In this document: one piece after another, positions 1 through 64,000 of the stretch
How the letters are laid out: every line of letters begins with the position of its first letter
Position numbering within the stretch: the stretch's first letter is position 1
NCBI GenBank assembly: GCA_017414505.1
Contig: JAFQLQ010000031.1
Location: 62,001 to 126,000, forward strand
DNA length: 64,000 nucleotides
Direction of reading: 5' to 3'
Source of the DNA: Clostridia bacterium
Lineage (GTDB): Bacteria; Bacillota; Clostridia; UMGS1840; HGM11507
Translations under genes and position numbers: made by a program
The notes under the pieces: generated by a model
Database searches by the model: none
What the model was told of the DNA's origin: nothing
Seen by the model: the letters and a program-made list of their open reading frames with translations, nothing else

Positions 1-1
1 A

Positions 2-322
<321 letters not shown>

Positions 323-344
323 GAATATTGTAATAATTTTGTAT

Positions 345-373
345 TTGTATTCCTTGTTATGCTATGTTATAAT
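345..373 (+). promoter_or_regulatory. Sigma-A promoter for the amidase-yhbY-nadD-leuS operon
   Basis: A -35 TTGTAT (345-350) is followed after 17 bases by a -10 TATAAT (368-373). The -10 is preceded by TG at the extended position (TGTTATAAT). It lies 36 bases upstream of the amidase start and is the only strong promoter seen ahead of the eight-gene run that ends at 6827. Confidence 0.7.
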
Positions 374-408
374 TATAATGTTAAACTGTATAATAAGGGT
401 GTGAATAT

Positions 409-1893
409 ATGAAAAAAAATAATAAAAAGCGTATTATTGCATTAATTATAGCAGCATTGTTGTTAATTAATATTATTGCAATGATTGTTCCGCTTTTCAG
501 TGTAAATGCAGCAAAAATGTACACAACAGCTCTTAACATAGATAATCAGGTTGTTTTTTACAGTGCACCCGAGGTTACTATTATGTATAATGATAATGTT
601 GTTGCCTGTGATACACCACCTGTTATTATGGAAGACCGTACATTAGTTCCTGTAAGAGCTGTTTTTGAAAAAATTGGTTCTGCGGTGTCGTGGGATGCTT
701 CTGAAAGAAAGGTAAATGTAACCGGCAAAGGTAAAGATATTGTTCTTTTTATAGATAACAATGTTGCCACAGTTAACAACGAAGCTTACACAATGGATGT
801 AACTGCAAAAATAATAAATAACAGAACTTATGTTCCGCTAAGATTTATAGCGGAACATTCCGGTCTGAATGTTAACTGGGACGGAAACAATTATGTTGCA
901 AAAATGTTTGAACCTACTGATAATGAAATAAAAAATATAACATACAGTAATTCGGGTGATAATTTTGTTGTCCGTATTGACGGAACATCCGAGATGAATT
1001 ATAGTCATATGACCTTGTCTGATCCGGAAAGGCTTGTAATAGATTTTAAAAACGCATTTTTGAAATTCGGCAATATAACGATGAATGAAAATGAATATGT
1101 TTCCGGAATGCGTTATTCGCAGTTTTCACTTTCACCCAACACTGTAAGAGTTGTTTTTGATATTAAAGATATAACAAAATTTAAAATTGAAAAAAACGGT
1201 ACTCAGCTTATGATAATTTTCGGAACCGATGTAGAGTCGGCTATTCCTGAAATTAATGAATCCGAAACCAAAGAACCGGAGGTTTTTGTACCTGCATCAT
1301 CGGTTGACGGAATAAGAGTAGTTGTTCTTGATCCCGGTCATGGCGGAAGCGATCCCGGCGCAATCGGAAAAGATGCTTTCGGTAACGAAGTTTTACAGGA
1401 AAAAGATCCTAATCTTGCAATTGCACTTATTGTTGAACAGCGCCTTTTAAATGCAGGTGTAACTGTGTATATGACAAGAAAAGACGATACATATGTAACC
1501 TTGTCAGGCAGATATAATTATGCTAACGGAAAAAATGCGGATTTATTCTGCAGTATTCACAATAACGCATCAGAAAACTTTGATTTAAGCGGAACTATGA
1601 CAATGTATGCATATGATGAAGCTAAGGAAGGATATACCATTTCCGGTAAAGAGTATGCTTCAATTATGCAAAAACATATGGTAAAGGCTTTGGGTTCAAA
1701 GGATCTGAAAGCAAGAAAAAATTCTGCTCTGGCAGTTGTACGAGGTACAAATATGCCTGCAGTTATAACTGAATCGCTTTTTGTAAGCAACGAAGGCGAC
1801 AGAAATCGTTTGCTTGACAGTAACACACTGAGTGTTATTGCAAATGCAATTGCAGATGGAATATTAGAAGTATTGGAGAAGATAGAATGTTAA
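409..1893 (+). CDS. N-acetylmuramoyl-L-alanine amidase with stalk and AMIN domains
   Basis: A zinc-dependent cell-wall amidase that cleaves the bond between muramic acid and the stem peptide. Residues 8-35 form a signal peptide or membrane anchor. Residues 60-165 are a copper-amine-oxidase-like 'stalk' repeat (two copies of the RTLVPVRAVFE / RTYVPLRFIAE signature). Residues 175-275 look like an AMIN peptidoglycan-targeting domain. Residues 302-490 are Amidase_3 with zinc ligands H311 (DPGHGGSDPG), E331 and H384 (SIHNNA), and catalytic E455 (ITESLFVS). All expected residues are present. The 494-residue length fits secreted clostridial amidases. It is first in its operon and overlaps yhbY by 7 bases. 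Its role in growth, separation or sporulation is not fixed by sequence. Confidence 0.93.
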   Translation: MKKNNKKRIIALIIAALLLINIIAMIVPLFSVNAAKMYTTALNIDNQVVFYSAPEVTIMYNDNVVACDTPPVIMEDRTLVPVRAVFEKIGSAVSWDASERKVNVTGKGKDIVLFIDNNVATVNNEAYTMDVTAKIINNRTYVPLRFIAEHSGLNVNWDGNNYVAKMFEPTDNEIKNITYSNSGDNFVVRIDGTSEMNYSHMTLSDPERLVIDFKNAFLKFGNITMNENEYVSGMRYSQFSLSPNTVRVVFDIKDITKFKIEKNGTQLMIIFGTDVESAIPEINESETKEPEVFVPASSVDGIRVVVLDPGHGGSDPGAIGKDAFGNEVLQEKDPNLAIALIVEQRLLNAGVTVYMTRKDDTYVTLSGRYNYANGKNADLFCSIHNNASENFDLSGTMTMYAYDEAKEGYTISGKEYASIMQKHMVKALGSKDLKARKNSALAVVRGTNMPAVITESLFVSNEGDRNRLLDSNTLSVIANAIADGILEVLEKIEC

Positions 1894-2186
1894 CAGGAAA
1901 ACAAAGAGCTTATTTAAGAGGTATAGCAAACACAGTTCAGTGCCTTTATCAGATTGGTAAAGAGGGTATAACCGATAACGTGATTGCTCAGTTTGATGAT
2001 GCACTCGAAGCACGTGAAATTATAAAAATAAAAATTCTGCCTAATTCCTTGCTGGATACCAAGGATGTTATTGCAGAACTTTCCGAAACACTTAATGCTG
2101 AACCCGTATCGGCAATTGGTTCAAAAGTTGTAATTTACAGACAGTCAAGTAACAAAGAAAACAGAAATATTGTAATTCCCAAATAA
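1887..2186 (+). CDS. yhbY: YhbY family RNA-binding protein (CRM domain)
   Basis: A 99-residue single CRM-domain protein that associates with pre-50S ribosomal particles in other bacteria. The start MLTGKQRAYLRG and the GKEG loop (the GxxG RNA-binding signature, near residue 24) are typical. The ATG lies inside the last codons of the amidase gene, and a GGAGAAGATAGA stretch supplies the binding site. Its neighbours nadD, yqeK and rsfS form the conserved Firmicutes yqeI-nadD-yqeK-rsfS cluster, which supports a role in ribosome maturation. Confidence 0.92.
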   Translation: MLTGKQRAYLRGIANTVQCLYQIGKEGITDNVIAQFDDALEAREIIKIKILPNSLLDTKDVIAELSETLNAEPVSAIGSKVVIYRQSSNKENRNIVIPK

Positions 2187-2196
2187 AGAGGTTTTT

Positions 2197-2787
2197 ATGA
2201 AAACAGGCATTTTAGGTGGAACCTTTGATCCGATTCATACAGGACATATAAATATTGCAAATAAAATATTATCAGAGTTGGCGCTGGACAGAATTATTTT
2301 CATTCCAAACGGCAATCCTCCTCATAAAGAAAGCATTATGGCTTCTCAGAACGAAAGACTTAATATGGTTAAATATGCCGTTTCGGAATATGAAAATTTT
2401 GAAGTTGACAGTATGGAAATGTTTAAGATCGGGAATCTTTATACCTATAAAACTCTCGAAAAACTTCAGGAAAAGTACCCCGAAGACAAATTGTATTTTA
2501 TTTGCGGTGCAGATAATATAACAGAAATTTCAGGCTGGAGAAAACCGGAAAGAATATTTGAACTTGCTGCACTGATTTTTATAAACCGCCCGGGATATGA
2601 AATTGACAGCAATGCAATTAATGGGTTGAAATCCGGATATAATGCTGAAATTTATATTTGTAACGGAAACGATAAGGATGTTTCCTCAACTATGATAAAA
2701 AAGTTTATAAAAGAGAATAAAAATGCAGAAGAATTCATCCCGGAAAATGCCAGGGAATATTTCAAAGCGGTGTATTACAATGTATGA
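2197..2787 (+). CDS. nadD: Nicotinate-nucleotide adenylyltransferase
   Basis: Transfers AMP from ATP to nicotinate mononucleotide to make deamido-NAD, a core step of NAD synthesis. The N-terminus carries the nucleotidyltransferase signature GGTFDPIHTGH (residues 7-17), and the C-terminal part has the SSTMIKKFI version of the ISSTxIR motif. The 196-residue length is normal. It starts 10 bases after yhbY, behind AAAGAGG, and overlaps yqeK by 8 bases. Both are part of the yhbY-nadD-yqeK-rsfS set. Confidence 0.95.
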   Translation: MKTGILGGTFDPIHTGHINIANKILSELALDRIIFIPNGNPPHKESIMASQNERLNMVKYAVSEYENFEVDSMEMFKIGNLYTYKTLEKLQEKYPEDKLYFICGADNITEISGWRKPERIFELAALIFINRPGYEIDSNAINGLKSGYNAEIYICNGNDKDVSSTMIKKFIKENKNAEEFIPENAREYFKAVYYNV

Positions 2788-3355
2788 AAGTATAAATAAA
2801 TACCTTAAAGAAAATTTAAAAGCCTCACGTTATGAACATAGCATAAGTGTTGCAAACGAAGCAAAAAAGCTTGCTTCCATATATAAAGAAGATGAAGAAA
2901 AAGCTTATTTTACGGGCTTGATTCACGATTGTGCCAAAAATATGCCGGAGGATATTCAGCTTGAACTCATAAAAAAATATAATAAATTTCCCATCTACGA
3001 TGGAGAACTTGATAATCCGGCACTTCTTCATGCTATAACAGGCGCAGTTGTTGCCAACAGAGAATTTGAAGTTAATGACAAAGAAATACTTTCTGCAATA
3101 AGATACCATACTATGGGAAGGGTGAATATGTCCTTTCTTGAAAAAATTATTTATATTGCTGACCTTACAGAACCCTTAAGAAGTTACCCGTTTGCCGAAA
3201 CACTAAGGGAAATGTCATATAAAAATATCAATAAAGCTATTATTATGTCTATAGAAAATACGGTAAATTATCTTACAGAAAAGAAAATGAAAATTCAACA
3301 GGATATATATACCATAAAGGAGAGTGTTGAAAATGACCTCGCTGGAAAAAGCTAA
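2780..3355 (+). CDS. yqeK: YqeK family HD-domain hydrolase
   Basis: A 191-residue HD-domain protein of the YqeK family, members of which hydrolyse diadenosine tetraphosphate symmetrically. Metal-binding positions are visible: H20, H49-D50 (LIHDCAKNM), H84, H110 and D128. The start at 2780 (MYESINKYLK) was preferred to an in-frame ATG at 2723 because the earlier one would extend far into nadD and add a non-homologous leader. It overlaps the ends of both nadD and rsfS, indicating translational coupling. Confidence 0.9.
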   Translation: MYESINKYLKENLKASRYEHSISVANEAKKLASIYKEDEEKAYFTGLIHDCAKNMPEDIQLELIKKYNKFPIYDGELDNPALLHAITGAVVANREFEVNDKEILSAIRYHTMGRVNMSFLEKIIYIADLTEPLRSYPFAETLREMSYKNINKAIIMSIENTVNYLTEKKMKIQQDIYTIKESVENDLAGKS

Positions 3356-3692
3356 AAAAGTTGTTGAAATACTTAGTAAGAGAAAAGCTTACGATGTTGT
3401 TTTAATCGAAGTTGGAAACCTTACTTCAATAACTGATTATTTTGTAATCTGCTCCGGTAATTCCGAAACTCAGATAAAATCTCTTGCCGACGAAGTGGAT
3501 GAAAAAATGAAAGAACTGGATATCAGCCCGTCACACGTGGAAGGATACCGTTCTGCAAGCTGGATACTATTGGATTACGATGATGTTATTGTTCACGTTT
3601 TCCATAAGGAATCGAGAATGTTTTACAGCCTTGAACATCTTTGGGGCGATGCAAAACGTATAGATATTTCAGATATTATAACAGAAGAATAG
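3333..3692 (+). CDS. rsfS: Ribosomal silencing factor RsfS
   Basis: Binds uL14 on the 50S subunit and blocks subunit joining when nutrients are short. The 119-residue protein has the family motifs [28 protein letters not shown] and [18 protein letters not shown]. The ATG at 3333 is chosen because AAAGGAG (3316-3322) sits 10 bases upstream. A GTG at 3324 is too close to that site. The gene begins inside the end of yqeK and is followed after 16 bases by leuS. Confidence 0.94.
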
Positions 3693-3708
3693 AAAGGGAA
3701 TGTTAACG

Positions 3709-6114
3709 ATGGAATATAATTTTTCCTCAATTGAAAAGAAATGGCAAAAAAAATGGGATGATAATCAGACCTTTAAAACAAGTGACGATTATTCAAAACC
3801 GAAGTTTTACGCTTTGGTAGAATTTCCTTATCCGTCCGGTCAGGGACTTCACGTTGGTCATCCCAGATCTTACACAGCTCTTGATATAGTATCAAGAAAG
3901 AAAAGATTACAGGGGTACAATGTTCTTTATCCTATGGGATGGGATGCTTTCGGTCTTCCTACCGAAAATTTTGCAATAAAGAACAAAATTCATCCTAAAA
4001 TTGTAACAGAAAACAATGTTGCAAGATTTAAGGAACAGTTAAAATCTCTTGGTTTTTCTTTTGACTGGTCGAAAGAAATAAACACTACCGATCCCGAATA
4101 TTTTAAATGGACTCAGTGGATATTCTTAAAATTATTTGAAAAAGACCTTGCCTATAAAAAAGAAATGGCAGTTAACTGGTGTACTTCCTGCAAATGCGTT
4201 CTTGCAAACGAAGAGGTTGTAAACGGTGTTTGTGAACGTTGCGGAAGTGAGGTTGTAAGAAAGGTTAAATCTCAGTGGATGTTAAAAATCACCGAGTATG
4301 CTGAAAGACTTATCAACGACCTTGACGATGTTGACTATATTGAAAGAGTTAAAATTCAGCAGAAAAACTGGATAGGCAAATCTACCGGTGCAGAAGTTGA
4401 TTTCACAACAACTGCAGAGGATAAGCTTACAGTTTTCACAACCCGTCCCGATACTTTGTTCGGTGCTACATATATGGTTATGTCTCCCGAACACCCCTAT
4501 CTTGAAAAATGGGCAGATAAAATTGAAAATAACGATGAAATAAAGGCTTATCAGGTTGAAGCAAATAAGAAATCCGATTTTGAAAGAACAGAGCTTGCAA
4601 AGGATAAAACCGGTGTTTGCATTAAAGGTGTAAAAGCGATTAATCCCGTAAACGGAAAAGAAATTCCGATTTATATTTCCGATTATGTTCTTATGAGCTA
4701 CGGAACAGGTGCTATTATGGCTGTTCCTGCCCATGATACACGTGACTTCGATTTTGCAAAAGCGTTTGACCTTCCGATAATTGAGGTTGTTGCAGGCGGA
4801 GATGTTCAGAACGAAGCGTTTACCGATGTGGCAACAGGAAAGCTTGTAAATTCCGGATTCCTTGACGGTTTAGAGGTTGCTGAAGCTAAAAAAGCAATTA
4901 TAGAATGGCTTACCAAAGAAGGTTTAGGCAAAGAAAAAGTAAATTATAAATTAAGAGACTGGGTATTCTCACGTCAGAGATATTGGGGAGAACCTATTCC
5001 GATTGTTCATTGTGAGCATTGCGGATATGTTCCGGTGGATGAAAAAGAATTACCATTGAAATTACCGGATATAGATTCTTATGAACCTACTGAAAACGGT
5101 GAATCTCCTCTTGCAAATATTGATGAATGGGTTAACACAACTTGTCCCAAATGCGGTGCTCCTGCAAAAAGAGAAACTGATACAATGCCTCAGTGGGCAG
5201 GCTCATCCTGGTATTTCTTAAGATATATAGATCCAACAAATAAAGATGCTATAGCCTCTAAAGAAGCAATTAATTACTGGACTCCTGTAGACTGGTACAA
5301 CGGTGGTATGGAGCATACAACTCTTCATCTGCTGTATTCAAGATTCTGGCATAAATTCCTGTATGACATCGGTGTAGTTCCCACAAAAGAACCCTATGCA
5401 AAGAGAACTTCTCACGGTATGATTCTTGGTGAGAACGGTGAAAAAATGTCCAAATCAAGAGGAAACGTTGTTAATCCTGATGATATTGTAAATGAATACG
5501 GTGCAGATACAATGCGTCTTTACGAAATGTTTATCGGAGACTTTGAAAAATCTGCTCCCTGGTCACAGCAGGGCATAAAAGGCTGCAGCCGATTCTTAGA
5601 GAGAATCTGGGCGCTTAATGATGCTTTGGTTGAAGGTGAAAGCTATTCTGAAAAACTTGAAAAAGCATTCCACAAAACCATCAAAAAGGTTACTGAAGAT
5701 ATAGAACAGCTTAAATTCAATACTGCTATTGCTGCAATTATGGCTCTTCTTAACGACATTTATAAAGCCGGAAAAATCAACAAAGCAGAATTTAAAACTC
5801 TTATAGTTCTTCTTAATCCTTTTGCTCCTCATATTACAGAGGAAATGTGGGAAATGGCGGGCTTTGAAGGTATGCTTAACCAAACAGAATGGCCTTCATA
5901 CGACGAAGCTAAAACTGTAGACAATGAAGTTGAAATTGCTATTCAGATTAACGGCAAAATCAAGGATAAGCTTGTTGTGGCTGCCGATATTTCTCAGGCA
6001 GATTGTGAAGCAGTTGTAAAAGAACTTGACAGTGTCAAACCGTTGCTTGACGGCAAACAGATTGTTAAAGTTATTTATGTTCCTAAAAAGCTTATAAATA
6101 TTGTTGTTAAATAG
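3709..6114 (+). CDS. leuS: Leucyl-tRNA synthetase
   Basis: Charges tRNA-Leu with leucine. Class I signatures are present: HVGH at residues 48-51 (the HIGH motif) and KMSKS at 579-583. A zinc-ribbon-like CTSCKC / CERCGS stretch near 160-180 and a complete CP1 editing insertion (TTRPDTLFG, and [12 protein letters not shown] near residues 335-346) are also visible. The 801-residue length is normal for bacteria. The ATG at 3709 ([12 protein letters not shown]) matches the family start and lies 11 bases behind GAAAGGG. An in-frame ATG at 3700 is too close. There is no room for a T-box leader, so expression follows the upstream operon. Confidence 0.97.
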
Positions 6115-6123
6115 GAGTTATCA

Positions 6124-6546
6124 ATGAGGTATCTTGGAATTGATTACGGTGATGCGAGAACCGGCGTTGCCATATCTGATGAAATGTTGTTTCTTGCACG
6201 AACATTATGCACTCTTAAAAACAGCAGTATAGAAGATTGTGCCAATCAGCTTTCAGAGATAATCAGAGAGAACAATATATCTCTTATTGTAATGGGTTAT
6301 CCTAAAAATATGAACGGTACAATAGGCGAGCGTTGCGAAAAAGTAGAACAGCTTGCCGGAAAAATAAAAGAAAATAACGACGTGGAAATTAAATTCTGGG
6401 ATGAACGTTTGTCAACAGTAAGTGCGTATAATATGTTCAATGAAGTTAATTTCAACGGCGCAAAAAAACGCAGAAAGGTAATAGACAGCGTTTCTGCAGT
6501 AATTATTCTCCAGGGATATCTGGACAGCTTAAAACAGAAAGGATGA
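6124..6546 (+). CDS. ruvX: Putative pre-16S rRNA nuclease / Holliday junction resolvase-like RuvX (YqgF)
   Basis: A 140-residue RNase H-fold nuclease family. In E. coli the homologue processes the 5' end of 16S rRNA. Motifs are GIDYGDARTGVAISD near the N-terminus (catalytic aspartate), MGYPKNMNG in the middle, and FWDERLSTVSA near residue 100. All expected acidic residues are present. It starts 9 bases after leuS behind AGGAG, and it overlaps an early in-frame ATG of the following DUF1292 gene, consistent with coupled translation. Confidence 0.93.
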   Translation: MRYLGIDYGDARTGVAISDEMLFLARTLCTLKNSSIEDCANQLSEIIRENNISLIVMGYPKNMNGTIGERCEKVEQLAGKIKENNDVEIKFWDERLSTVSAYNMFNEVNFNGAKKRRKVIDSVSAVIILQGYLDSLKQKG

Positions 6547-6551
6547 TAAAA

Positions 6552-6827
6552 ATGGAAGAATTCAACATGGATGAAGCTATCGTAACTCTTTATGATGAAA
6601 ACGGAGATGCTTGTGAGTATGAAATTCTTGATGTATTTGAATTTAACGGTTCAACATATGCAGGCGTAACTCCTTACGTTGAAGAAATAGACGACGAAGC
6701 TCCCATCGAAGTTACAATGCTTAAAATTACCGAAGATGAAAACGGAGAAGAATTATTCTCCTGTATCGAATCCGAGGAAGAAGAGCAGGCAGCTTATGAT
6801 GAACTTTTAAGAAGAGACGAAGAATAA
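6552..6827 (+). CDS. DUF1292 family acidic protein (YrzB-like)
   Basis: A 91-residue, very acidic protein of the DUF1292 family, typically encoded next to ruvX in Firmicutes. Its function is unknown. It reads MEEFNMDEAIVTLYDENG, with the family's short beta-strand pattern and a glutamate-rich tail. The ATG at 6552 is favoured over one at 6543 because GAAAGG ends at 6542, nine bases before it. It is the last gene of the amidase operon and is followed by a strong terminator. Confidence 0.88.
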   Translation: MEEFNMDEAIVTLYDENGDACEYEILDVFEFNGSTYAGVTPYVEEIDDEAPIEVTMLKITEDENGEELFSCIESEEEEQAAYDELLRRDEE

Positions 6828-6834
6828 AAATAAT

Positions 6835-6863
6835 GTATAAAATCACCTGTACTTGGTAAATTA
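6835..6863 (+). promoter_or_regulatory. Candidate forespore (sigma-G-like) promoter inside the terminator
   Basis: GTATA (6835-6839) fits the forespore -35 GHATR. TAAATTA (6857-6863), 17 bases on, matches 5 of 7 positions of the sigma-G -10 CATWHTA. A start about 7 bases after the -10 would fall near 6870, in the 3' arm of the hairpin, freeing the ribosome-binding site. The -10 is weak. The main support is that spoIIR shows the same geometry. Confidence 0.35.
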
Positions 6864-6880
6864 AGTACAGGTGATTTTTT
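6839..6880 (+). terminator. Intrinsic terminator overlapping the ger operon ribosome-binding site
   Basis: A perfect 16-bp stem (6839-6854 with 6863-6878) has an 8-base loop and is followed by a T run ending at 6880. It ends the amidase-leuS operon. The 3' arm contains AGGTGAT (6869-6875), the only ribosome-binding site for the ATG at 6881. In an RNA that includes the whole hairpin, the site is fully base-paired. Confidence 0.85.
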
Positions 6881-7960
6881 ATGGAAAAAAAGACAGTTTT
6901 CGGTCATTGGGATGTTACTTTTGTGGTAGTAAATGCCATTATAGTTAAGCTGGTTTATTATTTTATGAATATATTTACACTAATCTCTGCAAGAGGCGGC
7001 TTTATATGTGCGTTGATTATTTCCGGTGCTTTTATACTTTTAGGCTTATTCTATAATAAAATTTACTCAATAATTACAATAACAGATTTTGGATTTTTGT
7101 CTGAAAAAGCTTTGGGAAAGTTTTTAAAAAAACTGTCTTTTTTGCTATATGTTATTTGTTTTGTTTTCAATACAGGTAATTTGCTTACTTTTTATACGGC
7201 GTCAGTTATGAATATGATGTTGCCGCTGTCGTCAGTTAAGGTGTTGCTTACTCTTATAATAGTAACAGCTTTTGTGATTACCACAAAAGGATTAAAAACA
7301 ATTGTAAGAATCCACGGATTATTTACACCTTTGCTTTTGATGATTATGCTTGTTGCGAGTATTGCAATGTTTACAAAAGCTAATCCCGATAATTTTTTCC
7401 CGATATTCGGTTACGGAATTGATTCAATATTATACTGTTCGCTATTTACATTTTCGTATTTTTATGAAGTAATTTTTATGTTGTTTTTAATGCCTGATAT
7501 GGCAAAAACAGAGGAACGTAAAAAAACAATCAAGCTTACTTGTATTTTCAGCATTTCTGTGTTAATATTGCTTCTCGGTGCGTATATAGGAAGTGTTCCT
7601 TTTCCTGCTAATACAAATATTCTTTCTGTATTGATGTTTATTGCAAACAGTATGAACTTTCCAACTCCTCTTAAGGAAATTCTGCTTGTTTTTATGATTG
7701 GATATACGATAAATATCATTATTTATACGGCAACCAATATGTATTTTGCAGCAAAACTATATTCTGAAGCTTTTAATATAAGCCAGATTTTTCCGGTGCG
7801 AATAGGAATATCATTACTTATCGCAGTTTCTGCGCTTGCGGCAGGAACCGTTGATACAACGCTTGAAGTATATAAGTATTTTCAGCCGGTATTGTGGATT
7901 TCAGGAATAATTTTGCCTGCATTGGTATTGATAAAGGGGTACAGAAATGAGAAAAAGTAG
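6881..7960 (+). CDS. GerAB family spore germination permease-like subunit
   Basis: A 359-residue, highly hydrophobic protein with roughly ten predicted transmembrane helices. It belongs to the GerAB family, related to amino-acid permeases, and forms the germinant-binding membrane subunit of nutrient receptors in the spore inner membrane. The start MEKKTVFGHW and the downstream overlap with a GerAC-type lipoprotein gene support the call. No GerAA-type gene precedes it; leuS-ruvX-DUF1292 does. The start codon directly follows a terminator T run, and its ribosome-binding site lies within the hairpin. Germinant specificity cannot be read from sequence. Confidence 0.85.
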   Translation: MEKKTVFGHWDVTFVVVNAIIVKLVYYFMNIFTLISARGGFICALIISGAFILLGLFYNKIYSIITITDFGFLSEKALGKFLKKLSFLLYVICFVFNTGNLLTFYTASVMNMMLPLSSVKVLLTLIIVTAFVITTKGLKTIVRIHGLFTPLLLMIMLVASIAMFTKANPDNFFPIFGYGIDSILYCSLFTFSYFYEVIFMLFLMPDMAKTEERKKTIKLTCIFSISVLILLLGAYIGSVPFPANTNILSVLMFIANSMNFPTPLKEILLVFMIGYTINIIIYTATNMYFAAKLYSEAFNISQIFPVRIGISLLIAVSALAAGTVDTTLEVYKYFQPVLWISGIILPALVLIKGYRNEKK

Positions 7961-9146
7961 TATTATAATTTTAATGTGTTTGTTGCTTACAGGTTGCAGA
8001 GATTCGGCAGAAATCGACTCAAGAGCTTATCCGGTGGCAATGGCAGTTGATATAGGCGAAAAAGAAAAATTTGAAATAGCCTTGCAGTTTTCAGCACGGG
8101 GGGATAAAGGTAAGGATGATTCAAAAAATAAAAATACAGTTATTACCGCTGAGGGCGACAATATTTTTGAAGCTTATGAAAAGCTGGATGATATAACCGG
8201 AAAAAAACTATCAGCCTCACAGCTTAATGCACTTATAATTTCAGACGAATTTGCAAAAAAAGAGGGGATAAAGGATGTAGTTTTCGAGCTTGTAAATGCA
8301 CATCGCGGATTTAAAAATATGTTTGTTGTGCTTTCCAACGGAAGTGCAGTTGAATACCTTGATAAGCAGGAAATATGGCTGGAAAATACACCTTCAAAAT
8401 TTTACAGTATATTTCTTGAAAATTCCCTTGATACGTTTTATCAGGCAAAAAAAATATCTGAAATTGCCTTCAGTATGCTTTCAGATAATGAGGAAATTGT
8501 TATTCCTTATATAAGCTTTGTAAAAAGTCAGACAGAAGACGAATCAAAAAGTGAGGATGTAAAGAAAACAGAAGAAAACAAACAGAAATTCCGTGCAGAT
8601 GATGTGGAAGCAATGTCACCTCAGAAATCAGAGCTTAATAAGCTTGGCGTTTTTAAAGGCGGTAAGCTTATTTCGGAGCTTGAGGACGAAGACATAATTG
8701 CATACGGACTCCTGAGGGGCGAATATACCGACGGGTATATTTCTGTACCGATGGGAGACGGAAGCTATGTTAATCTAACTGTTCAGAACAGAGAAAGAAA
8801 CCGTGTAAAGGTAAATATCGACGGAGATACCCCTCGCATTGATATATCATTTAATGTCCGGGTTATTCATATGGATAGTGAAACCGCATCGAATTATGAT
8901 TATAACGCAAAAAATATAAATAATAAATCAAAAGCATACGTTGAAAAAATCTGCAGAAGTCTTCTTCATCGTTCTGTGAAGGAATTTGATGCGGATATAT
9001 TCGGCTTTGCTTCGCCTGCAAGACGAAATTTTCTTCTTGAACAGGATTTTACGGCGTATAAATGGCGTGAAAAATATAAAAATTCAAAATTTAATGTTTA
9101 TATAAAAATTAAAAATTATAATAATCACGTTCCTTTTGAGGTGTAA
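7947..9146 (+). CDS. Ger(x)C family spore germination lipoprotein (GerAC-like)
   Basis: A 399-residue lipoprotein subunit of a germinant receptor. The lipobox LLTGC places the acylated cysteine at residue 17. The N-terminal RDSAEIDSRAYPVAMAVDIG and the later QLNALIISDEFA region are typical of the Ger(x)C family. A charged, less conserved stretch (residues 185-215, rich in K/E/D) separates the domains. It overlaps the GerAB gene by 14 bases, so the two are translationally coupled. It is followed two bases later by a 55-codon membrane-protein gene. Confidence 0.85.
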   Translation: MRKSSIIILMCLLLTGCRDSAEIDSRAYPVAMAVDIGEKEKFEIALQFSARGDKGKDDSKNKNTVITAEGDNIFEAYEKLDDITGKKLSASQLNALIISDEFAKKEGIKDVVFELVNAHRGFKNMFVVLSNGSAVEYLDKQEIWLENTPSKFYSIFLENSLDTFYQAKKISEIAFSMLSDNEEIVIPYISFVKSQTEDESKSEDVKKTEENKQKFRADDVEAMSPQKSELNKLGVFKGGKLISELEDEDIIAYGLLRGEYTDGYISVPMGDGSYVNLTVQNRERNRVKVNIDGDTPRIDISFNVRVIHMDSETASNYDYNAKNINNKSKAYVEKICRSLLHRSVKEFDADIFGFASPARRNFLLEQDFTAYKWREKYKNSKFNVYIKIKNYNNHVPFEV

Positions 9147-9147
9147 T

Positions 9148-9315
9148 ATGATTCTTAATCTGATTTTAAGTGTACTTCTTATATGGTATATTTTGTATTC
9201 TTTTTCGTTTATATCATATATGAAGAAAAAGAAAAATTATTGCGGAATAGCCGGTTACTGTGTTCTGCTTACAGGCTCGGTTATACTTTTTGCAGTAAAA
9301 TTTATATTTATATAG
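9148..9315 (+). CDS. Small two-helix membrane protein, candidate germination receptor D subunit
   Basis: A 55-residue ORF two bases after the GerAC stop, with a start reading MILNLILSVLL. It has two hydrophobic helices (about residues 2-24 and 35-55) separated by a basic loop (MKKKKN). Bacillus germination receptor operons often carry a D gene of similar length and two-helix topology. Size, topology and position match, but residue-level homology is not judged here. AGGTGTAAT at the end of the GerAC gene may serve as its ribosome-binding site. The next gene's promoter begins 4 bases after its stop. Confidence 0.6.
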   Translation: MILNLILSVLLIWYILYSFSFISYMKKKKNYCGIAGYCVLLTGSVILFAVKFIFI

Positions 9316-9318
9316 CTA

Positions 9319-9347
9319 TTGATTTTTATTAAGAATTGTTATATAAT
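9319..9347 (+). promoter_or_regulatory. Sigma-A promoter for ygiQ-folD-rqcP
   Basis: TTGATT (9319-9324), a 17-base spacer and TATAAT (9342-9347). The predicted RNA starts just ahead of the GGTGAT ribosome-binding site at 9355, giving a leader of only about 12 bases. Confidence 0.7.
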
Positions 9348-9366
9348 TATAATTGGTGATTTATTG

Positions 9367-11289
9367 ATGAAAGAAAAAAATAAATTTCTTCCTCTCACCC
9401 CGGAAGAAATGCGGGAAAGAGGCTGGGAACAGCCGGATTTCGTTTTTGTTACGGCAGATGCCTATGTGGATCATCCGTCTTTTGCAAACGGAATTATTTC
9501 CCGTGTTCTTGAAAATGAAGGGTTTAAAATTGCAATACTTGCTCAGCCTGACTGGAACGACAGTAAAGCTTTTACAATATTTGGTGAGCCGAAATACGGT
9601 TTTCTTGTTTCGGGCGGAAATATAGACTCAATGGTGAATCACTATACTGCGGCAAAAAAACGCAGAAGTGAGGATAGCTATTCACCCGGCGGAAAAGCGG
9701 GTTTAAGACCGGACAGACCAACCATTGTTTATTCCAATAAAATAAGAGCTGTTTATAAGAATATTCCAATTATAATAGGCGGTATAGAAGCTTCGCTTCG
9801 CCGATTTGCCCATTACGATTACTGGCAGGATAAAATCCGTCATTCAGTGCTTTTTGACAGTATGGCAGACATTCTTATTTACGGTATGGGTGAACGAGCA
9901 ATCTGCGAAATTGCCAATCGCCTGAGAAACGGAGAATCAGTTTCGGAAATTACAAATGTAAAAGGAACTTGTTATTTAAGCAAAGGTAAACCGGAAACAG
10001 AGGGCGCAATATTTCTTCCGCCGTACAAAAATATAGTTGAAGATAAACTTAAATATGCCAACAGTTTTAAAACCCAATATACAGAGCAGAATCCTTATAG
10101 CGGAAAAGTTCTTATAGAAGAGCAGGAAAGCGGATTGTATCTTGTTCAGAATCCTCCGCAGACCGTTCTTACACGTCAGGAGCTGGACAGAGTTTATTCT
10201 CTTAATTATCAGAGAAGCTGGCATCCTGAATATGACAAAATGGGCGGTGTGCCTGCCATTGAAGAAGTAAAATTCAGTATAATTTCCGAACGTGGCTGTT
10301 TTGGCGGATGTAATTTCTGTTCTCTTGCCTTTCATCAGGGAAGAGTTGTTTCGTCACGAAGTGAAAAATCAATATTAAACGAAGCGAAAGGCTTTACATA
10401 TGATGAAGATTTCAAAGGATATATTCATGATGTTGGCGGCCCTACTGCGAATTTTCGGCACGAAGCCTGCGAAAATCAGAAAAAATACGGAGCTTGCAAA
10501 AACAAGCAGTGTCTCGCTCCAAAGCCCTGTAAAAATTTGCAGGCTGACCACACAGAATATCTAAGTTTGCTTAAAAAGCTTCGCAGTATAGACGGAATAA
10601 AAAAAGTATTTATCCGTTCAGGAATACGTTTTGACTACCTTCTTGAGGATAAAAATGACGATTTTTTCAGAGATTTGTGTAAACATCACGTTTCAGGTCA
10701 GCTTAAGGTTGCGCCTGAACATTCATCTTCCGAGGTTTTAAGACTTATGGGAAAACCGGAAATTTCTGTTTATAAAAGGTTCAAGGAAAAATATTTCAAA
10801 TATTCAAAAGAGGCAGGAAAAGAGCAGTATCTTGTTCCGTATCTTATGTCCTCACATCCCGGTTCAACTTTAAAAGAAGCGGTAAAGCTTGCAGAATTTT
10901 TACGTGATGAAAATTATCAGCCTCAGCAGGTGCAGGATTTTTATCCCACACCCGGAACTGTTTCAACCTGTATGTATTATACCGGAATAAATCCGCTTAC
11001 GGGTGAAAAGGTTTATGTTCCAAAAAGTTATAAGGAAAAACAGATGCAAAGAGCTCTTTTGCAATATAAACGTAAAGAAAACTATGATTTGGTTCACGAA
11101 GCCCTGGTTCTTGCCAAAAGAACAGATTTGATAGGCTTTACTGATAAATGTTTAATAAGACCTAAGAAAAATGAAAATACAAACGAAAAAAGGAGTAATG
11201 AAAATGAGCGCAAAAATAATAGACGGAAAACAAGTCTCAGCAAACATCAAAGAAAGAATAAAAAAGGAAGTAGCAGAAATAAAAAGTAA
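9367..11289 (+). CDS. ygiQ: YgiQ family radical SAM protein
   Basis: A 640-residue radical SAM enzyme of the YgiQ family; its substrate is unknown. The cluster-binding CxxxCxxC motif is at residues 311, 315 and 318 (GCFGGCNFC). The N-terminal domain ([24 protein letters not shown]) and a second cysteine-rich patch ([15 protein letters not shown]) are family features. The ATG at 9367 sits 6 bases behind GGTGAT; an earlier in-frame TTG at 9319 lies in the promoter. The last 29 codons, a lysine/arginine/asparagine-rich tail, overlap folD by 86 bases in another frame. Confidence 0.92.
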
Positions 11290-12055
11290 AGGTGTAACAC
11301 CCGGTCTTGCAGTTGTAATAGTGGGGGATGATCCTGCATCCAGAGTTTATGTAAATTCAAAAAAGAAAAGCTGTGAGGAGCTGGGAATGTTATCAAGAGA
11401 ATACGCACTTTCTGAAGATACAAAAGAAGAAGACCTTGTAGCATTGGTTGAAAAGCTTAATAAGGATGATGAAATTCACGGTATTCTTGTTCAGCTTCCT
11501 TTGCCCAAACAGATTGATGAAGAAAAAATTATCAATGCAATAGATCCCAAAAAAGATGTTGATGCATTTCATCCTGCAAATGTAGGTAAAATTATGATTG
11601 GTAATTTTGATTATCTTCCATGTACTCCTGCCGGCGTTATGGAGCTTATCAAGGAAACTGGTATAGAAATTGAGGGAAAAGAATGTGTTATTATCGGAAG
11701 AAGTAATATCGTTGGCAAACCTCAGGCTATGCTTATGCTTCACAAAAACGCAACTGTAACCATCTGCCATTCCAGAACAAAAGATTTAAAAGAAGTTGTA
11801 AAAAGAGCAGATATCGTTGTTGCCGCAGTTGGCAGACCTAATTTTGTTACAGCAGATATGGTAAAAGAAGGTGCTGTTGTTATTGATGTAGGAATTAACA
11901 GACTCGAGAATAAAAAGCTTTGTGGTGATGTTGATTTTGAAAGTGTTTCAAAGGTTGCAAGCTATATCACTCCTGTTCCCGGAGGCGTAGGGCCCATGAC
12001 TATTGCAATGCTTATGCAGAATACATTAACTGCAGCTAAGCTAACGCTTAAATAA
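11204..12055 (+). CDS. folD: Methylenetetrahydrofolate dehydrogenase / cyclohydrolase
   Basis: A bifunctional one-carbon enzyme converting 5,10-methylene- to 10-formyl-tetrahydrofolate using NADP. The 283-residue length matches the family. Motifs include the substrate-site lysine region [14 protein letters not shown], the nucleotide loop [11 protein letters not shown], and the C-terminal [10 protein letters not shown]. The ATG at 11204 is preferred because AGGAG (11191-11195) lies 8 bases ahead; ATGs at 11171 and 11198 are badly spaced. It overlaps the ygiQ tail and is followed after 10 bases by rqcP. Confidence 0.95.
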
Positions 12056-12065
12056 GGTGTTTCAT

Positions 12066-12308
12066 ATGAGAATAGATAAATATTTAAAAGTTTCACGACT
12101 TATAAAAAGAAGAACTGTTGCTGCTGAAGCTTGTGATCAGGGACGAATTTCTGTTAACGGAAAGATTGTAAAACCGTCCTACGATGTAAAAATCGACGAT
12201 GTAATCACAATAAAGTTCGGCGAAAGAGAATTAAAAGTTAAAGTAACAAAAATTGCTGAAACTGTAAAAAAAGACGATGCAGCCACTATGTTTGAAGCTG
12301 TGATGTAA
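12066..12308 (+). CDS. rqcP: S4-domain RNA-binding protein RqcP
   Basis: An 80-residue single S4-domain protein resembling Bacillus RqcP (YabO), which works with RqcH in alanine tailing of stalled 50S-nascent-chain complexes. The sequence MRIDKYLKVSRLIKRRT, followed by DQGRISVNGKIVKPS, is the S4 core. The ATG at 12066 is chosen over a GTG at 12057 because AAGGTG provides a site 6 bases ahead. It is the last gene of the ygiQ operon. Confidence 0.87.
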   Translation: MRIDKYLKVSRLIKRRTVAAEACDQGRISVNGKIVKPSYDVKIDDVITIKFGERELKVKVTKIAETVKKDDAATMFEAVM

Positions 12309-12351
12309 AAAAGGCAGAAAATTAACATTTTTATTGTGTTAATTTTCTGCC
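12307..12351. terminator. Bidirectional terminator between rqcP and the SDR gene
   Basis: A perfect 15-bp inverted repeat (12313-12327 with 12337-12351) has a 9-base loop. A run of six A at 12307-12312 gives a strong U run on the minus strand, for the SDR operon. The plus-strand side is only moderately T-rich. Confidence 0.8.
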
Positions 12352-12383
12352 TGTAATTTTATTCTATGGTGAACGAAAACCTG

Positions 12384-13187
12384 TTATTCTTCCTGATATC
12401 TTCTTTTTAGTTGGTTAAGCAGTTGCGGATAAAGCTGAGAACTCATTCCTCCGTCAACCATAATTTCTGCACCCGTAACATTTTTGGACTGGTCTGAGCC
12501 TAAATACCAGGCTGCATTTGCAATATCCTCAAAATCTGAAATATCACCAATTGGAGTAAGTTCTCCGTTTACAATTTGTTTTTTGCCCATATCAACCCAT
12601 CTTTGTGTTTTGATGGTTCCCGGAAGAACCACGTTGCATCTTATACCGTAAGGTCCAAGGTCGATAGCCAGTGCTTTGGACAACGCATTTATTCCACCCT
12701 TTGAACTGCTATACGCCGCACGGTTTGGAATAGCTCTGTATGCTGTATTTGAACTGATAAATACAACAGAACCTTTATTGTGCTCTCTCATGCGAATTGC
12801 CGCCTGACGTATAATCATAAAGTTCCAAACAAGATTGGTTTCAAAAACTCTCTGAAAGTCAGCAATATCAAGTGTAAAGAAATCCATTCCTTTGGCAGGA
12901 TCTGTACCGAATCCCATATCAGCGGCGTTAAGAATAACGGTTTCTACAAATCTTCCGAGTGAATCAATTTCATTGAAAATATCAATTACTCTTTGCTCAT
13001 TTCTTATATCGAGTTCAAATCTTTTTGCAAAAACTCCGTATTCAGAGCTAATTTTATCGGCAGCCTCCTGCGCCCTTTCTCCACTTCTTGATGTTATAAA
13101 AACATCATAACCTTCCTTTGCAAAACGCTCTGCACAGGCAAAACCGGTTCCTACAGTTCCACCGGTAATAAAAACAGCTTTTTTCAC
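12384..13187 (-). CDS. SDR family oxidoreductase, probable sugar or sugar-acid dehydrogenase
   Basis: A 267-residue classical short-chain dehydrogenase. It has the NAD(P)-binding loop GGTVGTG (residues 9-15), LNAAD near 87-90 in the NNAG position, catalytic S146, Y159 and K163 (YSSSK), and the C-terminal NVTGAEIMVDGG. The start is a GTG at 13187, nine bases behind GGAG. A longer in-frame ATG at 13253 lies inside the cupin gene and adds residues outside the SDR fold. It is the third gene of an operon with a dehydratase and a cupin, suggesting it oxidises or reduces an intermediate of the same sugar-acid route. The substrate is unknown. Confidence 0.85.
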   Translation of the reverse strand: MKKAVFITGGTVGTGFACAERFAKEGYDVFITSRSGERAQEAADKISSEYGVFAKRFELDIRNEQRVIDIFNEIDSLGRFVETVILNAADMGFGTDPAKGMDFFTLDIADFQRVFETNLVWNFMIIRQAAIRMREHNKGSVVFISSNTAYRAIPNRAAYSSSKGGINALSKALAIDLGPYGIRCNVVLPGTIKTQRWVDMGKKQIVNGELTPIGDISDFEDIANAAWYLGSDQSKNVTGAEIMVDGGMSSQLYPQLLNQLKRRYQEE

Positions 13188-13188
13188 T

Positions 13189-13545
13189 TTAATTTTCTCC
13201 TTTGAAATTGTAATATTCTGTATTTTCCAACGATGTGTTATGATTTTCAACAATTAAAACCTTTGCATCTTTTTCTAATAAAACATTGTGCCAAACGCCT
13301 TTTTTTACATTGTAAATTTTACCAGGTTCCAGAACGTATTCTTTCATATCCTTGCCGATTATAAGACTTGCTGAGCCTGATAAAAGTACGAATACTTCAT
13401 CGGTAAGCAAGTGGCGTTCAAGCTTGTCATAAATTTCTCTGTCAAATTTTTCACCAAAATTCGCAATCGCAACTCTCCATGTTTCAAAATTCATTGTGCG
13501 GTCATAACCGGCACCTTCGTATTCAAAAATTTCCAGTTCTTTCAT
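13189..13545 (-). CDS. Cupin-domain protein
   Basis: A 118-residue single-domain cupin. The first cupin motif is around HLLTDEVFVLLSGSASLIIG and the second around KGVWHNVLLEKDAKVLIVEN. Both histidines and a glutamate that could bind a metal are present. It lies one base upstream of the SDR start and 15 bases after the dehydratase gene, all in one minus-strand operon. Such small cupins beside sugar-acid enzymes may be epimerases, lactonases or sensors; nothing in the sequence decides between them. Confidence 0.75.
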   Translation of the reverse strand: MKELEIFEYEGAGYDRTMNFETWRVAIANFGEKFDREIYDKLERHLLTDEVFVLLSGSASLIIGKDMKEYVLEPGKIYNVKKGVWHNVLLEKDAKVLIVENHNTSLENTEYYNFKGEN

Positions 13546-13560
13546 AATTGTAAGCTCCTT

Positions 13561-14721
13561 TTAAAAATAAAATTCGGTTTTTGCAGGTCTGATATCGGTT
13601 AATGCACCGGTGTAATGACGAAGAGTATGAGGCTTATACGGATGTTTTAAACATTCTTCTTCGTTGATTTCAATCCCAAGACCGGGATTATCGGGAATAG
13701 TGATGTATCCGTCTTTGTAACAAAGATTTTCGTTAGTTACATCTTTTCTCCATTCAACATCGCTGTACATAATTTCAAGAATACTGAAATTAGGACAGCA
13801 AGCGGCAAGCTGAAGTGTAGCCGCATTGGCAACCGGTCCGGATGGATTGTGAGGAGCAAATGGAATATAATATGCTTCAGCAACAGCAGCGATTTTCTTT
13901 AATTCCATAATTCCGCCTGCGTGTGAAATATCCGGCTGTATATAATCCGCGGCACGCATTTCAAATAAATCTTTATAGGATTTTAAGGTGTATAAACGTT
14001 CTCCTGCGGAGATGGCAACGGGAGATTTATCTCTTACTGCCTTTAAAGCTTCTAAATTATCGGGAGGTGTTGGTTCTTCAAAAAGCATTGGTTTGAACTG
14101 TTCAAGTTCTTTTGCAATTTTTATTCCGGTAGGAACATTAAAACGTCCGTGACCTTCAATAAGTAAATCTACTTCGTCACCAACCGCATCACGAACCGCA
14201 CCAACGCATTCAAGAGCAGTATTTAAATCTTTGTTGGAAATTTCAAGATATGATTTTCCAAAAGGATCCCATTTCATTGCCGTTACACCTCTCTGAACAG
14301 CAATTTTAGCTTTTTCGCCAAATTCTTCGGGTGTTTTTGCACCTGCAAACCAACCGTTTACATAAATTCGCACTTTGTCATTAACCTTGCCGCCAAGCAA
14401 TTGATATACGGGAACTCCCAGATGCTTGCCAAGAATATCCCAAAGTGCACATTCAACCGCAGAAAGTGCAGACATAAGTACAGCTCCGCCTCTCCAGTAT
14501 GCATCACGGTAAATATCATGAAAATGTTTTTCGATATCCAGAGGATTTTTTCCTACAAGGTATTCTTTTATGTGTTCAACAGCACCAATAAGTGCTTTTT
14601 CCTTATATTCAAGTGTCGCTTCTCCAACTCCGTCAATTCCTGAATCGGTATAAATTTTTACAAATACCCAGTTGGTTCTGAAACAGTCAACGGTAAATGT
14701 TTTTACATCAGTAACTTTCAT
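13561..14721 (-). CDS. Enolase-superfamily (mandelate racemase type) sugar-acid dehydratase
   Basis: A 386-residue member of the mandelate racemase/muconate lactonizing subgroup, closest in motif pattern to galactonate dehydratase. Putative metal ligands are E189 (IEGHGRF), E215/E216 (FEEP) and E241 (SAGER). H191 is in the position of the galactonate-dehydratase general acid, and D264 (QPDISHAGG) with H291 (APHNPSGP) forms the second His/Asp pair. It probably dehydrates an aldonic acid to a 2-keto-3-deoxy acid. The starting ATG follows AAGGAG at 9 bases. First gene of the operon, divergent from an AraC regulator. The exact sugar acid cannot be assigned. Confidence 0.82.
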   Translation of the reverse strand: MKVTDVKTFTVDCFRTNWVFVKIYTDSGIDGVGEATLEYKEKALIGAVEHIKEYLVGKNPLDIEKHFHDIYRDAYWRGGAVLMSALSAVECALWDILGKHLGVPVYQLLGGKVNDKVRIYVNGWFAGAKTPEEFGEKAKIAVQRGVTAMKWDPFGKSYLEISNKDLNTALECVGAVRDAVGDEVDLLIEGHGRFNVPTGIKIAKELEQFKPMLFEEPTPPDNLEALKAVRDKSPVAISAGERLYTLKSYKDLFEMRAADYIQPDISHAGGIMELKKIAAVAEAYYIPFAPHNPSGPVANAATLQLAACCPNFSILEIMYSDVEWRKDVTNENLCYKDGYITIPDNPGLGIEINEEECLKHPYKPHTLRHYTGALTDIRPAKTEFYF

Positions 14722-14775
14722 TTTGAAAATCTCCTTGAAAATTTTATATTTCTTCTTTTATTTTAAAATGATATG

Positions 14776-14805
14776 TGCTATAATAATAGTGATATTCTTA
14801 ATATC
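14776..14805 (+). promoter_or_regulatory. Promoter and palindrome between the dehydratase operon and araC-type gene
   Basis: An extended -10, TGCTATAAT (14776-14784), points toward the AraC-type gene; no good -35 is seen. Directly downstream is the perfect palindrome GATATTCTTAATATC (14791-14805), well placed as an operator over the transcription start. No convincing promoter for the minus-strand operon was recognised in the same 121-base intergenic space. Confidence 0.45.
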
Positions 14806-14842
14806 TATTTTAGAAATCTTATCTTTTTTAGGATGTGATATA

Positions 14843-15622
14843 ATGTTGAAAGTTGTTAAAACTGTTGTATATGACAGTACGGAATATTTTAAAAATATAA
14901 AACAAACACCGAAACGTATGGTGGAGGATTATGAAATAGAATTGTATATTTCCGGTAACGGTGAAACCTACATCAATGATGTTGGCTATAAGCATGAAAG
15001 CGGAAATCTTGTAATTGCAAAGCCGGGGCAGATAAGATACAGCAAAAACAGTTTCAGCTGTTACTGTATTCATTTATCGGAAAATAAGGAAATAGGAATG
15101 TTTCTTGATAAGCTTCCCAATGTAATTAAGCTTGCTGATCAATCTGCTTACCGAAGTTGTTTTGACGAGCTTATAAATATTTATCACGATTCTCTGGAAG
15201 GAAATGAACTTCTTCTTCAAAGTAAAATTTATCAGCTTCTGCATATGATAATAATGGATGCCGAAAGGGAAAACAGAATAAAAAATGAGAAAACAGATGC
15301 GAAGCTTATGCAAAAAGCCATAAAATACATAGAAGACAATTTTAACAAACCTGTTTTGCTTTGTGACATTGCAGAAAGTGTTCATTTAAGTCCGATATAT
15401 TTTCATAAACTGTTTAAAATATATACAGGGAAAACACCGGCAGAATTTTTACTTAATAAAAGAATTTCTGCGGCAAAAATTTATCTTCTTACAACAGATT
15501 TTTCAGTTGAAGAAATTGCAGAAAAAAGCGGTTTTTCATCACTTGCTTATTTTGATTATAAGTTTAAAAAAATAAGTGGAATAACACCTACAAATTATCG
15601 GAAACAGAAATATGGAATATAA
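14843..15622 (+). CDS. AraC family transcriptional regulator
   Basis: A 259-residue regulator with an N-terminal cupin-like sensing region (residues 1-115; YISGNGETYINDVGYKHESG) and two C-terminal helix-turn-helix motifs (about 155-259; DIAESVHLSPIYFHKLFK and EIAEKSGFSSLAYFDYKFKK). The ATG at 14843 lies about 9 bases after AGGA. The longer open frame from 14672 would run through the promoter and is rejected. Divergence from the dehydratase-cupin-SDR operon makes it the likely local regulator, responding to a sugar or sugar acid. Confidence 0.88.
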   Translation: MLKVVKTVVYDSTEYFKNIKQTPKRMVEDYEIELYISGNGETYINDVGYKHESGNLVIAKPGQIRYSKNSFSCYCIHLSENKEIGMFLDKLPNVIKLADQSAYRSCFDELINIYHDSLEGNELLLQSKIYQLLHMIIMDAERENRIKNEKTDAKLMQKAIKYIEDNFNKPVLLCDIAESVHLSPIYFHKLFKIYTGKTPAEFLLNKRISAAKIYLLTTDFSVEEIAEKSGFSSLAYFDYKFKKISGITPTNYRKQKYGI

Positions 15623-15666
15623 AAATTTCCATAATGTTACAAAAATATATAAATTTCGTTAAACTA

Positions 15667-15694
15667 TTGATTTTTATTTTTTTGATGGTATAAT
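15667..15694 (+). promoter_or_regulatory. Sigma-A promoter for pfkA
   Basis: TTGATT (15667-15672), a 16-base spacer and TATAAT (15689-15694), with an extended -10 TG (TGGTATAAT). The leader to the pfkA start region is about 50 bases. Confidence 0.75.
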
Positions 15695-15747
15695 ATATAT
15701 TAGTGAACTTTTTAACAAACACTATTTTAAATTATAAATGTTAGGAC

Positions 15748-16719
15748 GTGATTATTATAAAACGTATAGGGGTTCTTACCAGTGGCGGCGATGCTCCGGG
15801 TATGAATGCAGCTATAAGAGCTGTTGTTCGTGCAGGCTTGCACTTTGGTATGGAAGTTGTAGGAATAAGAGAAGGCTATAAAGGTCTTATTGAAAAAAAT
15901 ATTATGGAAATGAAATACCGTTCGGTTTCTGATATTATGGCAAAGGGCGGAACAATTTTAAAAACCGCAAGATGTACAGAATTTGCCACTCCCGAAGGTG
16001 TTCTTAAGGCTAAAAAAAGTGCTGATGAGCTTGGTATTGAGGGGCTTGTTGTAATCGGTGGTGACGGTTCTTTCAGAGGTGCAAGAGATTTAAGCAATGC
16101 CGGAATTCCCACAATCGGTATTCCTGGAACAATTGATAATGATATCGCATGCTCAGATTATACCATTGGATTTGATACTGCAATGAATACAGCTTTGGAA
16201 TGTATAGATAAGCTTAAAGATACCTGTGCTTCTCATAACAGATGCTCTGTTGTAGAAGTTATGGGGCGTCACGCAGGTCATATTGCGCTTAATGTTGGTA
16301 TTGCAAGTGGTGCAGAAGCTATTGTTGTGCACGAAAGAGATTTTAATCTTCAGACGGATATTGTTGAAAAAATTAATAAAGCAATTGCCAACGGAAAAAA
16401 ACATTTTGTTGTTATTGTTTCGGAACTTTTCTGTGATTCCGGAAAGCTTGCTGCTCAGATTGAGGCTACTACCGGTGTGGAAACCAGAGCAACCATTCTT
16501 GGTCATATTCAGAGAGGCGGTTCTCCTACTTTAAGAGACCGTTTAATGGCAAGCGTTATGGGCGAAAAAGCGGTAGAGCTTCTAAAAGATAACATCGGCA
16601 ACAGAGTAATTGCCTATAAAAACGGAGTAACTGTTGATTATGATATTACCGAAGCACTTAATATGAAAAAAGATTTAAAGGAAGAGTATTTTTCCGTATT
16701 TAAGGTTATAACATATTAA
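15748..16719 (+). CDS. pfkA: ATP-dependent 6-phosphofructokinase
   Basis: Phosphorylates fructose-6-phosphate, the committed step of glycolysis. Motifs are GVLTSGGDAPGMNAAIRA, GGDGSFRGA and the catalytic GTIDNDI region. The length of about 320 residues is normal. The start is uncertain. The coordinate given is a GTG, but it lies inside a long Shine-Dalgarno-like element, AGGACGTGAT (15743-15752). The family's usual first residue (M before KRIGVLTSGGD) aligns with an ATA codon at 15757, so initiation may use a rare AUU/AUA codon. It is followed by pyk, forming a glycolytic pair. Confidence 0.93.
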   Translation: MIIIKRIGVLTSGGDAPGMNAAIRAVVRAGLHFGMEVVGIREGYKGLIEKNIMEMKYRSVSDIMAKGGTILKTARCTEFATPEGVLKAKKSADELGIEGLVVIGGDGSFRGARDLSNAGIPTIGIPGTIDNDIACSDYTIGFDTAMNTALECIDKLKDTCASHNRCSVVEVMGRHAGHIALNVGIASGAEAIVVHERDFNLQTDIVEKINKAIANGKKHFVVIVSELFCDSGKLAAQIEATTGVETRATILGHIQRGGSPTLRDRLMASVMGEKAVELLKDNIGNRVIAYKNGVTVDYDITEALNMKKDLKEEYFSVFKVITY

Positions 16720-16760
16720 TAACAGATGTTGTGCCGTTAATTATCAGATATAACGTATTT

Positions 16761-16793
16761 AAACGGCCTTTGCTTAACCGCAAAGGCTGTTTT
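16761..16793 (+). terminator. Weak terminator or attenuator between pfkA and pyk
   Basis: A 13-bp stem with one mismatch or wobble (16761-16773 with 16780-16792) has a 6-base loop and only about four T after it. It could reduce, rather than stop, readthrough from pfkA into pyk. No separate pyk promoter was recognised. Confidence 0.5.
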
Positions 16794-16815
16794 GGGATAG
16801 AAAGAGGCGTATCAA

Positions 16816-18567
16816 ATGAGAAAAACCAAAATAGTATGTACATTAGGCCCTGCAACAGATAATGAAGAAACTTTAAGACAGGTTATGCTTGCAGGAATGG
16901 ACGTTGCACGTATTAACTTTTCTCATGGAACACATGAGGAACAGCAGATAAGAATTGACAGATTTAAAAAACTTAGAAAAGAGCTTAATCTGCCTATTGC
17001 TTTGCTTCTTGATACAAAAGGTCCGGAAATTAGAATTAAAACTTTTGAAAATAACAAAATCACTTTAAATGACGGAGAAATGTTCACTTTAACTATTGAC
17101 GATATTATAGGTAATTCCGAAAGAGTAAGTGTAACATATAAAAATCTGGTAAATGATATAAAAATCGGCGACAGAATATTAATGGACGACGGCTTGATAG
17201 AGCTTTCGGTTGTTAAAAAAACCAAAAATAATATTTTATGTGAAATTATAACCGGCGGCGAATTATCCAATAATAAAAGTATTAATTTGCCGGACGGAAA
17301 TATTCATCTTCCGTATATGTCTCAGAAGGACAGAGAGGATATAATTTTCGGAATAAAGAATGATTTTGATTTTATTGCAGCATCCTTTGTGCGTTCAGCA
17401 TATGATGTAATGGAAGTTAAAAAAATACTTGAAGAAAACGACGGGGAAGACATTCTTATAATTTCTAAAATCGAAAATGGCGAAGGTGTCGACAATATTG
17501 ATGAAATTTTAAAGGTAAGCAACGGAATTATGGTTGCAAGAGGCGATATGGGTGTAGAAATCCCGTTTGAAAAGCTTCCTGCAATACAGAAAATGATAAT
17601 TGAAAAATGTTATAAAAACGGTAAAATGGTTATTACTGCAACACAAATGCTGGATTCTATGATAAGAAATCCACGCCCGACAAGAGCAGAAACAACAGAT
17701 ATAGCAAATGCAATTTATGACGGCACAAGTGCGATTATGCTTTCGGGAGAAACCGCTGCAGGAAAATATCCTGTTGAAAGTATAAAGGCAATGTCAAAAA
17801 TTGCAGAACAAACAGAGCTTTCAATCGACTATAAAATAAGCGAAAATCTTAAATTCAAGTCCACGCAGAATGTTACCGATGCTATAAGCCATGCAACCTG
17901 TACAACTGCAAATGACCTTGGTGCAAGTGCTATTATTGCTATTACACTTTCGGGATTTACAGCCCGAATGGTTTCAAAATTCAGACCGGATTCTATTATA
18001 ATTGCAGCAACGCCCAGTGAAAAAACAATGCGTCAGCTAAAACTTTCGTGGGGAGTGTATCCTATTTACAACGAAATTGTTAACAGCACTGATGATTTGT
18101 TTGTACAGGTAGTTGAAAAAGCTCTTGAAACCGGATATATCAAAAATGGAGATTTAGCTGTTATTACTGCGGGAATTCCTCTTGGTACCGAGGGTACAAC
18201 AAATATGATAAAGGTTCATCTTGTTGGTCAGACTTTGGCGAGCGGAAAAGGTGTTAACGACCTTTCTGTAAGCGGAAGTTTATGTGTGGCAAAAAGCGAG
18301 GAAGAAGCTATCAGAAATTTCAAAGACGGCGATATTCTTGTTGTTAAGGAAACAAGCAACACCTTACTTCCTATAATGAAAAATGCATCCGGCATAATAA
18401 CTGAACAAAGCGGAAGCTCTTCACATGCCGCTATTGTTGGACTGACTCTTGATATTCCTGTTATTGTTGGTGTTGAAAATGCTACTAACCTGCTTGACAA
18501 CGGTGCTCTGGTTACTCTTGATGCAAACAGGGGACTTGTGTATTGCGGTATAACTAAGGTTTTATAA
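16816..18567 (+). CDS. pyk: Pyruvate kinase with C-terminal PEP-utiliser domain
   Basis: Converts phosphoenolpyruvate and ADP to pyruvate and ATP. The N-terminal TIM barrel has the substrate-binding start RKTKIVCTLGPA, the KIENGEGVDNIDEI catalytic-lysine signature and MVARGDMGVEIP. The 583-residue length exceeds the E. coli form (about 470). The extra C-terminal domain (about residues 475-583, with the TEQSGSSSHAAIVG swivelling-histidine signature) is the PEP-utiliser mobile domain, as in Bacillus pyruvate kinase. A potassium or allosteric preference is not read from sequence. Confidence 0.96.
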   Translation: MRKTKIVCTLGPATDNEETLRQVMLAGMDVARINFSHGTHEEQQIRIDRFKKLRKELNLPIALLLDTKGPEIRIKTFENNKITLNDGEMFTLTIDDIIGNSERVSVTYKNLVNDIKIGDRILMDDGLIELSVVKKTKNNILCEIITGGELSNNKSINLPDGNIHLPYMSQKDREDIIFGIKNDFDFIAASFVRSAYDVMEVKKILEENDGEDILIISKIENGEGVDNIDEILKVSNGIMVARGDMGVEIPFEKLPAIQKMIIEKCYKNGKMVITATQMLDSMIRNPRPTRAETTDIANAIYDGTSAIMLSGETAAGKYPVESIKAMSKIAEQTELSIDYKISENLKFKSTQNVTDAISHATCTTANDLGASAIIAITLSGFTARMVSKFRPDSIIIAATPSEKTMRQLKLSWGVYPIYNEIVNSTDDLFVQVVEKALETGYIKNGDLAVITAGIPLGTEGTTNMIKVHLVGQTLASGKGVNDLSVSGSLCVAKSEEEAIRNFKDGDILVVKETSNTLLPIMKNASGIITEQSGSSSHAAIVGLTLDIPVIVGVENATNLLDNGALVTLDANRGLVYCGITKVL

Positions 18568-18592
18568 AATATATGTAAAGTGAGTTTTAGAG

Positions 18593-19132
18593 ATGAAAAA
18601 ATATTTACCAAACATAATTACTATTTTCAGGATTTTTTTAGTTCCTGTTTTTGCTGTAATCTTTTTCTCAGAACTTGAATTCAGCAGACTGTTGGCGTTA
18701 GGAATATTTATACTTGCAGGAATTTCTGATGTTGCCGATGGTTACATAGCAAGAAAGTATAATTTAATAAGTGATTTTGGTAAGTTAATGGACCCTCTTG
18801 CAGATAAACTGTTACAGTTTACTGTAGCGTTGTGTGTTGCAAAAGCCGAGCCTGCTCTTACCTGGGTTGTAATTTTTCTTTTTATCAAAGAAATTACAAT
18901 GTTTCTTGGCGTTACAAAATTGCTTAATCAATCGAAAATTGTTGTTAAATCCAACTGGGCAGGGAAGCTTGCCAGTACAATATATTTTGTTGCGTTCTTC
19001 CTTATAATGCTTTTCCCGGATGCCAATAAGATAATACATCAGCTTCTGTGCGGAGGATTTGTAGCCTTTTCTGTTATGGCTTTTGTTGTTTACTTAAAAG
19101 AATATTTAGCATATCTCATAAAAAACAAATAA
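18593..19132 (+). CDS. pgsA: CDP-diacylglycerol--glycerol-3-phosphate 3-phosphatidyltransferase
   Basis: Makes phosphatidylglycerophosphate, the precursor of phosphatidylglycerol. The CDP-alcohol phosphatidyltransferase signature is present near residues 46-68 (DVADGYIAR, then DFGKLMDPLADK), with all the expected aspartates. The 179 residues are strongly hydrophobic with several membrane helices. It begins 25 bases after pyk and ends at a long bidirectional terminator shared with clpC. Confidence 0.93.
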   Translation: MKKYLPNIITIFRIFLVPVFAVIFFSELEFSRLLALGIFILAGISDVADGYIARKYNLISDFGKLMDPLADKLLQFTVALCVAKAEPALTWVVIFLFIKEITMFLGVTKLLNQSKIVVKSNWAGKLASTIYFVAFFLIMLFPDANKIIHQLLCGGFVAFSVMAFVVYLKEYLAYLIKNK

Positions 19133-19136
19133 ATCC

Positions 19137-19180
19137 TGAAATAACAAAAAGCTCTCGGTGGAGAGCTTTTTGTTATTTCA
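19137..19180. terminator. Bidirectional terminator between pgsA and clpC
   Basis: A perfect 20-bp inverted repeat (19137-19156 with 19161-19180) closes a GGTG tetraloop, with A and T tracts inside the stem that serve either direction. It includes the clpC stop codon (19173-19175). Confidence 0.88.
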
Positions 19181-21620
19181 CAGTAACTTTTGGTGCGTTG
19201 TTTTCAATGCCGATTATAATATCGGAATTCTTTTTAATGTTTCCTCTTAAAATTTCTTCTGATAATAAATCTTCAATTTTGGTTTGAATTGCACGTCTTA
19301 ACGGTCTGGCACCGAATGCCGCATCAAATCCGTTTTCTATTAGAAAATCGTAAACCTCATCGGAAAATTCAGGATTGATTCCTTCTGCGTTAAGGCGTTT
19401 TTTAAGGTCGGAAAGCATTATTTTTGCAATGTCTTTCATATTTTCTTTGTTTAGCTGATGGAATACAATTATATCGTCAATTCTGTTTATGAATTCGGGA
19501 CGGAATTCCTGCTTAAGACTTTGCATAACCGTATTTTTAATTGTTTCGTAATTTCTTTCCGTTTCATCAGCATCGGTGGAAAATCCAAGAGATTTTTTTG
19601 TTTCTGTTATCAGCCTTGCACCAACATTTGAGGTCATAATAATTATGGTATTTTTAAAATCAACCTTTCTGCCCTGAGAATCGGTAAGAATACCGTCCTC
19701 AAGAATCTGAAGCATTGCGTTGAAAATATCCGGATGCGCTTTTTCAATTTCGTCAAACAATACAACGCTGTACGGATTTCTGCGTACTTTTTCTGTAAGC
19801 TGACCGCCTTCGTCGTGACCAATATATCCTGGAGGGGAGCCTATAAGTCTTGAAACCGAATGTTTTTCCATATATTCACTCATATCAATTCTTATCATAG
19901 AATCCTGACTGCCAAACATAACATCTGCCAAAGCTTTGGAAAGCTCTGTTTTACCTACACCGGTAGGTCCTAAAAACAGAAATGAACCAATAGGTCTTTT
20001 GGGATCTTTTAAACCTGCTCTGCCTCTTCTTATGGCGTGGGCAACGGATTTTACAGCTTCCTCCTGACCTATAACTCTTTCGTGAAGAATGTTTTCAAGG
20101 TTAAGAAGCTTGGAACTTTCTTCCTCTGTTAAACGTTTTACGGGTATTTTTGTCCAGCTGGAAACAATTTCTGCAATGTCTTCTGCAGTTACAGAAGGAT
20201 TGTTGTTTGAAGATTTGTTTGCGTGCTCGTTTTTCTTTTCTTCTATTTCTTTTTTTATTTCGTTTTCTTTATCTCTTATTGCCGCCGCACGCTCATAATC
20301 CTGCGCAGAAATCGCCTCATCCTTTTCAGTTGCAAGTGCTGTTAATTCATCTTCAAGTCCCTTTAAATCGGGAGGAGTTGTAAGTGTTTTTAACTTGATT
20401 TTGGAAGCTGCTTCATCAATTAAATCCAAAGCTTTGTCGGGTAAAAATCTGTCGGTAATATATCTTTGCGATAACTGAACAGCTGCTTTTAGTGCCTCAT
20501 CGGAAATCTGTGTTTTGTGATGAGCTTCGTATTTGTCTCTTACTCCCATAAGAATTCTGAGTGCCTCTTCTTCTGAGGGTTCATCTACAGTTACCGGCTG
20601 AAAACGTCTCTCTAAAGCTGCATCTTTTTCTATATATTTTCTATATTCATTAAGAGTTGTAGCACCAATAAGCTGAATTTCACCTCTTGCAAGGGATGGC
20701 TTTAAGATGTTTGCTGCATCAATTGCACCCTCTGCCGCACCTGCACCTACTATTGTGTGAATTTCATCAATAAACAGAATAACATTTCCGGATTCTTTAA
20801 CCTCCTGAAGTACCTTTTTTATTCTGTCCTCAAATTCACCTCTGTATTTTGAACCGGCAATCATAGAGGTAAGGTCGATTGTAATTACCCGTTTTCCCTT
20901 AAGGGTTTCGGGCACTTCGTTTGCAATTATTTTCTGAGCAAGACCTTCGATAATTGCAGTCTTACCAACACCTGGTTCACCAATTAAGCAGGGATTGTTT
21001 TTTGTTCTTCTTGATAAAATCTGAATAACTCGTTCTATTTCTTCATCTCTTCCGATTACCGGATCCACCTTGTTGTCAGCCGCCATTTTAGTGAGGTCGT
21101 TGCCGAATTCGTCTATGCTTGGTGTGGCAGAATTTCCACGTTGCTTAGGGGAGGCAGAATGCTGTTCTGAATGGGCGGAATAGTCACCGTCACGAAGAAA
21201 ATTTAAAATATCTTCCTTAACCTTTGCATAAGAGCCGGAAAGCTCATCTGCAATTTTTGCGGCAACTGACGTGTTGTCGTCAATAAGTGCAAGAAGAATG
21301 TGTTCCGTGCCGATGTATGTGCAGCCAAGCTCAAGTGCAATTTCATAGCTTAATTCCAGAGCTCTTTTAACTCTTGGTGTTAAGGGCTTGTTGCCTGCAG
21401 GGGTGTTGCCTGCACCTATCAGCTTTATTATAGCATCCTTTGCATTTTGTTCATTAATATTGTTGTTTTTTAATACCTGAGCGGCAATTCCTGTGCCTTC
21501 CTTTATTAATCCAAGTAAAATGTGTTCACTGCCTATATAGTTGTGACCGAGCTCATTTGCCGCTGTTTGCGAAAGGGAAATGGCTTTTTCAGCTTTATTT
21601 GTAAATCTTCTTTCATACAT
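19173..21620 (-). CDS. clpC: ATP-dependent Clp protease ATP-binding subunit ClpC
   Basis: An AAA+ unfoldase that feeds substrates, including arginine-phosphorylated proteins, to ClpP. The 815 residues comprise a double Clp N-domain (1-145), a first AAA+ module (Walker A GEPGVGKT at 214-221; FIDEIHTIVG near 280), a coiled UVR-like segment (about 430-465, SAQDYERAAAIRDKE) and a second AAA+ module (GPTGVGKT near 548). The start follows AAGGAGTGAT. It is the last gene of the ctsR-mcsA-mcsB-clpC operon, the classical Firmicutes arrangement under CtsR control. Confidence 0.96.
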   Translation of the reverse strand: MYERRFTNKAEKAISLSQTAANELGHNYIGSEHILLGLIKEGTGIAAQVLKNNNINEQNAKDAIIKLIGAGNTPAGNKPLTPRVKRALELSYEIALELGCTYIGTEHILLALIDDNTSVAAKIADELSGSYAKVKEDILNFLRDGDYSAHSEQHSASPKQRGNSATPSIDEFGNDLTKMAADNKVDPVIGRDEEIERVIQILSRRTKNNPCLIGEPGVGKTAIIEGLAQKIIANEVPETLKGKRVITIDLTSMIAGSKYRGEFEDRIKKVLQEVKESGNVILFIDEIHTIVGAGAAEGAIDAANILKPSLARGEIQLIGATTLNEYRKYIEKDAALERRFQPVTVDEPSEEEALRILMGVRDKYEAHHKTQISDEALKAAVQLSQRYITDRFLPDKALDLIDEAASKIKLKTLTTPPDLKGLEDELTALATEKDEAISAQDYERAAAIRDKENEIKKEIEEKKNEHANKSSNNNPSVTAEDIAEIVSSWTKIPVKRLTEEESSKLLNLENILHERVIGQEEAVKSVAHAIRRGRAGLKDPKRPIGSFLFLGPTGVGKTELSKALADVMFGSQDSMIRIDMSEYMEKHSVSRLIGSPPGYIGHDEGGQLTEKVRRNPYSVVLFDEIEKAHPDIFNAMLQILEDGILTDSQGRKVDFKNTIIIMTSNVGARLITETKKSLGFSTDADETERNYETIKNTVMQSLKQEFRPEFINRIDDIIVFHQLNKENMKDIAKIMLSDLKKRLNAEGINPEFSDEVYDFLIENGFDAAFGARPLRRAIQTKIEDLLSEEILRGNIKKNSDIIIGIENNAPKVTVK

Positions 21621-21633
21621 TTATATCACTCCT

Positions 21634-22629
21634 TCATTTAAGTGCCTGACGGAGAATTTCACTCCTTAGCTTATCTCTTTTTCCTGCATCAAGATTCTGT
21701 TTTGAATCGGCAAGCAGATTATAGGGCGCGCATTTTGAAATAAGCCCTATAAGTTCATTGCGGTTTACCGTTAATATATCCATATCGCAGCCAAGCAGAA
21801 CATTTGACCATAAATCCATAAATTCGTTATATGAAATCAGGTATGAATTTTTTAGGATTCCATAGGAACGGTAAATTTTATCGGTAAGCTTGTCGCTTTT
21901 TAATTTATAGCGTATGTCCACTTCCTGCCTTGCTATCTGTTCTATGATGTTTCTTAATTTGCTTAAAATTTCTTCTTCGCTCATTCCAAGTGTAATCTGA
22001 TTTGAAAACTGGAATAAATGACCTTTTGCTTCGGTTCCTTCGCCGTAAATTCCGCGTACTGCAATGCCAAGACGGTTAACGGTGGCTATCAATTCGTTCA
22101 TCTTACCTGCCATACAAATTGCAGGTAAATGAAGCATAACCGAAGCCCTCATACCTGTTCCCATATTGGTGGGGCAGGAGGTTGTGTAGCCGTATTTTTC
22201 TGTAAAGGCATATTCGGAATTTTCTTCAATCAAATCGTCAATAAGATTTGCGGTTTTATATGCTTCGTCAAGATTATAACCGCTTTTTATTACCTGAATG
22301 CGAAGATGGTCTTCTTCATTAATCATAATGCTTATATCTTCATTTTTGCTGATTAATGCGGCGTGTTCTCTGTCTTCCTTTAACATTTCGGGGCTTATAA
22401 GATGCTTTTCCAGAAGCGTTCCGCCTTTTGATTTCAGTTCATTTACACCGTAAAATTCAAAATCATTTTTAAAGCTTTCGTTAGCATTGAGAATACTGTC
22501 CGATACGTTTTTTATAATTTCCTTTGCGTTATCAGCACTCATTCGTAAAACAAAAGGATATTTTTTAAAATTTCTTGCAAGCCTTATTCTTGTGCTTATC
22601 ACAATGCTGTTAAAATTAATGTCACTCAT
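21634..22629 (-). CDS. mcsB: Protein arginine kinase McsB
   Basis: Phosphorylates arginine residues, marking proteins for ClpC-ClpP degradation and inactivating CtsR. A phosphagen-kinase-fold protein of 331 residues, slightly shorter than the Bacillus enzyme. It shows the N-terminal VISTRIRLARNFKKYPF and the CPTNMGTGMRASVMLHLP active-site signature. The start follows GAAAGGAG. It lies 13 bases upstream of clpC and 18 bases after mcsA, its activator in Bacillus. Confidence 0.95.
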   Translation of the reverse strand: MSDINFNSIVISTRIRLARNFKKYPFVLRMSADNAKEIIKNVSDSILNANESFKNDFEFYGVNELKSKGGTLLEKHLISPEMLKEDREHAALISKNEDISIMINEEDHLRIQVIKSGYNLDEAYKTANLIDDLIEENSEYAFTEKYGYTTSCPTNMGTGMRASVMLHLPAICMAGKMNELIATVNRLGIAVRGIYGEGTEAKGHLFQFSNQITLGMSEEEILSKLRNIIEQIARQEVDIRYKLKSDKLTDKIYRSYGILKNSYLISYNEFMDLWSNVLLGCDMDILTVNRNELIGLISKCAPYNLLADSKQNLDAGKRDKLRSEILRQALK

Positions 22630-22647
22630 AATTAAAACTCCTTTCGT

Positions 22648-23121
22648 TTATTCTGCTTCCAGCTTTTTGATTTCATCACGGAATATTGCCGCCTGCTCAA
22701 ATTCCTGATTTTCAATTGCTTTCTGAAGCTTGGATTTAAGTTCACTTATTTCTCTTTTTCTATTGATGGGTTCGGCTGCTTTTTTAGGAAGCTTTCCTGT
22801 GTGAGAAATGCTTCCGTGAATGTTTTTAAGCAAGCTGTCCATATACGGTGCAAAAACCTCAACACATTCCGGACAACCGAATTTTCCGCAGTTTTTAAAT
22901 TCTCTGTAGCTTAAGTTGCATGTGTGGCAAACGGGATTGTTTGATGCCGTAGGGGAGAAGATATTGGAAAAAATCGGTTCAAAAAAATTGCTGTTGATAT
23001 TTATAGTCAGATCATCTTCCTTTGCACATTCCGAACAAAGATAGGTTTCGTAAACATTTCCGTTTATATTTTTTACAATTTTTATGTTGGCATTATTTGT
23101 TCCGCATTTTTGACATAGCAT
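22648..23121 (-). CDS. mcsA: McsA, zinc-finger and UVR-motif adaptor
   Basis: A 157-residue activator of McsB kinase. It has two zinc-binding cysteine sets (CQKC...CSEC at residues 3-40 and CHTC...CPEC around 85-112) and a C-terminal UVR motif (EFEQAAIFRDEIKKLE). The start at 23121 (MLCQKCG) is chosen because AAAGG lies 9 bases ahead. An in-frame ATG at 23130 sits next to that site and would overlap ctsR. Second gene of the stress operon. Confidence 0.93.
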   Translation of the reverse strand: MLCQKCGTNNANIKIVKNINGNVYETYLCSECAKEDDLTININSNFFEPIFSNIFSPTASNNPVCHTCNLSYREFKNCGKFGCPECVEVFAPYMDSLLKNIHGSISHTGKLPKKAAEPINRKREISELKSKLQKAIENQEFEQAAIFRDEIKKLEAE

Positions 23122-23126
23122 TATAA

Positions 23127-23573
23127 TCATCCTTTCAGTTTAATAATCATATTTTTTAATATTCTTGCCCTTATTGCATCTTTTAAAACAGGCTCAAGCA
23201 ATAATGCGTTGTCGGAAACTGCTGAAATCATAATTTCTCCCTCTCTCAGAGAAATAAGTTTTTTATCATACATATTCTTAATGTATGCATATGCTTCCTG
23301 TTGTTTTATGGAATTACCTATGCTGTTTATAAGGTGCATAAGATAGTCTTCTTTTTCAAAATATATCTTTTTAATTTTAATTCCGCCGCCGCCGCCTCTG
23401 CGAGACTCAACTATAAAACCGTTTTCGGTGTTGAAGCGTGTGCTTATAACATAGTTAATCTGAGATGGAACACAGTTAAACCTCATTGCAAGATCGCTTC
23501 TTTTTATTTCTATTTCGTTCTCAGCTTCAATAAGCTCGTTTATATAACTTTCAATTATATCTGACATTCTCAT
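23127..23573 (-). CDS. ctsR: Transcriptional repressor CtsR
   Basis: A 148-residue repressor of class III heat-shock genes. The N-terminal winged helix contains FNCVPSQINYVISTRF, and the wing carries the glycine-rich ESRRGGGGGIKI thermosensing loop. The ATG lies 12 bases after AAGGAG. First gene of the operon. Its own operator lies 19-41 bases upstream of the start, so the operon is autoregulated. McsB-mediated relief is expected from family knowledge. Confidence 0.95.
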   Translation of the reverse strand: MRMSDIIESYINELIEAENEIEIKRSDLAMRFNCVPSQINYVISTRFNTENGFIVESRRGGGGGIKIKKIYFEKEDYLMHLINSIGNSIKQQEAYAYIKNMYDKKLISLREGEIMISAVSDNALLLEPVLKDAIRARILKNMIIKLKG

Positions 23574-23591
23574 ATTTGATAATCACTCCTT

Positions 23592-23614
23592 TTTGACTTT
23601 GACTATCTTTGACC
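23592..23614 (-). promoter_or_regulatory. CtsR operator
   Basis: On the minus strand the site reads GGTCAAAGATAGTCAAA (23614 down to 23598), an exact match to the CtsR consensus of two GTCAAA-type heptads spaced by three bases. A third GTCAAA follows immediately (to 23592). It lies downstream of the predicted -10, where binding would block initiation. Confidence 0.88.
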
Positions 23615-23625
23615 TTTGTGATTTT

Positions 23626-23654
23626 ATTTTAATATTTAACCGGCAAAAAGTAAA
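23626..23654 (-). promoter_or_regulatory. Promoter for ctsR-mcsA-mcsB-clpC
   Basis: On the minus strand, TTTACT (23654-23649), a 17-base spacer and TAAAAT (23631-23626). The predicted start near 23619 lies just before the CtsR operator. Confidence 0.55.
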
Positions 23655-23783
23655 TGTTTTATTTCCCCTGAATTTCTTTAAAATTTTAATAAAAATATGT
23701 GTTTTCTCTTAAAATCTCATTTTTACGCAAAAATTCTTGATTTCTTCTAAAAATAAATATTTGAAAAAAATAACTGAAAAACA

Positions 23784-23812
23784 TTGAACTTTTCTTATAA
23801 ATGGTATATAAT
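23784..23812 (+). promoter_or_regulatory. Sigma-A promoter for argD
   Basis: TTGAAC (23784-23789), a 17-base spacer and TATAAT (23807-23812). The leader to the ATG at 23845 is about 25 bases. No arginine-repressor box was recognised here, although argR is encoded in the window. The rest of the 23615-23844 gap is AT-rich, with nothing else seen. Confidence 0.75.
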
Positions 23813-23844
23813 TATATCTATATAGTTAATTCGGAGGTTCTGAT

Positions 23845-25038
23845 ATGCTAGACAAAATTATGAAAACAGATGAACAGTATTATATGAATACGTTTGGTAC
23901 ACGTTTACCTGCAGTTTTTGAAAGAGGCGAGGGTGTACGTCTTTATGATACGGATGGAAACGAATATTACGATTTTCTTGGCGGAATTGCTGTAAATGTT
24001 CTTGGACACAATCACAAAGCACTTGTAAATGCCATTTCTGAGCAGGCAAAAAAAATGATTCATGTTTGTAATTATTATTATACAGAATCGCAGGCAGAGC
24101 TTGCAAAGGTTCTTTGTGAAAATTCCTGTGCAGACAAGGCTTTTTTCTGCAATTCGGGAGCAGAAGCAAACGAAGGAGCAATCAAGCTTTCCAGAAAATA
24201 TCATTATGCAAAGGGTGCAACAGATAAAAGTGAAATAATAACCATGAAAAATTCTTTTCACGGCAGAACCGTAACAACTGTTGCGGCAACCGGTCAGGAA
24301 AAATTTCAGATTCCGTTCCGTCCTATGACCGAAACGTTTATTCACGTTGATATAAATGATATTGAAATGCTTAAAAACACCATAACCGAAAAAACGGGAG
24401 CAATTATGCTTGAACTTATTCAGGGAGAAAGCGGTGTAATGCCACTTTCAAAAGAATATGTTAAGGAAATCAGAAAAATATGTGATGAAAAAGATATTGT
24501 TCTTATAGTTGACGAGGTGCAGACAGGAATAGGCAGAACCGGAACTTTATTCTGCTATGAGCAGTACGGAATAGAACCGGATATTTTCACACTTGCAAAG
24601 GCTCTTGCCGGCGGTGTGCCGGTTGGAGCAGTTTTGGCAAAGGATAAATTCTGTGCCTTTGTTCCCGGTGACCACGGTTCTACCTTCGGAGGAAATCCGC
24701 TTGCTTGCTCTGCAGCTTTGTGTGTTCTTGATGAGCTTTTAAATAAAGGCGTTCTTGAAAAATCCAAAGAAACAGCAGAATATCTTAAAAATGAACTTGA
24801 AAAGCTTAAATCCTGCTATGATATAATTGAAAACGTACGTGGAGCAGGTCTTATGCTTGGAATCGTTTTCAAAAAGGATATTTCAAAGGAACTGTTTAAA
24901 AAGATGTTTGAACACAGGGTTTTAGTCAGTGCAGTAAGCACAAATGTAATGCGTCTTGTTCCTCCGCTTATTATAACAAAAAGCGATGTTGATGTGTTTG
25001 TTGCAAGACTGAAAGAAGTTCTTGATGAATACAAATAG
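23845..25038 (+). CDS. argD: Acetylornithine aminotransferase family protein
   Basis: A PLP-dependent class III aminotransferase of 397 residues, probably acting on N-acetylornithine in arginine synthesis. It has the ArgD-like N-terminus NTFGTRLPAVFERGEG, the NSGAEANEGAIKL cofactor loop, VDEVQTGIGRTG, and PLP lysine K252 (TLAKALAGG). The start follows TTCGGAGG. It is followed closely by a GNAT gene and a DUF523 gene. No other arginine-synthesis genes are adjacent, so ornithine or a similar substrate is possible. Confidence 0.88.
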   Translation: MLDKIMKTDEQYYMNTFGTRLPAVFERGEGVRLYDTDGNEYYDFLGGIAVNVLGHNHKALVNAISEQAKKMIHVCNYYYTESQAELAKVLCENSCADKAFFCNSGAEANEGAIKLSRKYHYAKGATDKSEIITMKNSFHGRTVTTVAATGQEKFQIPFRPMTETFIHVDINDIEMLKNTITEKTGAIMLELIQGESGVMPLSKEYVKEIRKICDEKDIVLIVDEVQTGIGRTGTLFCYEQYGIEPDIFTLAKALAGGVPVGAVLAKDKFCAFVPGDHGSTFGGNPLACSAALCVLDELLNKGVLEKSKETAEYLKNELEKLKSCYDIIENVRGAGLMLGIVFKKDISKELFKKMFEHRVLVSAVSTNVMRLVPPLIITKSDVDVFVARLKEVLDEYK

Positions 25039-25050
25039 GAGTATATAAGT

Positions 25051-25533
25051 ATGAGTAAAAATTTATACGGTTTCACAATAAAAAGAGCTACCGTTGAAGA
25101 TATTCCCGATATTCAGGATATCACAGCAGATGCTTTTTACAGATATGTAAAGGAATCGGGAATAAAAGGCGAAGTTGATGCTCTTAACGAATCCTATGAA
25201 GATGTAAAAAAAGATGTTGAAACCAAATATGTTTTTATTGCATTTGTAAACGGCGAAGCACTTGGCAGTGTAAGAGTTGAAATAAGGGATGACAATACTG
25301 CTTATTTAACCCGTTTCGGCGTAAAAAGCAACAATCAGAATAACGGAATAGGAAAAACTTTGATGTCTGTTGTGGACAAGGTTATGAAAGAAAACAAGGT
25401 AAAGCGCTTAGAACTTCATACCGCATCAAAATATATTCCACTTGTACGTTTTTACTACGGAAGAGGCTTTTACATAGAAAGTGTATCCTCCAAAAGAGGA
25501 TATCTCAGAGCTTTGCTTGTAAAGGAGTACTGA
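25051..25533 (+). CDS. GNAT family N-acetyltransferase
   Basis: A 160-residue acetyltransferase of the GNAT fold. The acetyl-CoA-binding region is around TRFGVKSNNQNNGIGKTLM (residues 91-109; NGIGKTL in the Q/RxxGxG/A position). The start MSKNLYGFTIKRATVEDIPDI is a typical GNAT opening, behind ATAGGAG. It lies 12 bases after argD and one base before the DUF523 gene. The substrate is unknown. Confidence 0.85.
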   Translation: MSKNLYGFTIKRATVEDIPDIQDITADAFYRYVKESGIKGEVDALNESYEDVKKDVETKYVFIAFVNGEALGSVRVEIRDDNTAYLTRFGVKSNNQNNGIGKTLMSVVDKVMKENKVKRLELHTASKYIPLVRFYYGRGFYIESVSSKRGYLRALLVKEY

Positions 25534-25534
25534 T

Positions 25535-25969
25535 ATGATAGGTGTCAGCGCTTGCCTGTGCGGAGATAACTGTAAATACTCCGGAGGCAATAATCTTAAC
25601 GAAGAAATTTTAAAGCTGTATAACGAGGGAAAGGCTTTGAAAATTTGTCCCGAATGTCTGGGCGGACTTGAAATTCCAAGGGCTCCGGCAGAGCTTTTTA
25701 ATTGCAGCGGAAGCGATGTTCTATCCGGCACCGGAAAGGTGTTTTCAAAGGATGGAAAGGATGTAACGTCAGCTTTTATAAAAGGTGCAAAAGAGGCTTT
25801 GAAAATTATAAAAGAAAACGGAATAACCACCGTTATTCTTAAATCAAGAAGTCCTTCCTGCGGTTTTGGAAAAATATATAACGGAGATTTTTCCGGAACT
25901 TTAATTGACGGTAACGGTGTTGCCGCACAGCTTTTTTACGATAACGGAATAGAAGTATTGCAAAAATAA
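25535..25969 (+). CDS. DUF523 family cysteine-rich protein
   Basis: A 144-residue protein of the DUF523 (YbbK) family, function unknown. Conserved cysteine motifs are VSACLCGDNCKYSGG at the N-terminus, CPECLGGLEIPR around residues 45-56, and SRSPSCGFGKIY near 105-116. These could bind a metal or act in sulfur chemistry. The ATG is one base after the GNAT stop. The rhaB promoter lies within the end of this gene. Confidence 0.88.
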   Translation: MIGVSACLCGDNCKYSGGNNLNEEILKLYNEGKALKICPECLGGLEIPRAPAELFNCSGSDVLSGTGKVFSKDGKDVTSAFIKGAKEALKIIKENGITTVILKSRSPSCGFGKIYNGDFSGTLIDGNGVAAQLFYDNGIEVLQK

Positions 25970-25986
25970 AAATACTTTGATATAAT
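25958..25986 (+). promoter_or_regulatory. Sigma-A promoter for rhaB
   Basis: TTGCAA (25958-25963, inside the DUF523 gene), a 17-base spacer and TATAAT (25981-25986). The leader is about 25 bases and contains the AGGAG ribosome-binding site. Confidence 0.7.
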
Positions 25987-26016
25987 TAAAATAAATAAAA
26001 TACAGGAGTGAAGAAA

Positions 26017-27483
26017 ATGAAAGTATTGGCTTTTGATTTTGGTGCTTCAAGCGGAAGAGCAATTATAATAGAAAAAAACAGCGGTAAGCTTGAATTAACC
26101 GAAGTACACAGATTTAATAACGATGTTGTTGAAATAAACGGAACAATTTACTGGGACGTTTTAAGACTTTTTTATGAAATAAAGCAGGGGATTCTGAAGG
26201 CTTCAAGAGAGCACGAATTTGATGCAATCGGAATTGATACCTGGGGTGTTGATTTCGGTCTTATTGATAAAAACGGAAACCTTATCGGCAACCCTGTTAA
26301 CTACCGTGATTTAAGAACAGAAAAAATGCCTGAATATGTCTTTTCCAAAATATCCAAGGATGATATTTATAAAAAAACAGGTATCCAGTTTATGAGAATA
26401 AATACCTTGTATCAGCTTGCATATCTTGCAAAAGAACAGCCCGAAATTATGGATATGACAGAAAAAATTCTGTTTATGCCTGACTTGTTTGCTTATTTCT
26501 TAACCGGAGAAATGAGAATGGAGGAAACAATTGCATCTACCTCAAATATTGTTGATCCCCGTACTAAGGAAATTGATAAAGAATTAATGGAAAAAATCGG
26601 AATTTCAAAGGATATTTTCTGTAAACCTATTGAGCCCGGAGAAATTTACGGAACTTTAAAACCCGAGCTTGCAAAGGAATTAAACTGTAAAGAGGTTCCC
26701 GTTGTTGCAGTTGCAACTCATGATACTGCATCTGCAATTGTTGCAGTACCGTCTGCAGTGAAGGATTTTGTATATGTAAGCTGCGGAACATGGTCCTTGT
26801 TCGGAACAGAAAACGAAGTTCCCGTTATAAACGAACAGTCGTCGGAAGCCAACTATACCAATGAAGGCGGATTCGGAAAAACAACAAGATTCCTTAAAAA
26901 CATTATGGGCTTGTGGATTTTCCAGGAAACCTGCCGTCAGTGGCAAAGAGAAGGTAAAACAATAGATTATAAGGAAATTGATAAAGCGGCAATGGAGGCA
27001 GAACCCTTCAAATGCCTGATTGATCCCGATTATCCTGAATTTGAAACACCCGGTAACATCCCTGAAAGAATCAGAGAATATGCTAAAAAAACAAATCAGC
27101 CTGTTCCTGAAACCGATGGGGAACTTGTAAGAACAATCTATGAAAGCCTTGCGCTAAAATATAAATATAATTTTGAAAAAATTAAAAAGCTAACCGGCAA
27201 AAATTATGAATATATTCATATGGTTGGCGGCGGAATAAAAGCAAAGCCAATTTGTGAATTTGCCGCAAGCGCATGTAATGTTACCGTTGTGGCCGGTCCT
27301 GTTGAAGCAACCGCAACCGGAAACGGTGCAGTGCAGTTTATGGCACTTAACCAGATTGCTGATTTAAAAGAAGCAAGAAAAATTGTTGCCGATAGTACAC
27401 ATATTGACGAATATAAACCTCAGAATCCTGAAAAATGGGATGAAGTTTACGAATTTTACAAGAAAAACATATTGGCGGAATAA
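26017..27483 (+). CDS. rhaB: Rhamnulokinase
   Basis: A FGGY-family sugar kinase of 488 residues that phosphorylates L-rhamnulose. The N-terminal phosphate loop FDFGASSGRAI, IDTWGVDFGLID, the DTASAIVAVP region and SCGTWSLFGTE are characteristic of RhaB. The ATG at 26017 lies 8 bases behind AGGAG; a GTG at 26008 is within that site. Rhamnose isomerase is encoded 29 kb away in the same window (56708). No aldolase (rhaD) is present. The enzyme could also accept a related sugar such as fuculose. Confidence 0.92.
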   Translation: MKVLAFDFGASSGRAIIIEKNSGKLELTEVHRFNNDVVEINGTIYWDVLRLFYEIKQGILKASREHEFDAIGIDTWGVDFGLIDKNGNLIGNPVNYRDLRTEKMPEYVFSKISKDDIYKKTGIQFMRINTLYQLAYLAKEQPEIMDMTEKILFMPDLFAYFLTGEMRMEETIASTSNIVDPRTKEIDKELMEKIGISKDIFCKPIEPGEIYGTLKPELAKELNCKEVPVVAVATHDTASAIVAVPSAVKDFVYVSCGTWSLFGTENEVPVINEQSSEANYTNEGGFGKTTRFLKNIMGLWIFQETCRQWQREGKTIDYKEIDKAAMEAEPFKCLIDPDYPEFETPGNIPERIREYAKKTNQPVPETDGELVRTIYESLALKYKYNFEKIKKLTGKNYEYIHMVGGGIKAKPICEFAASACNVTVVAGPVEATATGNGAVQFMALNQIADLKEARKIVADSTHIDEYKPQNPEKWDEVYEFYKKNILAE

Positions 27484-27485
27484 TT

Positions 27486-28331
27486 ATGGAACAAATTTTA
27501 ACCAAAGCTAAAATAAATCTTACTTTGGATGTGGTTGCAAAACGGGAAGATGGTTATCATGATTTAAAAATGATAATGCATTCTGTAAATTTGTATGACA
27601 AAATAAAAATACGCAATTCCAACTGCGGAAAAATAATTTTGAAAACCAACTCGCCGTATGTCCCTTGCGATGAAAGAAATATAATTATGAAAGCTATCCG
27701 AAAATTTGAAGCGGAAACGCTTATAAAAGTGGATGGTATGGATATTTATGTAGAAAAACATATTCCTGTATGTGCAGGTCTTGCGGGCGGAAGCACAAAT
27801 GCTGCCGGTATGTTAAAATACTTAAATGAAAAGTATAATAATCCACTCTCATGGGAAAGGTTAATCGAAGTAGGTAAAGAACTTGGTGCAGATGTTCCGT
27901 ATTGTATGACTGGAGGTACTTGTCTTGCTGAAGGTATCGGTGAAAAGCTTACACCTGTGGATTCTTTACCGGAATGCTTTATAGTTATTGCACGTCCCAA
28001 TAACCGTGGAATTTCAACAGCCAAAGTATTTAAAATGATTGATATTAACGAAATATCTTATCATCCTGATACAGACGGTATGCTGGAAGCACTTAAACAA
28101 AAAAATATTTATGATGTTTCAAAACGTCTCTTTAATGTGCTTGAATCCTATGCAATTACTCTGGATGACGAAATTGAAATATTTAAGGACAGATTTTTGA
28201 AAAACGGTGCTATGGGTGCGATAATGAGTGGCAGCGGAAATTCCTGTTTCGGAATTTTTGACGATGCAGACAAAGCCGAAAAATGTCGCCGCGATATGAA
28301 AAAACTAACAAATCAGGTTTATGTAGTATAA
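27486..28331 (+). CDS. ispE: 4-diphosphocytidyl-2-C-methyl-D-erythritol kinase
   Basis: A GHMP-family kinase of the MEP isoprenoid pathway. It is 281 residues long, with the N-terminal AKINLTLDVVAKREDGYHDL and the ATP-binding glycine loop PVCAGLAGGSTNAA (around residues 97-110). The start lies 2 bases after rhaB and has only a weak ribosome-binding site (GGCGGAA), so coupling to rhaB is likely. dxs and ispA of the same pathway are at 36503-39236. A terminator-like hairpin follows. Confidence 0.94.
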   Translation: MEQILTKAKINLTLDVVAKREDGYHDLKMIMHSVNLYDKIKIRNSNCGKIILKTNSPYVPCDERNIIMKAIRKFEAETLIKVDGMDIYVEKHIPVCAGLAGGSTNAAGMLKYLNEKYNNPLSWERLIEVGKELGADVPYCMTGGTCLAEGIGEKLTPVDSLPECFIVIARPNNRGISTAKVFKMIDINEISYHPDTDGMLEALKQKNIYDVSKRLFNVLESYAITLDDEIEIFKDRFLKNGAMGAIMSGSGNSCFGIFDDADKAEKCRRDMKKLTNQVYVV

Positions 28332-28334
28332 TAT

Positions 28335-28364
28335 GTATAAAACCTCCGGATTGAGGATAGAATC
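28335..28364 (+). promoter_or_regulatory. Candidate sigma-F promoter for spoIIR within the terminator
   Basis: GTATA (28335-28339) matches the sigma-F -35 (GYATA). GGATAGAATC (28355-28364), 15 bases later, matches the sigma-F -10 GGNNANANTR except at its last base. A start about 7 bases on would be near 28371, at the ribosome-binding site, leaving it unpaired. Sigma-F control of spoIIR is established in Bacillus; the promoter here is a pattern match. Confidence 0.5.
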
Positions 28365-28381
28365 AATTCGGAGGTTTTTTT
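28340..28381 (+). terminator. Intrinsic terminator overlapping the spoIIR ribosome-binding site
   Basis: A 15-bp stem with one G-U wobble (28340-28354 with 28363-28377) has an 8-base loop and is followed by a T run to 28381. It ends the rhaB-ispE transcript. The 3' arm contains GGAGGT (28370-28375), the only ribosome-binding site for spoIIR at 28382, so the site is paired in any RNA reading through from ispE. Confidence 0.82.
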
Positions 28382-28948
28382 ATGAAAAAAATTATTATTT
28401 CAATATTGCTTGCAACGGTTTTGTCTTATTTAATGATAAATGCTGTTTTGCATTTTGAAAATAATGTGATTTGTGATAATTTTGTAAGAATACATATAAT
28501 CGCAAACTCAGATGAACCTTATGACCAGATAGTAAAAATGGGAGTAAGAAACCATATTTTTACAAAATTTAAAAATGAATTTTCTACTCTTTCATCAAAA
28601 GATGCAGCAATCAAATATATTAATAATAATATAAATTTAATATCTGATGAAGTCAATAACTACCTTGAAAATATTGGTTACAGTAATAAAGCAGCTGTAA
28701 AAATAACTTTTGAAAATTTTCCGGCAAAAGTGTATGAAAAATTCCTTTTACCGGAAGGTAACTATAACGCTCTTAAAATTGTAATCGGCAGCGGAATGGG
28801 AAAAAATTTTTTCTGTGTTATGTATCCGCCGCTGTGTGTTTCCGAAAATGTTCGTATAGAAAAAAATGTAAAAACAAACACTTCAAAAAAATATACGGTA
28901 AATTACGAATCGAGAATTGCAAATGTTTTCAATCACATTTTACGGTAA
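28382..28948 (+). CDS. spoIIR: Stage II sporulation protein R
   Basis: A secreted signalling protein made in the forespore under sigma-F. It triggers SpoIIGA to process pro-sigma-E in the mother cell. The 188 residues begin with a signal peptide or anchor (about 3-24), followed by the family motif FVRIHIIANSDEPYDQIVKM (around 39-58) and the later LPEGNYNALKIVIGSGMGKN stretch. The ATG is 6 bases behind GGAGGT in a hairpin stem. Its 3' end overlaps the convergent lexA gene by 16 bases. It is clear evidence of endosporulation capacity. Confidence 0.93.
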   Translation: MKKIIISILLATVLSYLMINAVLHFENNVICDNFVRIHIIANSDEPYDQIVKMGVRNHIFTKFKNEFSTLSSKDAAIKYINNNINLISDEVNNYLENIGYSNKAAVKITFENFPAKVYEKFLLPEGNYNALKIVIGSGMGKNFFCVMYPPLCVSENVRIEKNVKTNTSKKYTVNYESRIANVFNHILR

Positions 28949-29574
28949 ACACCTACAACCTTTCCAAGTACAACCAGACTTGTTACAATTATAGGATCCA
29001 AAGCATCGTTTTCGGGCTGTAAACGGAAATAACCGTTTTCTTTATAAAAGGTTTTTACAGTAGCGCTGTCATCAATAAGCGCAACAATAACATCGCCGTT
29101 GTTTGCAATGTTCTGACGTTCGACAATAACATAATCACCATCCATAATTCCGATGTTTATCATACTGTCTCCCTGAACCTGTAGCATAAAAATTTCTTTA
29201 TTATGCGCAAAATCCATCGGAAGAGGAAAGGTTCTTAATATGTTTTCAACTGCAAGAATAGGCTCTCCGGCAGCAACTTTTCCTATAACGGGAACATTGA
29301 GAAAATTTATTCCTTCTTCCAGCTCAACCTTATCGTCGTTTGCAAAAAGCTCATCTTTGTGAACAGTCTGCGAGCTGATTGTCCGGTTTTTTAAAGCATC
29401 TTTTTTTAATAATCCCATATCTACCAGATTGCTTATATGAGTATGAACGGTTGCAGGAGATTTCAGCCCTACACCGTCAGCAATTTCGCGGACAGTGGGG
29501 GAATAGCCGTTCTCCTCAATAAAAGAATTTATAAAATCAAAAATAATTTTCTGTTTTTTTGTCATATTATTCAC
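28933..29574 (-). CDS. lexA: SOS repressor LexA
   Basis: Represses DNA-damage genes and self-cleaves on contact with RecA filaments. The 213 residues have an N-terminal winged helix (SPTVREIADGVGLKSPATVH), the scissile bond A102-G103 (KVAAGEP), nucleophile S137 (QGDSMIN) and K174 (ATVKTFY). The start is a GTG at 29574, nine bases behind AAGGAGG; an ATG nine bases further in is less well placed. It is divergent from a yneA-like gene over a cluster of LexA-type boxes and convergent with spoIIR. Confidence 0.95.
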   Translation of the reverse strand: MNNMTKKQKIIFDFINSFIEENGYSPTVREIADGVGLKSPATVHTHISNLVDMGLLKKDALKNRTISSQTVHKDELFANDDKVELEEGINFLNVPVIGKVAAGEPILAVENILRTFPLPMDFAHNKEIFMLQVQGDSMINIGIMDGDYVIVERQNIANNGDVIVALIDDSATVKTFYKENGYFRLQPENDALDPIIVTSLVVLGKVVGVYRKM

Positions 29575-29597
29575 CGTAAAATACCTCCTTTTTCTAT

Positions 29598-29626
29598 ATT
29601 ATAACATACAAAATTCAATTTGTCAA
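29598..29626 (-). promoter_or_regulatory. Promoter for lexA
   Basis: On the minus strand, TTGACA (29626-29621), a 17-base spacer and TATAAT (29603-29598): a full-consensus promoter. A LexA-type box (29624-29637) overlaps its -35. Confidence 0.8.
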
Positions 29627-29637
29627 ACGTTTGTTCG
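29624..29637. promoter_or_regulatory. LexA box at lexA
   Basis: CAAACGTTTGTTCG, read on the minus strand as CGAACAAACGTTTG, matches the Gram-positive SOS palindrome CGAAC-N4-GTTCG at 9 of 10 positions. It covers the -35 of lexA, consistent with autorepression. Confidence 0.75.
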
Positions 29638-29680
29638 AAAAAATGTTTGCAAAATGTTCGTATTTTTTTCAAAAAAACTC

Positions 29681-29709
29681 TTGACAAAAACAAATGTTCG
29701 TGTTATAGT
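29681..29709 (+). promoter_or_regulatory. Promoter for the yneA-like gene with embedded LexA box
   Basis: TTGACA (29681-29686), a 17-base spacer and TATAGT (29704-29709). The spacer contains a LexA-type box (AAAACAAATGTTCG, 29687-29700; 8 of 10 half-site positions), ideally placed for repression. Confidence 0.78.
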
Positions 29710-29719
29710 GTAATCAAAC

Positions 29720-29733
29720 AAAACAAATGTTCG
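29720..29733 (+). promoter_or_regulatory. Second LexA-type box downstream of the yneA-like promoter
   Basis: AAAACAAATGTTCG is identical to the box at 29687-29700 and lies between the promoter and the ATG at 29753. The half-site AAATGTTCG occurs a third time at 29652-29660. Together these make an unusually dense SOS operator region. Confidence 0.65.
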
Positions 29734-29752
29734 TATTTTTGGAGGGGATTTT

Positions 29753-30037
29753 ATGAAAAAAATAGTTATAGTAAGTAAGGCTCGTTTTATATTTTTTGTA
29801 TTTGTTCTGTTGATTACTTTTTCAATATTGTTTTCTAATATGTGGAACTTAAATCTTGCAAAATCGTGTGATAACGTTGTTGAATATACTGTTGCAAGCG
29901 GAGATACACTTTGGTCAATTGCAGAAAAATACGCAAAAGATACAGATATAAGACAGTATATTTACGATTTGAAAAAAATTAACAATATGGAAAAATCTGC
30001 CTTGTTTGCAGGTCAGAACATAAAAATTCCTTATTAA
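29753..30037 (+). CDS. yneA: LysM-domain membrane protein, YneA-like SOS cell-division inhibitor
   Basis: A 94-residue protein with an N-terminal membrane helix (about residues 11-32) and an extracytoplasmic LysM peptidoglycan-binding domain (about 44-94; YTVASGDTLWSIAEKYAK, ending NIKIPY). Size, architecture, divergence from lexA and LexA boxes in its promoter match Bacillus YneA, which halts division during DNA damage. The start follows TTGGAGGGG. The assignment rests on architecture and context. Confidence 0.82.
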   Translation: MKKIVIVSKARFIFFVFVLLITFSILFSNMWNLNLAKSCDNVVEYTVASGDTLWSIAEKYAKDTDIRQYIYDLKKINNMEKSALFAGQNIKIPY

Positions 30038-30039
30038 GC

Positions 30040-30068
30040 TTGATTAAACGGTTAAAATATGATAAAAT
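30040..30068 (+). promoter_or_regulatory. Promoter for the eight-cysteine small protein gene
   Basis: TTGATT (30040-30045), a 17-base spacer and TAAAAT (30063-30068). The -10 lies in a short palindrome (ATGATAAAATTATCAT) that could be an operator. No LexA box was recognised. Confidence 0.5.
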
Positions 30069-30100
30069 TATCATCAGACTAACCGAAAGGAATGATTAAA

Positions 30101-30271
30101 ATGAAGCAGTGCATAATATACGACAGAGAATGTATTGACTGCAAGGAATGTTTAATGTGCGATCTTGATTCTTCCAAGGTGTGTGACAATTGCGAAAAAT
30201 GCCTGCATCTTGATGATAAAGAGTATAACGGTATTATCATTGATGAAATAATTGCTAAAGAGAAAAAATAA
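30101..30271 (+). CDS. Small eight-cysteine protein with CxxC repeats
   Basis: A 56-residue ORF behind a good site (GAAAGGAATGAT). Cysteines are at 4, 11, 14, 17, 20, 28, 31 and 34, giving C-x2-C-x2-C-x2-C and then C-x2-C-x2-C. This spacing suggests a Zn or Fe-S-binding protein, but it is not the classical ferredoxin pattern, as no proline follows the last cysteine of a set. The C-terminal half is acidic, then lysine-rich. A similar short protein is recalled from other Clostridia without an assigned function. It has its own promoter and lies between the yneA-like gene and an unrecognised gene. Function unknown. Confidence 0.7.
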   Translation: MKQCIIYDRECIDCKECLMCDLDSSKVCDNCEKCLHLDDKEYNGIIIDEIIAKEKK

Positions 30272-30319
30272 AAAGAATAACCCACAGAAGGTTTTTATAT
30301 ATTATAATGGGTGATTATA

Positions 30320-31387
30320 ATGTGTAAAGGCAAAATTATAAAAAATAACCGGGGAGAGCTTTATTATTTCTTTATTGATAATAACGGATTGTGCTATAAA
30401 AGTGTGCTGAAAGAGCAAAAATCAAAAGTAATATTGAGTAATGCCGTTTTTGATTTCGATGTATCCTGGACGGATGGCGGTTTTTCTGTCATCTGCCAGA
30501 ATGATGAGGGAAGCATCATTTACCTGAAAGAAAAAAACGGTATTTTTTTAAAAAATACATTATTTTATAACAAAAATGGAATCACATACAAAAAATATTT
30601 TAAAATTCTCATAAAAGATAATATTGTAAATGCGTTTTATATAATCAATATCAAGGAAAAGAATATGTTGGTTTATCACCGTAAAATTACGGAAAATTCA
30701 AGGCCGGAAATTATTGACTATGTAACAGACTGTAATTACTATGCTTATATTGATTCGGAAAATAATATAAATGTTGTTTATAACAATGAAAATATTAATT
30801 TTGCTGCTGTATCCGAAACCGGTGTTCCCGTAATTACAAACAGTATGAACGGAAATTTTATTTGTGGTATGTATCATAAAGAAAAATTATACAGTGTTCT
30901 GAAAAGCGATAAAATTTATATGCTTTCGGATGGTACTGATACAGTAAAAGCAGAATTTTTAAAAAACTGTGAATTTGTAATTCCGTATTTTATTGATGAC
31001 ATTTTTAGTTTGATGTATATAAAAAACGGAAAACTGTATCAGTTAAAAGCAGAAAATTTAAAACAACTTGCTTCACCTCTTTTTATAGCAACGCAAAAAA
31101 GAACAGATATATTTTCAGTGGAGTTGCCGGGCGGAAATATAAAAACCGATTATTCTTTCGGTTACTTATATAATTCATTTCCGCGTCTGTTTTTAATAAA
31201 CGAGTTGCTGAAATTAAATTATATACCTGTAAGTGATTTCAGAAACGAACAATCATGGAAAAACGAAATATTACTGCTGGAATCTCATATCAGAAAATTA
31301 GAGAAAAATGAGCAGGAATTAAAGAATAAAATTATAAAAATAGAAGATTTTCTTATTAAATTATATGAAATGAATAACGAAATTTAA
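30320..31387 (+). CDS. Unrecognised protein, beta-rich with C-terminal coiled coil
   Basis: A 355-residue protein that matches no family known to me. Residues 1-290 are rich in short alternating hydrophobic/aromatic strands separated by NG, DG and EN turns (for example SWTDGGFSVICQND), as in beta-propeller repeats. Residues about 305-350 form a predicted coiled coil rich in E, K, L and I. There is no signal peptide, so it is probably cytoplasmic. The ATG at 30320 follows GGGTGAT by 4 bases; a GTG at 30311 lies inside that site. It may be cotranscribed with the small cysteine-rich gene 48 bases upstream. Confidence 0.7.
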   Translation: MCKGKIIKNNRGELYYFFIDNNGLCYKSVLKEQKSKVILSNAVFDFDVSWTDGGFSVICQNDEGSIIYLKEKNGIFLKNTLFYNKNGITYKKYFKILIKDNIVNAFYIINIKEKNMLVYHRKITENSRPEIIDYVTDCNYYAYIDSENNINVVYNNENINFAAVSETGVPVITNSMNGNFICGMYHKEKLYSVLKSDKIYMLSDGTDTVKAEFLKNCEFVIPYFIDDIFSLMYIKNGKLYQLKAENLKQLASPLFIATQKRTDIFSVELPGGNIKTDYSFGYLYNSFPRLFLINELLKLNYIPVSDFRNEQSWKNEILLLESHIRKLEKNEQELKNKIIKIEDFLIKLYEMNNEI

Positions 31388-31394
31388 AATACTA

Positions 31395-31423
31395 TTGAAA
31401 TTTTTCTTCAAATGGTGTATAAT
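31395..31423 (+). promoter_or_regulatory. Sigma-A promoter for the lipoprotein gene
   Basis: TTGAAA (31395-31400), a 17-base spacer and TATAAT (31418-31423), 25 bases ahead of the ATG at 31449. Confidence 0.78.
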
Positions 31424-31448
31424 ACTCCTTATGGAGGATTGGAGTAAA

Positions 31449-32309
31449 ATGAAAAAGAAAATATTACTTATAATGCTTTTTGCATTGGTAGCATTAAGCT
31501 TAACAGGATGTATAAATACAACATATGAGATAGGGGTAAATTCCGACGGTACTTTTAACGCATCTTATGCAATATCGCCCATAACAGCTGACGATAAGGG
31601 TAAATTTGATCCCGATGTTCTGGAAGCATTGAAAAATGGCTTTGAAGATGCAGGCTACGAAGTTTCGGTAAATGACGAAAACGGTCAGGAAAGCGTTATT
31701 GTATCCAAAGATTATGTTACAATCAATGCAAATGAAAAGGTTAATTTAGACGGTGTGCAGATAAATCCCATGCACTACATATCCAATGGTGCAAAGCTTA
31801 CCCGCGGATTTATGAAAAATATTATCGAAGTTGATGCCGATGTTGACCTTTCAGCTTTAAATTCCGGAAATACGGACTTGCTTAACCGATACGAGCAAAC
31901 CATAAAAGAAAATCTGGAAAATCCCGAAGCCGAAAATACTGAAGATACAGGAGCTGAAATTTCTGAGGAAGAAAAAGAAGCTTTGCTGACTGAAAAGCTT
32001 AACGCTGAGAAAAAGCTTTATTTAGAGCAGTATCTGCCTCAGATGAATATTAAACTAACCCTAAAAACCAACGGTAAAATTTTAAATACCAATTCCACCG
32101 CTGTTTCGTCAGACGGAAAATCAGCTACATGGCTTCTTATTCCGGGAACCGTAAATAATGTTGTTTTTGAATGTACAACCGGCTTTGATAAAGCTTTTTT
32201 AGGAACAGCTGTTATTTTAATAATTTCATTGTTTATTGCTTTGTTCTTAGTAATTTACCTAGTTAAATTTTACGGAAAGCAATTTAAAAATCAGGAAAAG
32301 CAGGAATAA
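31449..32309 (+). CDS. Membrane-anchored lipoprotein, LppM/DUF3153-like
   Basis: A 286-residue lipoprotein. The signal sequence ends in SLTGC with the acylated cysteine at about residue 21. A predicted C-terminal membrane helix (about 250-275) is followed by a basic tail (KFYGKQFKNQEKQ). The extracellular part starts with NTTYEIGVNSDGTFNASYAI, which resembles the LppM/DUF3153 pattern, and contains an acidic stretch around residues 155-180. The start at 31449 follows TTGGAG; the longer open frame would run through the promoter. Two bases separate it from the methyltransferase gene. Function unknown. Confidence 0.75.
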   Translation: MKKKILLIMLFALVALSLTGCINTTYEIGVNSDGTFNASYAISPITADDKGKFDPDVLEALKNGFEDAGYEVSVNDENGQESVIVSKDYVTINANEKVNLDGVQINPMHYISNGAKLTRGFMKNIIEVDADVDLSALNSGNTDLLNRYEQTIKENLENPEAENTEDTGAEISEEEKEALLTEKLNAEKKLYLEQYLPQMNIKLTLKTNGKILNTNSTAVSSDGKSATWLLIPGTVNNVVFECTTGFDKAFLGTAVILIISLFIALFLVIYLVKFYGKQFKNQEKQE

Positions 32310-32311
32310 AA

Positions 32312-33145
32312 ATGAGTATATTAAAAGTTGTAAATAAGATGTTTCCCAAAGTGGTACATCCTTTTAATCTTAATAATGACGGTGTAAAAACCTATGCTAT
32401 GTGGCAATATGAAAGAGGAGAGGACACCATAAAATTCTACTTGCAGTATACCGATAAAGAGGATATGTTCAAAAACAAAACGATTCTCGATATTGGTTGC
32501 GGCGCCGGAGGGAAATCATTATATTATGCTTCACTTGGAGCAAATAAAGTTATTGGTGTAGATATAGTTGAAAGCTATGCAGAGGAATCTGCAGAATTGG
32601 CTTTGCAGCTTGGTCTTCAAGACAAATTTGAATTTATATGTGCAGATGCGTCAAAGCTTCCTTTTGCGGATAACAGTTTTGATACCATAATAATGAATGA
32701 TGCAATGGAACACGTTGCTAAACCCGAGGCTGTTCTTACCGAAATCTTAAGAATTCTTAAAAAAGGCGGAAGACTTTTTGTTAACTTTCCTCCTTATAAT
32801 CATCCATTCGGAGCACATCTTAGTGATGCAATAAATATTCCGTGGGTGCACGTGTTTTTTTCGGATAAAACTCTTATAAAAAATTATAAGGAGCTTGTAA
32901 AAAAGTATCCTGACGGCGAAGATAGAATTAAGTTCAGAATATCCGAAAACGAAAAAGGTGAAGAATATTTTTCCTATATTAATAAAATGTCTATAAAAAG
33001 ATTTAACAAAATACTGAATAAATTATCCGTAAAACCGGTTTTTTATATGGAATCGCCTTTGCGAAGTGTTGTAAAACCGCTTGCAAAATTACCTTTCTTT
33101 AAGGAATATTTTGTTAAAATGGTTGTTTGTGTTATACAGAAATAG
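32312..33145 (+). CDS. Class I SAM-dependent methyltransferase
   Basis: A 277-residue methyltransferase with motif I LDIGCGAGGKSLYYASLG (around residues 56-73), the acidic loop VIGVDI, and post-motif NDAMEHVAKPEAVL. The C-terminal 100 residues are less typical, with a RFNKILNKLSVKP helix. It resembles Methyltransf_11 enzymes acting on small molecules or lipids, but the substrate is unknown. It is cotranscribed with the lipoprotein gene and ends before a strong terminator. Confidence 0.85.
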   Translation: MSILKVVNKMFPKVVHPFNLNNDGVKTYAMWQYERGEDTIKFYLQYTDKEDMFKNKTILDIGCGAGGKSLYYASLGANKVIGVDIVESYAEESAELALQLGLQDKFEFICADASKLPFADNSFDTIIMNDAMEHVAKPEAVLTEILRILKKGGRLFVNFPPYNHPFGAHLSDAINIPWVHVFFSDKTLIKNYKELVKKYPDGEDRIKFRISENEKGEEYFSYINKMSIKRFNKILNKLSVKPVFYMESPLRSVVKPLAKLPFFKEYFVKMVVCVIQK

Positions 33146-33157
33146 CGCATAAATATA

Positions 33158-33202
33158 AAATAAATTGCAAAGAAATGTCCTGCTTTGCAATTTATTTTTT
33201 TA
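33158..33202 (+). terminator. Terminator after the methyltransferase gene
   Basis: A perfect 15-bp stem (33158-33172 with 33183-33197) has a 10-base loop and is followed by a T run. Confidence 0.85.
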
Positions 33203-33228
33203 TAATGCATAAATTTTTAAAAAAATGT

Positions 33229-33257
33229 TTGAAATATTCATAGTTTAATGTTATTAT
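33229..33257 (+). promoter_or_regulatory. Promoter for the Asp23 family gene
   Basis: TTGAAA (33229-33234), a 17-base spacer and TATTAT (33252-33257), about 28 bases upstream of the ATG. A better -10 (TATAAT at 33255) would leave a 20-base spacer. Confidence 0.5.
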
Positions 33258-33284
33258 AATAATATAGAAAGGAATGATATTAAG

Positions 33285-33662
33285 ATGAGTGATAATACAA
33301 AAAAAGAAGGCTTACAGTTTGAAAACGGAAACGTAACTGTTTCGCAGCAGGTTATCGCCACAATTGTTAAGGATGCTATGGCAGATATTGAAGGTGTTCA
33401 TTGCCTGGCTTCCGATATGGAGGATACTAAAAACCGCAAATTTTTTATTAATGTTGCTCCTAAAAGTGAAAGCATAAAGGTCAGCGTTAATAAATCGGAA
33501 CTTTCTTTAGAGGTTTGTGTTGTTCTTAATTACGGCACAAATGTTATTGATGTTGCAGGCAAAATTCAGGAAAAAGTTAAAGACGTTGTAGAAAATGTTG
33601 TTGGTTTGCCTGTTAAGGATATTGATGTTACCGTTGACGGTATTTACGTTGAAGAAAATTAA
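33285..33662 (+). CDS. Asp23/Gls24 family envelope stress protein (YqhY-like)
   Basis: A 125-residue protein of the Asp23/Gls24 family, involved in envelope or acetyl-CoA carboxylase-related homeostasis in Firmicutes. The motif VIATIVKDAMADIEGVHCL and the C-terminal VKDVVENVVGLPVKDIDVTV are characteristic. The start follows GAAAGGAATGAT. Its position just ahead of nusB matches the Bacillus yqhY-nusB order. Confidence 0.9.
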   Translation: MSDNTKKEGLQFENGNVTVSQQVIATIVKDAMADIEGVHCLASDMEDTKNRKFFINVAPKSESIKVSVNKSELSLEVCVVLNYGTNVIDVAGKIQEKVKDVVENVVGLPVKDIDVTVDGIYVEEN

Positions 33663-33678
33663 TTTGTATGAAAGGTGA

Positions 33679-33709
33679 ACACCTTCTGTTATAAACAGGC
33701 AGAAGGTGT
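33679..33709 (+). other. Hairpin between asp23 and nusB
   Basis: A 10-bp stem (ACACCTTCTG at 33679-33688 with 33700-33709) has an 11-base loop and ends 15 bases before the nusB ATG. It has no clean U run, so it may attenuate or protect RNA. nusB lacks a well-spaced ribosome-binding site other than the AGAAGGTG in the 3' arm. Confidence 0.5.
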
Positions 33710-33724
33710 GTTGTTGTACTTATT

Positions 33725-34168
33725 ATGAAAAGAACAGAGTTGAGAAAATACGCTTTTGTAATAACTTTTGCTATGTCTGTAAATATGGACGAACCGGAAG
33801 AAGCAATCGCAAATTATATGGAATCTTTTAAAGAGGATTACACCAGGGAAAACGGCAAATTTGATAAAAAAGATACAGCGTTTATAGAGGATATTATTTA
33901 CGGAGTGCATAAAAATAAAGAAGAAATTGACAGTATTATTTCCGGATATTCCGAGAAATACAGTATTGAGCGTCTTTCCAAGGTTGCACTTGCGGCTCTT
34001 CGTGTATGTATTTATGAAATAAAATACCGTGAAGATATACCTAATAACGTTTCAATTAACGAAGCACTTAACATTGTTGGTGCATATGATGATGAAAGCA
34101 CAAAGAAATATGTCAACGGTGTTTTAGGAAGCTTTGTTAAAGAGTTATCCGAAAATAAGGAGAACTGA
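33725..34168 (+). CDS. nusB: Transcription antitermination factor NusB
   Basis: Binds boxA RNA with NusE (S10) during rRNA transcription. The 147-residue all-helical protein has the opening MKRTELRKYAFVITFAMSV, although the family's LYQ motif is changed here to VITFAMSV. LSKVALAALRVCIYEIKYR and NVSINEALNIVGAYDDESTKKYVNGVLG are diagnostic. The ribosome-binding site is poor and lies in a hairpin arm. It ends one base before the following GH43-like gene. Confidence 0.93.
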   Translation: MKRTELRKYAFVITFAMSVNMDEPEEAIANYMESFKEDYTRENGKFDKKDTAFIEDIIYGVHKNKEEIDSIISGYSEKYSIERLSKVALAALRVCIYEIKYREDIPNNVSINEALNIVGAYDDESTKKYVNGVLGSFVKELSENKEN

Positions 34169-34169
34169 A

Positions 34170-35090
34170 ATGAAGCAAGAAAGAATACCTATTCCGGAAT
34201 TTGACGGTGAATATGTAAATATATATGCCCCTCAGGGGGATGTTTATAACGGAATTGAAATAAACGGACTTGTAAAAGGCAATTTTTATAAAGAGTGGAT
34301 TACCAATGATTTTTCCATTTTAAAAGATGGAGACAAATGGCATATGGTTGGCATTACAACTCCGAAAACGACCGGTTTTGTGGATGAATTCGAATACAAT
34401 CCGGATACTGTACATGGGGCAGAAAATCAGCTTTTTCACTGTGTTGCACAGGGCGATAATTTTTCTGATATTTTTTATAGGGAATCCTTTTGTGAATGCA
34501 AAAAAATTCTTTATCCCGATGAAAGACCAAATGAGATTGCTGCAATTTGGGCTCCTCATCTTATGAAGTATAAGGATGTGTATAATGTTATTTACAGTCC
34601 TTGTGAATTCAGAAGAGCAGTTTCTGCTGATTTTGATAAATGGGAATTAAAACCGTATTTGTTCAAAACGGAATTCTTTGCTGCCCGTGATCCTTATATT
34701 TATGAAGAAAACGGAATCTTTTATTTAATTTATACAGAGGATAAATACCTTAAATACCGAATTTCCGAGGATATGGAAACCTGGTCGGATGAGAAAATTA
34801 TGCAAACAATGCCCTTTGAAAAGGGCTCTGTTGAATCGCCGTTTTTTATGAAAAAAGACGAATATTATTATTTGTTCTGGAGCATTTTTGACGGTGAAAA
34901 CGGCTGCTATGATAACCGTACCTTTGTGTTTGCCTCGAAAACCATTGATGGATTTGACGGAAAAGCACCCCTTACTGTTTTAAAAGCGCACGCTCCCGAA
35001 ATTGTTCGTGATAACGACGGTTCATATTATTTGCTAAGCGTGTTTTATCCCGGTAACGGTATAAGTGCAGTAAAATTAAAATGGATTTAA
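34170..35090 (+). CDS. GH43-like five-bladed propeller glycoside hydrolase family protein
   Basis: A 306-residue protein with the motif layout of the GH43/GH32 beta-propeller clan. An early aspartate, D47 (ITNDFSILKDGDKWHMVG), could be the catalytic base. RDP at 173-175 (AARDPYIYEENGIFYLIYTE) fits the transition-state motif, and E222 (GSVESPFFMKKDEYYYLFW) fits the acid. Repeated WxPH, FYLIYTE and YYYLFWS strands mark the blades. There is no signal peptide, so it is cytoplasmic and would act on imported oligosaccharides. The start follows AAGGAG by 7 bases. It is inserted between nusB and xseA, an unexpected place for a carbohydrate gene. Confidence 0.75.
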   Translation: MKQERIPIPEFDGEYVNIYAPQGDVYNGIEINGLVKGNFYKEWITNDFSILKDGDKWHMVGITTPKTTGFVDEFEYNPDTVHGAENQLFHCVAQGDNFSDIFYRESFCECKKILYPDERPNEIAAIWAPHLMKYKDVYNVIYSPCEFRRAVSADFDKWELKPYLFKTEFFAARDPYIYEENGIFYLIYTEDKYLKYRISEDMETWSDEKIMQTMPFEKGSVESPFFMKKDEYYYLFWSIFDGENGCYDNRTFVFASKTIDGFDGKAPLTVLKAHAPEIVRDNDGSYYLLSVFYPGNGISAVKLKWI

Positions 35091-35112
35091 TTTAAGAAGA
35101 GAGTGTAGTTAA

Positions 35113-36294
35113 TTGCAGATTTTAAGTGTTTCACAGCTTAACACATATATAAAATCATATATAGATTCGAATCCTGTTTTTTCGAATCTTTTTATCCGGG
35201 GTGAGTTGTCTAATTTCAAGCTTCACAGCTCCGGACATTGTTATATGACTCTTAAAGATGAAAACAGCGTTATAAAAGCTGTAATGTTCAGAAGCTCGGC
35301 AAGCGGACTGAAATTTATGCCGGAAAACGGCATGAAAGTTATTGTTGAAGCTCGCTTATCTGTTTACGACAGAGACGGTGCTTATCAGCTTTATATAAAT
35401 GATATGCAGCCGGACGGTATCGGTGCTTTGCATATACAGTTTAATCAGCTTAAAGAAAAACTCGAAAATGAAGGGCTTTTCAGAGATGAAAATAAAAAAA
35501 GTATTCCTCAGATTCCTGCAGCAGTAGGAGTTGTTACTTCTGAAACCGGTGCGGCTGTAAGGGATATTTTAAATATTTTAAAAAGGCACCGTCCGGATGT
35601 TAACATTATTTTGTATCCTGCCCTTGTTCAGGGCGACGGAGCTTCTGAATCTATCGTCAAGGGTATAAAAATTCTTAACGAAAAGAACGTTGATGTTATA
35701 ATAATAGGCAGAGGCGGAGGTTCACTTGAGGATTTGTGGTGCTTTAATGAGGAATGTGTAGCAAGAGCAGTTTTTCAATCCCATGTTCCGGTAATTTCTG
35801 CGGTAGGGCACGAAACCGATTTTACAATTTCGGATTTTGTTGCAGATTTGAGAGCTCCTACACCATCAGCTGCGGCAGAGCTTTGTTCGCTTTCAATTGA
35901 TGAAATAAACAGTTATTTAAAAGGTGTTCAGCTGCGTTTTAATGAATTGTTAAAAGCGGTTGTTGCACGTAAAAAATCACAGTTTTCATTACTTAAGAAC
36001 AATTATTTTCTTAATAATCCTGGAATAATTTTGGAAAATCGTTCAATAAGATGTGATGAACTCCGGACAAATCTTTCCAATAGCTTTAAAAATAAGCTTA
36101 ATAAAGAAAAGCAGAGAACAGCTGTTGCAGTTTCAAAGCTTGATGCTTTAAGTCCGCTTAAAATTATAAAAAAAGGTTATGCTTATGTGGAAAACAGTGA
36201 TAATAAAATTATTACATCTTCATCGCAGTTAAAAAAGAATGATAAAATTTCACTTTATTTTGCCGATGGTAAAAAAGAGTGTGAAGTGTTATAA
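35113..36294 (+). CDS. xseA: Exodeoxyribonuclease VII large subunit
   Basis: Catalytic subunit of the single-strand-specific exonuclease VII used in repair. The 393 residues have an N-terminal OB fold (SVSQLNTYIKSYIDSNPVF, then GHCYMTLKDENSVIKAVMF) and the catalytic core GVVTSETGAAVRDIL and GRGGGSLEDLWCFNEE. A helical region follows. The start is a TTG at 35113 behind GAAGAGAGTG; no upstream ATG fits. It is followed after 12 bases by xseB. Confidence 0.95.
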   Translation: MQILSVSQLNTYIKSYIDSNPVFSNLFIRGELSNFKLHSSGHCYMTLKDENSVIKAVMFRSSASGLKFMPENGMKVIVEARLSVYDRDGAYQLYINDMQPDGIGALHIQFNQLKEKLENEGLFRDENKKSIPQIPAAVGVVTSETGAAVRDILNILKRHRPDVNIILYPALVQGDGASESIVKGIKILNEKNVDVIIIGRGGGSLEDLWCFNEECVARAVFQSHVPVISAVGHETDFTISDFVADLRAPTPSAAAELCSLSIDEINSYLKGVQLRFNELLKAVVARKKSQFSLLKNNYFLNNPGIILENRSIRCDELRTNLSNSFKNKLNKEKQRTAVAVSKLDALSPLKIIKKGYAYVENSDNKIITSSSQLKKNDKISLYFADGKKECEVL

Positions 36295-36306
36295 AGGTGA
36301 CCGAAT

Positions 36307-36513
36307 ATGAAAGATTTTGAAAAAAATATACTTGAACTTGAAAAAATAGTAAAAAAACTTGAGGACGACAAAATAACTCTTACCGAATCCATTGAACTTT
36401 ATGAAAAAGGAATCAATCTTTCGGCAAAACTTCAAAAAGCGCTTGAAACTGCGGAAGGCAAGCTGACTGTGCTCGAAAATAATTCCAGTAAGGATGAAAC
36501 CTATGAATTTTAA
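36307..36513 (+). CDS. xseB: Exodeoxyribonuclease VII small subunit
   Basis: A 68-residue helical partner of XseA. The sequence FEKNILELEKIVKKLEDDKITLTESIELYEKG... is the family hallmark (only partly quoted). Its end overlaps ispA by 11 bases, the usual clostridial order xseA-xseB-ispA-dxs. Confidence 0.93.
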   Translation: MKDFEKNILELEKIVKKLEDDKITLTESIELYEKGINLSAKLQKALETAEGKLTVLENNSSKDETYEF

Positions 36514-37375
36514 TGAAGAATATTCAAAAAGAAAAGAGTTTGTAGAAAACTATTTGTTTAACGATTTTAAAAATAAAAATTATCCGTATAGAACCATAGT
36601 AGACGCAATGGAATACAGTGTTGTGTGCGGCGGAAAAAGAATAAGACCGGTACTTATGCTAGCCTGCTATAATCTTTTTAAAGATAACAGCGAAGAAATA
36701 TTGCCGTTTTGTGCCGCAATGGAATATATTCACACATATTCTCTTATACACGATGATTTGCCCTGTATGGATAATGATGATTTAAGACGCGGAATGCCTA
36801 CCTCTCACATTAAATTCGGCGAAGCAATAGCAACACTTGCCGGAGATGCACTGCTTAATTTTGCGTTTGAAAAGGCGTTAACGTGTAAATTATCAAATAC
36901 CTTAGAGGCTTTAAAATGTCTGGCAGAAGCTTCCGGCAAAGACGGAATGATTGGCGGTCAGGTAATTGATATTGAAAATGAAAATAAGAAAATTGATATA
37001 GATTTATTAAAAACTTTGCAGGCACTAAAAACAGGAGCACTTCTTTCTGCATCTTGTGAAATTGGTGCAATTCTTGGTAATGCAAATGATTACGAAAGAG
37101 AACTTCTTAAGAATTTTGGCCTGAAATTAGGTCTTGCATTTCAGATAAAAGATGATATTCTTGATGTGGAATCAAGTCCTGAAATTCTTGGAAAACCAAT
37201 TGGTAGTGATGAAAGAAATGAGAAAAGCACATTTGTTTCATTATATGGAATAGAAAAATGCAGGGAACTTGTAACCGAACTTACATACGAGGCAGCTTCC
37301 AATTTGGAAATTTTTGGCGAGAAAGCTGAGTTTTTAAAAGAACTTGCTATGTATTTGCTTTCAAGAGACAGATAA
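36503..37375 (+). CDS. ispA: Polyprenyl (farnesyl) diphosphate synthase
   Basis: Condenses IPP with allylic diphosphates, probably to farnesyl diphosphate for undecaprenyl lipid and quinone supply. The 290 residues carry the first aspartate-rich motif DDLPCMDNDDLRRG (residues 84-97), GGKRIRP near 43-49, and the second DDILD near 220. The ATG at 36503 is 8 bases behind AAGGA; an ATG at 36494 overlaps that site. It is cotranscribed with xseB and dxs. Confidence 0.93.
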   Translation: MNFNEEYSKRKEFVENYLFNDFKNKNYPYRTIVDAMEYSVVCGGKRIRPVLMLACYNLFKDNSEEILPFCAAMEYIHTYSLIHDDLPCMDNDDLRRGMPTSHIKFGEAIATLAGDALLNFAFEKALTCKLSNTLEALKCLAEASGKDGMIGGQVIDIENENKKIDIDLLKTLQALKTGALLSASCEIGAILGNANDYERELLKNFGLKLGLAFQIKDDILDVESSPEILGKPIGSDERNEKSTFVSLYGIEKCRELVTELTYEAASNLEIFGEKAEFLKELAMYLLSRDR

Positions 37376-37394
37376 AATATTGTGAGGAAATCAA

Positions 37395-39236
37395 ATGGTA
37401 CTTCTGGATAAAATTAATAATTCTGGTGATCTTAAAAAACTTAATAATGAACAGCTTAAGCTTTTATCGGAAGAAATAAGAGAATTCCTTATTGATAACG
37501 TATCCGAAACAGGCGGGCATCTTGCATCCAATTTAGGGGTGGTTGAGCTTACTGTGGCTCTTAATAAGGTGTTTGACTTTTCTAAGGACAGAATTATTTT
37601 TGATGTCGGTCACCAATGTTATGTGCATAAAATTTTAACCGGCAGAAAGGATTCATTTTCAGAACTTCGTAAGCTGGGCGGAATATCCGGATTTCCCAAA
37701 GTGAAAGAAAGTGTTTATGACAGTTTTGATACAGGACACAGCTCGAATTCCATATCTGTAGCGCTTGGTATGAAGCGCGGATTCAAGGCGCAGGGGGATA
37801 ACCGCAATGTAATTGCGCTTATTGGCGACGGTTCGCTTGGCGGTGGTATGGTTTTTGAGGCTCTTAATGACCTTGGAAATACCAAGGAAAATGTTATGAT
37901 TATCCTTAACGATAATCAGATGTCTATCTCTCAGAACAAAGCAAGTATAAGTAAATATCTTAATAAAGTAAGAACAGGTAATTCCTATATTGATGCCAAA
38001 TTTCATATAGAAAATATATTTTCAAAAACTCCGAAAATAAGAAAATTTGTAAAAAATTCAAAGAATTTTGTAAAAAGATTATTCATCAACAGCTCTATTT
38101 TTGAGGAGCTTGGAATAAAATATTACGGTCCCTTTGACGGGCATAATATTGATGAGCTTATAGAGGTTTTTGAAAACAGTAAGCAGATTAAAGAACCGTT
38201 CATAATCCACGTTAAAACCGTAAAAGGTAAAGGTTATCCTTTTGCTGAGAATGTTCCGGAAAAATTTCACGGAATCAGCCCCTTTGATAAACAAACCGGC
38301 AATATAATCGGTGGCGCAAAAGAGGATTATTCATATGTTTTCGGCAAAAAGCTTATAAAGCTTGCCGAACAGAACGAAAAAATAGTTGCAATAAGTGCTG
38401 CTATGCCTTCGGGTACAGGTCTTAACGAATTTAAAAAACGCTTTTGGAACCGCTTTTACGATGTGGGAATTGCGGAGCAGCACGCAGTATCAATGTGCGG
38501 AGGTCTTGCGGCGACCGGTCTTGTTCCGGTTTTTGCGGTTTATTCATCTTTTTTGCAACGTGGTTTTGATCAGATAATTACAGATGTTTGTCTTATGAAT
38601 CTTCATGTTGTGTTTGCGATAGACCGTGCGGGAGTGGTAGGGCAGGACGGGGAAACGCATCAGGGCCTTTTTGATATTGCTTATCTGTCTATGATTCCCA
38701 ATCTTACTATTCTTGCTCCCTGCGATTATAATGAGCTTGAAAATATGCTTGATTATGCGGTAAATAAGATAAATTCACCGGTCGCAATAAGATATCCGAG
38801 AGGTGTTCAGAAAACGGAAATTTCTTTTTCAAGAGAGTTTAATGAGTTAAAAGCAATTGTTGAAAAAGAAGGGAACGATTTAACTGTTGTTGCAGAGGGA
38901 AGTATGGTCTCCGATGCTCTGGAAATTGCAGAAATTCTTGAAAACAATGGGATTTCCTGTGAGGTTGTAAATGTAAGAGTAATTAAGCCGCTTGATATGG
39001 AAACGATATTAAAATCCGCCGATAAAACAAAGCGTGTAGTTACTATGGAAAATGGAATGCTTTCGGGCGGAATGGGGCAGAGAATTGCAAATATGCTCAC
39101 GGATGACGTAAAAGTACTGACCAAAGGTTACGATGATAAATTTCTTGAACACGGAAAGCCTGATGAACTTAAAAAACTATGTAAAATGGATAGCAAAAGT
39201 ATTTCCGTGGAAATAAAAGAGGTGTTTGGACTTTGA
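37395..39236 (+). CDS. dxs: 1-deoxy-D-xylulose-5-phosphate synthase
   Basis: A thiamine-diphosphate enzyme, first in the MEP pathway, condensing pyruvate and glyceraldehyde-3-phosphate. Active-site motifs are ETGGHLASNLG (H42), VGHQCYVHKILTGR (71-84), the TPP loop GDGSLGGGMVFEALN, and VGIAEQHAVSMCGGLA in the pyrimidine domain. The 613-residue length is normal. The start follows GTGAGGA. Its last bases overlap the TTG start of tlyA. ispE of the same pathway is at 27486. Confidence 0.95.
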   Translation: MVLLDKINNSGDLKKLNNEQLKLLSEEIREFLIDNVSETGGHLASNLGVVELTVALNKVFDFSKDRIIFDVGHQCYVHKILTGRKDSFSELRKLGGISGFPKVKESVYDSFDTGHSSNSISVALGMKRGFKAQGDNRNVIALIGDGSLGGGMVFEALNDLGNTKENVMIILNDNQMSISQNKASISKYLNKVRTGNSYIDAKFHIENIFSKTPKIRKFVKNSKNFVKRLFINSSIFEELGIKYYGPFDGHNIDELIEVFENSKQIKEPFIIHVKTVKGKGYPFAENVPEKFHGISPFDKQTGNIIGGAKEDYSYVFGKKLIKLAEQNEKIVAISAAMPSGTGLNEFKKRFWNRFYDVGIAEQHAVSMCGGLAATGLVPVFAVYSSFLQRGFDQIITDVCLMNLHVVFAIDRAGVVGQDGETHQGLFDIAYLSMIPNLTILAPCDYNELENMLDYAVNKINSPVAIRYPRGVQKTEISFSREFNELKAIVEKEGNDLTVVAEGSMVSDALEIAEILENNGISCEVVNVRVIKPLDMETILKSADKTKRVVTMENGMLSGGMGQRIANMLTDDVKVLTKGYDDKFLEHGKPDELKKLCKMDSKSISVEIKEVFGL

Positions 39237-40036
39237 ATAACGAAAAAGTCAGAGTAGATATTCTTCTTGCTGAAAAAGGGCTTTGTGATAGCCGTGAAAA
39301 GGCTAAAAGTCTTATAATGGCAGGAGTAGTTTATATTGATGAGCAAAGGGTGGATAAAGCTGGTACTTTTGTTTCGCCTGATGTGAATCTTATTGTGCGT
39401 CAGAAGGATAAATATGTCAGCCGAGGTGGTTTGAAGCTTGAAAAATCAATGGAAAATTTTCCAATAGACTTAAATGGTAAGGTCTGTATGGATATCGGGG
39501 CTTCAACCGGCGGTTTTACAGACTGTATGCTTCAGAACGGAGCAAAAAAAGTGTATTCTGTTGATGTTGGATACGGTCAGCTTGCCTGGAAATTAAGAAC
39601 AGATGAACGTGTTGTGAATCTTGAGAGAACAAACATCCGTTACCTTGATAATACACTTATTACCGATGAAATTTCCTTTATTTCTATTGATGTTTCCTTC
39701 ATTTCGCTTAAGCTTGTTTTGCCAAAAGCCTGCGAGCTTTTATCGGATAACTGTCATCTTGTTGCGCTTATTAAACCGCAGTTTGAAGCAGGACGTGAAA
39801 AAGTGGGTAAAAAAGGTGTAGTAAGAGAAAAAAATGTTCATGCTGAGGTTATAGACAACGTTTGTAATTATGCAATAGAAAACGGTTTTTCTGTTGAAGC
39901 TCTGGAATATTCACCAATTAAAGGCCCTGAGGGAAATATCGAATATTTAGCTTTTATGACGAAAAATGACGAAAAGATAAGACCTGATATAGCCGAAATA
40001 GAAAACATTGTGGAAATTTCCCACCAAAATTTATAG
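39233..40036 (+). CDS. tlyA: TlyA family rRNA (cytidine-2'-O)-methyltransferase
   Basis: A 267-residue protein with an N-terminal S4 RNA-binding domain (RVDILLAEKGLCDSREKAK, residues 6-24) and an FtsJ-type methyltransferase domain (CMDIGASTGGFTDCML, around 84-99; then VDVGYGQLAWKLR). TlyA homologues methylate 16S and 23S rRNA. The TTG start overlaps the dxs stop (TTGA) behind AGAGGTG. It is part of the conserved dxs-tlyA-nadK-argR-recN run. Confidence 0.92.
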   Translation: MNNEKVRVDILLAEKGLCDSREKAKSLIMAGVVYIDEQRVDKAGTFVSPDVNLIVRQKDKYVSRGGLKLEKSMENFPIDLNGKVCMDIGASTGGFTDCMLQNGAKKVYSVDVGYGQLAWKLRTDERVVNLERTNIRYLDNTLITDEISFISIDVSFISLKLVLPKACELLSDNCHLVALIKPQFEAGREKVGKKGVVREKNVHAEVIDNVCNYAIENGFSVEALEYSPIKGPEGNIEYLAFMTKNDEKIRPDIAEIENIVEISHQNL

Positions 40037-40051
40037 AAATGAGTGATTTTA

Positions 40052-40909
40052 ATGAACTTTTCTGTGTGCGGTATAGTCTTTAATGCAGATTATAAAACTC
40101 ATTCAGATGCCTTAAAAAAGGTAATCAAAATACTTGAAAAAAATAAAAAAGAATACATAATTTTAAAAAATGATTCCATATATGATATAGAAAGCAGTTG
40201 TTTCAGAACACCGGAAGATTTTTACGGAAAATGTGATGTGATTATTGCTATGGGGGGAGACGGGACATTACTTACCGTAGCTCACAGCGCCTCCGAATAC
40301 AATATTCCTATTTTCGGTATAAATTTGGGGCATCTTGGATTTATGTCTGCCGTAGAGAAAAACGGTATTGACAGAATTACGGAATTTTTTGAAGGCAATT
40401 ACAAAACCGACGAAAGAATGATGCTGGATTGCGAAATAACTGAAAACGGCAAGGTTATACATAAATTGCGTTGCCTTAACGATGTTGTAATATCAAGAGG
40501 TTCGTATCCCAGAATGATAAATTTCAATATTTATATTGACGGAATTGAAGCGGAAAATTATACGGCAGACGGTTTGATTGTATCCACTCCTACCGGCTCT
40601 ACAGCATATTCTTTGTCTGCAGGAGGCCCCATAGCGGAACCGGATGAGAATGTAATTATAACAACTCCCATTTGCCCGCATTCCTTAAAATCACGTTCCA
40701 TAATTTCCGGCGGAAACAAAACAATTTCCATTGGATGTGACGGAAATTATAATAACTGTGCCTTTGTATCGGCAGACGGAAGAGATGCCATAAAGGTTAC
40801 ATCTGACTGTCAGATTACTGTAAAGCAGTCTGAAATAACAACGGTGTTTATTAAATTTGCAGATAAGAATTTTTACAAAATTTTAAAAGAAAAAATGTCT
40901 GAAAGATAA
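40052..40909 (+). CDS. nadK: NAD kinase
   Basis: Phosphorylates NAD to NADP. The 285 residues include GGDGT at 68-72 (IAMGGDGTLLTVAH), NLGHLGFMSA, the LNDVVISRG region and PTGSTAYSLSAGGP (around 172-185). The ATG at 40052 was chosen over a GTG at 40043 because the latter lies in the GAGTGAT ribosome-binding site. It is followed after 25 bases by argR. Confidence 0.95.
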   Translation: MNFSVCGIVFNADYKTHSDALKKVIKILEKNKKEYIILKNDSIYDIESSCFRTPEDFYGKCDVIIAMGGDGTLLTVAHSASEYNIPIFGINLGHLGFMSAVEKNGIDRITEFFEGNYKTDERMMLDCEITENGKVIHKLRCLNDVVISRGSYPRMINFNIYIDGIEAENYTADGLIVSTPTGSTAYSLSAGGPIAEPDENVIITTPICPHSLKSRSIISGGNKTISIGCDGNYNNCAFVSADGRDAIKVTSDCQITVKQSEITTVFIKFADKNFYKILKEKMSER

Positions 40910-40934
40910 TAAATTTTATTACCCGGAGGTAATT

Positions 40935-41387
40935 ATGAAGCGCAAAAGACAGCTTGCAATTTTGAACTTAATAGAAAAAGAAGATATCTCAACTCAGGAA
41001 GAACTGTCAAAACGGCTTACTGAGCTTGGTTTTAATGTTACTCAGGCAACAGTTTCAAGAGATATTAAGGAGCTTAAGCTTCTTAAAGTTCCATCCGGAA
41101 TAAAAGGTACAAAATATGGATTTTCCGGTGATTCTCTTGCAAAAAACGGTTCAAGTCCCCATAAATTTAATGTTATTATGTCGCAGGCTGTGCTTAACTG
41201 TGATTATGCCAATAATATGGTAATCGTAAAAACAATGCAGGGAATGGCGCAGGGAGTAGCTTTTGTAATTGATTCCCTTAATGATAAATCAATTATGGGT
41301 TCAATTGCCGGTGACGATACTATTTTTATAGTCACAAAAACCGAGGAGCTTGCAATGGCTCTTTGCGATGTAATTAAAAATCTGTAA
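40935..41387 (+). CDS. argR: Arginine repressor
   Basis: A 150-residue regulator with an N-terminal winged helix (RQLAILNLIEKEDISTQEEL, then NVTQATVSRDIKEL) and a C-terminal arginine-binding hexamerisation domain (SIMGSIAGDDTIFIVTK). It controls arginine synthesis and breakdown genes. The start follows CCGGAGG. The tlyA-nadK-argR-recN context is conserved in Firmicutes. No ARG box was recognised at argD. Confidence 0.94.
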   Translation: MKRKRQLAILNLIEKEDISTQEELSKRLTELGFNVTQATVSRDIKELKLLKVPSGIKGTKYGFSGDSLAKNGSSPHKFNVIMSQAVLNCDYANNMVIVKTMQGMAQGVAFVIDSLNDKSIMGSIAGDDTIFIVTKTEELAMALCDVIKNL

Positions 41388-41411
41388 TTTTAAAGGAAAG
41401 GAGTTAAGCCA

Positions 41412-43103
41412 ATGTTAAAAAGTCTGTCAATCTCAAATTTTGCAGTTATACTGAATGCTCAGGTTGATTTTGGAAAAGGGCTTAACATCCTTACCGGAGA
41501 AACAGGAGCAGGTAAATCCATAATAATTGATGCAATAAACGTAATTTTAGGAAACAGAGTTTCCAAAAATATTATCCGTTCCGGAATGGATAAAGCAAGA
41601 GCGGAAGCACTGTTTGATATAGATGAAAATGTAAAATCCGTTCTGGAAGAATTTGGAATAGAATGTGAAGATGACGAGCTTCTAATTTCAAGAGAAGTTA
41701 ATGCCGACGGGAAAAACAAGGTAAGAATAAATGGTTCCCTGTCTACCGTTTCCATTCTTAAGGAAATAGGGGAATACCTTATAAATATTCACGGTCAGCA
41801 CGACAATCAGGCACTTCTTCATGCGGATAAGCACATTGATATTCTCGACGGTTATGCAGAAAACGGAGAGCTTTTATCCAAATACAGAAATACATATAAT
41901 GAATTAAAAACCATAAAAAAAGAAATAGAAAAGCTGAGCCTTGATGAAGCTGAAAAAACAAGAATGATAAGTATTCTTAAATATGAAACAGAAGAGATTG
42001 AAAATGCGTCATTAAAAGAGGGCGAATTTGAAGAGCTCTCTGAAAAAAGAAATCTTCTTCAGAACAGTCAGAAAATTCTTGAAAATACCAAAAGAGCTTA
42101 TGAGGAGCTTTGCGGTTCGGAGGAATATAAATCTGCAACCGAGCAGCTGCAGGAGGCATTGCGCTTTGCCGATAAAGCAATGTCTTACGATGAAGGTTTA
42201 AAAACTGTAAGGGATAAAATTTCTGAGGCGTATTATTTAATAGAAGATGCTTCGGCAGAGTTAAGCGAATACGCAGAAAAATTCGACTTCAGCAACGAAG
42301 ATATAAATTATATCGAGAAACGTTTTGACGAAATAAATAAATTAAAATCAAAATACGGCTCTTCTTATGAAGAGATAATGGAATATTACGAGCGTTCCTT
42401 AGCTGAGCTTGAAAAGCTTGAAAAATCTGAAATAAGTAAAGAAAAGCTTAATGAAGATTATATTAATAAAAAGGACGAGCTGAAAAATATTGCCCTGGAA
42501 ATACACAAGGTAAGAACATCAGCAGGTCTTAAGCTCAGTAAAAGAATTGTTGAAGAGCTTACGGAGCTTAATATGCCGAATGTAGTGTTTGAAATCAAGG
42601 TTCTTAAAAAAGAAGAATTCAATGAAAAAGGCATGGATGAAGTTGAATTTCTTATTTCGGCAAATGCAGGTCAGCAAGCCGGCCCGCTTTCTAAAATTGC
42701 ATCCGGCGGAGAGCTTTCAAGAGTTATGCTTGCAATAAAATCCGCAATGTTCGATAACAACGATGTAGATACTCTTATTTTTGATGAAATAGATACCGGT
42801 GTAAGCGGCAGAGCGGCGCAGAAAATTGCAGAAAAGCTGTATAAAGTTTCTCTTAACAGACAGGTTCTTTGTGTAACCCATCTGCCACAGATTGCCGCAA
42901 TGTCTGATAATCATTATCTTATAGAAAAAAATCAGACTGGCGATAAGGTGGAAACAACCGCAAAATTACTGTCGGAGGAAGAAAAAACGGATGAAATTTC
43001 AAGAATAATAGGCGGAGTTCAGATAAATGAGAACACCAGAATCAGCGCAAGGGATATGTTAACGCAGTCCTGCGAATATAAAATGAGGGAGAAAAATGGT
43101 TAG
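41412..43103 (+). CDS. recN: DNA repair protein RecN
   Basis: An SMC-like ATPase that acts early in double-strand break repair. The 563 residues have Walker A GETGAGKS at 29-36, a central coiled coil (about 150-380), the signature region KIASGGELSRVMLAIK and Walker B LIFDEIDTGVSG near 455. The start follows GGAAAGGAG. It overlaps the following rseC-like gene by 8 bases. The spoIVB-spo0A pair that follows recN in many spore formers is not here. Confidence 0.95.
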   Translation: MLKSLSISNFAVILNAQVDFGKGLNILTGETGAGKSIIIDAINVILGNRVSKNIIRSGMDKARAEALFDIDENVKSVLEEFGIECEDDELLISREVNADGKNKVRINGSLSTVSILKEIGEYLINIHGQHDNQALLHADKHIDILDGYAENGELLSKYRNTYNELKTIKKEIEKLSLDEAEKTRMISILKYETEEIENASLKEGEFEELSEKRNLLQNSQKILENTKRAYEELCGSEEYKSATEQLQEALRFADKAMSYDEGLKTVRDKISEAYYLIEDASAELSEYAEKFDFSNEDINYIEKRFDEINKLKSKYGSSYEEIMEYYERSLAELEKLEKSEISKEKLNEDYINKKDELKNIALEIHKVRTSAGLKLSKRIVEELTELNMPNVVFEIKVLKKEEFNEKGMDEVEFLISANAGQQAGPLSKIASGGELSRVMLAIKSAMFDNNDVDTLIFDEIDTGVSGRAAQKIAEKLYKVSLNRQVLCVTHLPQIAAMSDNHYLIEKNQTGDKVETTAKLLSEEEKTDEISRIIGGVQINENTRISARDMLTQSCEYKMREKNG

Positions 43104-43491
43104 CAGCGGTTATGTTAAAGAAGTAAAAAGCAACGGTACTGCTGTTGTGGTATTTAAAAGAGAAAGCGCCTGCGGAGGCAACTGTGCTTCATGTTCAGGT
43201 TGTGCCGCATTAGAGCTCGAAGCCATTGTTGTAAATAAGATAGGAGCATCCCGGGGCGACTATGTAACGGTGGAATCCGAAACAAAAGATGTGCTTTTGT
43301 CGGCATTTATTTTGTATATGGTTCCGGTTTTTATCTTTATTGCCGCTTATCTTATTTTTGAAAAATTCGGTAACACAGCAGCTCTTATAGCTGCGGCATT
43401 GTGCTTTTTGTTATCCTTTGTTTTTGCAAAAATACGCGGCAGAAAAATTGACGGAAATGTTAAAATCACTGAAATTATAAAACGGAGATGA
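43096..43491 (+). CDS. SoxR-reducing system protein RseC family
   Basis: A 131-residue membrane protein of the RseC/MucC family. The N-terminal cytoplasmic part has cysteines at 26, 30, 33 and 36 (ACGGNCASCSGC), and two membrane helices follow (about 66-89 and 92-112). Family members are linked to Rnf complexes or redox control of SoxR. No rnf genes are near. It lies between recN and a P-loop ATPase with overlaps on both sides. Confidence 0.87.
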   Translation: MVSSGYVKEVKSNGTAVVVFKRESACGGNCASCSGCAALELEAIVVNKIGASRGDYVTVESETKDVLLSAFILYMVPVFIFIAAYLIFEKFGNTAALIAAALCFLLSFVFAKIRGRKIDGNVKITEIIKRR

Positions 43492-43496
43492 TTTTT

Positions 43497-44165
43497 TTGA
43501 GCAGACTTAATATATTTGTAGGGCATTACGGAAGCGGAAAAACAGAAGTTTCTTTAAATTATGCAATGGAGCTTAAAAAGCAGGGGAAAGACGTAATTAT
43601 TGTCGACCTGGATATTGTAAATGCTTTTTACCGCACCAAGGATGCCGAAAAAATTTTAAACGAAGCGGGTATTGAGGTTATAACCCCTCAGTATGCCAAT
43701 ACCAATGTTGATATTCCTGCCTTGCCGGCAGATATTTTTAAAATTTTCACCGATAAATCCAAAACAATTGTTATTGATGTTGGCGGTGATGACGATGGTG
43801 CAGTAGCGTTAGGGCGTTTTTTTGGTTATATTTCACAAGAAGATTACAAATTAAATCTTGTTGTCAATACAAAAAGACCATTGACGGATACGAAAGAAAA
43901 TATTATACTAATGTTAAGGGATATTGAATCATGCTCACGTCTTAAAGTAAACGGTATTATAAATAACTCAAATTTATCTTACGATACCACTACTGCGCTT
44001 ATTTCGGAGGGCGAAAAAACGGTTAAAGCCGCTGCGGACGAGCTTGGTGTGGAATTTGTTTTTACAGCTGTTAAGGAAGAGCTTTATGATGAATATTTGA
44101 AATTGACTGATGCAAAGGTGTTTCCGCTTAAAAAGTATTTGAAAATGCCTTGGCAAATTCAGTAA
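43497..44165 (+). CDS. P-loop ATPase linked to 2-oxoacid oxidoreductase
   Basis: A 222-residue nucleotide-binding protein with Walker A GHYGSGKT (residues 9-16) and downstream IIVDLDIVNAFYR and VIDVGGDDDGAVALG, which resemble the switch and Walker B regions of MinD/ArsA-type ATPases. The TTG at 43497 is preferred because GGAG lies 9 bases ahead. An ATG at 43488 directly abuts that site. It is 14 bases upstream of the oxidoreductase ferredoxin subunit; a role in assembling or activating that complex is inference. Confidence 0.78.
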   Translation: MSRLNIFVGHYGSGKTEVSLNYAMELKKQGKDVIIVDLDIVNAFYRTKDAEKILNEAGIEVITPQYANTNVDIPALPADIFKIFTDKSKTIVIDVGGDDDGAVALGRFFGYISQEDYKLNLVVNTKRPLTDTKENIILMLRDIESCSRLKVNGIINNSNLSYDTTTALISEGEKTVKAAADELGVEFVFTAVKEELYDEYLKLTDAKVFPLKKYLKMPWQIQ

Positions 44166-44179
44166 GGAGGTGCTGTAGT

Positions 44180-44386
44180 ATGGCAAAGGTTACTATTTCG
44201 GAAGAATTGTGTAAAGGCTGTGGATTGTGCACAACCGTATGTCCTAAAAAAATAGTTGCTCTGTCAAAGGACAAGATTAATTCCAAAGGTTTTCATCCTG
44301 CACAGGTTATAAATCAGGAGGAATGTATCGGTTGCGCTTTTTGTGCAACAATGTGTCCTGATACTGTAATTAAAGTAGAAAGATAG
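44180..44386 (+). CDS. korD: 2-oxoacid:ferredoxin oxidoreductase delta (ferredoxin) subunit
   Basis: A 68-residue two-cluster ferredoxin, with cysteines at 11/14/17/21 and 49/52/55/59, each set followed by proline (CP), the classical 2[4Fe-4S] pattern. The ATG at 44180 is nine bases behind a perfect AAGGAGG; the longer frame is non-homologous. Electron-transfer subunit of the four-gene complex that follows. Confidence 0.92.
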   Translation: MAKVTISEELCKGCGLCTTVCPKKIVALSKDKINSKGFHPAQVINQEECIGCAFCATMCPDTVIKVER

Positions 44387-44412
44387 TTAAAATCGAAAGG
44401 AATGATAAAATA

Positions 44413-45477
44413 ATGGAAAAGTTACTTATGAAGGGTAACGAAGCAATTGCAGAAGCTGCAATTAGAGCAGGCTGTCTGCGTTTCTACGGTTATCCTATAA
44501 CTCCTCAGACAGAGGTTTCGGCTTATATGTCTAAAAAAATGCCCAAGGTTGGCGGTCTGTTTATGCAGGCGGAAAGTGAAATTGCTGCTATAAATATGGT
44601 TTACGGTTCTGCCGCTGCCGGTGTTAGAGCAATGACATCTTCTTCAAGCCCCGGAATAAGCTTAAAAGCTGAAGGTATTTCATATATTGCAGGTGCAGAT
44701 TTACCCTGCGTTGTTTTAAATATTGTAAGAGGCGGCCCCGGTCTTGGCGGAATTCAGCCTGCTCAGTCAGACTATTTCCAGGCTACAAAAGGTCTTGCTC
44801 ACGGCGATTTTCAGTTAGTTGTACTGGCACCATCCTCAATTCAGGAATGTGTTGACTTAACATATGAAGCTTTTGATATTGCCGATCAGTACAGAATGCC
44901 TGTTATGCTTATCGGAGACGGTATGCTTGGCCAGATGATGGAACCCGTTACTTTCCCGGAAGAGTACAAGGGAAGAGACCTTCCTGAAAAAACATGGGCA
45001 ACAAACGGTACTCAGATGAAGAGAAAACATAATGTTGTAAACTCTCTTTATATCGAGCCCAACGAGCTTGAAAAGCTTGTTGTTGAGAGATATAAAAAAT
45101 ACGATTATATCAAAGAAACAGAAGTTAAATACGAAACAGAAAATATCAAAGATGCAGATGTTGTACTTGTAGCATACGGAACAATAGCGAGAATTGCCAA
45201 ATCCGCTATGCAGAAAGCAAGAAATGAAGGCATAAAAGTAGGTTTAATAAGACCTATCACATTGTGGCCGTTCCCCGAAAAAATTATCAGCGAAACTGCA
45301 AAAAAAGCAAAATCCTTCTTAGCTGTTGAAATGAGTATGGGCCAGATGGTGGAAGATGTTCGTCTTGCTGTTAACGGTCAGGCAGATGTTCATTTCTACG
45401 GAAGAACAGGCGGAGTTATTCCTACTCCCGATGAAGTTTATAATAAAATTATTGAAATTGCAGGAGGTGCTAAATAA
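44413..45477 (+). CDS. korA: 2-oxoacid:ferredoxin oxidoreductase alpha subunit (VorB/KorA type)
   Basis: A 354-residue pyrimidine-binding/transketolase-like subunit. The motif RFYGYPITPQTEVSAYMSKK and the TSSSSPGISLKAEGISY stretch mark the KorA/VorB family. The enzyme oxidatively decarboxylates a 2-oxoacid to an acyl-CoA and reduces ferredoxin. Branched-chain 2-oxoacids, 2-oxoglutarate or both are possible substrates. The start follows GAAAGGAATGAT. Its stop overlaps the start of the beta gene (TAATG). Confidence 0.9.
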   Translation: MEKLLMKGNEAIAEAAIRAGCLRFYGYPITPQTEVSAYMSKKMPKVGGLFMQAESEIAAINMVYGSAAAGVRAMTSSSSPGISLKAEGISYIAGADLPCVVLNIVRGGPGLGGIQPAQSDYFQATKGLAHGDFQLVVLAPSSIQECVDLTYEAFDIADQYRMPVMLIGDGMLGQMMEPVTFPEEYKGRDLPEKTWATNGTQMKRKHNVVNSLYIEPNELEKLVVERYKKYDYIKETEVKYETENIKDADVVLVAYGTIARIAKSAMQKARNEGIKVGLIRPITLWPFPEKIISETAKKAKSFLAVEMSMGQMVEDVRLAVNGQADVHFYGRTGGVIPTPDEVYNKIIEIAGGAK

Positions 45478-46223
45478 TGAGTGTTGTATTTGACAGACCA
45501 AAAGCTCTTGCAGATGTTCCGCTTCATTATTGTCCCGGATGTACCCACGGTATAGTTCACAGACTTGTAGCACAGGTTATCGACGAACTGGGTATTGAAG
45601 GTAAAACTATCGGTGTTGCACCGGTTGGATGTTCTGTTTTTGCTTATAATTATTTTAACTGTGATATGGTTGAAGCTGCTCATGGACGTGCTCCGGCAGT
45701 TGCAACAGGTGTAAAAAGAGCAAACCCAGACAATATCGTTTTCACATATCAGGGTGATGGTGACCTTGCCGCTATCGGTACTGCCGAAACTGTTCATTCC
45801 GCAGGCAGAGGTGAAAATATAACTGTTATTTTCATCAACAATGCCATTTACGGTATGACAGGCGGTCAGATGGCACCTACATCACTTGTAGGTCAGGTTA
45901 CTCAGACCACACCATACGGAAGAAAAACCGAAACTCAGGGTTATCCCATTAAGGTTTCCGAAATGCTATCTCAGCTTGACGGGCCTTATTATATCGAAAG
46001 AGTTGCAGTTGATAACGTAAAAAATATCAACAACGCAAAGAAGGCTATCAAAAAAGCTTTTGAAAATCAGGTTAACGGTAAAGGCTTCTCGCTTGTTGAA
46101 GTTCTTTCAACCTGTCCTACAAACTGGGGACTTTCTCCAATTGAAGCTCTTGACTGGTTAAGAGATAATATGATGCCCGTTTATCCTTTGGGTGTATATA
46201 AAGATAAGGGGGCGAATGAATAA
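45477..46223 (+). CDS. korB: 2-oxoacid:ferredoxin oxidoreductase beta subunit (TPP-binding)
   Basis: A 248-residue thiamine-diphosphate subunit. It has the opening HYCPGCTHGIVHRLVAQ, the TPP-Mg loop YQGDGDLAAIGTAET, and NNAIYGMTGGQMAPTS, which binds the cofactor pyrophosphate. It overlaps the alpha gene by one base and the gamma gene by one base, so the subunits are translationally coupled. Confidence 0.93.
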   Translation: MSVVFDRPKALADVPLHYCPGCTHGIVHRLVAQVIDELGIEGKTIGVAPVGCSVFAYNYFNCDMVEAAHGRAPAVATGVKRANPDNIVFTYQGDGDLAAIGTAETVHSAGRGENITVIFINNAIYGMTGGQMAPTSLVGQVTQTTPYGRKTETQGYPIKVSEMLSQLDGPYYIERVAVDNVKNINNAKKAIKKAFENQVNGKGFSLVEVLSTCPTNWGLSPIEALDWLRDNMMPVYPLGVYKDKGANE

Positions 46224-46753
46224 TGAATCATGAAATAATTATCGCAGGATTTGGCGGTCAGGGTGTTCTGTTTGCCGGAAAATTACTTTCCTATACAGCA
46301 ATGCTTACAAATAAAGAGGTTTCCTGGCTTCCTTCTTACGGCCCTGAAATGAGAGGCGGTACAGCAAACTGTTCCGTTATGATTAAGGATGAACCTATCG
46401 GTTCTCCGCTTGTTGTAAATCCCACAGAAGCTATTATTCTTAATAAGCCTTCTTTCACAAAGTTTGAAGACAAGGTAGTTTCCGGCGGAAAAATTATTTA
46501 CGACAGCACTTTAATTGACTGTGAGCATTCAAGAGATGATATTGAATATGTTGCAATTCCTGCAACTCAGCTTGCATATGATATGGGTGCAAATAAATCT
46601 GCAAATATGATTATAACAGGAAAAATGATTAAGGAAACAGGTGTTTTCACACTTGATGAAGTGTATGAAACTGTAAAAAAACTTGTTCCTGCATCAAAAC
46701 CCGAGCTTCTTGAGCTTAATAGAAAAGCAATTGCAGAGGGATATAATTATTAA
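46223..46753 (+). CDS. korC: 2-oxoacid:ferredoxin oxidoreductase gamma subunit
   Basis: A 176-residue subunit with the family opening IIAGFGGQGVLFAGKLL (residues 4-20), then SYGPEMRGGTANCSV. It is the last gene of the complex operon. A short imperfect hairpin (46760-46797) without a strong T run follows. Confidence 0.92.
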   Translation: MNHEIIIAGFGGQGVLFAGKLLSYTAMLTNKEVSWLPSYGPEMRGGTANCSVMIKDEPIGSPLVVNPTEAIILNKPSFTKFEDKVVSGGKIIYDSTLIDCEHSRDDIEYVAIPATQLAYDMGANKSANMIITGKMIKETGVFTLDEVYETVKKLVPASKPELLELNRKAIAEGYNY

Positions 46754-46759
46754 TTATAA

Positions 46760-46859
46760 AATAAAGGTTGGATGATAAAATTCGTTCAACCTTTATTGAA
46801 ATTATAAACGTTTTTTCAACGAACTTATATGATATGCAATTTGAGCATATTATATAAGT
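46760..46859 (+). other. Two hairpins in the korC-murD gap
   Basis: The first (AATAAAGGTTG at 46760-46770 with 46787-46797) may be a weak terminator. The second is a 15-bp near-palindrome with one wobble (46823-46837 with 46845-46859) and a 7-base loop, lacking a T run. It could be an operator or leader structure for murD, which starts at 46919. No consensus promoter was found between them. Confidence 0.45.
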
Positions 46860-46918
46860 GTAGTAAAAATTTTAATACCATCCGGGTGAAAACTAAATTG
46901 AGAAAGGAACTGACATAA

Positions 46919-48289
46919 ATGTTTAAGGATTTTAACGATTTTAAAAATAAAATGAACGGAAAAAAAGCAGTTGTGGTAGGTGTTGGCGTAAGTAATACAC
47001 CGCTTATAAAACTTCTTTGCTCCTGTGGAGCAGAAGTAACCGCCTGCGATAAAAAATCAGCCGATGAGCTTGGTGAAATTTATAATGAGCTTGCCGGTCT
47101 GGGCGTTCAGTTTAAGCTTGGAGAAAGCTATCTTTCTGATTTGGAGGGAGATTATCTCTTTAAAACACCCGGTTTGCGTTTTGATAATGAAAATCTGATA
47201 AAATTTTCCAAAAAAGGCGGAACAGTAACATCGGAAATGGAAGTTTTTTTCGATGTTTGTCCATCAAAAATTATTGCAATTACGGGTAGTGACGGAAAAA
47301 CAACTACAACTACTCTCATATCCGAAATGTTAAAAGAGCAGGGATATAATGTTCATCTTGGCGGAAATATCGGCAAACCTCTGCTTTGCGAAACTCCTGA
47401 AATAAAGCCTGAGGATTTTACAGTAGTAGAGCTTTCAAGCTTTCAGCTTCAGACCATGAAAAAATCTGCAGATGTTGCAGTTATTACCAATATTACACCC
47501 AATCATTTAGACTACCATAAATCTATGGAGGAGTATACCGAGGCAAAGAAAAATGTGTATAAATTCCAGAACGAAAACGGTATACTTGTACTTAATTTTG
47601 ATAATGATTTAACTAACGAAATTGGTAAATCAGAAAAAAGAAACATTCGTTACTTCAGCAGAAATCACGCTCTTAAAGATGGAGTATGGCTGGATTGTAA
47701 AACTGTTAAAGACGGAGAAAATATACTTATTGATATAGAAAGAATAAAGCTTCCCGGACTTCACAATGTGGAGAATTTTATGACTGCATATCAGGCGGTT
47801 AAGGATTTTATTTCTGTTGAAACCTTTGTTAAGGTTGCGGAAGAATTCGGCGGAGTAAAACACAGAATTGAATTTGTAAGAGAGTTAAATGGCGTAAGCT
47901 TTTATAATGATTCTATTGCTTCAAGCCCCACAAGAGCACAGGCTCTTATAGATTCCTTCTATGAAAAGGGAACAAAAGCAACTATAATCTGCGGTGGGTA
48001 TGATAAAAAAATTCCTTTTGATGAATTTGGCTCAGAAATTGTTAAAAAGGTAAAAAAAGCTTACCTTGTAGGTCATACCGCAGAAAAAATTGCCGCAGCA
48101 ATTAAAAATGCCGACAGTAATTATGATTACGTTATCTTAAATACCTTAAAGGAGGCCGTTGCTCTTGCATATAACGAAGCGGAAAAAGGCGATGTTGTTG
48201 CACTTTGTCCGGCTTGTGCAAGCTTCGATTTTTATAAAAATTTTGAAGAAAGAGGAAATCTTTTCAAAAAACTTGTAGGAGAACTTTAA
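46919..48289 (+). CDS. murD: UDP-N-acetylmuramoylalanine--D-glutamate ligase
   Basis: Adds D-glutamate to UDP-MurNAc-L-Ala in peptidoglycan precursor synthesis. The 456 residues have an N-terminal Rossmann region (VVVGVGVSNTPLIKLL), the ATP loop GSDGKTTTT (around 121-129), ITPNHLDYHKSMEEY and NDSIASSPTRAQALIDSF. The length is normal. The gene stands alone from other mur genes and is followed after one base by M42 peptidase genes, which is unusual. Confidence 0.95.
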   Translation: MFKDFNDFKNKMNGKKAVVVGVGVSNTPLIKLLCSCGAEVTACDKKSADELGEIYNELAGLGVQFKLGESYLSDLEGDYLFKTPGLRFDNENLIKFSKKGGTVTSEMEVFFDVCPSKIIAITGSDGKTTTTTLISEMLKEQGYNVHLGGNIGKPLLCETPEIKPEDFTVVELSSFQLQTMKKSADVAVITNITPNHLDYHKSMEEYTEAKKNVYKFQNENGILVLNFDNDLTNEIGKSEKRNIRYFSRNHALKDGVWLDCKTVKDGENILIDIERIKLPGLHNVENFMTAYQAVKDFISVETFVKVAEEFGGVKHRIEFVRELNGVSFYNDSIASSPTRAQALIDSFYEKGTKATIICGGYDKKIPFDEFGSEIVKKVKKAYLVGHTAEKIAAAIKNADSNYDYVILNTLKEAVALAYNEAEKGDVVALCPACASFDFYKNFEERGNLFKKLVGEL

Positions 48290-48290
48290 A

Positions 48291-49283
48291 ATGGATTTAC
48301 TTGAAAAACTTCTTAAAACTCCATCTGTTTCGGGCAGTGAGGCTGAAAACACCAATGTTGTGGAGGAGTATTTTAAAAGTATAAATATAAATTCGTATAA
48401 GGATGCATCCGGGAATGTAACAGGCGTTAAAAAGGGAAGCGGGAAAAAGAAAATTATTCTTGATGCTCATTTTGACACTATCGGACTTATGGTTACAAAG
48501 ATTATCGATGGAGGATTTGTAAAATTTACAACTGTTGGCGGAGTTGACACAAGAATTCTGCCCTCAATGGAGGTTGTAATTCACGGTAAAAATGATGTTT
48601 TTGGAGTTATAGGCACAAAACCTCCGCATCTTTTAACTGATAAAACCGATGCACCCTATAAAATTTCCGATTTGCATATTGATACCTCATGTTCCAAAGA
48701 AGAGCTTGAAAAAATTATTGAAATTGGTGATACAATCACTTTTTCAAACGAAATAACAAAGCTTAAAAATAATCTTGTCTGTGCCGCAGGTCTGGATGAT
48801 AAGGCAGGAGTTTACGCCATTTTAAAGGTAATGGAAAACTTAAAAACAACAGCTGATGTTTATGCGGCGGCTTCCATATCGGAGGAAATTGGTATGAAAG
48901 GTGCAAAAATGCTTTCTGCCAAAGAAAAATTTGATCTTGCAATTGTAGTTGATGTTACCTTCGGTAAAACACCGGATATCAAAAATAACGGAATTGCAGA
49001 GGTTGGAAAAGGCCCTGTAATTTGTTTCGGAACAGTTTTAAGCAGGGAATATAACGAAAAAATAATCGAATTAGCTGAAAAAAACAATATTCCGTATCAG
49101 ACAGAGGTTGAACCCGATAATCCCGGAACAAATGCGTGGATTTACAACGCTTCGGGATATTCTGTTCCAACTGTAATGCTTTCAATACCCGAGCGCTATA
49201 TGCACACCTCGGGAGAGGTTGTTTCTCTTGATGATATAAACAATCTTGTAAAACTGTTAAAACTGTTTCTGGAGGCGGAATAA
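48291..49283 (+). CDS. M42 family aminopeptidase, paralogue 1
   Basis: A 330-residue metallo-aminopeptidase of the M42 (TET, glutamyl/endoglucanase-like) family. The expected ligands are present: H60 and D62 (LDAHFDTIG), D169-D170 (LDDKAG), catalytic E198-E199 (SEEIG), D221 (VVDVTFG) and H305 (RYMHTSGE). The usual DE after the histidine is DT here. The start follows AGGAG. It overlaps paralogue 2 by one base and probably degrades imported or intracellular peptides as a dodecamer. Confidence 0.88.
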   Translation: MDLLEKLLKTPSVSGSEAENTNVVEEYFKSININSYKDASGNVTGVKKGSGKKKIILDAHFDTIGLMVTKIIDGGFVKFTTVGGVDTRILPSMEVVIHGKNDVFGVIGTKPPHLLTDKTDAPYKISDLHIDTSCSKEELEKIIEIGDTITFSNEITKLKNNLVCAAGLDDKAGVYAILKVMENLKTTADVYAAASISEEIGMKGAKMLSAKEKFDLAIVVDVTFGKTPDIKNNGIAEVGKGPVICFGTVLSREYNEKIIELAEKNNIPYQTEVEPDNPGTNAWIYNASGYSVPTVMLSIPERYMHTSGEVVSLDDINNLVKLLKLFLEAE

Positions 49284-50311
49284 TGCTGGAAAAACTATGT
49301 AATTTAAACGGTGTAAGCGGTACAACCGATGCCGTAAAAGATTTTATTATAAATGAAATAAAGCCGTATGTTACCGAAATTACGGTAATGCCCTGCGGAA
49401 ATATAATTGCCTTTAAAAAGGGTAAATACACCCCGCCAAAAAAAGTTATGGCAGATGCTCATATAGATGAAGTAGGACTTATTGTAAAGGATATCACAGA
49501 TGACGGATATCTTAAATTTGACGAAGTTGGCGGTTTTGATGAAAGAATACTTTTATCAAAAAGAGTAACGGTAGGTGAAAACTGTATACCGGGAATTATA
49601 GGAATAAAAGCTGTTCATTTAGCAACAAAAGAGGAAAGGGAAAAAGTGGTACCCATTTCCGAAATGTATATCGATATAGGAGCTTTTTCAAAAGAGGAAG
49701 CCGAAAAATATGTAAAAAAAGGCGACACAATAGCTTTTGTGTCTGAATATAAAAAAATCGGTCAAAACAGCGTAAAAGCAAAAGCTCTGGACGACAGAGT
49801 TGGTGTTGCGGCACTCATTTCTGCACTAAAAAAAGATGCAGAATATGACTATTATGCCGCTTTTACGGTTTCCGAGGAAATCGGAACAGTCGGTGCACAA
49901 AGTGCAGCAGAATTTGTAAAACCTGATATAGCAATTATTTTAGAGGGTACAACCTGTTCGGATGTTCCGGGAACAAGAGAACACGAGCAGTCAACAAATC
50001 AGGGAAAGGGACCGGCTCTTTCTGTTGTGGACAGAGCTTCTTATTCAGATAAAAAGCTCAATGTATTTATCAAAAAAATTGCAAACGAAAATAATATTGA
50101 TTTTCAGCTTAAGCGTACAGTAATGGGCGGAAATAATGCAAGAAGTATTCAGCTTTCAGGCGGAGGAGTTAAAACAGCGGTGTTGTCTGTGCCTTTAAGA
50201 TATATTCATTCACCCGTTTCGGTTATGAATATTTCAGATTACGAAAATTACGAAAAACTTGTTAAATGCTTTTTGGATAACATTGGAAGAGCAGGTGAAA
50301 TTTATGATTAA
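49283..50311 (+). CDS. M42 family aminopeptidase, paralogue 2
   Basis: A 342-residue M42 peptidase with a complete active site: H60 and D62 (DAHIDEVG), D170-D171 (LDDRVG), E198-E199 (SEEIG), E221 and D227 (EGTTCSD), and H309 (RYIHSP). The DAHxDE form and the EGTT loop are closer to canonical YsdC/TET members than in paralogue 1. The start is the TAATG overlap with paralogue 1, behind GGAGGCGGA. It overlaps paralogue 3 by 8 bases. Confidence 0.9.
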   Translation: MLEKLCNLNGVSGTTDAVKDFIINEIKPYVTEITVMPCGNIIAFKKGKYTPPKKVMADAHIDEVGLIVKDITDDGYLKFDEVGGFDERILLSKRVTVGENCIPGIIGIKAVHLATKEEREKVVPISEMYIDIGAFSKEEAEKYVKKGDTIAFVSEYKKIGQNSVKAKALDDRVGVAALISALKKDAEYDYYAAFTVSEEIGTVGAQSAAEFVKPDIAIILEGTTCSDVPGTREHEQSTNQGKGPALSVVDRASYSDKKLNVFIKKIANENNIDFQLKRTVMGGNNARSIQLSGGGVKTAVLSVPLRYIHSPVSVMNISDYENYEKLVKCFLDNIGRAGEIYD

Positions 50312-51233
50312 CACATTAAAAAATATAATGAACATTCCCTCAGTAAGCGGAAATGAAGAATATCTTAAGGAATATATTATAAGCGAGATAAAAAATTACT
50401 GCGATGAATATTATGTGGATAATTTTGGAAATCTTATTGTAAAAATTAACGGTAACGATGAAACTCTTATGATTAATACACCTATGGATGAGAGTGGATT
50501 TTTAATAACTCATAAGGAAGAAAACAAGCTTTATTTTGCCGGAATCGGAGGAATTTCTCCTAAGGAAACTGTTGGAAAATTCGTAAAAGCGGTTGACGGT
50601 GAAGCCAAAGGAATAATTGTTGCCGATAAAGAAATAAATGATGAATTAAAATTTTCCGATATGCATATTGAAGCTTTCGGCGAGGCGGAAACAGGAGATA
50701 TCTTTGCACTTGAAAACAGTATTAATCAGTTGGGAGATAATATTTTTGGCTATGCATTGTCAAGAAAAGCCGGTGTTGCGGTATTGCTTGAAGCTATAAA
50801 AAAATCGTATAAAAATAATACTAAAACCTTGTATTTTGCTTTTTCTGCGGAGGATTTGCTTGGCTTCAAGGGAGCAAAGGTTGCTTCAAATGTAATTTCT
50901 CCCGATTATACAGTTGTAATAACATCATCCTGCGAGCAGAAAAACCTTACCGATGCAAAGTTTGGCGGCGGAATAGCTGTAAGAATCAAGGACAATATTG
51001 TTATAACAAACAAGGCTTTCAGAAAAAGTTTTACAGATAAATTCGATAAAAATGACATTCCGTATCAGCTTGAAATTGCAGAAAAGGGAGTTTTCAATTC
51101 CGAAGCTGCGTATAATGCAGGCGGTTCACAAACTGCAGTTTTAGGCTATTTTGTAAAAAATCCGGATACAACATATGAGTGTATATCCATAAAAGATATT
51201 GAAAATCTTGTAAAAGCATTAGAAAATTTATAA
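50304..51233 (+). CDS. M42-fold protein lacking the active site, paralogue 3
   Basis: A 309-residue homologue of the two preceding genes. It keeps the fold pattern (IPSVSGNEEYLKEYI at 11-25; FAGIGGISPKE near 78-88) but loses the catalytic residues. DAH becomes NTP (58-60), LDD becomes LSR (152-154), SEEIG becomes SAEDLL, the acidic ligand becomes S208 (ITSSCE), and the C-terminal histidine motif becomes TTYECIS. The open frame is intact, so it is a pseudoenzyme rather than a decayed gene. The start at 50304 follows AGGTGA. Co-translated with two active paralogues, it may be a structural or regulatory subunit. Confidence 0.8.
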   Translation: MINTLKNIMNIPSVSGNEEYLKEYIISEIKNYCDEYYVDNFGNLIVKINGNDETLMINTPMDESGFLITHKEENKLYFAGIGGISPKETVGKFVKAVDGEAKGIIVADKEINDELKFSDMHIEAFGEAETGDIFALENSINQLGDNIFGYALSRKAGVAVLLEAIKKSYKNNTKTLYFAFSAEDLLGFKGAKVASNVISPDYTVVITSSCEQKNLTDAKFGGGIAVRIKDNIVITNKAFRKSFTDKFDKNDIPYQLEIAEKGVFNSEAAYNAGGSQTAVLGYFVKNPDTTYECISIKDIENLVKALENL

Positions 51234-51302
51234 AACAGACATATTTTGAACATAATACTAATATCATATAATATACAAAAAAGTAGGGAGAGTATTGGTG
51301 TT

Positions 51303-51920
51303 ATGTATATATATGAGAATGAAAACAACTATTGCGAGCTTAAGGGAATTTTATGTGAAGAGCTTACTTACAGTCACGAATCCTTCGGAGAGATATTTTA
51401 TAAAAGCAGTATAACTGTAAAAAGGCTTTCCGAATCGTCAGATATAATAAAGCTTATAATTCCTGAAAATATCATTAAACCGTCTGAACCTTTAAGACGC
51501 GGTGATTTTGTTACCCTGTGCGGACAGTTTCGTTCATATAATAATTATTCCGGTGACGGAAATAAATTAATGCTTTCTGTTTATGTTAAATTTATAAAAC
51601 CGGAAGAAGAAACAGAAAATCATAATTTTATTCTGTTAAACGGTTTTGTGTGCAAAAAGCCGGTTTACCGTGTAACACCCTTTGGCAGGGAAATAACCGA
51701 TGTTCTTCTTGCTGTAAACCGCCTGCATAATAAATCGGACTACATTCCGTGTATTTTCTGGGGGAAAAATGCAAAGCTGGTATCTGAATACGATGTTGGC
51801 GACAGTCTTAAATTAGAGGGCAGAATACAAAGCAGGGAATATCAGAAAAAGCTTTCAGAAGAAGAAACAGTGACAAAAACAGCTTATGAAATATCTGTAA
51901 GCAAAATAATAACAGAGTAA
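51303..51920 (+). CDS. Single-stranded DNA-binding protein-like (OB-fold) protein
   Basis: A 205-residue protein with two OB-like halves. The C-terminal half (GFVCKKPVYRVTPFGREITD, then PCIFWGKNAKLV and GDSLKLEGRIQSREYQ) closely resembles SSB/PriB-type folds found in Clostridia. The N-terminal half (CELKGILCEELTYSHESFGE) looks like a degenerate copy. There is no acidic SSB tail; it ends ISVSKIITE. The ATG at 51303 follows TTGGTG. Whether it binds DNA is not shown by sequence alone. Confidence 0.78.
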   Translation: MYIYENENNYCELKGILCEELTYSHESFGEIFYKSSITVKRLSESSDIIKLIIPENIIKPSEPLRRGDFVTLCGQFRSYNNYSGDGNKLMLSVYVKFIKPEEETENHNFILLNGFVCKKPVYRVTPFGREITDVLLAVNRLHNKSDYIPCIFWGKNAKLVSEYDVGDSLKLEGRIQSREYQKKLSEEETVTKTAYEISVSKIITE

Positions 51921-51928
51921 AAAAGATA

Positions 51929-51959
51929 ATCGGATGTGAGCATCACATCCGATATTTTT

Positions 51960-51960
<1 letters not shown>
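51929..51960. terminator. Bidirectional terminator between the SSB-like gene and tgt
   Basis: A perfect 11-bp stem (51929-51939 with 51943-51953) with a 3-base loop is followed by a T run. AAAA before the stem serves the minus-strand operon. Confidence 0.85.
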
Positions 51961-53102
<1,142 letters not shown>

Positions 53103-54128
53103 TTATACAATAAACATTGCGTCGCCAAAGCTGAAAAATCTGTATCTTTCTTTTACAGCTTCGTTGTATGCCGCAAAAACCTTTTCTTTTCCCGCAAATG
53201 CTGAAATAAGCATTATAAGAGTTGATTCCGGCAAATGAAAGTTTGTTATAAGCTTGTCCACAGTTTTAAATTTATAGCCGGGATAAATAAAAATACTTGT
53301 GTCGCCCTCAGTTGCTTTTACAAAACCGCTGTCATCAGCAACAGTTTCCAAAACACGAACAGAGGTTGTTCCCACTGCTATTATTCTTCCGCCATTTTTC
53401 TTTGTTTCATTTATGAGGTTTGCGGTTTCTTCTGAAATAAAATAATGCTCGGAATGCATGTGGTGATCTTTGATGTTGTCCACCTTAACAGGCCGGAATG
53501 TTCCAAGACCTACATGGAGAGTGACAAAAGCAGTATTAATGCCTTTTTTTCTTATTTCTTCAAGAAATTCATTTGTAAAATGCAAACCTGCAGTAGGAGC
53601 AGCGGCAGAACCTTCAAATTTAGAATATACTGTCTGATAACGTTCTTTGTCGTTAAGCTTCTCCTTTATGTAAGGGGGGAGCGGCATCTGACCGAGCTTA
53701 TCAAGGATTTCTTCAAAAATACCGTCATAACTGAAGCGTACAATTCGGTTGCCTTCTTCTGCTATTTCAAGGATTTCTGCTTTTAAAAGTCCGTTTCCAA
53801 AGGAAAATTTTGCTCCGGGGCGAGCTTTTCTTCCCGGCTTTAAAATAACTTCCCAACAATCCCTGTCTATTCTTTTTAAAAGTAAAAATTCAATTTTAGA
53901 ACCGGTTTCTTCCTTTTCACCTATAAGTCGGGCAGGAATAACCCTTGTGTTGTTCATAACAAGCAAATCGCCCTTTTCCATATAATCAATAACACTGCGA
54001 AAATGCTTGTGTTCGGTTTTTCCGGTTTCCCTGTCAAGAACAAGAAGTCTTGAGGAGGTTCTGTCCTCAAGAGGAGTCTGAGCAATAAGCTCCTCCGGCA
54101 AATCGTAATAAAAATCAGATAAATTCAT
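53103..54128 (-). CDS. queA: S-adenosylmethionine:tRNA ribosyltransferase-isomerase
   Basis: Adds the epoxycyclopentanediol ring to preQ1-tRNA using SAM. The 341 residues have [34 protein letters not shown], and [17 protein letters not shown] with [10 protein letters not shown]. The start follows AAGGGG. It lies 9 bases after the SpoIID-like gene and ahead of tgt, the common queA-tgt pair. Confidence 0.95.
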
Positions 54129-54137
54129 AATAACCCC

Positions 54138-55607
54138 TTAACTAACCTTGCTTCCGTTATAATAATGAGCAAGAATTTTATGATAATCCCATCCGTTTTT
54201 TGCGTGATTTATAGCACCAAGCTGACACATTCCTACACGGTGACCGTAACCGTAGCCTTTTATTTTTGTTTTTGAAGGAACGGTTTCTTTTAAAACCAGT
54301 TCGGTACAGTTCATAAGCAGACCGTTTATAATCATTTCCTCAACACTATATTTATGAGAGATATAAGGATATTTTTTTTCTTCTTCGTTGCTGTTTACAG
54401 GAATTACAATTTCGTGCTCCTCATCGGTAAAATCAAAATACTGCGATTTTACACCAAGAAAAGTTCTTACTGCTTCCTTTTCAATAACCGACGTGCCGTA
54501 TTCGCCGATGAACTCAAGCTTTGTAACCGATCCGTCGGAAGAACGTTCCGCTATGTTTATATCCTTAAGCTTGCCAACGCCTTTTCCGATTTTTGCAAGA
54601 GAGTGTGAAAGCTTGTTGTAATCAAGATTTTCTTCCCATGTATAAGATTCACAACCGTCATCTGTTGCAGATTTTAAATAATTTCTGTCTATTTTCCACA
54701 CACTTATAGCATCAGCGGTTTTTCCTCCGCAGCTTGCAGAATAATAAGCATTTACAAGCTGACCGTTGTGTCTTAAAAGCTGATGTGCGGTTTCGTTTAC
54801 AGCCTGAATTGTAGTTGCATTTTCTGTAGCCATTCCGCCGTAAACCTGACAGTCCTGAGTGGCACATAAATCAAATCCCTCAGGGGAATGCTTGCCCATA
54901 TTAGCCATTGCGTAGGTTCTTGCGCATACAGCCTGAGCCTTTTTTGCCTCCAAAGGTGCTCCGCTTCCTATTTCACAGGAAACAACACCGTAAAGATATT
55001 CTTCCATTGAAAGAATGGAAATTACAGATACGTAACCGCTGTTTCCGCTAAATTCCAGAATTCCTCTGTGACCGGAACCGTTAAGGGTAAGAGTTGAATC
55101 CTTTGCTTCAATTTTCATTGTTCCTGAAGATGTAATAAGAACAGGATTGTCATTCACACAAATACAAAGGGAATTGTATGTGGGAGAAAGAATATAAGCC
55201 TCCGGATTTAACAACTCGTGAACTTCGGATAATTTTGCTTCTGCACTTTCGTAATCGGTGTACCACGCTTTAGCCGCATGGAAACTGCCTGCGTGATAGA
55301 AAGGAACACAGTCGGTAGAAACATTTTTTACATAGGTCTGACATTCTTCTATACTGCCGAAGCCAGATTTTTCAATAACTGTATAATAGGATGCATAACT
55401 GCTCACCGTAACCGAAGAATAGGGGAGACAAGCAATCCACGAATTGCCAAGTGTAATATTTACACCGCTTTTTGAGCCAACTTCCGCATTCTTTGCATCT
55501 GCACCCCATAAAAGACCGATTCTTATTTGCGATGAGGCAGAAGCAGGTATGGCAGCAGATATTAAAATATAAGTAAAAATCAGTAACAGCGCAATAATTT
55601 TTTTCAT
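54138..55607 (-). CDS. SpoIID/LytB domain protein
   Basis: A 489-residue secreted protein. It has a signal peptide (residues 1-24, ending PASAS) and a SpoIID/LytB domain in the middle (VVSCEIGSGAPLEAKKAQAVCART, partly quoted; then AYYSASCGGKTAD). The C-terminus GYGHRVGMCQLGAINHAKNG is typical of lytic-transglycosylase family members. SpoIID enzymes cut glycan strands during engulfment, while LytB types modify other hydrolases. The housekeeping-type promoter argues for vegetative expression. It is cotranscribed with queA and tgt. Confidence 0.85.
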   Translation of the reverse strand: MKKIIALLLIFTYILISAAIPASASSQIRIGLLWGADAKNAEVGSKSGVNITLGNSWIACLPYSSVTVSSYASYYTVIEKSGFGSIEECQTYVKNVSTDCVPFYHAGSFHAAKAWYTDYESAEAKLSEVHELLNPEAYILSPTYNSLCICVNDNPVLITSSGTMKIEAKDSTLTLNGSGHRGILEFSGNSGYVSVISILSMEEYLYGVVSCEIGSGAPLEAKKAQAVCARTYAMANMGKHSPEGFDLCATQDCQVYGGMATENATTIQAVNETAHQLLRHNGQLVNAYYSASCGGKTADAISVWKIDRNYLKSATDDGCESYTWEENLDYNKLSHSLAKIGKGVGKLKDINIAERSSDGSVTKLEFIGEYGTSVIEKEAVRTFLGVKSQYFDFTDEEHEIVIPVNSNEEEKKYPYISHKYSVEEMIINGLLMNCTELVLKETVPSKTKIKGYGYGHRVGMCQLGAINHAKNGWDYHKILAHYYNGSKVS

Positions 55608-55645
55608 TTAAAAACTTCCTTATCCATTGTAAATGCACAAATTTT

Positions 55646-55674
55646 ATTATAACCAAAATATGCTATAATGTCAA
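55646..55674 (-). promoter_or_regulatory. Consensus sigma-A promoter for the spoIID-like/queA/tgt operon
   Basis: On the minus strand, TTGACA (55674-55669), a 17-base spacer and TATAAT (55651-55646): exact consensus at both hexamers and spacing. Confidence 0.85.
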
Positions 55675-55708
55675 ATAAATATAAGAAAATTCATAGTTTT
55701 TTAATATG

Positions 55709-56527
55709 TTAAATAAATTTGAATAATGCTGATAAAATTACAATCGCACCAAGAATAATTCTGTAATAACCGAACGCTTTAAAATCGTGTTTTTTAACAT
55801 AGTTCATAAGAAATTTAACGGCAAGCATTGAAACTATATATGCAGTAATCATTCCTGTTATTAAAAGTCCCCATTCTGCAGAAGACATAATATAATCGTT
55901 GGTAACAAGCTTTAAGAAGCTTACACCGAACATTACAGGTATAGCAAGGAAAAACGAAAATTCCGAGGCAGTTTCTCTTGAACAGCCGAGAATCATGGCA
56001 CCAAGTATGGTTGAACCGGAGCGGGAAGTTCCGGGAATTATTGAAAGCACCTGAAATAAACCTATTAAAACGGCTTTTTTGTAGGTAAGTTTGTTTATAC
56101 CGGAAACAGAAGCTGTTTTACTTGTTTTTTCTATTATTATGAAAAGAATACCGTAAATTATAAGTGCCGCACTTATAACGTAAGGATTTTCAAAATTCTC
56201 CATAAAATCGTTAAGTAAAAGACCTATTACTGCGGCAGGAAGGCAGGCAACAATAACCTTGAACCACATCTGCCAGGTATCTGACTTTTCCTCTTTTGTT
56301 TTGGATGGAGAAAACGGATTAAGCTTTTTAAAATAAAGAGTAACAATGGCAAGAATGGCTCCAAGCTGAATAACATATAAATATACATCGGTTGTTAAAA
56401 ATCCGTCTGTTGTATTGGTGAAAGCGTTAAACAAAATCATATGCCCGGTGCTTGAAATAGGAAGCCACTCGGTAACACCTTCAACTATACCAAGAAGAAG
56501 CGATTTTATAAATTCAATAATTAACAT
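55709..56527 (-). CDS. uppP: Undecaprenyl-diphosphatase
   Basis: Recycles undecaprenyl diphosphate, the lipid carrier of cell-wall synthesis; it also gives bacitracin tolerance. The 272 residues form several membrane helices, with the motifs GVTEWLPISSTGHM (residues 14-27) and PGTSRSGSTI (around 166-175). The ATG at 56527 is 9 bases behind AAAGGA; a TTG at 56545 is upstream of that site. Confidence 0.94.
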   Translation of the reverse strand: MLIIEFIKSLLLGIVEGVTEWLPISSTGHMILFNAFTNTTDGFLTTDVYLYVIQLGAILAIVTLYFKKLNPFSPSKTKEEKSDTWQMWFKVIVACLPAAVIGLLLNDFMENFENPYVISAALIIYGILFIIIEKTSKTASVSGINKLTYKKAVLIGLFQVLSIIPGTSRSGSTILGAMILGCSRETASEFSFFLAIPVMFGVSFLKLVTNDYIMSSAEWGLLITGMITAYIVSMLAVKFLMNYVKKHDFKAFGYYRIILGAIVILSALFKFI

Positions 56528-56560
56528 AAATTTCCGTCCTTTCAAATAATAATCCTATTA

Positions 56561-56589
56561 ATTATATATGATTTTACAATATTATTCAA
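56561..56589 (-). promoter_or_regulatory. Promoter for uppP
   Basis: On the minus strand, TTGAAT (56589-56584), a 17-base spacer and TATAAT (56566-56561). Confidence 0.7.
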
Positions 56590-56617
56590 GAACATTCTGA
56601 TAATTTTTTAAAATTTA

Positions 56618-56646
56618 TTGACTAATTGTGATAAATGGTATATAAT
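56618..56646 (+). promoter_or_regulatory. Promoter for rhaA
   Basis: TTGACT (56618-56623), a 17-base spacer and TATAAT (56641-56646). The leader to the ATG is about 55 bases and purine-rich. No clear catabolite site was found here. Confidence 0.75.
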
Positions 56647-56707
56647 AAAAATAAACAAAGAAAAAACAACATATTCAAAATATAAAAATGAGAGGAAAAA
56701 ACAGATT

Positions 56708-57973
56708 ATGAGCGATTTAAGTAAAAAAGCATTTGAAGTTGCAAAAGAACAGTACGCTGCATTTGGCGTGGATGTTGAAGCGGCTGTAAAAAAACTAAAA
56801 GATATTCCGATTTCAGTTCATTGCTGGCAGGGCGATGATGTAAAAGGCTTTGACCAGGACGGCCCGCTGACCGGTGGAATACAGACAACCGGTAACTACC
56901 CCGGTAAAGCAAGAACTCCTGAAGAGCTTATGGCAGACCTTGATAAAGCTATGTCACTTTGTCCAGGTAAAAAGAAAATAAATGTTCACGCTTGTTATGC
57001 AATTTTTGAAAACGGCGAATTTGCGGACAGAGATAAATTAGAACCCAAACACTTTAAAAAATGGGTTGATTTTGCAAAAGAACGTAATATGGGAATTGAT
57101 TTTAATCCCACATTTTTCTCTCATCCTAAGGTTAAGGATGGTTTAACACTTTCAAGTCCTGATGAAGAAACAAGAAAATTCTGGATTGAGCACGGAAAAG
57201 CCTGCATAAGAATTTCTCAGTATTTTGCTGAAGAAACAGGCGTTCCCTGCGTTATGAATATCTGGACAGGCGACGGATATAAGGATATTCCTGCAGACCG
57301 TTTAGGTCCCAGAATGCGTTATAAAGAATCTATTGAAGCAATTCTTTCTGAGCCATTTGATAAAAATAAAGTTAAACCCTGCGTTGAATCAAAGGTTTTC
57401 GGTATCGGAGTTGAATCCTTCACAGCAGGCAGTGCAGAATTTGCATTAACCTTTGCCGCTACACACGATGGATGTCTTCCTCTTATGGATAACGGACACT
57501 ATCATCCTACTGAAGTGGTTTCTGATAAAATTCCGGCTTTGCTGTGTTTTTTCCCTGAAATTGCGCTTCACGTTACAAGGGGTGTTCGCTGGGATTCCGA
57601 CCACGTAGTTTTATTTGATGATGAAACAAAGGAAATCGCAAAAGAAATTGTAAGAAACGACGCTTTAGACCGTGTTTACATAGCGCTTGATTTCTTTGAT
57701 GCAAGCATTAACAGAATTGCAGCATGGACTGTTGGTATAAGAAGCTTTGAGAAAGCGCTTCTTATGGCACTTTGCACACCAAATGCCAAGTTAAGACAGT
57801 TGCAGGACGAAGGTAAATTAACCGAGCTTCTTGTAATGCAGGAAGAAATAAAGAATTTACCCTTTGGTGCAGTTTGGGAAAAATACTGTGAAGAATGCGG
57901 CGTAAGAGCTGATTCCAACTGGTTTGATGAAATCACAAAATATGAAAATGAAGTTCTTTTAAAGAGAGTATAA
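56708..57973 (+). CDS. rhaA: L-rhamnose isomerase
   Basis: Interconverts L-rhamnose and L-rhamnulose, feeding rhamnulokinase. The 421 residues match the family length. Motifs include SVHCWQGDDVKGF, CYAIFENGEFADRDKLEPKHF (partly), IDFNPTFFSHPK, and the metal-binding LPLMDNGHYHPTE and VRWDSDHVVL. The ATG at 56708 follows GAGAGG at about 12 bases; the longer frame would include the promoter. It is monocistronic, ending at a bidirectional terminator, and is separated from rhaB by 29 kb. Confidence 0.96.
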   Translation: MSDLSKKAFEVAKEQYAAFGVDVEAAVKKLKDIPISVHCWQGDDVKGFDQDGPLTGGIQTTGNYPGKARTPEELMADLDKAMSLCPGKKKINVHACYAIFENGEFADRDKLEPKHFKKWVDFAKERNMGIDFNPTFFSHPKVKDGLTLSSPDEETRKFWIEHGKACIRISQYFAEETGVPCVMNIWTGDGYKDIPADRLGPRMRYKESIEAILSEPFDKNKVKPCVESKVFGIGVESFTAGSAEFALTFAATHDGCLPLMDNGHYHPTEVVSDKIPALLCFFPEIALHVTRGVRWDSDHVVLFDDETKEIAKEIVRNDALDRVYIALDFFDASINRIAAWTVGIRSFEKALLMALCTPNAKLRQLQDEGKLTELLVMQEEIKNLPFGAVWEKYCEECGVRADSNWFDEITKYENEVLLKRV

Positions 57974-57976
57974 GTT

Positions 57977-58011
57977 AATCCACAGCAGTTTAAAACTGCT
58001 GTGGATTTTTA
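57977..58011. terminator. Bidirectional terminator between rhaA and the glycosidase gene
   Basis: A stem of at least 12 bp (57977-57988 with 57996-58007) with an AT-rich 7-base loop is followed by a short T run. Confidence 0.82.
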
Positions 58012-58018
58012 TAATAAG

Positions 58019-59953
58019 CTATTCAATTACAATAATTTTATGTACTTCAAGCTTGTCAAGAGTTAAATAAATATTATTGTTTTCGTATCGGAAATCACAT
58101 TTTTTGTGTCCCGGTTCAATCCGTATATTTCCCGGTGCTTTTTCTGTTTTTATGGCTAAATCAATGTTGTAAAGAGGTGGGATGCTGCCATAGCTTCTTA
58201 CCTTGTCCAGAGCGTGGTTACCACTGTAATTTATAAGATTGACAAGAAGCTTTCCGTCCTTTTTCATAGTAAGAACATCAACAAAAGTATTGTTAAGAAC
58301 TTTTACAACGGGTTCAAATTCAAGTGCCTCAAACTGTTCTCTTAAGAAATCCTCAATTGCTGTTGTAATGTTGTTTTTATAGCTTTCGGAAAAGTCAAAG
58401 CACATACTTATAATCTGACCTTTTCCGTAGTTTGTTATAACTGCGGCGTTGTGGATGTTTTCGTCAAAATAATTATCCTCGTAATATTCACCTGTAGAGG
58501 TTTTTTCGTTGTAATTGCAGATTAAAACTTCGGTTTCAAGTGCCGCAAGAGCATTTTTCCCTTTAATGAAAATCAGTTTCTGTTCGGTTGCAAGCTCATT
58601 CATACCGGTTATTTTGCTGAAATATTTATTTGATTTCAAGTCTGTAATAACTTTTCCGCCGTTTTTAATATATTCTGAAATTTTATCTGCAGTTTTCTGA
58701 TTTATAAAATCCGAATTCGGTACAACAAGCACCTTAAAATTATCAAGTTCATTTTCGTGTACCATATATTCGTTTATTACATTGCAGGAATATTGTGTGT
58801 TCTGAATAGCATCAATCCAGGAACAAAGTGATTTGAAGCCATTGTATTTAAGAATATAAAGTCTGTCCACATCGTGAGGCGTTTTTTCTTCCGGAAACAA
58901 AACTGCAATTTCTTTAACAGGAGAGGATTTAAAGCAAACGTCCTCTCTTTCTCTTACAAATTCCGCAACCTTTTCCCAGATGGGAATAGCCCATTCCTGA
59001 ACACATCCGCCGCTGCCGTACATAATATTGAAAAATTCAAAAGCACCTCCCATAGCAATAATTTCAGATGCTTCCTGACAATACTGAATGTATTCTTTTG
59101 TGCTGCGGTTACGGGTTGTCCAGGCTCCGGGGCGTGCATTTTGTCCCCATGCAAGTAAATCCCACGGTAGATTTTTATTTGCTACACAGCGTCCGTGATG
59201 ACGTGCGCTTGCAACAGAATTAGCATTGTCGTAATCTCCTGAAAGAAATTCAACATCAACATCGGGCTTTACGGGCATATGTGCCGAAAAAATCCAGTTG
59301 CTGGTTATCTGAAAATCAGGAGCAATTTTTTTCATTTCATCCAGATAGTGGCGAACATAGTCGTGAAAACCTTTTTTACAGAAATCACGGTAATCTTCGT
59401 AATCCGAATCGCCCTTTACAGGAGGCTTTTTACCGGTTTCTTCAAAATATTTGTTAACAGCATAATCACTGTAATCCACAGATACAACCCAACAGTCACC
59501 GTCAATCCAGGCTCCGTCCAATTCATAATTAAGAGCAATTTCCTTAAGCTGAGGAATAAGAATTTCGTCAGCATAAGGGCTGAAAGGGGATATGTATTCG
59601 GGATTTATTTCTCCGTTTTCATTTTTTACTGCCCAGTCAGGATGGTTTTCAACAACCTTTCTGTCGTATAGTCCGGAATGATGGGCATAAAGTGCAATGT
59701 CACGTTTTTTGGTAAGCTCACGCCACATTTTAAGAACATCTTCTTTTATTTCAAAAGCCGGTGTTCCTGCTTTTGTAGGATAGGAGGATAAACCTGCGTG
59801 ACCTTTAGTATCGCACTGAACAAAATCAGGCTTTACCCTGTCAAGAAGATTTGCAACAATATCAGGTCTGTACACTCTGGCAACAGTTTCACCTTCATTA
59901 GCGTGGAAATCAAAGTGAATACCAAAATAAGAATCTACGCGTCTTTTTCTCAT
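58019..59953 (-). CDS. TIM-barrel glycoside hydrolase-like protein (GHL6-like)
   Basis: A 644-residue cytoplasmic protein without a signal peptide. The N-terminal 1-340 look like a TIM-barrel glycosidase: FGIHFDFHANEGET at the start, CDTKGHAGLSSYPTKAG, LYAHHSGLYDR and ELDGAWIDGDCW. D151 or D153 in that last motif is a possible nucleophile. The middle (about 365-480) resembles the Rossmann-like trimerisation domain of GH42-type enzymes (VLVVPNSDFINQKTADKI), and a beta-rich C-terminus follows. It resembles the 'hypothetical glycosyl hydrolase 6' group. Its promoter carries a CcpA-like site. A role in rhamnose-containing glycan use is inferred from adjacency to rhaA. Confidence 0.72.
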   Translation of the reverse strand: MRKRRVDSYFGIHFDFHANEGETVARVYRPDIVANLLDRVKPDFVQCDTKGHAGLSSYPTKAGTPAFEIKEDVLKMWRELTKKRDIALYAHHSGLYDRKVVENHPDWAVKNENGEINPEYISPFSPYADEILIPQLKEIALNYELDGAWIDGDCWVVSVDYSDYAVNKYFEETGKKPPVKGDSDYEDYRDFCKKGFHDYVRHYLDEMKKIAPDFQITSNWIFSAHMPVKPDVDVEFLSGDYDNANSVASARHHGRCVANKNLPWDLLAWGQNARPGAWTTRNRSTKEYIQYCQEASEIIAMGGAFEFFNIMYGSGGCVQEWAIPIWEKVAEFVREREDVCFKSSPVKEIAVLFPEEKTPHDVDRLYILKYNGFKSLCSWIDAIQNTQYSCNVINEYMVHENELDNFKVLVVPNSDFINQKTADKISEYIKNGGKVITDLKSNKYFSKITGMNELATEQKLIFIKGKNALAALETEVLICNYNEKTSTGEYYEDNYFDENIHNAAVITNYGKGQIISMCFDFSESYKNNITTAIEDFLREQFEALEFEPVVKVLNNTFVDVLTMKKDGKLLVNLINYSGNHALDKVRSYGSIPPLYNIDLAIKTEKAPGNIRIEPGHKKCDFRYENNNIYLTLDKLEVHKIIVIE

Positions 59954-59992
59954 AATGAAAATTTCCTTTCAGTTAATATTATTATACCGTAA

Positions 59993-60021
59993 ATTATATA
60001 TGAAGAAATGCCAAAAGTAAA
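59993..60021 (-). promoter_or_regulatory. Promoter for the glycosidase gene
   Basis: On the minus strand, TTTACT (60021-60016), a 17-base spacer and TATAAT (59998-59993). A second TATAAT at 59986-59981 lies nearer the gene. Confidence 0.6.
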
Positions 60022-60030
60022 CGGTTTCTA
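60016..60030 (-). promoter_or_regulatory. Candidate catabolite-responsive (cre) or LacI-type operator
   Basis: The minus strand reads TAGAAACCGTTTACT, which matches the Bacillus cre consensus WTGNAANCGNWNNCW at all but one position (A for T at position 2). It overlaps the -35 of the glycosidase promoter, as expected for repression by CcpA or a LacI-family regulator. Confidence 0.5.
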
Positions 60031-60073
60031 AGAAAATGTATATGCAAAACTATCTAAAGTGAGAATTTGTTTA

Positions 60074-60103
60074 TTGCTATACGTTGTGCAAAAATGCTAT
60101 AAT
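60074..60103 (+). promoter_or_regulatory. Promoter for the SLH protein gene
   Basis: TTGCTA (60074-60079), an 18-base spacer and TATAAT (60098-60103), with an extended -10 TG (TGCTATAAT). Confidence 0.65.
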
Positions 60104-60146
60104 TATACTATCTTAATGGTTTTGTAACAAAAAGGAGGTTTTTTGT

Positions 60147-61820
60147 TTGAATAAAAATGTATTTAAAGCTGCTTTGTGTACAGCTTTGCTTGCGTGTACC
60201 ACATCTCAGGCTGCAATTGTTGATAAAATACAGCCGGAGGGAAGCAGAGTTTATGTAAACGGAAGTAAAGCCTCTTCTGAAAGTGTGTATTCTGTAACAG
60301 TTGTAAAAAAAGGAGCAGACCTTAATAAACTTACAGAAATAAAACCTGATGTTTATTATCAGGGAGAAATTACAGCAAATAAGGATGGTGTTACGGAGCT
60401 GATGTTCAAAATGCCGTCACGCTCCGTAAGCGGTGATTACATTTTAAGAGTACATAACGGAAAAGCTGTAGATGATTATGAATTTTACTATATGTCATCT
60501 CAGGAAAGACAATCACTTATAGACAGAATCAATTCAGGTATAAAAACCGAGATTTCGGATGTTCTTACCAATAATTCTGACGATTTGGGACTTTATCTTG
60601 CGGCAGAGGCGAAAATTGATATTTCCGGTGTTGTTGAGAGAGTTTACAACAAGGTTACCGGAACTCAGGATTATAAGGAAAATCCTGTTTTTACCGAAGA
60701 AACATTTATAAAAGCCTATAAAGAATATGTTGTTCTGGAAGCTTTTGCGCAGAAAAAAAGCGAATTTCTGATAAAAGACGGCAGTATCAGTTACAATGAA
60801 TATACCAATATTGATAAGTCGTCGCTTTATTATGAATATCAGAACAGTCTTTCTGAAAACGGCATCAATTATGTAAATAACGGTGTTACAACAGAGGGAT
60901 GTACATCCTGGGCAGAAACAGCCGGAAGCTTTGATAAAAACACAGCCTATGCGGTTATTTGCCGTTATAAGGATGACGGTTACGGTCATGTGAATGATAA
61001 GCTTCAGGCATATAAAGAAATTTTCAAAAATAAGCTTCTTATTGATTTTACATACTACGATTATTTAACACCTGATGAAAAAATTACCTTTGCCAGAGAA
61101 CTGAACGTGAAAAACATAGCAGATTCTTCCCAGTTAAAAAGCAGAATAGAAGATACTGCAAAAAATATTTATGGCAGACGTGTTTTGGCAGTAATACCCG
61201 GAGGCGCAGGCGGTTCCGGAGGCTCCGGCGGAGGTGGCGGCGGAACTGCTAACCTTAATGTAAATGTTTCGGCAGCAACATCTACCCCGTCAGGTACATT
61301 TAAAGATCTTTACAGCGTTGAGTGGGCAAGAACCTCTGTAGAATACCTTGCAGGTAAAAATATTGTCTGCGGTAAAGCTGAAGGATTGTTTTATCCTGAC
61401 GACAGTATAACCCGTGAGGAATTTATGAAAATTATCTGTCTTGCTTTTAATGTTCCGACAGACGGTGCGGCATCTGATTTTAACGATGTTAATAAAAACG
61501 AATGGTATTATCCATATGTATCGGCTCTTTACAATCTTGGTGTAATATCGGGCGTTGACGAAACAAATTTCGGCACGGGAATGAATATTACCCGTGAACA
61601 AATGGCAGTTGTAATGGCTCGAATACTTAATATTAAGTCTTCATATACGGAGAAATTCAGCGACGATTACGATATAAGCGATTATGCAAAAGATGCAGTT
61701 TATGCAATGAGGGAAAGAGGCATCATAAACGGAGTTGGAAATAATCTGTTTTATCCTAAGGGTATTGCAACCAGAGCTGAGGCTGCAAAAATTGTATATA
61801 GCGCAATGACTAATCTGTGA
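60147..61820 (+). CDS. S-layer homology (SLH) domain surface protein
   Basis: A 557-residue exported protein. A signal peptide (residues 1-22, ending SQAA) leads into a beta-rich region (24-115), then a helical middle part (about 115-350). A glycine-rich linker (about 351-366) follows. Three C-terminal SLH repeats (about 382-430, 443-492 and 500-555; TRE/TREQ/TRAE motifs) would bind pyruvylated secondary cell-wall polymers. The start is a TTG, 8 bases after AGGAGG. The ligand or partner of the N-terminal part is unknown. The next SLH gene begins 14 bases on. Confidence 0.85.
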   Translation: MNKNVFKAALCTALLACTTSQAAIVDKIQPEGSRVYVNGSKASSESVYSVTVVKKGADLNKLTEIKPDVYYQGEITANKDGVTELMFKMPSRSVSGDYILRVHNGKAVDDYEFYYMSSQERQSLIDRINSGIKTEISDVLTNNSDDLGLYLAAEAKIDISGVVERVYNKVTGTQDYKENPVFTEETFIKAYKEYVVLEAFAQKKSEFLIKDGSISYNEYTNIDKSSLYYEYQNSLSENGINYVNNGVTTEGCTSWAETAGSFDKNTAYAVICRYKDDGYGHVNDKLQAYKEIFKNKLLIDFTYYDYLTPDEKITFARELNVKNIADSSQLKSRIEDTAKNIYGRRVLAVIPGGAGGSGGSGGGGGGTANLNVNVSAATSTPSGTFKDLYSVEWARTSVEYLAGKNIVCGKAEGLFYPDDSITREEFMKIICLAFNVPTDGAASDFNDVNKNEWYYPYVSALYNLGVISGVDETNFGTGMNITREQMAVVMARILNIKSSYTEKFSDDYDISDYAKDAVYAMRERGIINGVGNNLFYPKGIATRAEAAKIVYSAMTNL

Positions 61821-61834
61821 GAGGAGGGCGATTG

Positions 61835-64000
61835 ATGAAAAAGCTTCTTATTAATTTAATTTTAATTATTTCAATAATTTTATCAAATGCATCATTTGTA
61901 TATGCAAAAAACATACCGGATGCAGATAATGATATAGCTGTTGAATTTGTTGTGGCGCTGGGCATAATGGATGTTTCTGAAAACGGAAATTTCGAAGGCA
62001 CAAAAAACGTTACAAGAGCAGAATTTTCAAAAATGGCTTACAGATTGTTTAATCTTAATACTTTAATGAATGAAAATCATTTCAGAGATGTTTACGAAGA
62101 TACTCCCGAAGTAAATGAAATTAATGTTCTTCACGAAATGGGAATTATAAACGGAGTGGGAGACAACAGATTTGCACCGGACAGAGAGATAAGCGTAAAC
62201 GAAAGTATTAAAATAATCCTTGATATGATGGGGTATAAAAATTACTGTATTGCAAAGGGCGGATATCCCGCAGGATATTTAAGTACAGCAAGTCAGATAA
62301 GACTGACGAACGACTTCTCAGTTGGTGCAGACAGAAACGGAATTGCCCGTATTCTTTACAATGCTGCACTTTGCGAGGTTCCCAATATAAATAAAATAAG
62401 TGCAGACGGAAATTTCAATCTTTCTACCGACGGAACAACTCTTCTTGAAAGATATCACGATATTTATCTTACAAAAGGCATTGTAACTGCGAATCACCTG
62501 TTTGCAGTTGACGGAAAAGAAACAACAGGTTTTGGTAAAATAAGAATAAACGGAATACAGCTTGAGCTTGGGGCAGACCGTTACAGACTTTATGATGCAG
62601 TAGGGTATTATTCGGAAATTTTCTACAGATATGATGAAGAAGCCGACAAGAAAACTGTTGTTTTCGGCACTAAGGATGAAGAAAAGAGTAACGAAGAGGT
62701 AATTTTCACAGAGGATATAGAAAATTACAGTTCATATACAATTTATCTTGAAAACGATGATAAATTTACATTCAGTTCTTCGGCAATTGTACTTAAAAAC
62801 AACACACTTCTTCAAAGCTATACCAAAGATGATTTTACATCTGCTTACGGAAAAATTGTATATACATCCTATGGTGGATATAACGTTTTAAGAATTATAG
62901 ACTGGGATATATATGTTGTAAATTTTGTTTCTTATGATGAGCGAACAGTTTATAATAAATATTCTCCTCAAAAAAACTTTGTACTTAACGAGGGCGATGC
63001 CAGTATAACTTACAGCCTTCACGATGCTTACGGTCAAATTGAAGATTTTGAAAGCATAAGACCGGGAGATGTACTGTGTGTGGCTGAAGGAAACGGATTT
63101 TCCGACATTACAAGAATTACTGAAAAGAAAACGCATATCATCACATCTTCTGATGAGGATAAGTTTTATTATGACGGCGGATATTTTGAACTTGGTTCTA
63201 ATTTAAAAAATGCAATAAAAAGCGGTCTTGAACTTGCTCCTCAGATTGGCGAATCTATGCAGGTTGTGTATGATTTGTACGGACGTGCGGCAGGATTTTC
63301 TGAAAGAAGCAACGATGGCGAAATGCTTGTGTATCTGGTAAATGCCTTGTATAAATCCAATTTATCCGAGTTGTACAAATTCCAGTTTTTAACCGATAAA
63401 GGCGCAAAACTGGCTGTAGAAGCCAATGATAAGGTTGAATATGCCGTAGGAGATATTTCATCGGTAATTTCTGCGGAACAGTTTTATAAAAAACTGTTTG
63501 ACGAAAACAAGGATATTATACGTCAGGTTGCATATATAAAAATTAATGCTGATAACAAGCTTATATATTTTGAAGGTGCAACAGATGATGAAAACCGTGT
63601 TGACGGAAAGCTGAGTAAAAAGAGCGTAAGCGGAAATTACAAAAAAGAACCAATGAGTATTGATGGAAAAGCCAGCGGAGATGCGCAAACAGTAGTTTTT
63701 GCTTATCCTGTTTCAGACAGTGAACGCAGCAATATTGATTTGTACAATGTATTTTCGCTAAGTAACCTTAATAATAACGATTCATTTTCCGCAACAGTTT
63801 ACGAAAGGGATATTGATAAAATTCCCGTTGTTGCAATGGCAGTAATGCAGAACAATGTAAGCACCAAGCCTGCTTCCTTATTCATTGTAGATGAAATTAT
63901 AAAAGTTTACGATAAAGATGAGGGTGAAGTTTTTGAAATAAAAGGCTTTGAAAACGGAGCCGCATCTACTATAAGAGTTCTTGATGAAAGCGTTATTAAA
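61835..64000 (+). CDS. Large SLH-domain protein, 3' partial
   Basis: An uninterrupted frame of 722 codons from an ATG at 61835, behind GAGGAGGG, to the window edge; the stop lies outside. It has a signal peptide (1-24, ending VYA) and two N-terminal SLH repeats (about 27-75, with NVTRAEFSKM, and 82-136, with GIINGVGDNRFAPDREIS). A weaker third repeat (RNGIARILYNAAL) follows. The remaining 500 residues are a beta-rich, turn-rich sequence without a recognised domain. SLH repeats are N-terminal here but C-terminal in the preceding gene. Both genes probably belong to one surface-protein operon. Confidence 0.85.
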   Translation, partial: MKKLLINLILIISIILSNASFVYAKNIPDADNDIAVEFVVALGIMDVSENGNFEGTKNVTRAEFSKMAYRLFNLNTLMNENHFRDVYEDTPEVNEINVLHEMGIINGVGDNRFAPDREISVNESIKIILDMMGYKNYCIAKGGYPAGYLSTASQIRLTNDFSVGADRNGIARILYNAALCEVPNINKISADGNFNLSTDGTTLLERYHDIYLTKGIVTANHLFAVDGKETTGFGKIRINGIQLELGADRYRLYDAVGYYSEIFYRYDEEADKKTVVFGTKDEEKSNEEVIFTEDIENYSSYTIYLENDDKFTFSSSAIVLKNNTLLQSYTKDDFTSAYGKIVYTSYGGYNVLRIIDWDIYVVNFVSYDERTVYNKYSPQKNFVLNEGDASITYSLHDAYGQIEDFESIRPGDVLCVAEGNGFSDITRITEKKTHIITSSDEDKFYYDGGYFELGSNLKNAIKSGLELAPQIGESMQVVYDLYGRAAGFSERSNDGEMLVYLVNALYKSNLSELYKFQFLTDKGAKLAVEANDKVEYAVGDISSVISAEQFYKKLFDENKDIIRQVAYIKINADNKLIYFEGATDDENRVDGKLSKKSVSGNYKKEPMSIDGKASGDAQTVVFAYPVSDSERSNIDLYNVFSLSNLNNNDSFSATVYERDIDKIPVVAMAVMQNNVSTKPASLFIVDEIIKVYDKDEGEVFEIKGFENGAASTIRVLDESVIK

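Follow-up and report, generated by a model that had tools for sequence, protein, structure and literature searches.

The long early RNAs of phage T4 keep gene e locked, whereas it is free in transcripts of its late promoters, which themselves encode the 5′ strand of the helix (PMC3014915); soc, 49 and I-TevI are translationally locked as well (PMC3014915). A hairpin of 20 bp or more has been proposed to block translation of Bacillus subtilis sigG from spoIIG read-through RNA; transcripts started at the sigG promoter itself are unable to form it (PMC5942855). The transcription of spoIIR under σF and its role in σE activation are established in B. subtilis and Clostridioides difficile (PMC3789822, PMC3789829). 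In C. difficile, spoIIR is partly σF independent (PMC3789822), so strict silence is not required everywhere. A full-text literature search, with thin coverage of subscription journals, gave only the sigG paper (PMC5942855) for spoIIR with a hairpin of this kind and only an unrelated genome comparison for ispE and spoIIR named together.

The hairpin between ispE and spoIIR

The window analysed here is a 64,000-nucleotide stretch of a Clostridia bacterium (UMGS1840; HGM11507; assembly GCA_017414505.1, contig JAFQLQ010000031.1, positions 62,001 to 126,000, forward strand). The open reading frame at 28382–28948 is SpoIIR by its PF09551 match; its score against TIGR02837 (128 bits) is under the strict equivalog cut-off of 152. 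It is separated from ispE by 50 bases. Directly behind it, at 28933–30037, lexA and a yneA-like LysM gene form a divergent pair, as is usual for these SOS genes. The parts of the locus are as follows.

27486–28331, + strand: ispE (TIGR00154, 225 bits; cut-off 139), upstream in the same direction, from which read-through RNA would come
28335–28339, + strand: σF-type −35, GTATA (from sequence; 13.3 bits on the σF matrix together with the −10)
28339–28354, + strand: 5′ arm of the hairpin with the anti-Shine–Dalgarno CCTCC (from the fold, with the same layout in relatives); from 28340 it fills the −35/−10 spacer
28355–28364, + strand: σF-type −10, GGATAGAATC (from sequence, matrix and fold); 28355–28362 form the hairpin loop
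28363–28378, + strand: 3′ arm of the hairpin, with the Shine–Dalgarno inside (from the fold)
28370 (±2 nt), + strand: predicted σF +1 (from the −10 position and the class minimum Shine–Dalgarno to −10 distance)
28370–28375, + strand: spoIIR Shine–Dalgarno (SD), GGAGGT (from sequence and the opening-cost computation)
28375–28381, + strand: T7 tract, candidate U tract of an ispE terminator and spacer between the SD and the ATG at 28382
28382–28948, + strand: spoIIR (PF09551, Spore_II_R domain, 132 bits; cut-off 25)

The hairpin has a 16-bp stem, an 8-nt loop and a folding energy of −23.4 kcal/mol (z −4.9; none of 200 shuffles equally stable), a second fold run giving z −3.6. It is laid over the promoter: the 5′ arm occupies the −35/−10 spacer, the loop consists of the first eight −10 bases, and the 3′ arm carries the SD. 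A preliminary description had placed the hairpin at 28340–28377 with the SD in its 3′ arm, which is correct except that the true limits are 28339–28378. GTATA at 28335, the −10 at 28355–28364, GGAGGT and a T run leading into the ATG can be read directly in the sequence, as it had reported.

In RNA started upstream the SD is paired at a probability of 0.99–1.0, and opening it is computed to cost 16.8 kcal/mol in read-through RNA versus 1.7 in promoter-started RNA. The locus would thus have both marks of an SD lock, an SD predicted to be buried in upstream-started RNA and a cognate promoter that encodes the 5′ strand. The end of ispE also has the sequence signature of an intrinsic terminator, a stable GC-rich stem with a U tract immediately after it. 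The hairpin is missing from the output of an automatic consensus terminator scan, probably because the stem runs into the T tract; termination is accordingly predicted from the stem plus T7.

By homology of the −10, with position 5 taken as −11 and position 9 as −7, the predicted +1 is position 16, or 28370. Across the loci compared below, the distance from the start of the −10 to the SD is never less than 15 nt, such that the SD is never upstream of the predicted +1; this minimum supports the predicted start and a need to retain the SD in the transcript. The window is at this bound, so forespore RNA would begin with GGAGGUUUUUUUAUG, and since the predicted +1 is the first G of GGAGG the SD would be at its extreme 5′ end. 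The earlier proposal of a start near 28371 holds in that the predicted start is beyond the 5′ arm and the SD free, but the SD would be 5′-terminal.

From sequence, folds, homologies, covariation and gene context, we consider it likely that spoIIR carries a one-way SD lock joined to a terminator, which would be opened by its own σF start. Read-through RNA from ispE would contain both arms of the hairpin and would probably be terminated at the T7 tract. RNA that escaped would be untranslatable because its SD is buried in a strong helix, with an opening cost of about 17 kcal/mol. Since the 5′ arm is encoded within the −35/−10 spacer of the promoter itself, σF RNA polymerase in the forespore would begin beyond it, at about 28370. 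The resulting RNA would form neither terminator nor lock, leaving the SD open at about 2 kcal/mol.

Recurrence, covariation and gene context across Clostridia

We compared 153 spoIIR loci sampled across the class Clostridia, folding for each the RNA with 45 nt upstream of the start and the RNA beginning at the start. The SD is paired with pre-start RNA at a probability above 0.5 in 71 of 142 loci, its partner being mostly the spacer (32) or the −10 (19). Among genus representatives this pairing exceeds that of dinucleotide shuffles (0.51 versus 0.37, p 1.6e-5), most strongly at ispE-adjacent loci (0.73 versus 0.45, p 1.3e-5). The mean difference in SD-opening cost is 3.8 kcal/mol for spoIIR versus 1.0 for control ORFs, and the cost falls only for promoter-started RNA. 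Exchanging promoters among loci makes a poor null, as some SD arms can pair with the σF −10 consensus itself, and the comparison also took in shuffles, control genes, gene context and covariation. In L055, L080, L090, L110 and L152 the −10 itself (GTCAATACT or GTCAACACT) serves as 5′ arm, with GGGGGTATTGAC or similar as the SD region.

Covariation was analysed in a Clostridium-like genus, which we take to be Clostridium. A spacer–SD duplex is found in all 64 of its spoIIR loci with a called promoter. The loci's own duplexes are stabler than swapped ones, with no permutation as good in 5,000, or in 20,000 for 22 cluster representatives. In an alignment of 25 sequences in one register, from which several misregistering sequences were left out, 88.7% of cells pair, compared with 54–58% after a slide by one column. 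Cells changed on both sides number 10 versus 2.1 expected (0 of 500 shuffles as high), where the shuffles keep sequence relatedness, an effect that the cluster test reduces and does not abolish. spoIIR matches with in-frame stops occur in L264 and in genomes G267, G330 and G350, and may be alignment past the gene end or broken copies.

These data bear on whether the hairpin is simply the ispE terminator, the shortness of the gap having made GGAGGTTTTTTT double as 3′ arm, SD and spacer, with the hiding of the SD an unselected by-product. The 50-nt gap and the T7 tract suit such economy, as do at least five Ts after the paired SD in all four genomes of the window's family and at 11 further loci. 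However, most locked loci, nearly all of the Clostridium loci L242–L261 included, have no T run and yet retain the spacer–SD duplex with compensatory changes. Occlusion is also rare at other genes of the window's genome that have a co-directional neighbour 30–200 nt away: just 4 of 68 exceed 8 kcal/mol and all four are sporulation genes. We therefore regard economy as an unlikely explanation of the lock.

The promoter is widely conserved. In the window it consists of GTATA, a 15-nt spacer and the −10, matching 10 of 12 specified positions of GYWTA, 14–15 nt and a GGNRANANTW-like −10. A σF matrix refined on the 153 upstream regions converges on TGTATA and GGCAATACTT, and finds a site above 8 bits at 143 of the 153 loci (reverse-complement controls: median −0.1, 95% at 6.9 and 99% at 9.9 bits); the window, itself among the training sites, scores 13.3 bits. 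Conservation of both spacing and sequence argues against the site being fortuitous, with spoIIR expressed from ispE or from a σA-type TATAAT at 28327–28332 and the hairpin acting as an attenuator or damper opened by another factor. A 10/12 match to σ70 does end at 28332, and the partial σF independence of C. difficile spoIIR (PMC3789822) points the same way. The match is nevertheless within chance expectation and made of the last ispE codons, and we rejected it as a candidate promoter; moreover, no Rfam family reached threshold for the element, the best matches being far below gathering scores. Expression by this route is, in our judgement, highly doubtful.

The lock depends on the neighbouring gene. 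If it blocks read-through, as the preferred reading holds, it is expected where read-through is possible. The mean opening-cost difference is 6.2 kcal/mol at ispE-adjacent loci (16 of 21 genera above 3) and 5.2 where another co-directional gene lies within 200 nt (25 of 48 genera above 3). It is 1.7 kcal/mol where the co-directional gene is farther away (13 genera) and 0.9 where the neighbour is divergent (3 of 18 genera above 3). Near co-directional and divergent loci differ at p 2.8e-5 to ~5e-5 (genus representatives), and the effect persists in family means, with start offsets from j+12 to j+17 and in distance-matched loci. Co-directional loci are the stronger in seven of the eight families that have both contexts. 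Many co-directional loci are unlocked, among them several in families f41, f24 and f8. An unselected overlap of composition, in which a G-rich SD on an AT-rich background is complementary to letters of the σF consensus, was already disfavoured and is hardly credible, since although the SD also pairs to a fair extent with shuffled or swapped promoters (null means 0.35–0.37), observed pairing is above that of shuffles, swaps and control genes and divergent loci with the same consensus lack the lock.

Families differ. In all four members of the window's family (f1) a hairpin encloses the SD and a T run comes after it, the promoter call in L004 being weak. In the sister family f2 (L002, L006–L009) the ispE terminator still shares bases of its 5′ arm with the −10, but the SD lies outside the hairpin, and no SD lock is found at ispE-adjacent loci of family f19. 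The preliminary description had named relatives with the ribosome-binding site outside any hairpin as evidence that would refute it, and such relatives do exist; the lock is accordingly common, not universal. Both halves of the double lock that it envisaged agree with the sequence. The translational half is strongly backed by the relatives: the predicted start lies beyond the anti-SD arm, which covaries with the SD, occurs where read-through can happen and is missing where the neighbour is divergent. The terminator half is seen in the window's family and some others but not in most of Clostridium, so what the loci have in common is the translational lock and not termination. At the level of sequence, the mechanism first suggested for spoIIR is supported.

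Occluded Shine–Dalgarno sequences at other sporulation genes

SD-opening costs were computed with a 70-nt upstream fold for 318 SD-bearing genes from 421 kb of the window's genome, and for a second sample of 258 genes. spoIIR, at 13.6 kcal/mol, is second of the 318 (median 2.1), below a spore germination (ger) permease gene at 6881 of the same window (16.6 kcal/mol). In the second sample a single gene has a cost above 10 kcal/mol; it is of the SipL/SPOCS-LysM coat type and lies behind ruvB. Six genes in both samples together are above this value, and five of these (ger permease, SipL-like, spoIIR, spoIIAA and spoIIID) act in sporulation, sporulation genes being over-represented because some contigs were chosen for their sporulation sigma genes. 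The sixth, a GH43 gene (L213:8367), was discounted as a case of ordinary operon overlap.

The element before the ger permease gene is a second copy of the spoIIR-type architecture.

6835–6880, + strand: whole element (fold −24.3 kcal/mol, z −6.8; PF03845 gene downstream)
6835–6839, + strand: GTATA
6840–6854, + strand: spacer, forming the 5′ arm
6855–6864, + strand: −10-like GGTAAATTAA, in the loop
6869–6874, + strand: SD, AGGTGA
to 6880, + strand: T run, followed by the ATG of the gene at 6881

The ger operon (6835–7960) lies behind ruvX and comprises the PF03845 permease gene and then a GerAC-type gene at 7947; the spacing of its element is identical to that of spoIIR. At the SipL-like gene (L234:8520–8600, + strand) a hairpin and T7 lie across the SD, and by eye a σE-like promoter, GAATATT-14-CATATATT, has its −10 in the 5′ arm; the arrangement is weaker in L314 and L315. 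The SDs of spoIIAA and spoIIID (L214:9602–9990 and 10049–10390, − strand) are highly occluded, and with the σH-like and σE-like promoters, again identified by eye, most of the 5′ arm would lie upstream of the start. In the window's genome, sigG has a divergent neighbour and, by eye, no comparable hairpin (unscored). The layout is frequent among Clostridia sigG loci: the 29 that have a site average 3.6 kcal/mol, and 55% of them lie above 3. In the sigG loci L154–L183 the anti-SD is often in the σF/G spacer, for example CTCCATCC with GGATGGAG.

The SipL-like lock occurs in the window's genome and, in weaker form, in two of its three relatives within the family, whereas f2 lacks it; that of spoIIAA, whose conservation was tested in relatives, was found only in the window's own genome. 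This patchiness, together with the f2 and f19 pattern, suggests that the lock is readily gained and lost.

Generality and comparison with known systems

We lean, by a narrow balance, towards a general rule in Clostridia whereby sporulation genes behind growth genes encode an anti-SD in their own alternative-sigma promoter, and RNA would be translatable only if the matching sigma factor had set its start. The sigma factors concerned would be σF/G and, judged by eye, σE and σH. If the rule is true, a promoter with an anti-SD inside it controls translation as well as transcription. The lock would explain how potent developmental genes can adjoin growth genes without leaking, would show promoter spacer DNA to be under RNA-level selection, and would make testable the long-standing question of how sporulation timing is kept leak-free despite read-through. 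For annotation, pairing of an SD with promoter DNA would locate, give or take a few bases, where the cognate sigma factor starts transcription.

As in T4 gene e, upstream-started RNA of spoIIR would hide the SD and RNA from the cognate promoter would start past the 5′ strand. Whereas the T4 gene belongs to a phage and is read by the sigma factor gp55, spoIIR is a bacterial developmental gene under σF with, in the window's family, the lock fused to a terminator. B. subtilis sigG resembles it in being a forespore sporulation gene behind a co-directional gene, with own-promoter RNA that lacks the hairpin. That proposal concerns one gene, however, and the spoIIR lock is class-wide, with covariation, context dependence and terminator fusion. 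The element shares the GC-rich stem and U tract of an intrinsic (Rho-independent) terminator at the end of ispE, but here the 3′ arm is the SD of the next gene and the loop is its −10. Given the precedents of T4 gene e and B. subtilis sigG, the logic of the lock is already known; its use at spoIIR, its fusion to a terminator, its recurrence across the class and its dependence on the orientation of the neighbouring gene appear to be new.
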